Positions 1 to 36,510 of a stretch of DNA of 36,510 nucleotides are shown in pieces. Source of the DNA: Candidatus Geothermincola primus (GTDB lineage: Bacteria; Actinomycetota; Geothermincolia; Geothermincolales; Geothermincolaceae); assembly GCA_015711725.1 (NCBI GenBank), contig JACVIX010000016.1, positions 1 through 36,510 of the forward strand. The letters run 5' to 3'. How positions within the stretch are numbered: the stretch's first letter is position 1; every line of letters begins with the position of its first letter. The notes below the pieces were generated by a model that saw nothing but the letters and a program-made list of their open reading frames with translations, ran no database searches and was not told the DNA's origin. The position numbers and the translations under genes were made by a program.

Positions 1-114
1 ACCCCTGTGTTAAATCATCGATTCCCGTTTCCTTCCTTTTCCGCTTCGAGGGGTCACGGGAGAGCGAGCGCCTTCCGAACGCAACGGTGGAGAAAAATCA
101 TTATGATATAAACT

Positions 115-1554
115 TCACGACCTTCTCGCGGGATACGTCGCATCTTCCCCAAGCGCCAGTTCCATCTGAGCCACTCTGGTGGTGGAAGGGGTCACCTTGA
201 AGCGCTCATCAATACGGAAACCCGGCACCCAGACGATCTCGTCCCCGGAAAGAAGCACCATCACTTGGGACCTGGAGCCGCGGGGAACCTTGAGATCCAC
301 CAGGAAGTCCTGCAGCTTGCGCTTTCCGGGAGCCCCCAAGGGATGGAAACGATCCCCCGGACGAACATATCTCAGCTTAAGAGGAAAATCAAGTTTGCCC
401 CAGTCCAGAGAGGCTTTCCAAGGATCCCTGGTTATATGAGCCCCTCCATCCTCCCGGGGCTCCTCCACCCGTAGCCTCAACTCCGCCCCGAAGCCAGGGA
501 GGGCAAAAACGCCTTCGCCAGGAATCTCCGCCTCTTTCTCATAAGAAGTGGGCGACAACTCATCCCGATTAAAGAAGCGGACCCGATCATATTCCCTCAC
601 CGCCAGCCAGCCCGCCGGCAGATGCATCGTGCTGCCGTTCTTCCCCTCCAACACCTTGAGGCGAAGATCTTCCACCCTGCGAAAGCTGGGCGGTATCCCT
701 TTCCGGAGAAGCATCTCCTTTAGCGCTCTTCGCTGACCTGCCAAAGAAAGGCGTCGGCAGGATGCGATATCCAGATAATCCCCTGCCGATTCCCCCAGGG
801 ATTCCAGGGGCTCGCCGGCTCGCTCCTCCCACTCCTCTCTTAAAAGCTCTATCTCGTTGATCAAACTGGATTTGACTTTGGGGTTGAAGGAATTCTCCAA
901 GAAGGGGATGAGCAGATGGCGCACTCGATTGCGGGGAATGGAAATGTCCAGGTTAGAGGGGTCCCGCATGGGGGAAAAAGGGAGATTTTTCGCGTACGCC
1001 TCTATCTCCTTCCTCCACACCTCAATCAACGGCCTGATATATGGTCCCCTAACTGGAGGGATGGAGGCAAGGGCGGAGGGGCCGGCGCCCCAGATCAGCC
1101 TCAAAAGGAAGGTTTCTACAAGATCGTCGGCATGATGCCCCAAAGCCACGCGTTGGAAACCGCTGGAATCAAGCTTCCTCTGGAAAGCGGCATAACGAGC
1201 CAGGCGAGCGGCCTCCTCTGGGCTTCGCTCACCCTTTCGGCGGTACTTCTCCACCTCCACTCTCTCGACGCAACATGCCAGACCGTAATGTTCCGCCACT
1301 TGTCGGACAAACTCTTCTTCCTTTAAAGACTCCTCCCGCAAGCCGTGGTTGACATGGAATATTTCCAGTTGCAGGCGGAACTCACTTTTGAGCTTATCAA
1401 GCACGTCTAAAAGAACCAAAGAGTCTGGTCCACCGGATAGAGCCACCAGCACAGTTTTTACTTCTTGTAACATATTATGTCGCTCCACCGTCTTCCTGAC
1501 TTTCTCCAATATAAGGAAGACTTCCCGAGGAAACCTCTTGCCCAGAAAAACCAC
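115..1554 (-). CDS. tilS: tRNA(Ile)-lysidine synthase TilS
   Basis: TilS attaches lysine to C34 of the AUA-decoding tRNA-Ile in the cytoplasm, using ATP. The PP-loop ATP site SGGPDS lies at residues 40-45. A second ATPase-region motif, LGHHADDLVET, and the IPRNRVRHLLIP segment typical of the family follow. The last 100 residues match the TilS C-terminal domain (RPGDRF, LQDFLVDLKVP). At 479 aa it is full length for the two-domain form. The start is uncertain: the GTG at 1554 lies directly against a GGAGAGGA site with almost no spacer, so a TTG about 15 codons later is possible. It follows an exported-protein gene by about 130 bp. No hpt or ftsH, its frequent partners, is visible before the window edge. 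Confidence 0.93.
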   Translation of the reverse strand: MVFLGKRFPREVFLILEKVRKTVERHNMLQEVKTVLVALSGGPDSLVLLDVLDKLKSEFRLQLEIFHVNHGLREESLKEEEFVRQVAEHYGLACCVERVEVEKYRRKGERSPEEAARLARYAAFQRKLDSSGFQRVALGHHADDLVETFLLRLIWGAGPSALASIPPVRGPYIRPLIEVWRKEIEAYAKNLPFSPMRDPSNLDISIPRNRVRHLLIPFLENSFNPKVKSSLINEIELLREEWEERAGEPLESLGESAGDYLDIASCRRLSLAGQRRALKEMLLRKGIPPSFRRVEDLRLKVLEGKNGSTMHLPAGWLAVREYDRVRFFNRDELSPTSYEKEAEIPGEGVFALPGFGAELRLRVEEPREDGGAHITRDPWKASLDWGKLDFPLKLRYVRPGDRFHPLGAPGKRKLQDFLVDLKVPRGSRSQVMVLLSGDEIVWVPGFRIDERFKVTPSTTRVAQMELALGEDATYPARRS

Positions 1555-1685
1555 TCCTCTCCAGCGACCGTCCCCGGAACTAGTCGCGCTTAACGGTTCA
1601 ATCGTCGCTTCTTATTCTCCCCCGCCAAATTAAAAGAAAGGGTAACCATCGAATTATCTCGCCTCCAATTTTCCCGAACCACCAC

Positions 1686-2669
1686 TTACCAGATACCCGA
1701 TGAACTGTCCAACGAGCTTACATACCATATATTGTCAACCAAATCTAAATAAAAGCGGACCTCCTCAGCCGCCGGGGGGATTATCTCCCCAGTTTCCGCG
1801 TCCAAGCGCTCGCCGTACTCCGCCCTGACGCGTACCACCGCTTTCTCCATCTCGTTCTCCTGGATCCGCTCCGTGCCCAGTATGGAATAAGCCACTTCCA
1901 AACCGCCTTCACGAGCCCGATTTACCGCTTCCACCATACCCTCGTAGCCTAACTCTTCGGGAAGAGACGAGTAGGGGGAAAGCAGGCCATACATGGCTTC
2001 GACGTTTCCCTTATTTAAATAGTCATACCAGTAAGCCACCACCTCTTCCGGCAAAATCATATAATTTATCTTGTTAACGGGAAATTTCTTCTCCCCACCA
2101 TAGATGGCATTAACGGCATCCGCCAATATCTGGGGAAGATTCCATGTCTCCAGATCGAGGCTGGCGCCATTGTACTCTTGACCGTCCTGATAATCTTGTA
2201 GTAATTGTCTGGCCTCCTCTTTTACGCTCTCTATGTCCAGATCCTCGTCCGTCTGATCGTAAAGCACCACGTCCATTCCCGCGCTCAGCCCCACCAAATA
2301 GGATGAAAAAGCGTTTAGAAACCTGAGCATCATATTATGGGTCTTGCGGTAATCACCTGGAACATGGAGGCTTCTCATATATCTGGCGAGGGAATCGACC
2401 TCAGCCACCGCTTCGGATAGAAGATCTTTATAAGCATCCAAATCCTTTAGCTCATATATCCTTCCCGCCCTCTCCACCAGCCTGTGGGAGAACCTCTCCA
2501 GTTCCGGCCACTTCTCCAGCACTCGCTCCTCATAATCCCCCACAGGCGCCCCACAGCCAAAATGCGCCCACGCCACGCCCAACAGAAGGGATGCGAAAAG
2601 CCACAAACCCATCAACTTTAATAACCTTTTCCCGATTTTCCATTGAAAAAACATCTCTGAATTTCCCAT
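1686..2669 (-). CDS. Unrecognised exported protein, possible lipoprotein
   Basis: I do not recognise this 327-aa protein. The N-terminus has a basic stretch (KIGKRLLK) followed by a hydrophobic segment (LWLFASLLLGVAWA), so it is probably exported. An AWA site fits signal peptidase I. A cysteine in HFGCGAP follows, but the lipobox is poor (H and F before G-C), so lipid attachment is doubtful. The middle is rich in charged helical sequence. The last 120 residues (from VVAYWYDYLNKGNVEAMY to FYLDLVDNIWYVSSLD) look like an NTF2/SnoaL-like alpha+beta domain, which is inference from pattern only. An in-frame ATG at 2654 with GGGAA eight bases upstream is a plausible alternative start. It lies upstream of tilS on the same strand. 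Confidence 0.75.
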   Translation of the reverse strand: MGNSEMFFQWKIGKRLLKLMGLWLFASLLLGVAWAHFGCGAPVGDYEERVLEKWPELERFSHRLVERAGRIYELKDLDAYKDLLSEAVAEVDSLARYMRSLHVPGDYRKTHNMMLRFLNAFSSYLVGLSAGMDVVLYDQTDEDLDIESVKEEARQLLQDYQDGQEYNGASLDLETWNLPQILADAVNAIYGGEKKFPVNKINYMILPEEVVAYWYDYLNKGNVEAMYGLLSPYSSLPEELGYEGMVEAVNRAREGGLEVAYSILGTERIQENEMEKAVVRVRAEYGERLDAETGEIIPPAAEEVRFYLDLVDNIWYVSSLDSSSGIW

Positions 2670-3479
2670 CTACCTATAACCCATATGCGGGCGCCCAACC
2701 ATTAAAGCTCATCTGTGTCACGTTAATTTTACCAGAGAAGCGCCCAAGCTAGGGTCTAGAAACGACCTCCGACATGGAATCGTTCAGATTGGGAAGGAAA
2801 TAGACTCCACACATCCGATTCCGCCAGTCCCCCATTAGCGCGATAAAATGCATAAACGCATAGAGGATTCGTGGGGAGCCCACCCAGTTCCAGGGGACAG
2901 AGGTCTATTTTCTAATAACGTTAAACCCTTCGCGGCTCCAAAATCTTAAGAAACCAATTTTACCTCGATGTCTGTGACTCCGCCACCGGTGCCCCACAGT
3001 CGCAAATTTTACCAATATTTAACAAACGGGAATTTTTTCGTTAGATGAAAAATGGAAAATTCATCGACGCCGTCTGCGAAGCACGGATATTCAACAAACA
3101 GGAACTTTTTTGGGGGGCTAAACGCAGGATTCGAGCATTATATCCCAATGGTTCGCGTTTTCGACGATTCGATGGAGAAAAAGCCAAAGGGAACTTTCCC
3201 CCAGAAAACTCCGTCCCTTCCGCTTTGACCAGCTATCCTTTCTTGTTTCCTCGTAAACTGATTCTTGCGGCAAAAGAAGTTCTCTTCTTAACAAGGAAGA
3301 CAAAAGGAAAGCCTGGGAAAGTCGGACTTCTTTCGCCTTTATTATTTTCCTGAGGAAACGAGGATAGAGACAATCTCCCTTTCTAATCTTGATAATTCTT
3401 GGCGATAATAGCTTCCGCCATTTGCCTTAACCCAGCTTTCCCTCCAGCTAGACCCCGTGGCATCGTTCAACCCTTGGTC
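2670..3479. other. Gene-free interval, 810 bp
   Basis: No convincing gene is present on either strand; the open frames are short, lack ribosome sites and resemble no family I know. The stretch is AT-richer than its neighbours. It holds an imperfect direct repeat of 26 bp (3015-3040 and 3087-3112, 22 of 26 bases identical, 72 bp apart). It must also contain the promoter of the exported-protein gene unless that gene is read through from the operon upstream. No clear -35/-10 pair stands out. Confidence 0.5.
3015..3112. repeat. Imperfect 26-bp direct repeat pair
   Basis: The two copies are at 3015-3040 and 3087-3112. They share ATATT, AACAAAC, GGAA and a T tract and differ at 4 of 26 positions. 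The spacing is 72 bp. Flanks do not match, so the unit is short. It could be chance in AT-rich sequence, a relic, or a pair of protein-binding sites. Confidence 0.35.
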
Positions 3480-3899
3480 TCAGTCCCTTCTCCAGTAGAC
3501 CCTAGCGAAAGCCGACTCTTTCTGCCGTTGAATTTCCAGACTGCCATGGTAAGCTTTGCCGAACTCCTTTCCCAGCCGCTCCGCCAAGGCGCGATCTGTG
3601 GTCTCGATGACGATTTCGTCATTTTTCTCCTCAATATGAGCTATGCGCGCGGCGATATTCTTTTTCAGCTTGTCCTCAGCCACCCTTCTTATAAGGTTCT
3701 TCGCCTCCTCTTTATGGGAAGCCAGGAATTTACCTTTGAGATGTACCACCCCATCGATCCTGCCCTTTGCCACCCTATCGCACCCGGGGCAGAGACATCT
3801 CTCCCATTCCCTTTTCTGCATAGCCTTTCCCCTGAGATCCTCGTTGAAGGTCCATTTATTATCTACAAAAATGGCGTAACATGCTGGACAGATTTTCAT
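3480..3899 (-). CDS. Small zinc-knuckle protein, BCAM0308 / NMD3-like family
   Basis: This 139-aa protein has two CPxC knuckles (C4-P-A-C7 and C37-P-G-C40) that probably bind one zinc ion. They are followed by a GxVxLxGxFLxxHKEEAxNLI segment and a C-terminal part (EIVIETTDRALAERLGKEFG, then AYHGSLEIQ). This pattern matches bacterial BCAM0308-family proteins, which resemble part of archaeal/eukaryotic NMD3; their function is not established. The ATG at 3899 is chosen because GGAGG sits five bases upstream. The open frame reaches further upstream, but only by overlapping the preceding stop. It lies 13 bases after the THEP1-type NTPase gene, so the two are almost certainly co-transcribed. Confidence 0.8.
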   Translation of the reverse strand: MKICPACYAIFVDNKWTFNEDLRGKAMQKREWERCLCPGCDRVAKGRIDGVVHLKGKFLASHKEEAKNLIRRVAEDKLKKNIAARIAHIEEKNDEIVIETTDRALAERLGKEFGKAYHGSLEIQRQKESAFARVYWRRD

Positions 3900-3912
3900 A
3901 ACTACCTCCTCG

Positions 3913-4482
3913 TTAGTGACCACCGATCAATTGCCTCAGAATATCCTCGTATATGACCTCCACCAGTGATTCCCTATTATTTACCCCCACCCGGTAAATT
4001 TTCGACTCCGGACCGGAAAAGACCGCGTCATTTAATAATTCGCATCTATCCTGCATGGTGGCGAGAACTAAAGCGTCGCATATAAATATCTCACGTATCA
4101 GAGATTGGAAAAGAAAAGATAGAAGCTCCATCTTGCCTATCTCATCGATTATCACCAGATCGCTTTGGGTATAGGCACTCTGAAGAGGCCTGAGGGCTAC
4201 CCTCTCCAAAACTTCCACATCAACACCGTACTTGCTTACGTGAGGCATACCCGAAAATCCCACATGGGCGAAGATAGCCCTTTCTCCGGAGAGGTTAATA
4301 ACCTGGAAGCCTTTCCTTTCTCCCCCGTCCCTGATCTCTTCGGTAAGAAATCCCGCCAGGTTCATCCCCCTTCGCGAGAGCTTTTCCACTAGTTTCTTCA
4401 CCAACGTGGTCTTCCCGCTCCCGGGACGTCCTACCAGCAGAAAGCGGCGAACAGAAGCTTGCGCGGATTCCACCTTGCTCAC
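3913..4482 (-). CDS. THEP1-type nucleoside triphosphatase
   Basis: This is a P-loop NTPase of the THEP1/NTPase_1 family, related to the thermophile nucleoside-triphosphatase that hydrolyses NTPs to NDPs in vitro; its cellular role is unclear. Walker A is GRPGSGKTT (residues about 18-26). A strand with GFLTEEIRDGGERKGFQV follows, as is usual in the family. Walker B is LVIIDEIGKMEL (about 109-120). The length of 189 aa fits the family. I prefer the GTG at 4482, which has AGAGGT seven bases upstream; an ATG at 4518 has its purine tract too close. It heads a two-gene operon with the zinc-knuckle protein, behind a 20-bp palindrome. Confidence 0.87.
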   Translation of the reverse strand: MSKVESAQASVRRFLLVGRPGSGKTTLVKKLVEKLSRRGMNLAGFLTEEIRDGGERKGFQVINLSGERAIFAHVGFSGMPHVSKYGVDVEVLERVALRPLQSAYTQSDLVIIDEIGKMELLSFLFQSLIREIFICDALVLATMQDRCELLNDAVFSGPESKIYRVGVNNRESLVEVIYEDILRQLIGGH

Positions 4483-4800
4483 TGAAACAACCTCTAATTT
4501 ATATATACCCAGAAACATCCACCCTATGCCTTATAACTGGCGAGATGGAAATGATGGTTTCCATGGTGCGTTTGTTGAAAAAAGCCATATTTTTAGTAGT
4601 CACTATGTATATGATGACGCGCGGATTCCAGGGATTCGCTCATTCATGCAAACAAATAATTTACTGATCGTCTCTTTCCATAACGTAACCGTGGTGATAT
4701 TGCTATGAACACCTTTTCAGATAGCGGGTCTAAACCCGAGCAGGCAGCCACTCCTTTAGCATGGCTTCAGTAATATACAATTATATTTATTCAATAATAT
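4483..4800. other. Spacer between alr and the NTPase operon
   Basis: This 318-bp stretch has no gene. It holds the palindrome at 4545-4564. It also holds a small CGGGT-ctaa-ACCCG hairpin near 4726-4739, downstream of alr on the minus strand and without a T tract. A TATAAG at about 4530-4535 on the minus strand could be a -10 box for the NTPase operon, but no good -35 lies at the right distance. Confidence 0.45.
4545..4564. promoter_or_regulatory. 20-bp palindrome, candidate operator
   Basis: The perfect inverted repeat ATGGAAA-N6-TTTCCAT lies 60-80 bp upstream of the preferred start of the THEP1-type NTPase gene. The seven-base arms with a six-base spacer fit a dimeric helix-turn-helix regulator site. 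If the TATAAG further downstream is the -10 element, the palindrome covers the -35 region. It could instead be a 5'-UTR hairpin. The regulator is unknown. Confidence 0.4.
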
Positions 4801-5937
4801 TCAGTTTTTATATATCCGGGGAACTCGCGGACCAACGGAACAGACTACCTCGTAATTGATGGTGTCCGCTCTTTCCGCCACCTCCTCCGCACTGATAAAA
4901 TCATCGCCGGATTTTCCTATTACCACCACTTCCTCCCCGACGCTACGCTGGTCCTCCCCCAGGTTCACCATGGTGAGGTCCATGCAGATGGTGCCCACCT
5001 GGGGATATCTTTTACCCCCTATTAAAACCTCCATCCGGTTGGAGAGACGCCTAGTTAAACCGTCGCCGTAACCGAGGGGCACCACCCCTATATAGGAATC
5101 CTTTTCCAGGCAAGCGGTGAAACCGTAGCTGATGCCCTCTCCAGCAGAAAGGCGAAAGACTTGGCAAAGTTCGCTCTTCAACTCCATCGCCGGATATAAG
5201 GAGATAATTTCCTGAAACCTCTCCCCGGGATAAAGACCATAAATACCGATACCCAGCCTCACCATATCCAGCTCCGATTCGGGCAGAAATAGTGCGGCAC
5301 CGGTGGCGGCGGCATGTTTGATTTCGAACTCATGCCCTTCTTTTCTCAGCTTTTCCACGGTTTCCATGAATAGCCCCAGTTGCCTAGCGGTATAGGGGGA
5401 GCGGGGATCGGAAGCCATAGCGAAATGGGTATATATGCCCTCCACCTCCAGGGAGGGTAGATTCCCCAAAAACTTGGCCATCTCACTCGCCTGATGGGGA
5501 AATACACCTACCCGGTGCATGCCGGTATCGATCTTGAGATGTACTTTGCACTTATTTTTCGCCCTTTCGGCCGCGCTCGCCAGAGACTCCGCGAATTCCC
5601 GAGTATAGACCGTGGGGATGAGTTCTAGCTCCAGCACCCGAGAGGCGGCGACAGGAGGTGGTTCGAAGAGGAGGTGGATGGGAGCGTCGATTCCCGCTTT
5701 TCTCAAGGATTCCCCTTCCTCCACCAAGGCAACCCCCAGCCTCTCCGCTCCCGCCTCCAACGCCGCCTGAGCTGTCTCCACGTCCCCGTGTCCATAACCG
5801 TTGGATTTCACCACCGCCATGACCAGCGGCGAGGAGCGCATGGTCCGGCGTATCAGTTGGATGTTTTTTCTTATGTTCTCCAGACTGACTTCAGCCCGTG
5901 TGGGTCGATATCGCGCTGGAGTGGGGTCATACCTCAT
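4801..5937 (-). CDS. alr: Alanine racemase
   Basis: This PLP-dependent enzyme interconverts L- and D-alanine for peptidoglycan. The PLP lysine is K44 in AVVKSNGYGHG. The C-terminal beta-domain has the catalytic tyrosine motif ISYGFT and the PQVGTICMDLTM segment. At 378 aa it is full length. The ATG at 5937 overlaps the stop of the upstream CBS-domain gene by one base (TGATG), which indicates translational coupling; the open frame reaches further upstream but only out of frame with that gene. It is the last gene of the rplM-to-alr operon. This is the second fold-type III racemase in the operon; the other follows rpsI. Confidence 0.95.
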   Translation of the reverse strand: MRYDPTPARYRPTRAEVSLENIRKNIQLIRRTMRSSPLVMAVVKSNGYGHGDVETAQAALEAGAERLGVALVEEGESLRKAGIDAPIHLLFEPPPVAASRVLELELIPTVYTREFAESLASAAERAKNKCKVHLKIDTGMHRVGVFPHQASEMAKFLGNLPSLEVEGIYTHFAMASDPRSPYTARQLGLFMETVEKLRKEGHEFEIKHAAATGAALFLPESELDMVRLGIGIYGLYPGERFQEIISLYPAMELKSELCQVFRLSAGEGISYGFTACLEKDSYIGVVPLGYGDGLTRRLSNRMEVLIGGKRYPQVGTICMDLTMVNLGEDQRSVGEEVVVIGKSGDDFISAEEVAERADTINYEVVCSVGPRVPRIYKN

Positions 5938-6407
5938 CAACGAGATTCTCCCTCGGAAGCCAGATGCCGAATGATGTCGTTTCTGGTGATGATGCCCTCC
6001 AGTTTTTCCTCGTCCATAACCATTACATACTCCCAATCTTTCTCCACCATCTTGGAGGCTATCTCGGTGATATCGCTCTCAGGCCTCACTCGAGGAAACT
6101 TTATCTCCATCAGATCCTCGGCCTTGGAACCCACCGCCCTCTTAAGCTCCTCTTCGTACTTTTTGGTGGAGCCCAACATAATGTAACTATCCAGGAAGTG
6201 AAAGAAGGTGGGAAAATGTACTCGAGCATCCTGGTGCACTAAATCCTCCTCGGTTACCACCCCCACCAGACGCTCATCCTCGTCGAATACCGGCAGGCAG
6301 CGCAGCTTCTTCTCCCACATAATTTTAGCCAGCTCCCTCACCGGAGTGTGGGTTCTCACTTTTATTATCTCGGTGGTCATGATATCCCTGGCGATCCGTG
6401 AAGCCAT
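5937..6407 (-). CDS. CBS-domain pair protein
   Basis: The protein is 156 aa and consists of a CBS pair: the first domain near residues 5-60 (DIMTTEIIKVRTHTPVREL, then RCLPVFDEDERLVGVVTEEDL), the second near 90-150 (ITEIASKMVEKD, then GIITRNDIIRHL). Such pairs usually bind adenine nucleotides and act as sensors. An insert of about 35 residues joins the two domains. The ATG at 6407 is chosen for AAAGGAAG about five bases upstream; the frame stays open to 6755 but those codons overlap nnr in another frame. Its stop overlaps the alr start. What it regulates cannot be told from sequence. Confidence 0.87.
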   Translation of the reverse strand: MASRIARDIMTTEIIKVRTHTPVRELAKIMWEKKLRCLPVFDEDERLVGVVTEEDLVHQDARVHFPTFFHFLDSYIMLGSTKKYEEELKRAVGSKAEDLMEIKFPRVRPESDITEIASKMVEKDWEYVMVMDEEKLEGIITRNDIIRHLASEGESR

Positions 6408-6463
6408 ATTTCTTCCTTTCTCTACTTTGGACATCCTTCTTTTGGATGGATTCTTTGATCCTC

Positions 6464-7996
6464 TCACTTCCCCCCCGCACGGGCCAGGGGTAAGTGAGCG
6501 AGGATATCTCCGGCGATCATACCCTCCATTCCCACAATGTGCGCGGCCAATTCCCCCGCTTTGCCATGGAGATAGACTCCGCAGCAAGCCGCTTGAAAAG
6601 GCTCCAGGCCCTGAGCTAGAAAGGTGGAGATGCAACCGGTGAGCACGTCCCCGCTGCCCGCGGTGGCCATCCCGGGGCAACCTGAAGTGTTGATGCCAAT
6701 TCTTCCCTCTTTTCCAGCCACTATGGTGTTTGCCCCTTTCAACACCACCACGCAATCGAATCGGCTAGACGCTTCCAGAGCCGAGGAGATACGGTCCCTC
6801 TGAATCTCCCTCACCTCCTTTTGGAGCAAGCGTGAAAGCTCACCGGGATGGGGGGTGATGATTAAATCCCCCGGTTTCCCCGCCAGCAGATGGGGTTCAT
6901 CCCGAACGCAATTGAGGCCATCGGCATCCAGCACCATGGGCTTATCCACCTCCAGCAGCAGCTCTCTCACAAGTTTCCTGGTGCCGGGAGCGGTCCCCAA
7001 ACCCGGTCCTAAAGCCAGCACATCGTACCCATCCAATGCTTCCATTATCGCCTGGAAAGCATCGGGCGCCAAATGCCCTTCCGGCTCCTCCGCAAGGGGA
7101 AGGGTCATCACCTCAGTGAGCTTTATCTCCATGATGGGGTTCAGGCTGGCGGGTATTCCCAGAGTGGCCACCCCGGCTCCGCTGCGCAGTGCCGCCCGGG
7201 AGGCCAAAGCGGCCGCCCCAGTCAACCCGGTGGAACCCGCCACCACCAGCACTTTCCCGCAATCCCCTTTATGGGCGTCTAGGGGCCTGGGGGGATAAAG
7301 TGCCTCTATCTCCCTGTCTATGGTCTCAATATTACTGCTCACCACCTCTTCCACCAGGTAGGAGGGGATACCGATATCCCGCACCACTAGCTCCCCCACC
7401 CCTCGCGCCCCGGGAAAAAGATAGAGCCCAGTTTTAGGAAGCGCAAAGGTAACTGTGCGCCTCGCCAGAATAGCTGGTCCCTCCACCCAACCCATCTTCC
7501 CATCCACTCCCGAGGGGATATCCACCGCCAATACCGGCTTTTCGGATGAGTTGATCATCTCGATGGCCTCCCCATAGACGCCCTCCGCCCTGCCCCGGAA
7601 GCCGATCCCAAAGATGGCGTCGATGACCAAGTCGGAGCGGTTAAGGGAATCCTCCACCGCCGATCTCTCGAAGAATCGTGTTTTCAGCCCTATCTCGTTA
7701 GCCCGGTCCAGATTCGACCTGGTGTCGGGGTGGAGATCCTTTACCTCGTCCAAAAGGTAGATATCCACCTCCGCTCCCCACTCATGGAGGTATCTGGCAG
7801 CCACCAGACCATCCCCTCCATTCTTACCCTTGGCGGTGAATATAGAGACCTTCTTGCCGGCGCACAAGGAGAGCATGTCTCGGGCTTGGTCCGCCACAGC
7901 TTTTCCCGCTCGCTCCATCAGATCCAGTGAGCCGACGCCCTCCTCCAAGGTCCTCTGATCCAGGGCTTGCATCTCTTCCGGATAGATGACCCTCAT
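6464..7996 (-). CDS. nnr: Bifunctional NAD(P)H-hydrate epimerase / dehydratase
   Basis: This enzyme repairs damaged nicotinamide cofactors. The N-terminal epimerase domain (about residues 1-215) has KGKNGGDGLVAARYL and DIPSGVDGKMG. The C-terminal ADP-dependent dehydratase domain (about 225-510) has GKVLVVAGSTGLTGAA, LGPGLGT, LDADGLN, TPHPGEL and TAGSGDVLTG. At 510 aa this is the normal fused form. The ATG start overlaps the acpS stop by four bases (ATGA). The enzyme is often found beside acpS and alr in actinobacterial genomes, and this cluster matches that. No missing key motif is apparent. Confidence 0.95.
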   Translation of the reverse strand: MRVIYPEEMQALDQRTLEEGVGSLDLMERAGKAVADQARDMLSLCAGKKVSIFTAKGKNGGDGLVAARYLHEWGAEVDIYLLDEVKDLHPDTRSNLDRANEIGLKTRFFERSAVEDSLNRSDLVIDAIFGIGFRGRAEGVYGEAIEMINSSEKPVLAVDIPSGVDGKMGWVEGPAILARRTVTFALPKTGLYLFPGARGVGELVVRDIGIPSYLVEEVVSSNIETIDREIEALYPPRPLDAHKGDCGKVLVVAGSTGLTGAAALASRAALRSGAGVATLGIPASLNPIMEIKLTEVMTLPLAEEPEGHLAPDAFQAIMEALDGYDVLALGPGLGTAPGTRKLVRELLLEVDKPMVLDADGLNCVRDEPHLLAGKPGDLIITPHPGELSRLLQKEVREIQRDRISSALEASSRFDCVVVLKGANTIVAGKEGRIGINTSGCPGMATAGSGDVLTGCISTFLAQGLEPFQAACCGVYLHGKAGELAAHIVGMEGMIAGDILAHLPLARAGGK

Positions 7997-8373
7997 GAAT
8001 CCTCCCCTTCAAAGCTCACCAACACCACCGCGATAGCGTAACCTTTCTCATGGGACAGGCTTAGGGAGAAGCGTAGAACGTTTGCCTCTCCCAACTCCTC
8101 CTTGGTCTTTCCTTTGATTCTCAAGACGGGCCTCTCCCCCTCCATCTCCACCTCATAATCGAGGAAACGTAAAGCTCCGCTCTTCCCTCCCAATGCCTTG
8201 AAAGCCGCCTCTTTAGCGGCGAAGCGAGCCGCATAATGGGGAGCCGGGCTCCGGTACCTCTCACACCAGGCAATCTCCGCAGGGGTGAAGACTCGGCGCA
8301 GGAATGATGGGGTTTCTTCGATGGCACGCTTGATGCGGTCCACTTCCACGATATCCACGCCCACTCCGTTCAC
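7993..8373 (-). CDS. acpS: Holo-[acyl-carrier-protein] synthase
   Basis: AcpS transfers phosphopantetheine from CoA to acyl carrier protein, so it is needed for fatty acid synthesis. Family motifs are GVDIVEVDRI with the metal-binding D7, and RFAAKEAAFKALG with E55 and K59. The length of 126 aa is typical. The GTG at 8373 is used because the protein then begins just before the conserved GVDIV; a TTG five codons upstream is also open. The stop overlaps the nnr start by four bases. About 305 bp separate it from glmS, so it may have its own promoter. Confidence 0.93.
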   Translation of the reverse strand: MNGVGVDIVEVDRIKRAIEETPSFLRRVFTPAEIAWCERYRSPAPHYAARFAAKEAAFKALGGKSGALRFLDYEVEMEGERPVLRIKGKTKEELGEANVLRFSLSLSHEKGYAIAVVLVSFEGEDS

Positions 8374-8678
8374 TCTTCCTACCCCCAAGCCATCCGCTTA
8401 TTCCATGGCAACAAATTTTTTCACAATAAAAATTCAAACCACCTGTCAGGACATCTACCCAGCTATCTTCCGCGAACCACAAATCATAGAAAATATTCAA
8501 TATGTAAAAATGACTTTTGGTGAGCTCTCGCGCCGATAAAACCACTCATTGACATGAAATACCGGAGGCATCTTCCTCCGCTTCCGAATACGGAACTCCA
8601 TTTCCCTCCAACAAGTAATCGCCGCGCCATTACCGCCCCAACTCACGTATTAGCCCTAAACCCCATGGTATATCTTCC
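8374..8678. other. glmS-acpS spacer
   Basis: This 305-bp stretch has no recognisable gene. It contains a perfect 6-bp hairpin (CGGAGG-N6-CCTCCG, 8563-8580), 100 bp after the glmS stop in transcription order. No T tract follows on the minus strand, so it is a weak terminator at best. AT-rich sequence with TATGAT-like boxes lies between there and acpS. A promoter for the acpS-nnr-CBS-alr half of the cluster is likely but cannot be placed. Confidence 0.45.
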
Positions 8679-10511
8679 TCACTCCACGGTTACCGTCTTG
8701 GCGAGATTGCGCGGCTGATCCACGTTACAACCCCTCCGCTTTGCGATATAGTAGGCCAATAACTGCAAGACCGGGATGGATACCACCGGGTTGAGGATGG
8801 TTTCCACCCGGGGGATAAAGATAACTTGGTTAGAGCAGGAGGTTATTTTATTATCTCCCTCGGTGGCCACGCTGATGATGGGGGCGCTTCTCGCCTTGAT
8901 CTCCTCCAAATTGGAGAAGATCTTGCCGTAAACCTGATCTCTTGGAGCGAGGGCCACCACAGGAAAGCCGGGATGGAGCAGGGCTATTGGTCCATGCTTC
9001 ATCTCCCCCGCCGGGTACCCCTCGGCATGTATATAGGAGATCTCCTTCAGCTTCAGGGCGCCCTCCATGGCTATGGGGTAGTTTATGTTTCTTCCCAGGT
9101 AAAGAAAGTCTTCATGCCGGTAATAGCGCTCGGCGCACTCTTCGATGACAGGATGAGATTGTAGAACCCGTTCAACCGAGGAAATTACACCTTCCAACTG
9201 TCTGTAAGCGCTGGAGACGAAGGAACCATCAACCGCCCCGGTCTTTTCCGCCAGATAGAGACCTAGAAGATATATCGCCGCGATTTGAGTGAAGAAGGTC
9301 TTGGTGGCCGCAACTCCTATCTCCGGGCCCGCGTGGGTGTAAAGAACCGCATGGGCTTCCTGGGTCATCTGGCTCCCCTGGACGTTGACAATTGCAGCGG
9401 TCCTCGCTTTCCTCTCCAGAGCTCCCCTCAAGGCAGCCATGGTGTCGGCGGTCTCCCCCGATTGGCTAATGGCCACCACCAGGGTCTGGGGATTAAGCTT
9501 GGGGTCCCGGTAACGGAACTCCGAGGCGATGTCCACCTCCACCGATATGTCCATCCAGTGCTCAAAGACATAACGAGCCAGCAGCGCGGCATGATATGAT
9601 GTGCCACAGGCAATGAAGATAATTCGTTCCAGTTTTCGGAGATCCCTCATCTCCATGGGATGAAAATCGGGGAGCAATCCTTTCCCGGACTTTAAAGGAT
9701 TGCCTCTCAGTGTGTTCAACCAAGCTTCCGGTTGCTCGAAGATCTCCTTGAGCATGAAATCCTCGAAGCCTTCCTTTTCCACCGTACCGATATCATAAGT
9801 TATCTCCGTGGGGTTTAAGGGCTGGATGGTTCCATTAAGGTCCGTTATAATTATCTCTCCATTCCTTACCCCCACTACATCTCCGTTACCTAGATAGACG
9901 ACCTTGCGGGTATACCTTAAAAAGGCGGGCAGAGCGGATGCCAGGAAAGTCTCGCCCTCGCCTATACCCACCACCAGGGGACTATCCCACCTGGCCCCCA
10001 CCATGAGGGTGGGGTCATCTAGGTGGATGCAGACGATTGCGTAAGAACCCTTCACTCCTCGCAGAGCCTTTCGCACCGCCTCCATAAGGTCCCCGTCCGC
10101 TAGCTGTTCCTCGATCAGATGGACCAGCACCTCGGAATCGGTCTCGGAAGAGAAGGTGTGTCCCCGTCTGAGCAATTCCTCTTTCAGCTCGGCGAAATTC
10201 TCGATAATCCCATTATGCACAAGAGCGAGCTTTCCTGTGCAGTCCATGTGGGGATGAGCATTGCTCTCGGATGGCTTTCCATGTGTGGCCCAGCGGGTAT
10301 GCCCGATGCCCACCGCCCCCTCCAGAGACCGGCCACTCATCATTTCCTCCAGGCGGTCCAGGTTGCCCTCGCTCTTCACTATGTCGATATGGCGGTCATG
10401 GCAGACGGCGACCCCCGCGGAATCGTAACCGCGATACTCCAGTTTGCGCAGCCCTTCCAACAGCACCCTACCAGTGGGCTTATCCCCCATATATCCGATA
10501 ATCCCGCACAT
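8679..10511 (-). CDS. glmS: Glutamine--fructose-6-phosphate aminotransferase (isomerizing)
   Basis: GlmS makes glucosamine-6-phosphate from fructose-6-phosphate and glutamine, the first step to UDP-GlcNAc. The start at 10511 gives MCGIIGY, where the cysteine becomes the N-terminal nucleophile; AAAGGAA lies six bases upstream. The glutaminase domain has RGYDSAG, GIGHTRWATHG and NGIIENF. Two SIS domains follow (ACGTSYHAAL, SQSGETADT, then GRNINYPIAMEGALKLKEISY). The C-terminus LAKTVTVE is intact. Length is 610 aa. The spacer to glmM is about 100 bp; it holds an imperfect hairpin at 10582-10602 but no room for a glmS ribozyme. Confidence 0.97.
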   Translation of the reverse strand: MCGIIGYMGDKPTGRVLLEGLRKLEYRGYDSAGVAVCHDRHIDIVKSEGNLDRLEEMMSGRSLEGAVGIGHTRWATHGKPSESNAHPHMDCTGKLALVHNGIIENFAELKEELLRRGHTFSSETDSEVLVHLIEEQLADGDLMEAVRKALRGVKGSYAIVCIHLDDPTLMVGARWDSPLVVGIGEGETFLASALPAFLRYTRKVVYLGNGDVVGVRNGEIIITDLNGTIQPLNPTEITYDIGTVEKEGFEDFMLKEIFEQPEAWLNTLRGNPLKSGKGLLPDFHPMEMRDLRKLERIIFIACGTSYHAALLARYVFEHWMDISVEVDIASEFRYRDPKLNPQTLVVAISQSGETADTMAALRGALERKARTAAIVNVQGSQMTQEAHAVLYTHAGPEIGVAATKTFFTQIAAIYLLGLYLAEKTGAVDGSFVSSAYRQLEGVISSVERVLQSHPVIEECAERYYRHEDFLYLGRNINYPIAMEGALKLKEISYIHAEGYPAGEMKHGPIALLHPGFPVVALAPRDQVYGKIFSNLEEIKARSAPIISVATEGDNKITSCSNQVIFIPRVETILNPVVSIPVLQLLAYYIAKRRGCNVDQPRNLAKTVTVE

Positions 10512-10613
10512 ATAAAGTTCCTTTCTTGTGCGCATGCCTGCGATCTTAGCCTAGCCGCACGGATCACAAACAAGCCTTTCCGGAGAAGAGTTTACTTCTT
10601 CCCACCGTGAACT

Positions 10614-11975
10614 TTAATTGAATTCCCGACTCACTATAGAGGCAAGATCGCGAGCGATTCTCTCAGCCTCATCCGCGCTCCGAGCCTCCACCATCACCCG
10701 CACCAACGGCTCCGTGCCCGAGGGTCTGATGAGCACCCGTCCCTCCTCACCCAGGGCCTCCTCCGCCTCCTTGATCTTTTTCGCCAACGCCTCCGAGCGG
10801 TCCAGGAGTTCTTTGTTGACCACTCTCACGTTTAGGAGCACTTGGGGAAAATTCTCCACGATGCCGGCTACCTCGGAAATTCTTCCCCCCATATTTTTCC
10901 AAGCCTTGCAAAGCTGCAAGGAGGTGATGAGCCCATCCCCGGAAGGCGAAAGGTCCAGAAAAATGACGTGGCCGGACTGCTCTCCCCCCATATTGAGGTC
11001 TCTTTTAAGCAACTCCTCCAGGACATAACGATCCCCCACCTGAGTCACGTAGACCTTGATGCCTCGCTGGCGCATGGACAAATGAAATCCCTTGTTGGAC
11101 ATCACCGTGGCAACCACGGAGTTCTCCTTTAACAGACCTCTCTCCTTCAAGTCATTGGCGCACAGTGCCATAATCACGTCCCCATTGATTAATCCGCCTT
11201 TCTCATCCACGGCTATGACCCGGTCGGCGTCGCCGTCGAAAGAGAGCCCCAAGTCCGCCCCTTCTCTGACCACCAGCTCCGCGATCCTCTCCGGATGGGT
11301 GGACCCGCAACCCGCGTTAATATTGTATCCGTCGGGCTGATCGAAAAAGGATTTCACCTGGGCGCCGCAAGACTCGAAGATTCTTGGCCCCGCCTGGAAG
11401 ACGGCACCATGGGCGCAGTCCAGAACCAGCTTCAAACCGGAGAGGTCTATCCCCGATCTTTCCAAGAGGAGTTCCACATAGCGGTCCAGGGCTTTGCCGT
11501 TGCTCACAATCCTTCCCACTTTGGGACCATGGGGGCGCTTACCACCATACTTTTGGAAATCCTCGACGGTCCTCTCTATCTCCACCTCCATGGAGTCGGG
11601 AAGCTTGAAGCCACTGGAATGGAATATTTTGATACCATTGTCTTCCGCAGGATTATGGGAGGCGGAGATAACCACCCCCGCGTCCACTTCCGACTCTCGA
11701 GTAAGCAACGCCACCGCGGGAGTGGGAACGATGCCCATCAGTTCCGCCACCCCTCCAGCCGAAGCGATACCGGCGCTTAGGGCGGCTTCCAACATCTCCC
11801 CGGAACAGCGGGTATCCCTGCCGATCAATATCCTGGGATTAGGCGAATCTTGGGTGAGGACCTTAACCACGGCGAAGCCCACCATAAAAGCTAGTTCAGG
11901 GGTTAGATCCTTGTTGGCTAACCCCCTTATCCCATCCGTGCCGAAGAGTCGTCGAACATTCCTTTTGCCGCTCAT
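10614..11975 (-). CDS. glmM: Phosphoglucosamine mutase
   Basis: GlmM converts glucosamine-6-phosphate to glucosamine-1-phosphate, the step after GlmS. The N-terminus RRLFGTDGIRG is diagnostic of GlmM. The phosphoserine loop is ISASHNP (S about 106). The metal loop is SFDGDADR, and the C-terminal phosphate-binding motif is RPSGTEPLVRVM. The length of 453 aa is normal. The start is open between the ATG at 11975 and a GTG at 11993. The region before it carries an 18-bp tandem duplication, so the ribosome site is unclear. It lies between the racemase gene and glmS in the same operon. Confidence 0.96.
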   Translation of the reverse strand: MSGKRNVRRLFGTDGIRGLANKDLTPELAFMVGFAVVKVLTQDSPNPRILIGRDTRCSGEMLEAALSAGIASAGGVAELMGIVPTPAVALLTRESEVDAGVVISASHNPAEDNGIKIFHSSGFKLPDSMEVEIERTVEDFQKYGGKRPHGPKVGRIVSNGKALDRYVELLLERSGIDLSGLKLVLDCAHGAVFQAGPRIFESCGAQVKSFFDQPDGYNINAGCGSTHPERIAELVVREGADLGLSFDGDADRVIAVDEKGGLINGDVIMALCANDLKERGLLKENSVVATVMSNKGFHLSMRQRGIKVYVTQVGDRYVLEELLKRDLNMGGEQSGHVIFLDLSPSGDGLITSLQLCKAWKNMGGRISEVAGIVENFPQVLLNVRVVNKELLDRSEALAKKIKEAEEALGEEGRVLIRPSGTEPLVRVMVEARSADEAERIARDLASIVSREFN

Positions 11976-11983
11976 AATCAGAC

Positions 11984-12017
11984 TGGACCTCACTCTTTAG
12001 ATGGACCTCACTCTTTA
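11984..12017. repeat. Tandem duplication, 18-bp period
   Basis: The 16-base unit TGGACCTCACTCTTTA occurs at 11984-11999 and again at 12002-12017, separated by GA. The right-hand copy contains the stop codon of the racemase gene. The left-hand copy lies in the glmM leader and supplies a second GAGTGAGGT, which is a possible ribosome site or an alternative GTG start. It looks like a recent slippage duplication. Confidence 0.9.
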
Positions 12018-13099
12018 TTATTAGAAAAATATAGCACCTGGGTATCTTCTATTTCAAACTCGTCTCCTCCTCCCCGATAGATCTTGCGCACGTAAGGGCT
12101 GTGCATTGCCCCCAGAAGAGCGAAGTAATCCAGGGAGAAGGATATGCGCTGTCCCCTGCGACCCTCGTCCACCGGGTTGATGGAGCGAAGGGCGCAGAGA
12201 TCGCTGTAATACTCCAGAACTTCCAGACCTTCATTTAAAGGAGTGGCGTTTCCCGCTCCAATATCTAACCTGCCCATCGCCACCAGAATCCTTTTCTCCC
12301 AACGGTTTTCCCTTTCCTTTACCTCTTTTGTTTCAACTATTTCTGCCTCCAAGGTAAAGGTACCTTGAGAACATCCATCTAACCTCTCCCCCCGGGTAGT
12401 CTCCCTGCCCAGCAAGATTCCCTCCCCAACGCGCAGCTCGTTAACCCCTGAGGGAAGGTCGCCGAGGAGCGCCGCTTTGAGCAAAGCGGAATTTCCGGCG
12501 GAGATGATCACGCCCTCTCCTCCGAGCAGGTCTTTCTTCTTCTCCGCCAAGCTTATCAATTGGCGTGGGCTATCCAAGCCAAGGCGCTCCCCCGCGCAAG
12601 AGGTATGGGTGCCCAAGCCCACCAGCTCTATCCCCGACTGCTCGGAGGCGCGCTCAATGGCCCATTCCCCTATTTCCAAAGGAATGCCCTCTCTCTCCCC
12701 TCCTGTTTCCATCATGAGTATGACCCTCTTTTTTAAATCCCTTTTCCTAACCGCCCTGGCCAGCTCCTCCAGATAATCCAGATCACCCACCAAAAAGAGG
12801 TCCACCAATTCCACAAGCTCGGGAATCTCCTCATCCGTGGCGGGACGGAGCATGGTCAGCTCCAGCCCAGGAAACGCTCCGCGCAGTCTTTGCAGACTGG
12901 TTAATCGTGAATCCGCCAGCGTCTTTACCCCTCCGGCCAGAATGCTCCTGGCGATATGGATATCCCCCAGGCATCCTTTGGTAACCCCCCGCACCGATAT
13001 TCCCCGGGATGCTAAAGCGCGAGACAATGTCCTGGAATTGGATTCCAGTAAGTCTAGATCGATGATAAGTCGGGGATAGGGGCCCTGATGGGCAGGCAT
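12008..13099 (-). CDS. Alanine/ornithine-racemase-family PLP enzyme
   Basis: This is a PLP-dependent fold-type III enzyme of the alanine/ornithine racemase family (YhfX/Orr-like), not canonical Alr. The probable PLP lysine is K41 in VRGVTKGCLGD. The early segment RLIIDLDLLESNSRTL and the motif VILMMETGGEREGI, which in relatives reads MVDLGDLREGI, support the family; LVGLGTHTSC follows. Length is 363 aa. The substrate is not certain: alanine, ornithine, lysine or another amino acid are all possible. It begins four bases after rpsI with only a weak purine tract, so it probably depends on readthrough from the ribosomal genes. The C-terminus ends inside an 18-bp tandem duplication. Confidence 0.85.
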   Translation of the reverse strand: MPAHQGPYPRLIIDLDLLESNSRTLSRALASRGISVRGVTKGCLGDIHIARSILAGGVKTLADSRLTSLQRLRGAFPGLELTMLRPATDEEIPELVELVDLFLVGDLDYLEELARAVRKRDLKKRVILMMETGGEREGIPLEIGEWAIERASEQSGIELVGLGTHTSCAGERLGLDSPRQLISLAEKKKDLLGGEGVIISAGNSALLKAALLGDLPSGVNELRVGEGILLGRETTRGERLDGCSQGTFTLEAEIVETKEVKERENRWEKRILVAMGRLDIGAGNATPLNEGLEVLEYYSDLCALRSINPVDEGRRGQRISFSLDYFALLGAMHSPYVRKIYRGGGDEFEIEDTQVLYFSNNKE

Positions 13100-13102
13100 A
13101 AT

Positions 13103-13513
13103 CTATCTCTTGGAAAACTGGGGTCTCTTTCTGGCTTTCTTCAGGCCGTACTTCTTCCGCTCTTTCATGCGGGGATCGCGGCGCAGCAGACCTGCTTTTT
13201 TCAATTCGGATCTCAAGGTCTCATCACAATCCAGAAGGGCTCTGGCGATACCGTGTCGCAGGGCACCCGCCTGACCGCTAGTTCCGCCCCCTTTAATATT
13301 GGCGATGATCTTATACCTTCCCTGGGTACCTGTTACTTCCAGAGGACTCAAGATCACCGTCCTCATGGTTTGGCGGGGGAAAAATTCCTCTATGGGTTTG
13401 TTGTTAACGATTATTTCTCCAGAGCCTGGATACACCCTAACCCTTGCAACCGCTTCTTTTCTTCTCCCCGTTCCGTATCCCAAAGCCTCCGGCAATTTTC
13501 CACCTTCCTTCAC
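13103..13513 (-). CDS. rpsI: 30S ribosomal protein S9
   Basis: S9 is a small-subunit head protein whose C-terminal tail reaches the P-site tRNA. Motifs are [33 protein letters not shown] and the terminal RKRPQFSKR. At 136 aa it has a short N-terminal extension of about 10 residues. The GTG start shares a base with the rplM stop (TAGTG), so the two are translationally coupled. The next gene, a racemase, follows almost at once. Confidence 0.97.
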
Positions 13514-13956
13514 TAGCGCTCGGCTTCTTTCAGTTCCAGCTTTTCCGGTTTCTGAGCCTGATGAGGGTGATCAGGCCCCGCATAGACATGGAGCTTGCGC
13601 AGCATGCTCCGCCCCAGCCGGTTGTGGGGAAGCATCCCTTTAACCGCTTTTTTCACCACGAACTCCGGCTTCCTCTCCATCAACTCCCGGTAGCTCATCT
13701 TCTTAAGCCCCCCGGGATAACCGGAATGGCGGTAATAGAACTTCTTATCCAACTTGTTTCCGGTAAGTTTCACCTTATCGGCGTTCACGATAATCACGTT
13801 ATCCCCCAGATCCAGATGGGGCGAGTATTCCGGTTTTTGTTTACCTTTTAAGATGCTCGCCACCTCGCTGGCCAACCTTCCCAGAACCAGATCCTGGGCG
13901 TCGATCAGGTACCATTTCCGTCTTATCTCACCCGCTTTTACCGCGTAAGTTTTCAT
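13513..13956 (-). CDS. rplM: 50S ribosomal protein L13
   Basis: L13 is an early-assembling large-subunit protein. It shows [37 protein letters not shown] and [14 protein letters not shown], all typical, with a 147-aa length. It is the first gene of the rplM-rpsI-racemase-glmM-glmS cluster. A promoter with TTGACT and TAATAT lies about 60-90 bp upstream, giving a leader of roughly 54 bases. GTGAG serves as ribosome site. In many relatives it follows truA directly; here truA is about 6 kb away and inverted. Confidence 0.97.
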
Positions 13957-14016
13957 CTTATCTCACTCTGCTCAGGCGATGTCACTTCGCGAAAAACCAT
14001 AACACAACAGACATAA

Positions 14017-14045
14017 ATATTAGATGAAAACCCTCAGATAGTCAA
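14017..14045 (-). promoter_or_regulatory. Sigma-70-type promoter of rplM-rpsI
   Basis: On the minus strand TTGACT (14040-14045) is separated by 17 bp from TAATAT (14017-14022). The -35 matches the consensus at 5 of 6 positions and the -10 at 4 of 6. Transcription would start near 14010 and give a leader of about 54 bases before the rplM ATG. Confidence 0.65.
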
Positions 14046-14062
14046 GGCAGCGGGGACGATTG

Positions 14063-14099
14063 TTATAAGAATAAGACAGGACGGTTCCGAATCTTATAA
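14063..14099. repeat. 8-bp inverted repeat upstream of the rplM promoter
   Basis: The arms TTATAAGA (14063-14070) and TCTTATAA (14092-14099) are exact reverse complements with a 21-base gap. They lie 18 bp beyond the -35 box of the rplM promoter, where an activator could bind. They may also be chance in AT-rich sequence. Confidence 0.35.
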
Positions 14100-14738
14100 A
14101 AAGCTTGTTAGGCATCGGAAGGAAAGCATCGAGATGCAGCCAGTTCGCTTTCTCAAAGATTGTCGGCGGCGACCTCGGTGGCAATCCAACTGACCCAATA
14201 GAATTAAATGTCTACGGGCGATATCCGCATTGAAACAACTGGGTTACGTTATAAAAATATCTAGCTTATCGAATAGGATCAGATATCCATATGGTCGTTG
14301 GATGGTTTCCGCCTTCCCGTGGATCGTTATGTCAAGTATTTTACCCCTACCATCGCCATTTCACTCCTGCATTTTATTTCGGTTAAAAATAAGCGGGTTT
14401 CCGGCACGCGCGACGGGTCAGTCCGAAGGCTATATAGGGATATCGAGATATTGATTGTAAACTCCCCGCATAAATCATAGAAATATAGGATTATAGAGGC
14501 CGAAACGCCCGGGGGAATGAAACACCACATTTGTTGAGGGGCACGTGGGTTAGAAGACCTATCAAGGCGATTAGGGCAATGTTCTTAAGCCACGGTATAA
14601 TGGCGACCAATGGCGACTTATTCCTCGGAAATCCTTGTAGGGAGCGAATGGATATAAAGAATGAGGTGAAAATTTCCGATAATTTAGTAGTCTCGAGAGT
14701 CGTTCATGAGAAGAAGCTTTTTGCATGCCTTGAGCGTA

Positions 14739-14823
14739 GAAGCTAGAAAAGCTAGCCTTCACTTAAAAGTTTTTAAGTCGTTCGGGGGAATCAGTTAAGC
14801 TGAAGGGCGAAAATCTCAGCTTA
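14739..14823 (+). other. Three consecutive hairpins in the pilin leader
   Basis: Hairpin 1 (14739-14760) pairs GAAG-CTAG with CTAG-CTTC around one bulged C. Hairpin 2 (14761-14778) pairs ACTTAAAA with TTTTAAGT across two bases; as DNA it is a near-perfect palindrome. Hairpin 3 (14796-14823) pairs TAAGCTGA with TCAGCTTA across 12 bases and ends 17 bases before the pilin ATG. Such a series suggests a structured leader or protein sites. It fits no riboswitch class that I know. Confidence 0.45.
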
Positions 14824-14840
14824 TAAAAGATTGGTAAACC

Positions 14841-15170
14841 ATGTTAGAAAGAATAAGAAGTTACGAAGGTTTTACCCTAATAGAATTGATGGTAGTCATC
14901 CTGATCATCGGCATCCTGGTGTCCATAGCGATCCCCGTCTTCTTCAGAGCACGCTCCAATTCGGAGGCAGCTGCCTGTGAAAACAATCTGAGGACCGTGG
15001 ACGGGTCCATCATGCAGTACGAATGCGTAAACCTAATCTATCCATCCAACATCACCAGCATGGTCCCTTCCTACATCCGCAACTATCCCACCTGTCCGGG
15101 TGGCGGGACTTATTCTCTGACGGGCACCGCTCCACCCCGTTCCAGCTGCTCAACGGGGCATACATATTAG
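14841..15170 (+). CDS. Type IV pilin-like protein (prepilin N-terminal motif)
   Basis: The 109-aa protein begins with a short basic leader, then the class III prepilin motif G10-F11-T-L-I-E15. Cleavage by a PilD-type peptidase would fall after G10, and glutamate is at position +5. A hydrophobic helix of about 20 residues follows. The rest is a small globular domain ending with cysteines in CPGGGTYSLTG and SSCSTGH, as in many short Gram-positive pseudopilins. It lies alone on the plus strand, with no other pilus or secretion gene in the window. The ATG lacks a Shine-Dalgarno site. The short length is usual for minor pilins, so I do not call it truncated. Confidence 0.85.
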   Translation: MLERIRSYEGFTLIELMVVILIIGILVSIAIPVFFRARSNSEAAACENNLRTVDGSIMQYECVNLIYPSNITSMVPSYIRNYPTCPGGGTYSLTGTAPPRSSCSTGHTY

Positions 15171-15468
15171 CTTTGAACCAGAGCCATGATCGCTGGATGG
15201 ATTCAGCCAAGCGGAGAGCCCGCTTATGGGATGCCCAGAAGGCCAGACGAGCAACGATCTCCCCCGGCTCTAGACTGGAGTTTGTCCGGCGCGGAGATAT
15301 ACTTCGGGGAACGCGAGATTTTGGGAATGTAACATTTTGGGGTATGAAAAGCTTGATCTGTCGCTCGCTAAAATATCTCTCCACATCTCCTTTAAGGCCT
15401 TCGAATACCGTCCAATCGCGCGTCCTGCTTTACAGGAAAAGTTAAACGAGCCCTCAGCCTATCCTCTT
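15171..15468. other. Spacer between pilin and phosphorylase genes (convergent)
   Basis: No gene is seen. A 6-bp hairpin AAGCGG-N5-CCGCTT (15209-15225) lies about 40 bases after the pilin stop, and a 5-bp hairpin TCCTG-N5-CAGGA lies after the phosphorylase stop on the minus strand. Neither has a T tract, so factor-independent termination is not obvious for either gene. Confidence 0.4.
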
Positions 15469-16323
15469 TCAACCCATCTCCTCAATCACCTGGCGCACTA
15501 TCCTTTCCAACACGGGCGCTTGAGACTGGGCGGTCTGGAGCACCTCCTCGTGGGAGATGGGATATGGCCTTCTCAAGTCCCACACGTTGGTGATACAACT
15601 AACCGCCATCACTCGCATTCCCAGATAGCGGGCGAAGATGACTTCGGGAACCACGCTCATGGTAACCGCATCCCCACCTATTACCCGGAGGAAACGTAGT
15701 TCCGCCCCGGTCTCATACGAAGGTCCCGAAACACAAACCAGAACGCCCTCCACCATCTTGGCGCCCAGCATCTGCGCTAAACTCAACGCCAGATCGCCCA
15801 TCTCCTCGTCGTAGGCGCTAGAAAGTTCCACGAACCTGTTTTGGGGATCCGCGCGCCCACCGATCAAGGGGTTGTCTCCCAGCAGGTTGATATGATCCCT
15901 GACCAGCATGAGATAGCCCTTCTCGTAGGTAGGGTTGAGGGCTCCCGCAGCGTTGGCCATAACCGCTTTGTCCACCCCCAGCTTTCTCAACACCCTCAGG
16001 GAGAAAGTGACTTGTTCAAGAGAACCGTTTTCATAGTAATGAACTCTCCCTCTCTGGACCATCACTTCCGCGTGCCCAATCTTTCCGTATTGAAAGGTTC
16101 CTCGGTGTCCTTGGACGGAGGGAAAGGGCATATGGGGAACCTTCCGGAACTCTATCTCCTCGCCTTCGCTACCCACATCTAAATATAGAGGGTCTTGTAA
16201 TCCGCTCCCTAGGATTATCGCCCATTCAGCGAGGGGACGGTGATTTTCGACCAACTTCTCTGCAATGAAAGAAGCGGCTTCCTCCGCCCGCTCTTCTAAC
16301 TCTTGTTCATAGTGAAGGACCAT
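15469..16323 (-). CDS. Purine nucleoside phosphorylase, divergent member
   Basis: This is a trimeric-type PNP-family enzyme that splits purine nucleosides with phosphate. Visible features are ILGSGLQDP, GHRGTF, GRVHYYENG, ANAAGALNP, RDHINLLGDNPL, GPSYETGAELR, MSVVPEV and SCITNV followed by SHEEVL. The residues equivalent to the catalytic glutamate, asparagine and histidine are kept (YET, ITN, SHEE). Several surrounding positions differ from the usual TNAAGG, YETPAE and TNMAAG, so the exact substrate is open. The ATG at 16323 has GGGGAGG about 10 bases upstream and gives 284 aa. It lies about 225 bp downstream of the isomerase gene on the same strand. Confidence 0.88.
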   Translation of the reverse strand: MVLHYEQELEERAEEAASFIAEKLVENHRPLAEWAIILGSGLQDPLYLDVGSEGEEIEFRKVPHMPFPSVQGHRGTFQYGKIGHAEVMVQRGRVHYYENGSLEQVTFSLRVLRKLGVDKAVMANAAGALNPTYEKGYLMLVRDHINLLGDNPLIGGRADPQNRFVELSSAYDEEMGDLALSLAQMLGAKMVEGVLVCVSGPSYETGAELRFLRVIGGDAVTMSVVPEVIFARYLGMRVMAVSCITNVWDLRRPYPISHEEVLQTAQSQAPVLERIVRQVIEEMG

Positions 16324-16548
16324 GACACGCCTGCCTCCCCTCGATTTATTGCCCATGCGCGCGGGGAACTCCCAATTGACACTTCATCTCAAGAGACCAG
16401 ACCCCTCCCTGATAGACGCAGCTAATCTTCCCGGAGTTAACGACCAGCCAAAAAGACTACGTAATCCGACTCCTCCATAGCCGTTCCCGCGCAATCCACG
16501 AAAGCAACCTGGCTCTGACCTCGCCTATCCCAAATTAACGCAACACGT

Positions 16549-17667
16549 TCAAACGAGATGCCCGCCATCGCCCTCCTCAGCTTCGTCTTTCCGGTCATCC
16601 TCGGCCATAAGCTCCTTCAACCTGACGATTTTTTCCACCAATGCAGGATCCTTGCCGTTTAATAGGGCTAGGTAGACGCTGGCGAAATCGCCCAGTAGGA
16701 TAGTTCCCAGCAGTTTATCCACTAGGCTTTCTCCCCGCACATGGACCACGTCAATACCCCCTACGGTATCTTTGATCAGCTCCGAAGTCACCTCTACTCT
16801 TTTCACCACGCGGGGATGGCTCTCCTCATCCAGGAGGAAGATTAGCTCCACCAATCTGGAGAAATCGTCCAGTTGTTCCCATCCCACTATCTCGTTATGA
16901 TTCATCTCCGGAAGCGTATGGCAGAACGCGGGGGACTTAGAGTTCTCGTTGAACTGGCATTTCCAGCGATAGGCGGCGGCAGCTAAATATCCATCCATCC
17001 CGTAGACCACGGGGATCTTCCCCCAGACGCGGTGGGCAAGTTTCTTAGCGTAATTTTCACCCAAGGGCGACACTCTTCCCCATTGCCTAACCCGTTTCTC
17101 CAGGGCGGGAATGGATCGCTGGAGCTGCTCGGTGAAACCCCGAATCATTCCGATCTTTTCCAAAATGATCGCTATGGGCAAAAAGAGGAAGGGCAAAGCC
17201 GCCCTGGGCTGCAATCCGCCGGGCACCACCACAGCTAGCCAGTGGTTTTCTTCGGCTTTTCGTAGCAGGGCTCCTCCCGAGGTTATTGCCACCACCTGGC
17301 TTCCCTTGGACGCCACATGGTCTACGGCGGAAAGGGTCTCCTCGGTATTGCCCGAGTAACTCACCGCGAAAACCAATGTTTGAGAGGAATAGCGACTGGA
17401 AGGGATATATCCTCTATGCACTCGAAATGGTAGCCCTAACTCATCCCCAAACATGGCTTCGACAAGGTCTCCGCCGATGGCGGAGCCCCCCATGCCCAGA
17501 ACCGCGATCTCCCTTATCTCTCCCCCATGAGGCAAACCCTCTAACCCATCCACTAGGTCAAGCGCTTCCCTGCACAGCTTGGGGAAACCTTCCACCGCGT
17601 CGATCATGCCGGAGGGATCCATTTTACCGTATACTCCCACATCATCCAGATCAACCGCTACTTCCAT
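16549..17667 (-). CDS. Bifunctional phosphoglucose/phosphomannose isomerase
   Basis: This SIS-fold enzyme interconverts fructose-6-phosphate with glucose-6-phosphate and mannose-6-phosphate. The family pattern is clear: VLGMGGSAIGGDL near residue 60, VSYSGNTEETLSA, PGGLQPRAALPFLFLP and PEMNHNEIVGWEQL, which carries the catalytic Glu and His. Length is 372 aa, somewhat longer at the C-terminus than most, with an acidic tail. The second of two nearby ATGs (17667) is chosen because AAAGG is six bases upstream; it is too close to the first at 17673. It is transcribed away from the phosphohexomutase gene, which uses mannose- or glucose-6-phosphate. Confidence 0.92.
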   Translation of the reverse strand: MEVAVDLDDVGVYGKMDPSGMIDAVEGFPKLCREALDLVDGLEGLPHGGEIREIAVLGMGGSAIGGDLVEAMFGDELGLPFRVHRGYIPSSRYSSQTLVFAVSYSGNTEETLSAVDHVASKGSQVVAITSGGALLRKAEENHWLAVVVPGGLQPRAALPFLFLPIAIILEKIGMIRGFTEQLQRSIPALEKRVRQWGRVSPLGENYAKKLAHRVWGKIPVVYGMDGYLAAAAYRWKCQFNENSKSPAFCHTLPEMNHNEIVGWEQLDDFSRLVELIFLLDEESHPRVVKRVEVTSELIKDTVGGIDVVHVRGESLVDKLLGTILLGDFASVYLALLNGKDPALVEKIVRLKELMAEDDRKDEAEEGDGGHLV

Positions 17668-18261
17668 CTCCATCCTTTCGATTGACTCGATAGGGCCTCG
17701 CTATCTCGCATAATCGCCAAGATGCGCTTGCCGCCCACCAATATGACTCAACAAAATATGATTCAATAGATTATATATTATAAATTATATGCCCTTCCAT
17801 TCATTCCTGTGCCGCAACATTTATCCTCCCCTCCCACTCCATGACATGGAAAAACCAACTGCGCTCGCCCTCGTACTGGCAAACATTTACGCTTCCTTCA
17901 CAGCTCCGCTCTTTTTGAGAAGAAACCATATCTCGCCTCTCTCCCGCCCAACCCAAGGACCTGAGGGCATATCGCCCAAAACTGTTCTATCCCAAGGAAA
18001 AGTTATCGTCTATTCCTCTATCCATCCAGGCTTGAATACGGCGCAACTTCCTTACCGCATGGCCATGGGCTGAGGTTGGCAGCAATATCCTCGCCTAATT
18101 TCCGCCCCCTTTTTTATATCCGCAACGACCAATCCCCACCAACGCCTTCCGCGCATTGCCAAAAATAATTCGGCGTTCCCCCGGCTTTCTTTCTCAACCT
18201 AACTACTCCCTCATCGAATCCCTGTTCAAATATCCGCGTGTTTATTGTTATCATAGATAGC
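17668..18261. other. Divergent intergenic region, about 590 bp
   Basis: No gene is supported on either strand; a 94-codon plus-strand frame at 17789 lacks a ribosome site and any family resemblance. The interval must hold promoters for the isomerase (minus) and the mutase (plus). An AT-rich block at about 17755-17790 contains several TATAAT-like strings on the minus strand and TTGAAT-N17-TATTGG, none decisive. The plus-strand promoter is listed separately. Confidence 0.45.
18225..18254 (+). promoter_or_regulatory. Probable promoter giving leaderless mutase mRNA
   Basis: TTCAAA (18225-18230, 4 of 6 matches) and TATCAT (18249-18254, 5 of 6) are 18 bp apart. Only seven bases separate the -10 from the ATG at 18262, so transcription would begin at or next to the start codon. 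No Shine-Dalgarno site precedes this ATG, which agrees with a leaderless mRNA. Confidence 0.5.
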
Positions 18262-19608
18262 ATGAAAGTAGATCCCAATATCTTCAAGGCTTACGACATA
18301 AGGGGTATCTATCCCCAACAAATCAACGAAGAGATCTCTATACAGATAGGTAGGGCATTCGTGGAATTCTTAGGGGAGAAGAAGATCTTGGTGGGAAGAG
18401 ACATGCGCATCTCCTCCCCCTCTCTCTCCCGCGCCTTTATCCAAGGGGTCAATCTTCAGGGCGCCGACGCGGTGGATATCGGCCTCTGCTCCACCGACAT
18501 GATCTACTTCGCATCCGGGAAGTTGGATCTCCCTGGAGCGATGTTCACCGCCTCCCACAACCCCAAGGAGTATAACGGATTGAAGATCTGCCGGCGAAAA
18601 GCCGCCCCCATCAGCGAGGATACTGGCATCGCCGAGATAAGGGACCTGGTGCTCGCGGGCAAGTTTCAGGACTCACCTCGGAGGGGGATAGTGGAAGAGA
18701 TGAACCTGCTCGAGGATTATGTCCAGCATTCCCTGCGGTTCATTGACGTCAACTCGATAAAACCGCTTAAAGTGGTGGTGGACGCGGGCAATGGAATGGC
18801 TGGGATGCTCGTCCCCGCCATGTTCAAATATCTCCCGGTGAAAACCATCCCCTACTGTTTCGAACTGGACGGGAGCTTCCCTCACCATCAGCCCAGCCCC
18901 ATCGAGCCAGAAAATATCCGTCTGCTGCAAGATTGGGTGCTGGAAAACCAGGCGGACCTGGGTATGGCCTTCGACGGGGACGCGGATCGGGTGTTTTTCG
19001 TGGACAACTTGGGAAACCCCATAAGCGGATCAACCATCACCGCCTTAGTAGCTAAGAGAATTCTTCAGACCCATCCCGGCGAAAAGATCATCTACAACTG
19101 CATCAATAGCTGGATAGTGCCGGAGACCATTCGCGCCAACGGGGGCATCCCCTTAAGAGAAAGGGTGGGTCACTCCTTCATCAAGCAGACCATGGCGGAG
19201 GAGGGAGCCATCTTCGCTGGCGAGCACTCCGGCCACTACTACTTCAGGGACAATTTCCGGGCGGACTCCGGGCTGATCGCCGCCCTAATCGTGCTGGAGA
19301 TTATCAGCCTTGAAGACAAACCCCTATCCGAGATCATCAAACCTTTCCAGAAATACTTCAACAGCGGGGAGATCAACAGCGAGGTCGCGGACATCCCGAG
19401 GAAACTGGAAGAGATAGCGGAACGTTACTCCGAAGGGAAAGTGGATCGCCTCGACGGCATCACCGTGGAATTTCCGGACTGGTGGTTCAACGTGCGACCA
19501 TCTAACACCGAACCCCTACTCCGCCTCAACCTAGAGGCAAAATCTAAGGAGCTTATGGAAGAAAAGACCAGAGAGGTGTTGTCGATAATCCGCGGTGAAA
19601 ATCGATGA
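18262..19608 (+). CDS. Phosphomannomutase / phosphoglucomutase
   Basis: This alpha-D-phosphohexomutase-superfamily enzyme probably acts on mannose-6- or glucose-6-phosphate. It has FKAYDIRG at residues 8-15, the phosphoserine loop TASHNPKEYNG (S98), metal loop AFDGDADR, sugar-binding GEHSGHYYF and phosphate-binding RPSNTEPLLRL. The GEHSGHYYF and FKAYDIRG forms mark the PMM/PGM branch and not GlmM. Length is 448 aa. The GTG eight codons upstream is less likely. It is followed by truA after 31 bp. Together with the adjacent isomerase it could supply mannose-1-phosphate for GDP-mannose or glucose-1-phosphate. Confidence 0.93.
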   Translation: MKVDPNIFKAYDIRGIYPQQINEEISIQIGRAFVEFLGEKKILVGRDMRISSPSLSRAFIQGVNLQGADAVDIGLCSTDMIYFASGKLDLPGAMFTASHNPKEYNGLKICRRKAAPISEDTGIAEIRDLVLAGKFQDSPRRGIVEEMNLLEDYVQHSLRFIDVNSIKPLKVVVDAGNGMAGMLVPAMFKYLPVKTIPYCFELDGSFPHHQPSPIEPENIRLLQDWVLENQADLGMAFDGDADRVFFVDNLGNPISGSTITALVAKRILQTHPGEKIIYNCINSWIVPETIRANGGIPLRERVGHSFIKQTMAEEGAIFAGEHSGHYYFRDNFRADSGLIAALIVLEIISLEDKPLSEIIKPFQKYFNSGEINSEVADIPRKLEEIAERYSEGKVDRLDGITVEFPDWWFNVRPSNTEPLLRLNLEAKSKELMEEKTREVLSIIRGENR

Positions 19609-19639
19609 ACTCCATTAAATCACAAACGAGAAATCTGCC

Positions 19640-20374
19640 ATGCCCAATATAAAGTTGATTATCGAATACGATGGGGGAGGATATTTCGGCTTCCAGAAAC
19701 AGCCCAACCTACCTACCATCCAGGGAGAGTTGGAGAGAGTCTTAAACGATCTGGTTTTTTTGGAATCCCCAATCTACTGCGCTGGGCGCACCGATGCGGG
19801 AGTGCACGCGCGTGGACAGGTGGTAAATTTCAAAGCCTCCACGCGCGTCCCCATAAACAGGCTCCCAGCGGCGCTGAACGCCCGCCTTCCCTCCGACATC
19901 GTGGTTAAACACGTTGAGGTGGTTCCCGAGGATTTTCACGCGAGGAAAAGCGCCTTGAAGCGGGAATATGGTTATTATATCCATAACGCTTCCTATCCCC
20001 CAGCCATAGGGAGACAATACTGCTATCACTACCCCCTCAAGCTAGACACCGAAGCCATCAACCAGAGTATGAGATTGATCATAGGGACTCACGATTTCTC
20101 CTCATTCTGCCGCACGGAAGAGGGTAAATCTTATCTTCGAGAAGTCTATGAGGCGTACTGCCGGGCCCTGGACGACCATCAGGTGGTAATCAGAGTGGTG
20201 GCCAACGCCTTCGCCTACATGATGATGAGGATGCTTTGCGGAAGCCTTCTTGAGGTGGGCAGAGGTAGGTGGTCGGTACCTTATTTCCAGGAGGTTCTTC
20301 AGGCTAAGGACAACTCTCTATCCGCCGCAGCCTTGCCACCCGAGGGGCTGGTCCTGGAAAAGGTCTATTACTGA
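19640..20374 (+). CDS. truA: tRNA pseudouridine(38-40) synthase TruA
   Basis: TruA makes pseudouridine at positions 38-40 in tRNA anticodon arms. The catalytic aspartate is D52 in AGRTDAGVHARGQVV. Other typical parts are IEYDGGGYFGFQ and a C-terminal NAFAYMMMRMLCGSLLEVG segment. Length of 244 aa is normal. The ATG has only a weak GAG-type site upstream. It follows the mutase by 31 bp, probably in one mRNA, and is convergent with rplQ. In many Actinomycetota and Bacillota truA follows rplQ in the same direction, so the orientation here is unusual. Confidence 0.96.
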   Translation: MPNIKLIIEYDGGGYFGFQKQPNLPTIQGELERVLNDLVFLESPIYCAGRTDAGVHARGQVVNFKASTRVPINRLPAALNARLPSDIVVKHVEVVPEDFHARKSALKREYGYYIHNASYPPAIGRQYCYHYPLKLDTEAINQSMRLIIGTHDFSSFCRTEEGKSYLREVYEAYCRALDDHQVVIRVVANAFAYMMMRMLCGSLLEVGRGRWSVPYFQEVLQAKDNSLSAAALPPEGLVLEKVYY

Positions 20375-20478
20375 AAACAAAAAATAGCCTTCAGGAAACG
20401 GAAACTAATACTTGAAAACCATTGCGCTGGAAGACACCGGAAGCCAAGCGAGTCATCTATCTTAAAAAACCTCGCAAT

Positions 20479-20512
20479 AATCTGGCATAAAAGTCCCAGA
20501 TTGATTTTTTTT
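20479..20512 (+). terminator. Rho-independent terminator after truA, probably bidirectional
   Basis: The stem AATCTGG (20479-20485) pairs exactly with CCAGATT (20496-20502), followed by eight T residues at 20505-20512. On the minus strand the same hairpin is followed nine bases later by six T residues (20464-20469). A GCGAGG just before that tract can pair with CCTCGC near 20540, so it may also end the rplQ transcript. Confidence 0.8.
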
Positions 20513-20573
20513 CAAAATGAAAATATATAAACGTCAGGCAACGCGAGGCAATAATCCTTTCTTGGATGGGCGA

Positions 20574-20927
20574 CTACACAAACTCGATAATGGCCATGGG
20601 GGCCGCGTCTCCCAGCCTGGGACCTAACTTGATTATTCGGGTATAACCCCCTTGACGATCCTCATAGCGGGGACCTATATCTGTAAACAGCTTGTGCACC
20701 ACCGCTCGGTCCTGAATAATCGCCAATGCCTGCCTGCGTGAGTGCAAGCCTCCCTCCTTAGCCAAAGTCACCAGCTTCTCGGCCAATGGCTGCATCTCTT
20801 TGGCTTTAGCCTGAGTTGTTTTTATCTTTTCATGCTCTATAAGCGCTTTGGCCAGATTGGCGAGAATGGCTTTCTGGTGAGCAGAGCCACCTCCCAGCCT
20901 TCTTCCCTTCTTCGGCGCTGGCATCAT
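20574..20927 (-). CDS. rplQ: 50S ribosomal protein L17
   Basis: L17 lies near the peptide tunnel exit of the large subunit. It shows [47 protein letters not shown] and the end [20 protein letters not shown]. The length of 117 aa is typical. Two adjacent ATGs (20927 and 20924) are possible, with AGGAGAG upstream. It is the last gene of the alpha operon, 44 bases after rpoA, and ends facing truA across about 200 bp. Confidence 0.97.
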
Positions 20928-20971
20928 CAATCACTCTCTCCTAGGATGTTCGCTTCTTCCCTCGACTAGAC

Positions 20972-21910
20972 TCATTCGCTTTTCTTCAATTCCAGCCCTA
21001 TCTCGGCGAGTTTCGCGTTAACCTGCTCGATAGACCTGGAGCCAAAATTCCTCATACTCAACAGATCTTCCTCGGATCTCTCGATCAACTGCCCCACGGT
21101 TCGGATACCCTCCCGGTGCAGGCAATTCAAAGCTCTCACCGGCAACTCCAGTTCATCGATGGACATCTCCAGCACGGCGGACATAGGCCCCGCTTCCACC
21201 TCGGCGAAGGGCTTCACCTCCAGCTCCGTGGAGAGGGAGGAGAAGAGGGCTATATGTTCAATCAGCACTTTCGCCGCCATGGTGAGGGCGTCATCCGGTT
21301 TGATGCTGCCATTGGTGTGCACATCCAGCGTGAGCCGATCATAGTCGGTTCGCTGCCCCACCCTGCAGTTGGTCACCTTAAAAGCTACCCTGGTTATAGG
21401 TGAAAACATGGCGTCCAATGGGATGGTGCCTCCCACCTCCCTCTCTCGAGGGCTCCTCTCCACCGGGACGTATCCCCTCCCTTTCTCCGCGACCATCTCC
21501 ATCTTCAGCACCCCATCCTTGTTGAGGGTCGCCAGTTTCAATTCGGGATTCAATATCTCCACCTGGCTGGGAGCGATAATATCAGCGGCGGTGACCGTCT
21601 TGGCTCCCTTCTCGTCTAAGTACAGGGAAACTGGCCCGTTTTCGTGCATGCGAATAACCAGGCTCTTCAAGTTGAGAATGAGCTCGATGGTGTCCTCCTT
21701 CATCCCCGGTATAGTGGAGAATTCGTGTTTTACCTTGTCGATTTTTATCTGGGTAATAGCGGCTCCTGGGATGGAGGAGAGAAGGATTCTACGCATGGAG
21801 TTACCCATAGTATATCCCCAACCCCTCTCCAGGGGTTCCACCACGAATCTACCGAAGTTGTCTTCCAACTCTTCAACTATTATCTTTGGTTTCTGCATCT
21901 CAAGGACCAA
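20972..21910 (-). CDS. rpoA: RNA polymerase alpha subunit
   Basis: The alpha subunit starts assembly of RNA polymerase and contacts activators and UP elements. The N-terminal domain has FVVEPLERGWGYTMGNSMRRILLSS, here quoted as its conserved start FVVEPLERGWGYT, and a zipper-like dimer region. The C-terminal domain has LPVRALNCLHREGIRTVGQL and RNFGSRSIEQV. The length of about 312 aa is standard. The start is uncertain: the ATG at 21916 is only two bases from GGAGG, while a TTG at 21910 is eight bases from it. I chose the TTG because several neighbours use TTG with similar spacing. Confidence 0.95.
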   Translation of the reverse strand: MVLEMQKPKIIVEELEDNFGRFVVEPLERGWGYTMGNSMRRILLSSIPGAAITQIKIDKVKHEFSTIPGMKEDTIELILNLKSLVIRMHENGPVSLYLDEKGAKTVTAADIIAPSQVEILNPELKLATLNKDGVLKMEMVAEKGRGYVPVERSPREREVGGTIPLDAMFSPITRVAFKVTNCRVGQRTDYDRLTLDVHTNGSIKPDDALTMAAKVLIEHIALFSSLSTELEVKPFAEVEAGPMSAVLEMSIDELELPVRALNCLHREGIRTVGQLIERSEEDLLSMRNFGSRSIEQVNAKLAEIGLELKKSE

Positions 21911-21951
21911 GGACATTCCCTCCTATCATCCTGATAATTTAATGTTCGTTA

Positions 21952-22578
21952 TTATTTCGAGTAAAGCTCCACGATCAAGGACTCCTTAACCGGTATATCT
22001 ATCTCTTCCCGCTTGGGCATGGCTACCACTTCGATCCTGCGCTTATCCAGGTCTACCTTCAACCAAGAGGGGAAATTCCTCCCCTCGGCGAGTTTGACCG
22101 CGTTCATCACCCTTGCCGAATCCCTGCTCTTGGGCGACACCTCCACCACATCTCCTTCCTTGAGACGCGCGGAGGGGATATTCAGCTTCCTGCCATTCAG
22201 TAAAATATGACCGTGCCTGACCATCTGCCTGGCATCGTTACGTGAGGTGGCGAGCCCACCCCGATATAAAACATTGTCCACCCGAGTCTCCAGGATGCGA
22301 AGGAGGTTCTCTCCCGTGATTCCCTTCTGCCTAGCGGCGATTTTATAATAATTTCTGAACTGTCTCTCCAGGACTCCGTATGTCCTTTTAGCTTTTTGTT
22401 TCTCCCTCAACTGCAGTAAGTACTCGGTCTCCTTGACCCGCCCCCGGCCATGCTCCCCAGAGGGGTAAGGCCTTCTCTCCATGGCGCATTTATCCGTCTC
22501 GCACCTCTCCCCTTTGAGAAAGAGCTTCACTCGCTCACGACGGCACTTTTTACAGGAAGGTTGGGTGTCTCTCGCCAT
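21952..22578 (-). CDS. rpsD: 30S ribosomal protein S4, zinc-ligand form
   Basis: S4 starts 30S assembly by binding the 5' domain of 16S rRNA. The N-terminus has four cysteines (CKKC near residues 9-12 and the pair in RCETDKC), the zinc-binding form. The S4 RNA-binding domain has RLDNVLYRGG-like TRVDNVLYRGG, then RQMVRHGHILLNGRKLNIPS. Length is 208 aa. The ATG has GAGGTG upstream. Its position between rpsK and rpoA is shared by Actinomycetota and some Bacillota. Confidence 0.97.
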   Translation of the reverse strand: MARDTQPSCKKCRRERVKLFLKGERCETDKCAMERRPYPSGEHGRGRVKETEYLLQLREKQKAKRTYGVLERQFRNYYKIAARQKGITGENLLRILETRVDNVLYRGGLATSRNDARQMVRHGHILLNGRKLNIPSARLKEGDVVEVSPKSRDSARVMNAVKLAEGRNFPSWLKVDLDKRRIEVVAMPKREEIDIPVKESLIVELYSK

Positions 22579-22590
22579 TGTCTCACACCT

Positions 22591-22986
22591 CTATACCCTT
22601 CTACGCTTCGGCGGGCGACAACCATTATGGGGCTGGGGAGTGACGTCGGTGATGCTCACCACCTCCAGGCCATTGGCCTGAAGGGTTCTTATCGCCGTCT
22701 CTCTTCCAGAACCAGGTCCTTTCACAAAAACGTCCACCTTCTTCATCCCATGTTCCTGAGCTTTTTTGGCCGCGTTCTCCGCCGCCACCTGAGCGGCGAA
22801 GGGAGTGCTTTTACGCGAACCCTTGAAACCCACGGTTCCCGCACTAGCCCAGACAATGGTGTTACCCTGTTTGTCGGTGATGGTGATAATGGTGTTGTTG
22901 AAGGTGGACTTGATATGAGCCTCGCCATGTAGAACATTTTTCTTTTCTCTTTTTCTAACCCTGGTTCTTCCTCTCGGTCTTGCCAA
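22591..22986 (-). CDS. rpsK: 30S ribosomal protein S11
   Basis: S11 lies on the 30S platform near the E-site mRNA. The core has [48 protein letters not shown] and the end PPKRRRV. Length is 131 aa. I place the start at the TTG at 22986, seven bases from GGAGG; a GTG two codons upstream is almost touching that site. It follows rpsM and precedes rpsD with short gaps. Confidence 0.96.
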
Positions 22987-23046
22987 AGCCACTCCTCCTG
23001 TGTTTTTTATCGCTTACATGCTTTTAATATTTACATAAAGTCAAAA

Positions 23047-23421
23047 TCATTTCTTCTTCCTCTTCACGCCCACTGTCTTCCTGGGTCCTTTACGGGTACG
23101 CGCGTTTGTATGGGTACGCTGCCCCCTAACCGGAAGACCCATGCGATGACGCAAACCCTGATAGCAACCGATCTCCATCTTTCTCTTGATGTTCTGCGCC
23201 ACCTCCCTGCGCAGGTCACCTTCCACTTTGAGGTTCTGATCGATATACTGCCTTAAGCGCACCACTTCCTCATCGGTCAGATCCCGCGCCCTGGTGTCTG
23301 GATTAATCTGGCACGCCTGCAACGCCTGCTTCGCCCTAGTCCTGCCAATCCCATATATGTAGGTCAGGGCTACCTCCATCCTCTTGTCCCTGGGAAGATC
23401 TACTCCCGCGATTCTAGCCAA
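23047..23421 (-). CDS. rpsM: 30S ribosomal protein S13
   Basis: S13 sits in the 30S head and makes bridges to the 50S subunit. Motifs are [47 protein letters not shown] and the basic end RKGPRKTVG. Length is 124 aa. The start codon is TTG at 23421, with GGAGG about eight bases upstream. It follows rpmJ by 21 bases. Confidence 0.97.
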
Positions 23422-23442
23422 GTTCGCCTACCTCCCTTTTCC

Positions 23443-23556
23443 TCAGCCTTGCCTCTGTTTATGCCTGGGGTTCTGACAGATAACCAGCACCCGGCCGTGG
23501 CGTCTAATCACTTTGCATTTCTCACACATCTTCTTAACCGATGGCCTTACCTTCAC
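23443..23556 (-). CDS. rpmJ: 50S ribosomal protein L36, zinc-binding form
   Basis: This 37-codon gene encodes L36, starting [18 protein letters not shown] and ending with NPRHKQRQG. It keeps the C-X2-C-X12-C-X4-H zinc ligands, so it is the C+ form. The start is GTG at 23556 with GGTGAT just upstream, and the stop is TGA at 23443. It sits between infA and rpsM, its usual place. Confidence 0.97.
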
Positions 23557-23604
23557 CGCTATCACCTATCCTCGACCTTTGAGTTAACGACTTCGTCATA
23601 TGCG

Positions 23605-23826
23605 TTACTTGTAGCGATAGACGATCCTTCCTCGAGTGAGATCGTAGGGGGACATTTCGATTACCACGCGATCCCCTGGAAGGATCTTGATATAATGCAT
23701 GCGCATCTTTCCGGAGATATGCGCTAGCACTTTATGCCCATTGTCCAGCTCGACCTTGAACATGGCGTTGGGCAATGGTTCTAAAACGGTTCCCTCAATC
23801 TCTAATAAATTCTCCTTTTTTATCAA
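23605..23826 (-). CDS. infA: Translation initiation factor IF-1
   Basis: IF-1 blocks the A site during initiation. The OB fold is complete: [33 protein letters not shown] and the end [15 protein letters not shown]. The usual IF-1 begins about 10 residues before EGTV, so the start is most likely the TTG at 23826 (AGGAA upstream, 73 aa). The frame is open eight codons further upstream, and a GTG lies two codons before. It lies about 100 bp after map and about 50 bp before rpmJ. Confidence 0.95.
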
Positions 23827-23928
23827 ATTCACAAATTCCTGTAAGCGCAAATACCTTTCAAATCTAAATATAACACCAGAATTTAAATACTATCAAAATT
23901 TATTCCTCAAGTCTATACTTATTTATGT

Positions 23929-24678
23929 TCATGGCATTGTCAGGATCAGAGGGTCCTCATCGGAGACCGCCACGGTATGCTCGAAATGGGCGGAAAGTTT
24001 GCGGTCCTTGGTCCTTACCGTCCATCCGTCTTCGCCCACTTCCACCTCATAAGTCCCTTGATTTACCATGGGCTCCAGCGCGAAGACCATCCCTTTCTCC
24101 AAACGCGGCCCCCTCCCGGGAGGACCGTAATTGGGTATCTGTGGTTCCTCATGCATATTCCTGCCGATGCCATGACCCACGAACTGAATCACCACGGAAA
24201 AACCATCGTCCTCCACAACCGTCTGGATAGCGTGAGAAACGTCGCCAAGGAAATTGCCTTTCCTGCAGCGATCGATGCCAGCATAGAGGGCGCGCTCGGT
24301 AGTGTGGATAAGCCTAAGGGTCTCCGGCGGAATATTATCCCCCACGGTGAAAGTCTTAGCCGCATCCGCTTGGTAGCCACCTAGAATAACCCCCACATCT
24401 ATCCCGATGATATCCCCTTCCCGTAGCTTGGTTGAATCGGGTATACCGTGGACCACCACCTCGTTGATGGAGGTGCAGATAGACTTGGGGAACCCCTGGT
24501 AACCCAAGAAAGAGGGTTTGCCACCTTTGCTGCGAATATAATCGTCGGCTATCCTATCCAGATAATCGGTCCTTACCCCCGCCCTTATATTTTTCTCCAG
24601 CAAATCGAGGGTACCCGCCACTATCTTTCCCGCCTTCCTCATCTTCTTGATCTCTTTGTCCGATTTGATAATTATCAC
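23929..24678 (-). CDS. map: Methionine aminopeptidase, type I
   Basis: This enzyme removes the initiator methionine from nascent proteins. The five metal ligands are visible: GIDVGVILGGYQAD (two Asp), GHGIGRNMHEEP (His), FALEPMVNQG (Glu) and the final HFEHTVAV (Glu). Length of 249 aa marks the short type Ia form without an N-terminal zinc extension. The start is GTG with GAGG five bases upstream. It lies between adk and infA, the order common in Gram-positive phyla. Confidence 0.97.
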   Translation of the reverse strand: MIIIKSDKEIKKMRKAGKIVAGTLDLLEKNIRAGVRTDYLDRIADDYIRSKGGKPSFLGYQGFPKSICTSINEVVVHGIPDSTKLREGDIIGIDVGVILGGYQADAAKTFTVGDNIPPETLRLIHTTERALYAGIDRCRKGNFLGDVSHAIQTVVEDDGFSVVIQFVGHGIGRNMHEEPQIPNYGPPGRGPRLEKGMVFALEPMVNQGTYEVEVGEDGWTVRTKDRKLSAHFEHTVAVSDEDPLILTMP

Positions 24679-24731
24679 TAAAACCTCACCACATCGAGTA
24701 TATCGAGCACTTTAACTGAGCATAGGGATTT

Positions 24732-25373
24732 TCAGCCCAGCACCCTCCTTATGGAAGCCATTACCTCTTCCATAGGCCGGTCTCCATCTATATCCACCAG
24801 GAGTCCTCTTTCTTGGTAGTACTGAATCAGGGGTTCGGTCTTCTCCCTATACTCTTCCAAGCGACGTCTCACCGCTTCTTCTTTATCGTCATCCCTCTGA
24901 TAGAGCTCCCCACCACAGGAATCACACCGTCCCTCGACCTCCGGTGGATCGAATTCCACGTGATAGTTGCGGTCACAACGAGAGCAGGTGCGCCTTCCCG
25001 ATATTCTCCTCACCAGAACCTCATCGGGAACGCTGAAATTCAACACATGATCCAAGGCCAAACCCCTTGCCGCCAACACATCCCCCAGAGCATCCGCTTG
25101 AGCGATAGTCCGGGGAAAGCCATCTAGGATAAAACCTCCATCGCAATCCTCTCGGGAGAGGCGATCCGCAACAATATCGATAACCACTTGATCCGGCACC
25201 AGCAATCCTTTGTCCATGTACTCCTTAGCCTTGACTCCCAGCTCGGTTCCTTGCTTGAGGTTCTCCCTGAAAATATCCCCCGTGGAGATATGGGGTATGG
25301 AATATAACTCGCTCAGCCTCACCGCCTGAGTCCCTTTACCCGCTCCGGGCGGCCCCAACAGGATTATATTCAT
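24732..25373 (-). CDS. adk: Adenylate kinase, zinc-LID form
   Basis: This enzyme interconverts ATP + AMP and 2 ADP. The P-loop is GPPGAGKGTQ (residues 7-16), followed by STGDIFR and LDGFPRTIAQA. The LID carries two CxxC pairs (CSRC and CDSC, 16 residues apart), the zinc-stabilised form usual in Gram-positive bacteria and thermophiles. Length is 213 aa. A strong GAGGAGGAG site precedes the ATG. About 165 bp separate it from secY, and a stable hairpin sits in that gap. Confidence 0.97.
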   Translation of the reverse strand: MNIILLGPPGAGKGTQAVRLSELYSIPHISTGDIFRENLKQGTELGVKAKEYMDKGLLVPDQVVIDIVADRLSREDCDGGFILDGFPRTIAQADALGDVLAARGLALDHVLNFSVPDEVLVRRISGRRTCSRCDRNYHVEFDPPEVEGRCDSCGGELYQRDDDKEEAVRRRLEEYREKTEPLIQYYQERGLLVDIDGDRPMEEVMASIRRVLG

Positions 25374-25498
25374 GGTTACTCCTCCTCGCTGGACAAACGA
25401 AGCTCCTTCTTAAGTCCCTCCCTGCATCTCCTTTACGGTCCCAGTACAGGTCAACCTCCATTCGCCGCTTTCCCATCCTCAACCCAGAACATCAGAAA

Positions 25499-25521
25499 GG
25501 TTGGCCTTTCTGGCGCCAACC
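25499..25521 (-). other. Strong hairpin after secY
   Basis: On the minus strand GGTTGGC pairs exactly with GCCAACC across nine bases, extendable to about 10 pairs with two wobbles. It starts about 18 bases after the secY stop. Only three T residues follow, so it is not a clear intrinsic terminator. It could mark an RNA-processing or attenuation site between secY and adk. Confidence 0.5.
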
Positions 25522-25539
25522 CTCCGTGCTCACCATAAC

Positions 25540-26808
25540 TTACTTGAGGAATCCCTCATAATGGCGCATCTGCAACTGCGACTCAATCTGCTTCATAGTT
25601 TCTAAAGCTACGCCCACCACGATCATAACCGAAGCCCCACCGAAGGGTATCTCCCTGGTCCCAAAGAAATAGAAGAGTATGGTGGGGAGCAAGGCGATCA
25701 CCGCCAAGCTCATGGAGCCTGGCATGTTTATCCGGTTGAGCACCTTGGAAATATAGGTGGCGGTGGGCACCCCTGGTCTTATCCCGGGAACGAAAGCACC
25801 ATATTTCTTGAGATGCTCCGCCTGGGTGAATGGGTCAAAAACTATATAAGTGTAAAAATAAGCGAAAAAGATAATAAAGACGGTGTAAATAATGAAATAG
25901 GGATAACCGTTGGAGAGCCACTGGGCGAAACCGGAGAGCCCGGGAATCCATTGGGAGAGCATGGCGGGAAAGTATATCACCGAGGAGGCGAAGATAATGG
26001 GAATTACCCCTGAGGTGTTGATCTTTAAGGGGATATATGTGGATCCGCCCATGGTCATCCTTCTCCCCCTCACTTGCTTAGCGTACTGAACAGGAATGCG
26101 TCTCTCCCCCTGATCAAGATAGATCACCCCTACCACCACCGCTAGAGCGATGGCTGCGATCACTGGAATGATGATATTGCCGTACTTGGAAGTAGCGGTG
26201 TTGAAGAGAATTTTTCCTTCGTGAGGCATACGGCTGATAATGGCGGTGAAGATTAGCAAGGACATACCGTTTCCAATACCCCGCTCGGTTATGAGCTCCC
26301 CGAACCACATGAGTAGAGCCATCCCCGCCACCAGGGTTATCACTATGGTTATGCCCTTCAACCAAGTAAATTCTATCACTAGTCCCTCGATATCCCTGGT
26401 GGGTCGGGACAGGGACCAGACCAAGCCTATGGACTGCATAAGCGCCAGGCCTAGGGTGGTATAACGGGTTACTTGGGTTATCTTCCGGCGGCCCGCTTCC
26501 CCTTCCTCCTGCCATTCCTTCAATTTGGGAATCACTGCCACCAGAAGCTCCATAATGATAGCCGCGGTGATATAGGGCATTATTCCCAACCCGAAGATAG
26601 CCAGCCGCCCCAGGGCTCCTCCGGAGAAGAGATCCAGAAATCGGAGGATACCTCCAGGCTTGGCAACCTGTTCCTTGAGAACATTGAGGTTAACCCCGGG
26701 GGCTGGAATGGCGCAACCCAACCGGTAAAAGAGTAAGATCAGCCCAGTGAAGGCTATTTTCTTACGCAGGTCGGGAATGGCGAAGATGTTTCTGAAGGCT
26801 TTGAGCAA
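25540..26808 (-). CDS. secY: Preprotein translocase subunit SecY
   Basis: SecY is the ten-helix channel of the Sec translocon in the cytoplasmic membrane. It begins LKAFRNIFAIPDLRKKIAFT and shows the plug region GGALGRLAIFGLGIMPYI, the GMSLLIF segment and a cytoplasmic loop with EGERRIPVQYAKQ-like GERRIPVQYAKQV. Length is 422 aa. The start is TTG at 26808: GGAGGAGG lies six bases upstream and this matches family N-termini. The frame is open for 22 more codons upstream, but those overlap rplO. It begins one base after the rplO stop. Confidence 0.96.
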   Translation of the reverse strand: MLKAFRNIFAIPDLRKKIAFTGLILLFYRLGCAIPAPGVNLNVLKEQVAKPGGILRFLDLFSGGALGRLAIFGLGIMPYITAAIIMELLVAVIPKLKEWQEEGEAGRRKITQVTRYTTLGLALMQSIGLVWSLSRPTRDIEGLVIEFTWLKGITIVITLVAGMALLMWFGELITERGIGNGMSLLIFTAIISRMPHEGKILFNTATSKYGNIIIPVIAAIALAVVVGVIYLDQGERRIPVQYAKQVRGRRMTMGGSTYIPLKINTSGVIPIIFASSVIYFPAMLSQWIPGLSGFAQWLSNGYPYFIIYTVFIIFFAYFYTYIVFDPFTQAEHLKKYGAFVPGIRPGVPTATYISKVLNRINMPGSMSLAVIALLPTILFYFFGTREIPFGGASVMIVVGVALETMKQIESQLQMRHYEGFLK

Positions 26809-26809
26809 G

Positions 26810-27253
26810 CTAAACCTCCTCCACGCTGCCCCCACTGGCCTGGATTTTGGCAACCGCCGTCCGGGTAAAGGCATGAGCCTTCACCCTGACATTCCGATGC
26901 AATTCCCCGTTCCCTAGGATTTTAACCAGTCCATCCGCTTTCCTGATCAGGCCACGCTCCTTCAAGACCTCCGGGTTTACCTCGTCGCCATCGGAGAATA
27001 TATTAAGCCTCTCCACGTTCACCAACTGGTATTCCTTTTTGTTCCTGGGCTTGAAACCCTTGAGTTTGGGAACCCTGCGCTGCAGGGGCATCTGCCCGCC
27101 CTCAAAGCCGGCTCTGATCTTTCCCCTGGCTTTTTCTCCCTTCATCCCTCGACCGGAGGTCTTTCCGTGTCCGGACGAACGACCCCTTCCCACCCGTTTT
27201 CTCTTGCGTATGGAACCTGGATCAGGTTTCAGATCATGAAGTTTGAACACCAT
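26810..27253 (-). CDS. rplO: 50S ribosomal protein L15
   Basis: L15 is a late-assembling large-subunit protein with a long N-terminal tail into 23S rRNA. Seen are LHDLKPDPGSIRKRKRVGRG, GHGKTSGRGMKGEKARGK, GGQMPLQRRVPKLKGF and the final IQASGGSVEEV. Length is 147 aa. The ATG at 27253 has GGTGAT upstream. Its last codons carry the GGAGGAGG ribosome site of secY, so the two genes are tightly coupled. Confidence 0.97.
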   Translation of the reverse strand: MVFKLHDLKPDPGSIRKRKRVGRGRSSGHGKTSGRGMKGEKARGKIRAGFEGGQMPLQRRVPKLKGFKPRNKKEYQLVNVERLNIFSDGDEVNPEVLKERGLIRKADGLVKILGNGELHRNVRVKAHAFTRTAVAKIQASGGSVEEV

Positions 27254-27264
27254 CACTATCACCG

Positions 27265-27513
27265 TTAATTTTTCCGGGGCTCCTCCCCGCCTTCTTTTCC
27301 AGCCTTGGAAGCCTTAGCCTTTCTCTTCGGCTCCTCCACTTTCTCCACGCTCACCAGGTGGCTTACTTTGGCTAGCATACCCCTGATCTCAGGCCTGTCC
27401 TCCTTAATCACGGTGTGATTGATCCGCTTGAGGCCCAGCGCCCGGAGCGTGGCTCTCTGCTTGGGAGGCCTTCCTATTCCACTTTTAATTTGTTTTACAC
27501 GCAAAGTCGCCAT
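27265..27513 (-). CDS. rpmD: 50S ribosomal protein L30 with charged C-terminal tail
   Basis: The first 60 residues are a normal bacterial L30 ([42 protein letters not shown]). The usual protein stops there. Here about 22 more residues follow ([16 protein letters not shown] and on), rich in Lys and Glu and probably disordered. Length is 82 aa. The ATG overlaps the end of the rpsE region, with AAGGAG upstream. The tail could be lineage-specific rRNA contact. Confidence 0.96.
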
Positions 27514-27516
27514 CGA

Positions 27517-28017
27517 CTACTCCTTGAGATGCTCTATGCTCACCCCGCGCAGCCGCGCCACTTCATCCCTTCGCTTCAGCGATTTCAACCCCGCAACCGT
27601 GGCTTTCACCACGTTGATGGGGTTGCGGGAGCCATAGGATTTGGTAAGAATGTCCTGGATGCCGGCGAGTTCCACTACCGCGCGAACCGGTCCTCCGGCA
27701 ATCACCCCGGTGCCCTCCAGAGCGGGTTTTAACAGCACTCGTGACGCTTCATATTTCCCCTCCACTTGGTGGGGAATGGTGGTACCCTGGATAGGCACCT
27801 TGAAGAGCGAGTTCCTTGCCTTCTCCGCGCCCTTCTGAATAGCCACCGGCACCTCCCTGGCCTTTCCATAACCAAAGCCCACCACTCCGGCTCCGTCACC
27901 CACCACCACCAAAGCGGTGAAACCGAACCTGCGGCCTCCTTTGACTACCTTCGCCACTCTGTTTATGTGCACCACTCGTTCCTCCAGCTCTAAGCCGGAA
28001 GGATCGATCTTGGCCAT
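27517..28017 (-). CDS. rpsE: 30S ribosomal protein S5
   Basis: S5 sits at the mRNA entry and affects decoding accuracy. Visible motifs are [55 protein letters not shown] and [14 protein letters not shown]. Length is 166 aa. The ATG at 28017 has GGAGG with a five-base spacer. It follows rplR and overlaps nothing; rpmD starts three bases after its stop. Confidence 0.97.
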
Positions 28018-28045
28018 AATCACCTCCAATATTTCATAAGCGCCG

Positions 28046-28408
28046 TCAGAACTTCAAACCGCCCTCGCGGGCACCCTCCGCCAGCTCCTTCACCCTTCCA
28101 TGATAAAGGTTGCCTCCTCGGTCGAAGACCACCCATTCTATTCCCTTATCCTGCGCCCGCGCGGCGATCAGCTTTCCTACCTCCCTGGCTACTCCCTTCT
28201 TATCCTTACCTTCGAGGTCCAAACCTTTCTCTAGGCTGGAAGCCGCCGCCAGGGTATGCCCTCGAGTGTCATCGATTATTTGGGCGTAGATATGGGCGTT
28301 GCTACGGAAGACGGATAGGCGAGGCCTTTCCACCGTCCCGCTGATCTTCTTCCTCACCCTCTTTTTGCGTCTCTCCTTTAACCTTGTCCTATAACTAGTA
28401 GGTGACAT
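28046..28408 (-). CDS. rplR: 50S ribosomal protein L18
   Basis: L18 binds 5S rRNA in the central protuberance. The basic N-terminus ([18 protein letters not shown]) is followed by [20 protein letters not shown] and the closing [23 protein letters not shown], quoted in part. Length is 120 aa from the ATG at 28408. A TTG two codons earlier is possible because GGAG lies four bases before it. It follows rplF by about 20 bp. Confidence 0.96.
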
Positions 28409-28430
28409 ATCCAATCAACTCCGCCATTGC

Positions 28431-28973
28431 TTATCCCGTGCTCTTCCCTGCTTTCCTGCGGATATATTCGCCCGCATATCTGACTCCCTTGCCTTTGTAA
28501 GGGTCCGGTTTTCTTAAGGAACGAATATTGGCGGCCACCTGCCCCACTTTCTGTTTATCGATACCGTGAATCCTGATGCGAGTGGGGGTAACCAATTCGA
28601 AGCGTATTCCCTCCGGCGGTTTAATTATTACAGGATGTGAAAAACCCAGGTTCATCTCCAGGTTCTCCCCCTGGAGATTGGCCCGGTATCCCACTCCGTG
28701 AATCTCCAAGTTCTTGACGAAACCCTGGCTTACCCCCTCCACCATATTGGCGATGAGGGATCTGGTAAGACCGTGCAGGGATCGATGCTCCCTGGAATCG
28801 GAGGGACGCCTTACCAAAACCACACCGTTCTCCTCGTCCTTCTCCACTATCATCTCGCGATGTATCTCACGGGAGAGGGTTCCCTTGGGCCCCGAGACAG
28901 TTATCCGGCTTCCCTCTATATCCACTGCACATCCTTCAGGTATCCGGATGGGCATCTTTCCAATTCTGGACAT
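28431..28973 (-). CDS. rplF: 50S ribosomal protein L6
   Basis: L6 lies near the factor-binding site of the 50S subunit. It has [47 protein letters not shown] and [19 protein letters not shown] in order. Length is 180 aa. The ATG at 28973 is five bases from GGAGG; upstream codons would use that site as coding sequence. The order rpsN-rpsH-rplF-rplR is standard. Confidence 0.97.
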
Positions 28974-29010
28974 AACTTCCTCCAAAAATTAAACACAGAA
29001 TCTGCGAACG

Positions 29011-29409
29011 TTACCAAACGAAGGCGATCACTTCGCCTCCCAGATTGAGTCTGCGCGCCTCTTTATCTGTAAGCAAGCCTTTGGAAGTGGAGATAATGGC
29101 GATTCCCATGCCTCCTAGCACCCGCGGCAGATCGGAATTCTTCGAGTAAATTCTCGATCCCGGCTTGCTTATCCTTTTCAAGCCATTCAGAATATGCTCC
29201 CTATTCGGTCCGTATTTTAGAAATATCCTCAGGCGATTGAAGGATCTACCCTTCACCACCTCGTAACCCCTGATATATCCCTCATTCTCTAGGATCCTGG
29301 CTATCTGTTCTTTGAGGCGGGAATAGGGCATCTCCACCTCCTCATGATATGCCGAATTGGCGTTCCTTATCCGGGTCAGCATATCGGCGATGGGATCCGT
29401 CATAGTCAT
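29011..29409 (-). CDS. rpsH: 30S ribosomal protein S8
   Basis: S8 binds the 16S rRNA central domain and represses the spc operon in some bacteria. It begins [16 protein letters not shown], and ends with [20 protein letters not shown], typical of the family. Length is 132 aa. The ATG at 29409 is chosen because GGAGG lies nine bases upstream; a TTG three codons earlier touches the site. Thirteen bases separate it from rpsN. Confidence 0.97.
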
Positions 29410-29422
29410 AGAGCTCAACCTC

Positions 29423-29608
29423 CTACCAGCTCGCCTTTTTCACCCCAGGAATTTCTCCTTTGTGGACGAGCTCCCGAAGACATATTCTGCATAGTTCGAA
29501 ATCCCGGAAGTACCCCCTGGGCCTCCCGCACCGCTTACAGCGATTGTATTTCCTGGTTCTGAACTTGGGTTCCCTCTTCTGTTTTGCCACCATCGATTTC
29601 TTCGCCAT
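29423..29608 (-). CDS. rpsN: 30S ribosomal protein S14, zinc-binding type Z
   Basis: This is the short 61-aa zinc form of S14. The ligands are CKRC and CRIC, with [12 protein letters not shown] between them. It ends [11 protein letters not shown], as usual. The ATG at 29608 has GAGAGGTAG upstream, only a few bases after the rplE stop; the frame extends into rplE but that part is not S14-like. No second, zinc-free copy is seen in the window. Confidence 0.97.
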
Positions 29609-29615
29609 ATCTTTA

Positions 29616-30161
29616 CTACCTCTCCTTGAATGGCATGCCAAACTTCTTCAGGAGCGCCAGCCCCTCCTCGTCCGTCTTCGCCGTGGTAACAATATTGATG
29701 TCCATCCCCCGCACCTTATCGATTTTGTCGTAGTCAATTTCGGGGAAGACCAGCTGTTCATCCAACCCCAGGCTGTAATTTCCTCTCCCGTCGAATGATC
29801 TGGGATTTAATCCCCGAAAATCCCTTACCCTGGGTATAGCCAGAGACATCAGGCGATCGAAAAACTCGTACATACGATCCCCTCGTAAGGTGACCTTGCA
29901 CCCCACTGACATCCCAGTTCTCAGCTTGAAACCAGCTACGGATTTCTTTGCCCTGCAAAGTTTGGGCTTCTGACCGGTTATGACGGCCATGTCGGTCATG
30001 GCGGCATCGATAGCCTTGGGATCATGAGCCCCCTCCCCCACTCCCATGTTAACTACTATTTTTTCCAAGCGCGGAACCTCCATGGGATTTTTATAACCTA
30101 ATTCCCTCATCAGTTCCGGCAATATCTCTTTTTTATATCTCTCTTTCAGTCTAGGCACCAT
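29616..30161 (-). CDS. rplE: 50S ribosomal protein L5
   Basis: L5 binds 5S rRNA and contacts P-site tRNA. Motifs are [68 protein letters not shown] and [15 protein letters not shown]. Length is 181 aa. GAGGA precedes the ATG by about nine bases. It lies between rplX and rpsN. Confidence 0.97.
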
Positions 30162-30200
30162 CGCGCTTCCTCTTCCCCACGTACTTTCAATCTCCTATCA

Positions 30201-30521
30201 TCAATCTATATCCGCCCCACATTTCCTGCATATTCTCTTCTTCCCGCCCATCTCATCCAGACGATAGGCCACCCGCACAACACGGTTGCACGACCCACAA
30301 ACCAACCCCACATTGGAGACATGAATCTTAGCTTCCTTGGAGATAATTCCACCCTGGGGGTTGTCCCTGGAGGGACGGGTGTGCCGCTTCACCATATTGA
30401 TGCCTTCCACGATCACCCGCTCCTCCTTGGGAAAAGTCTTCAGCACTCGGCCTTGCTCTCCCCTGTTCTTTCCGGTGAGGACCTCAACCTTATCTCCTTT
30501 TTTTATCTTCAATCTTCCCAT
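30201..30521 (-). CDS. rplX: 50S ribosomal protein L24 with C-terminal zinc ribbon
   Basis: L24 starts 50S assembly. The KOW domain is clear (KIKKGDKVEVLTGKNRGEQG, VEGINMVKRHTRPS, GGIISKEAKIHVSNV). The C-terminal 30 residues carry CGSC and CRKC, which should form a zinc ribbon, as in L24 of several Gram-positive lineages. Length is 106 aa. It lies between rplN and rplE. Confidence 0.97.
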   Translation of the reverse strand: MGRLKIKKGDKVEVLTGKNRGEQGRVLKTFPKEERVIVEGINMVKRHTRPSRDNPQGGIISKEAKIHVSNVGLVCGSCNRVVRVAYRLDEMGGKKRICRKCGADID

Positions 30522-30543
30522 TTCTCTTATCCCTCAAGACCTG

Positions 30544-30912
30544 TCAAAGCACCTCTGGCGCCAGAGATACTATCTTCATAAACTTCTTCTCTCTCAACTC
30601 CCTCGCCACTGGTCCGAATATTCTAGTCCCTCGGGGGTTCATCTGCTCGTTTATCAATACCGCCGCGTTCTCGTCGAACTTTATATAAGAACCATCCGGC
30701 CTGCGCTTCTCCTTTTTGGTGCGCACCACCACCGCCCTGACTATCTCCCCCTTCTTCACCCCTCCCCCAGGAATGGCTTCCTTGACGGTTCCCACCACTA
30801 TATCGCCCACATAGGCATAGCGCCTTCTGGAACCTCCCAATATACGGATGCAAAGTATCTCTTTTGCTCCAGTGTTGTCCGCTATCTTTATCCTCGATTC
30901 CACCTGTACCAT
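30544..30912 (-). CDS. rplN: 50S ribosomal protein L14
   Basis: L14 lies at the subunit interface. It shows [58 protein letters not shown] and the end [12 protein letters not shown]. At 122 aa it has the universal length. GGAGGAA lies upstream of the ATG. It follows rpsQ by about 33 bp. Confidence 0.97.
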
Positions 30913-30945
30913 GGGCCTTCCTCCAGAACAATATAGGCTCTTTCT

Positions 30946-31206
30946 TTACTTCGCCTTCTCCAGGATCTCAACCAGCCTCCACCTCTTGGTCCTGGAAATG
31001 GGACGGGTCTCCATGATCTTGACCACATCCCCCACCCCACAGCTATTTTCTTCATCATGAGCCTTATATTTCTTGGTTTTCTTCACTATCTTCTTATAGA
31101 GTGGGTGAGGCATGCGGGATTCCACCTCCACCACGATGGTCTTGTCCATCTTGTCGCTGATAACCTTGCCGGTCATCACTTTTCTGGTAGATTTTCTCTT
31201 TACCAT
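30946..31206 (-). CDS. rpsQ: 30S ribosomal protein S17
   Basis: S17 is a primary 16S rRNA-binding protein. It has [20 protein letters not shown] and [19 protein letters not shown], then [19 protein letters not shown], all in the usual order. The ATG at 31206 gives 86 aa, with AAAGGA about ten bases upstream. The frame is open 28 codons further upstream, but that part overlaps rpmC and is not S17-like. Confidence 0.96.
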
Positions 31207-31234
31207 CTTATGGCGTCCTTTCTCCGCTGCGACC

Positions 31235-31438
31235 TCACACCTTCTCGCTTTCCAGTTCCCTTTCCCGCAAGACGGTGAAAATCCTGGCAATATCTCGCTT
31301 TACCTCTCTGATGCGGCTTGTATTGTCCAGCTGACCGGTGGCTGACTGAAAGCGTAAGTTGAAAAGCTCCTCCTTGCTCTCCCGCAACTTGGCCTGGAGT
31401 TCCTCATCGGACAGATTTCTCAATTCTCTCGCTTTCAC
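31235..31438 (-). CDS. rpmC: 50S ribosomal protein L29
   Basis: L29 is a two-helix protein at the tunnel exit, part of the trigger-factor and SRP docking site. It shows [20 protein letters not shown], then [12 protein letters not shown] and [14 protein letters not shown]. Length is 67 aa. The GTG start overlaps the rplP stop by four bases (GTGA). Confidence 0.97.
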
Positions 31439-31863
31439 TCTACCTCACCACCCAGTGATTCTCTCTTCACGAATCTGCATTTCATGGGCAACTTGTTAGC
31501 AGCAAGACGCATCGCCTCTCGAGCTGTGGCCTCGGGAACCCCCGAAAGCTCGAACATCACCCTGCCTGGTTTCACCACCGCCACCCATTTATCGGGTGCC
31601 CCTTTTCCACTTCCCATCCTGGTTTCCGCAGGTTTCTTGCTCACTGGCTTGCTGGGAAAGATATTTATCCACACCTTTCCCCCTCGCCTGATATGGCGGG
31701 TTATGGCGATTCTTGCCGACTCTATCTGGCGATTGGTCACCCAACTGGGTTCCAGCGCCTGAAGGCCATAATCCCCGAAGTTCACCCGGGTCCCTCCTTT
31801 GGACATGCCCTTAAGACGGCCCCGGTGAACCCTACGGTGTTTTACCTTTCTCGGCATCAACAT
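31435..31863 (-). CDS. rplP: 50S ribosomal protein L16
   Basis: L16 contacts A-site tRNA near the peptidyl transferase centre. It shows [54 protein letters not shown] and [19 protein letters not shown]. Length is 142 aa. Of two ATGs two codons apart the first has the better distance to GAGGAGG. Its stop overlaps the rpmC start. Confidence 0.97.
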
Positions 31864-31869
31864 CCGCCG

Positions 31870-32700
31870 CTAAACCTCCTCTTCGCTCTCCTCATCAGTT
31901 TCTTCGGAAACATCCCCAGCTTGAGCTTCCACGAAGGCATCTTCAGCCGTCGGTTCCCCTTCCTCCTCCGTCTCCATCTCTTCTTTAGGCGACTCCTCCG
32001 ATGCTACCACCGCCTGAACGCTCTCGGGGCTTACTTCCATCTCGGCCCTTTCTTCCCGCCATCGGGTAGGCTCTTGAGTATCCCCTTTATAAATCCACAC
32101 TTTAACCCCGATCACCCCGAAGGTAGTTCGAGAGACGCAAAATCCATAGTCTATATCCGCCCTGAGGGTCTGCAGGGGCACTCTTCCCTCGCGATACCAT
32201 TCCGTCCTAGCCATCTCCGCTCCTCCAAGCCTGCCTGAGCATGAAACTTTGATGCCCTTCGCACCCGCCCTCATGGCGTTCTGAACCGCTTTCTTCATGG
32301 CTCGCCTGAATGATACTCTTCCTTCCAACTGCTCGGCGATATTCTGCGCCACCAGATAGGCGTCCAGCTCCGGCTGTTTAATCTCCTGAATGTTGACGTG
32401 CACCTGCTTTCCGGTGATCCCCTCCAGATCCGCCTTGATCCTATCCACCTCGGAACCCCTCCTGCCGATTACTATCCCAGGTCGAGCCGTCCAGACATCC
32501 ACCCTTACCCGCTGAGGAGTCCTTTCTATCTCCACGCGCGAAACCGCCGCGTTCTTCATCCTTTCCTCAAGGTATTTGCGGATGGCCAAATCCTCTTGGA
32601 GCAAAGCGGCATAATCCTTGGCCGCGAACCAGTGCGATTTCCAGTCAAATTCCTCGCTTATACCCAACCTGAACCCGTAAGGATGTACTTTCTGTCCCAC
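31870..32700 (-). CDS. rpsC: 30S ribosomal protein S3 with acidic tail
   Basis: S3 forms part of the mRNA entry channel. The first 215 residues are typical: [19 protein letters not shown], the KH GxxG loop in [12 protein letters not shown], and [21 protein letters not shown] further 60 residues form a strongly acidic, low-complexity tail with Glu runs (for example [11 protein letters not shown] and [11 protein letters not shown]). Length is 276 aa, against about 215-235 in most bacteria. The start is GTG at 32700. Only the tail is odd. Confidence 0.96.
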
Positions 32701-32708
32701 GATCTACT

Positions 32709-33131
32709 TCATCCTTTCCTGCTTTTCCGAGCTCGACCCATTCGCCTTCTCCGGCGGGCCTCCCCCGCTCTCTCGCTCACGCCTAGGATAATGGTGATAT
32801 GACTGGTCCTCTTTCTTATGCGGGTGGCCCTTCCTCTAGCTCGGGGTCTCCATCTCTTTAAGGTGGGTCCCTCGTCCACAAAACATCGTTCCACAACCAA
32901 ATTTTCAGCACGTAAATTGTTATTATTTTCCGCATTGGCGATAGCTGAATTGAGCACCTTGGATATCACCTGGGCGGCGCGATTAGGGGTAAAGGCCAAT
33001 ATCCGCTGTGCCTCCTCGATCTCTTTTCCCCTGATAAGGTTGATCACCTCTCTCGCCTTATATGGGGAAATGCGAGAAAATCTGGCCACCGCCCTAACCT
33101 GAATCTTATCTCCATTGTCTTCAGCTGGCAT
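32709..33131 (-). CDS. rplV: 50S ribosomal protein L22
   Basis: L22 lines the peptide exit tunnel. It has [40 protein letters not shown] and the loop [21 protein letters not shown], quoted in part, ending in a basic tail. The ATG at 33131 gives 140 aa, with GTGAGG five bases upstream. A TTG nine codons earlier (33158) is also open, just after the rpsS stop. Confidence 0.95.
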
Positions 33132-33164
33132 CTCTGCCTCACCCACCGATTCTCTCAAACGTTT

Positions 33165-33449
33165 TTATTTCAGACGCGTGGGCCGCTCATGCGCGTGCCC
33201 GTGTTTGGTACGTCTCCTGGTTGGAGCGAACTCCCCCAGTTTATGACCTACCATATTCTCCGTTATATAGACCGGAACATGCCTCTTCCCATCATGCACG
33301 GCGATAGTGTGTCCGACCATCTCCGGGAATATAGTGGAACGGCGGGACCAGGTCTTGATGACCCTCTTCTCATTCCGGCTGTTCAGATCCTCTATTTTTT
33401 TCAGCAGTTTCTCATCCGCATAGGGACCCTTCTTTAAAGACCTTCCCAA
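33165..33449 (-). CDS. rpsS: 30S ribosomal protein S19
   Basis: S19 sits in the 30S head and bridges to L5. Features are [58 protein letters not shown] and [11 protein letters not shown]. Length is 94 aa. The start codon is TTG at 33449, six bases after GGAGG. It follows rplB by 23 bp. Confidence 0.97.
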
Positions 33450-33472
33450 AACTTACCTCCCGGTCATCCATC

Positions 33473-34300
33473 TCAAGTCTTTCTCCGCCTCACTATATAT
33501 TTGTTGCTGGGCTTGTTCTTCTTCCTGGTTCTATAGCCCAAAGTGGGCTTGCCCCACGGTGTCACCGGATGTCTTCCCGCGGAGGATTTTCCCTCACCTC
33601 CACCGTGAGGATGATCCACAGGATTCATTACCGTTCCCCGAACCGTGGGCCTTCTACCTTTATGACGGCCTCTTCCTGCCTTTCCTTCGTCGATCAGCTC
33701 GTGCTCCACGTTGCCCAGTTGTCCAATGGTGGCGCGACAGGCCAGATTCACCAACCTCACCTCGCTAGATGGGAGCTTGATGTGCGCGAACCCGCCCTCC
33801 TTAGCCATTAATTGAGCGGCGGTCCCCGCGCTGCGCACCATCTTTCCTCCCGCCCCCGGCTTCAGCTCGATATTGTGAATCATGGTACCCACCGGGATAT
33901 TGGCCAGGGGAAGGGCGTTTCCCGGCTTGATATCCACGTCTGGCCCGGACATCACCGTCTCCCCTACCTTTAGTTTGAGTGGCGCCAAGATATATCGCTT
34001 CTCCCCGTCCATGTAATGGAGAAGCGCGATGCGGGCGGAACGGTTAGGATCGTACTCTATAGCCGCTACTTTCGCCGGTATACCATCCTTACTCCGCTTG
34101 AAATCTATTATTCGGTACTTTCTTTTGGCTCTGCCCCCCTTATGTCGGATGGAGATGCGACCCTGATTGTTCCTCCCCGCTTTATAATTGATGGGGGCGA
34201 GGAGCGATTTCTCCGGTTCCTTCTTGGTTATCTCGGAAAAATCGGAGACCGAGGCGAATCTCCTCCCCGGGGAGGTCGGTTTATATTTTTTGATACCCAT
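33473..34300 (-). CDS. rplB: 50S ribosomal protein L2
   Basis: L2 is needed for subunit joining and peptidyl transfer. Landmarks are [53 protein letters not shown] and [15 protein letters not shown], which contains the conserved histidine, followed by [12 protein letters not shown]. Length is 275 aa. The ATG at 34300 has GGAG five bases upstream; a GTG two codons earlier overlaps that site. Confidence 0.97.
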
Positions 34301-34332
34301 GTTCACTCCAGTCCATGAACTTTTCCGCCTAT

Positions 34333-34635
34333 CTATCTATTGGCCCCTAATGGCCCCTCGAAGAACTCGATGTTGTAACCTTCCGCCAAGGTGACCACGG
34401 CCTTCTTCCTGGCGGCGGTCTTTCCCCTGCTCCAACCCTGTCGTTTCGGTTTAGGCGGCACCTTGATGGTGTTTACGGCAGTCACTTTCACGTTAAAGAT
34501 CGCCTCCACCGCCTGCCTTATCTCCGTCTTCCTGGCCCGGGGATCCACCACGAAGGTATACTTGTTGTTATCCAGAAGGTTATAGCTCTTTTCGGATATC
34601 ACCGGCCTGATGATGATATCATGCGGATCCTTCAT
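34333..34635 (-). CDS. rplW: 50S ribosomal protein L23
   Basis: L23 at the tunnel exit docks trigger factor and SRP. It shows [60 protein letters not shown] and the end [11 protein letters not shown]. Length is 100 aa. The ATG at 34635 has AAGGAGGA eight bases upstream and lies within the end of rplD, overlapping it by 17 bases. Longer frames upstream are rplD sequence in another frame. Confidence 0.97.
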
Positions 34636-35257
34636 CTTCGCTTCCTCCTTGTAACCGTTCCAAAGCCCTCCGGGTGAAAACCAGCCACTCGTTGGCCAGA
34701 ACGTCATAGGTATTGAGCTCGTCAACGGTGATGGCCATTATATGGGGAAGGTTCCGCACCGATAGCAAAATATTCACATCTTCCTCGGGAAGAATCAGGA
34801 GCACATATTCCTTCAAGCCCAGAGCGTCGAATACCCGCGAGGCTTCTTTGGTTTTGGGTTCCTCCATCTCAAAATCCTCGATCACCTTTACCCTGCCCTC
34901 CTCGGCCCGCAGGGTCAATGCTGACCTCAAGGCAAGTTTTCTTACTTTCTTGTTTACCTTAATCTTGTAGTCCCGAGGTTTCGGCCCAAAAACCGTTCCC
35001 CCTCCTCTCCAGATAGGGGAACGTATGCTGCCCGCCCGGGCGCGACCCGTGCCCTTTTGACGCCAGGGCTTGGCCCCGCCACCGCTAACCTCGCTGCGGG
35101 TCTTGGTGGAAGCGGTGCCTTTTCTAGCCGCCGCCAGCTGCCTCCTCACCACCAGATGCATGGCGCCCACGTTGACCTCGCTGGCGAAGTAGTAATCGTC
35201 AAGAGTGGCCTCTCCCACTTCCTTACCATCGATATCTATAACGTTTACACTCCTCAT
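34619..35257 (-). CDS. rplD: 50S ribosomal protein L4
   Basis: L4 lines the exit tunnel; in some bacteria it autoregulates the S10 operon. Features are the loop GTASTKTRSEVSGGGAKPWR, QKGTGRARAGSIRSPIWRGG and GTVFGPKPRDY, then KVRKLALRSALT. Length is 212 aa. AGGTGGAAG precedes the ATG. Its 3' end overlaps rplW by 17 bases. The last residues are acidic and may be a short extension. Confidence 0.97.
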   Translation of the reverse strand: MRSVNVIDIDGKEVGEATLDDYYFASEVNVGAMHLVVRRQLAAARKGTASTKTRSEVSGGGAKPWRQKGTGRARAGSIRSPIWRGGGTVFGPKPRDYKIKVNKKVRKLALRSALTLRAEEGRVKVIEDFEMEEPKTKEASRVFDALGLKEYVLLILPEEDVNILLSVRNLPHIMAITVDELNTYDVLANEWLVFTRRALERLQGGSEDEGSA

Positions 35258-35307
35258 CTTCCACCTGTTTCCTTTAAGCTATCCTCCTCCAAGTCACCCG
35301 CCAAGAA

Positions 35308-35973
35308 TCACATCTCGACGACGCCGGTCTTCTTCTTTTGCTTGCCATGGCTCTTGTATGACTCCCGGATGTAAAGGATGCCTCCTTTGGGCCCCGGCAC
35401 ACTACCTTTTACAAGCAGTAAATTTCTCTCAGGCTTAACGTCCACTATCTCCAGGTTCAGCGCGGTCACGCTCTCATGGCCCATGCGCCCAGGCATTCTC
35501 TTTCCCTTAAAAACCCGGGAGGGAGTGGCGCAAGCTCCAATAGAACCCGGAGCCCGGTGAAAATGAGCCCCATGGGAGCCAGGTCCTCCTCCGAATCCAT
35601 GCCTTTTCACCACGCCGGAAAAACCCTTCCCTTTGGAAATACCTCCAATATCGGCATGGTCTCCTTTCCGGAAGATATCAACCCTGATTTCCTGTCCCAG
35701 CTCGAAAGCTCCGGGATCATCCACCCTCACCTCGGAGAGATGGCGTAGAGGAGGTAGTCCTTTGCTCAGGAGATGTCCCCTTTCCGGTGAGTTTAACCGG
35801 TCTTCCCTTATCTCGCCGAAGCCCAGCTGGATGGCGTCGTATCCATCCTTTTCCCTGGTTTTGATCTGGGTTACCACACAGGGCCCCGCTTCTATCAGGG
35901 TGACGGGAATAGATCTGCCATCATCCAAGAATATTTGGGTCATTCCTATCTTTTTACCTATCAATTTCTTCAT
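35308..35973 (-). CDS. rplC: 50S ribosomal protein L3
   Basis: L3 is a primary assembly protein near the peptidyl transferase centre. It starts KKLIGKKIGMTQIFLDDG and shows GFSGVVKRHGFGGGPGSHGA, FHRAPGSIGACATPSRVFKG and KRMPGRMGHESVT. Length is 221 aa. GAGGAG lies eight bases before the ATG. It follows rpsJ by about 50 bp. Confidence 0.97.
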   Translation of the reverse strand: MKKLIGKKIGMTQIFLDDGRSIPVTLIEAGPCVVTQIKTREKDGYDAIQLGFGEIREDRLNSPERGHLLSKGLPPLRHLSEVRVDDPGAFELGQEIRVDIFRKGDHADIGGISKGKGFSGVVKRHGFGGGPGSHGAHFHRAPGSIGACATPSRVFKGKRMPGRMGHESVTALNLEIVDVKPERNLLLVKGSVPGPKGGILYIRESYKSHGKQKKKTGVVEM

Positions 35974-36024
35974 CTCTTCGCTCCTCGCGAGGAAATCAAG
36001 GCCTATTCTTGTAAACCTCTTCGC

Positions 36025-36333
36025 TCAAAGCTTAATCTCTATATCCACCCCCGCCGGCAGATCCAAGCGCATCAACGAATCCACGGTCTTGGGCGTGGGG
36101 TCCAGAATATCAATCAATCTCTTATGAATCTTCATCTCGAAATGCTCTCTCGAATCTTTGTTCACATGGGGCGACCTGATCACGCAGTATAGATGCCTAT
36201 CGGTGGGGAGGGGAACCGGTCCCGATATACTCGCCCCCGTCCTCTTGGCCGTCTCCACTATTTTCTTCGCCGACTGGTCTATGATCTCATGATCGTAAGC
36301 CTTTAGCCTGATCCTTATCTTCTGTTTCGCCAT
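36025..36333 (-). CDS. rpsJ: 30S ribosomal protein S10
   Basis: S10 sits in the 30S head and also acts with NusB in antitermination in some bacteria. It shows [40 protein letters not shown] and [20 protein letters not shown]. Length is 102 aa. AGGAG precedes the ATG by about ten bases. It is the first ribosomal gene of the S10 operon, 60 bp after tuf, so the operon is probably read through from tuf. Confidence 0.97.
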
Positions 36334-36393
36334 TTAATCTTATCTCCTGACGGTTCTACCCAGGCGGATAGCCACCTGATTGTTTGATCACCT

Positions 36394-36510
36394 CTACTTG
36401 ATGACCTTGATCACCCTTCCGGCTCCTACGGTGCGGCCCCCCTCGCGGATGGCGAAGCGCAGGCCCTCCTCCATGGCTATGGGGACCAGAAGCTCCACCT
36501 CCATCTCGGT
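36394..36510 (-). CDS. tuf: Elongation factor Tu, C-terminal fragment (cut by window edge)
   Basis: Only the last 38 codons and the TAG stop are in the window. The translated end reads [20 protein letters not shown] followed by [14 protein letters not shown], the C-terminus of domain 3 of EF-Tu. EF-Tu delivers aminoacyl-tRNA to the ribosome. The position just upstream of rpsJ is the usual str-operon arrangement (rpsL-rpsG-fusA-tuf). The gene continues beyond the right edge and is not a pseudogene on present evidence. Confidence 0.96.

Follow-up and report, generated by a model that had tools for sequence, protein, structure and literature searches.

A putative amino-acid racemase encoded between rpsI and glmM in Candidatus Geothermincola primus, and its rpsI-linked relatives in Actinomycetota

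The rplM-rpsI-glmM cluster

The window analysed in this study is a stretch of 36,510 nucleotides from Candidatus Geothermincola primus, whose genome assembly comprises 3.17 Mb in 225 contigs. The minus strand carries, in this order, rplM (L13; 13513..13956), rpsI (S9; 13103..13513), a gene for a PLP fold-type III racemase-like protein (12008..13099; hereafter RAC), glmM (10614..11993), glmS (8679..10535; TIGR01135, 796 bits), acpS (7993..8388), nnr, encoding an NAD(P)H-hydrate epimerase/dehydratase (6464..7996), and alr, encoding the canonical alanine racemase (4801..6036). The RAC reading frame is intact (ATG start, 363 codons, 363 aa). It lies directly downstream of rpsI, with 3 nt between the rpsI stop and its own start, and 14 nt separate its end from the start of glmM; from this spacing we infer that RAC is co-transcribed with the rpsI-glmM cluster. 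The GC3 of RAC (0.604) resembles that of alr (0.602). RAC is a single-copy gene, since the only other match in a search of the source genome was alr.

The initial annotation of this DNA described a PLP enzyme of the alanine/ornithine racemase family directly after rpsI and separate from the alr encoded further along this cluster. The reading frame, Pfam and NCBIfam agree on the former point, and the latter is borne out by the scores against the Alr family TIGR00492 (359.9 bits for alr versus 31.5 bits for RAC, with a cut-off of 168). The further statement that alr closes the operon is not certain: alr does lie downstream on the same strand, but it may not be the last gene, because a P-loop NTPase-like ORF (3913-4518, minus strand) comes after it and a CBS-domain ORF (5937-6755, minus strand), whose 5' part overlaps nnr, is placed between nnr and alr. 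The family match of alr begins at residue 45, and its true start therefore probably lies further in. Elsewhere in the window, the region between rpoA and rplM (15469-20374) encodes a purine-nucleoside phosphorylase, a bifunctional phosphoglucose/phosphomannose isomerase, a second phosphohexomutase (18238-19608, plus strand) and TruA (19640-20374, plus strand). Two ORFs (1686-2669, minus strand, and 3045-3353, plus strand) gave no NCBIfam match.

Family relationships, distribution and history of the gene

The only Pfam domain of RAC is Ala_racemase_N (82.4 bits, cut-off 24.1). Its best NCBIfam match is racem_Orr (NF040742), at 181.5 bits, below the cut-off of 480. Judged by the NCBI cut-offs, RAC is predicted to be neither Alr nor Orr. 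An AlphaFold2 model (pLDDT 92.8, pTM 0.91) contains a beta domain after the barrel, with strands at 248-349, and structural matches span residues 1-354. Among solved structures, alanine racemases matched first (4luy_A, VIA Z 29.5, rmsd 3.8, 338 aligned residues) and D-threonine aldolase next (Z 29.2, rmsd 3.1, 330 aligned), with D-serine dehydratase (Z 28.5, rmsd 3.0, 331 aligned) and YhfX of E. coli (4kbx; Z 27.9, rmsd 3.4, 326 aligned, 15% identity) close to these values, so that the fold alone does not point to any one reaction. YhfX comes close to RAC in fold, but its sequence resembles that of RAC only weakly (E 0.00039 in an hmmsearch run with the profile of seven rows), and it has another gene context.

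In a first survey of 59 relatives, homologues at E < 1e-20 were found, besides the source genome itself, in only seven genomes, which belong to other classes of the phylum; in all seven the gene is situated directly behind rpsI. A scan of genome contigs with the single protein returned no match, whereas an alignment of seven sequences did find relatives. The profile built from these seven sequences was compared with 396 genomes of the phylum, and 80 of them matched at E <= 1e-20. Two of these (G007 and G021) matched through alr only and were dropped, which left 78 genomes. The gene directly upstream of the relative is rpsI in 56 of the 78, representing 12 family codes, and in G308 and G244 glmM lies downstream and the contig or region ends where rpsI would be. 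The neighbourhoods of all 78 were read, and no rpsI was seen at the locus in the remaining 20. Named carriers of rpsI-linked copies include Aquicultor, Hydromicrobium, Oleimmundimicrobium and Calidifonticultor. Relatives in Bacillota, Chloroflexota, Cyanobacteriota, Pseudomonadota and archaea have no rpsI linkage at the loci seen. The linkage is thus real and more general than the initial annotation could have seen, as it recurs across the phylum. RAC itself lies directly 3' of rpsI and 5' of glmM, and for the subfamily the rule is glmM or glmS downstream. Several genomes of family code f11 and named kin (L025, L078, L085, L111, L133 and others) have the order rpsI-RAC-glmS, with no glmM in between.

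The neighbours of six unlinked loci were scanned. Proteins with DUF1611, which we take to be DgcN, adjoin four of them (L120, L142, L153 and L163); these Orr-like proteins belong to the same family as RAC, but they lack the rpsI linkage and fall outside the rpsI-linked clade. Of the other two, that of Sporomusa lies beside 2,4-diaminopentanoate dehydrogenase and one is placed beside an MTTB-family protein. An excerpt of PMC12363236 describes dgcN as a key gene in one route of D-Glu racemisation, and for the order of the ornithine pathway we follow the description in an excerpt of PMC8803604. The neighbours of the unlinked loci (DUF1611, the ornithine pathway, MTTB) indicate that the family is used around several D-amino acids. 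The kind of enzyme is already known; searches of the open-licence literature of PubMed Central turned up no account of a racemase gene lodged between rpsI and glmM, and the rpsI-linked subfamily appears to be undescribed there.

A tree of 88 rows, which left out ALR_window, L102, L123, L129, L131, L138, L160 and 23 thinned loci, placed the 43 linked rows (two of which, L175 and L187, count as linked by glmM alone) on one side of a branch and the other 45 rows on the opposite side, with support of 100/98.8. This branch was present in 100% of 200 bootstrap trees, and RAC of the window falls within the linked clade. A tree of 98 rows also recovered this clade (98/98); there it took in one further row, L123, a truncated unlinked copy without rpsI upstream. 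The contig of L123 has the same length (12,792) as G253:C28, and an N-terminal racemase piece of G253 is located on a different contig. The best reading of these trees is that the rpsI-linked proteins form a distinct, as yet unnamed racemase subfamily. Within it, the window RAC sits on a long branch (1.59 in the 88-row tree) and groups with the rows of f27 and f32 (97/80); its nearest homologue is at best 37% identical.

The closer relatives of the source genome present another arrangement. The rpsI locus was read in 26 relatives from the same family, order or class; in every one of them rpsI is followed by glmM across a gap of 86-527 nt with no racemase in between, which agrees with the order that the initial annotation had called usual. 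A search of these 26 gaps with the family profile found no racemase remnants (best E 0.67). At L030 and L033, the gaps of the gene-less genomes G001 (384 nt) and G013 (527 nt) contain sense frames without stops, 127 and 175 aa long, respectively, which are not racemase remnants and perhaps represent small genes. Judged from these loci, the window's class is one that has mostly lost the RAC gene, and its absence from relatives in the same order and class implies that it is dispensable there.

In a tree of rplM, rpsI and glmM, eight rows of which were filled in no more than half of the columns, the source genome is sister to G001 and nested inside the gene-less group. The minimum on this tree is two changes, a loss and a regain, while a scenario of losses only needs several events (about four by our own count). 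Both the nested position and the economy of a regain could be explained if RAC had been brought into the source genome by transfer. We consider such an origin doubtful, as the gene occupies the exact ancestral position, has no close donor (the 37% homologue being the best) and has a GC3 like that of its neighbours. These three features speak for retention of the window RAC from an ancestor rather than for its regain.

Active-site residues

RAC of the window retains K41, R136-E137-G138, C168, S200, G202, S204, R223, G225, E226, D279, D300 and Y325. Of these, K41, R136-E-G, S204, R223-x-G-E, D300 and Y325 are shared with Orr, which belongs to the same branch of the fold. With Alr, RAC has in common the PLP barrel followed by a beta domain and counterparts of the lysine, Arg136, Ser204 and Arg219. 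Profile alignment puts positions 165, 223 and 277 of RAC at the places of His166, Arg219 and Tyr265 of Alr. The same alignment puts K41 (codon at 12977..12979, minus strand, counting from 13099, where the ORF begins) at the place of the PLP lysine, which would make it the Schiff-base residue. Position 41 is Lys in 115 of 116 relatives, the remaining one being a gap in a truncated row. The roles of Lys39 and Tyr265 in Alr are those given in an excerpt of PMC8142540. The place of Tyr265 is occupied in the window RAC by Arg277, and no Tyr was found at this position among the residues recorded for 115 of the 116 relatives, which implies that some other residue acts as the second base; His/Tyr301 (115/116) and Cys168 (114/116) are candidates. 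The initial annotation had regarded the catalytic base residues as decisive for its proposal: the lysine is kept, but the second base of Alr has no counterpart.

Linked and unlinked rows differ at several positions: 326 (F/Y/E versus G/S/A), 206 (L/V/A/I versus N/S/T), 207 (mostly W versus L/Y) and 277 (mostly V/L/I/S in linked rows, whereas 55 of the 66 unlinked rows have R or K). These differences suggest that the substrate of the typical linked enzyme is not that of Orr. The window RAC itself has L207 and R277.

Moreover, four residues of the window RAC set it apart from most of the 116 relatives: H165 (114 have Asn), L278 (110 have Gln), L301 (115 have His or Tyr) and G134 (112 have Asp). 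The racemases of f27 have Tyr at position 301. In a leave-one-out comparison, 26 columns show an identity of 95% or more among the relatives; the window RAC keeps 23 of them and breaks three, and the median row breaks none; two other rows, L065 and L189, break five and four near-invariant columns, respectively. The changes N165H, Q278L and H/Y301L at near-invariant places, the long branch, and the high rank of D-threonine aldolase and D-serine dehydratase in the structural comparison might indicate that this particular protein, unlike typical members, which would be racemases, has lost racemase activity and keeps another PLP-dependent (aldolase- or dehydratase-like) or a non-catalytic role. 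This seems unlikely to us, given the 363 intact codons, the 23 conserved columns retained and the still larger number of broken columns in L065 and L189. Residue conservation points to a protein that is divergent but not clearly dead, and RAC is probably still active, possibly with an altered specificity.

Possible function of the rpsI-linked racemases

We suggest that RAC is an amino-acid racemase that depends on PLP and represents, within the alanine racemase fold, the branch resembling ornithine racemase. It belongs to a separate subfamily whose genes have long stood between rpsI and glmM in Actinomycetota of deep-branching lineages. The amino acid would bind the PLP held by K41, lose its alpha proton and regain one on the other face. 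The product would be neither D-Ala nor D-Glu but a further D-amino acid, destined for the cell envelope and tied to growth by the position of the gene behind rpsI. We hold this reading, taken as a whole, with about even confidence. The genes downstream of RAC make envelope precursors (GlmM, GlmS, Alr), and a place behind rpsI and before glmM makes a D-amino acid supplied to the envelope in step with growth the most likely role, although operon position alone does not prove a role in the envelope. In this proposal both racemisation by RAC and its service to the envelope are inferred. A more far-reaching version, in which an ancestral third racemase was wired into the rplM-rpsI-glmM operon to provide a D-amino acid of an undescribed peptidoglycan or envelope chemistry of these uncultured lineages, and in which the window lineage kept the gene that its class lost and changed its active site, is put forward only tentatively.

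Other D-amino-acid genes of the carrier genomes were also considered. RAC does not replace Alr, as alr was present in 60 of 60 genomes tested, including 29 of 29 rpsI-linked ones. Replacement of MurI was rejected on similar grounds (murI passes the cut-off in 27 of 29 linked genomes, all except G105 and G279, and in 28 of 28 gene-less ones), as was that of DapF (dapF in 37 of 37 linked genomes; it was missed only in G001 and G042, neither of which has the RAC gene). A stem peptide of the Lys/Orn type was likewise rejected: among the genomes with a MurE match, 11 of 14 linked ones and 12 of 14 gene-less ones have the DNPR motif, which we take to mark the meso-DAP type. The linked exceptions all have the family code f27, and outside one family the motif is the same in linked and gene-less genomes. 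It should be noted that these indirect tests exclude no more than a role of RAC in place of Alr, MurI or DapF or in the fermentation of ornithine. The proposal of the initial annotation, that the extra enzyme may provide a second D-amino acid, for instance for peptidoglycan, has partial support.

That RAC might be an ornithine racemase, supplying D-ornithine to fermentation or to the wall, is suggested by racem_Orr being its best NCBIfam family and by two Clostridiaceae relatives in the same tree that exceed the racem_Orr cut-off (522.6 and 524.8 bits). RAC, however, remains far below this cut-off at 181.5 bits and belongs to the separate linked clade, which differs at several positions such as 277 (the window RAC itself having R277). 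It is encoded in an rpsI-glmM context and not in an ornithine pathway, and the small subunit of ornithine aminomutase (OraS, PF16552) was found in none of 34 linked genomes, nor was there a match in the source genome; the one carrier of OraS among 37 genomes, G085, has an unlinked homologue. The MurE of the source genome also has DNPR, the motif of the meso-DAP type. An ornithine racemase is accordingly a very unlikely identity for RAC. A redundant or conditional alanine racemase, compatible with the fold and family and with the His at the His166 place and the Leu at 301, both as in the genome's own Alr, is most improbable in view of the 31.5 bits with TIGR00492, the missing Tyr265 counterpart, and the alr present in all genomes tested and in the same cluster.

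The preferred reading, a racemase supplying the envelope, has wider implications. A racemase kept between ribosomal-protein and peptidoglycan-precursor genes in many uncultured families of Actinomycetota points to a routine need for a D-amino acid in addition to D-Ala and D-Glu. We know of no characterisation of the wall chemistry of these lineages, for which the RAC gene offers a directly testable handle. Such rpsI-linked genes should, as a caution, not be annotated as alr or orr.

Two minor observations concern the peptidoglycan genes of the same genomes. The MurE proteins of G058, G092 and G284 (L212, L215 and L216; f27) have DDCY where others have DNPR. In addition, the source genome and most genomes of the same order carry two dapF-like genes, and those of other classes mostly one.
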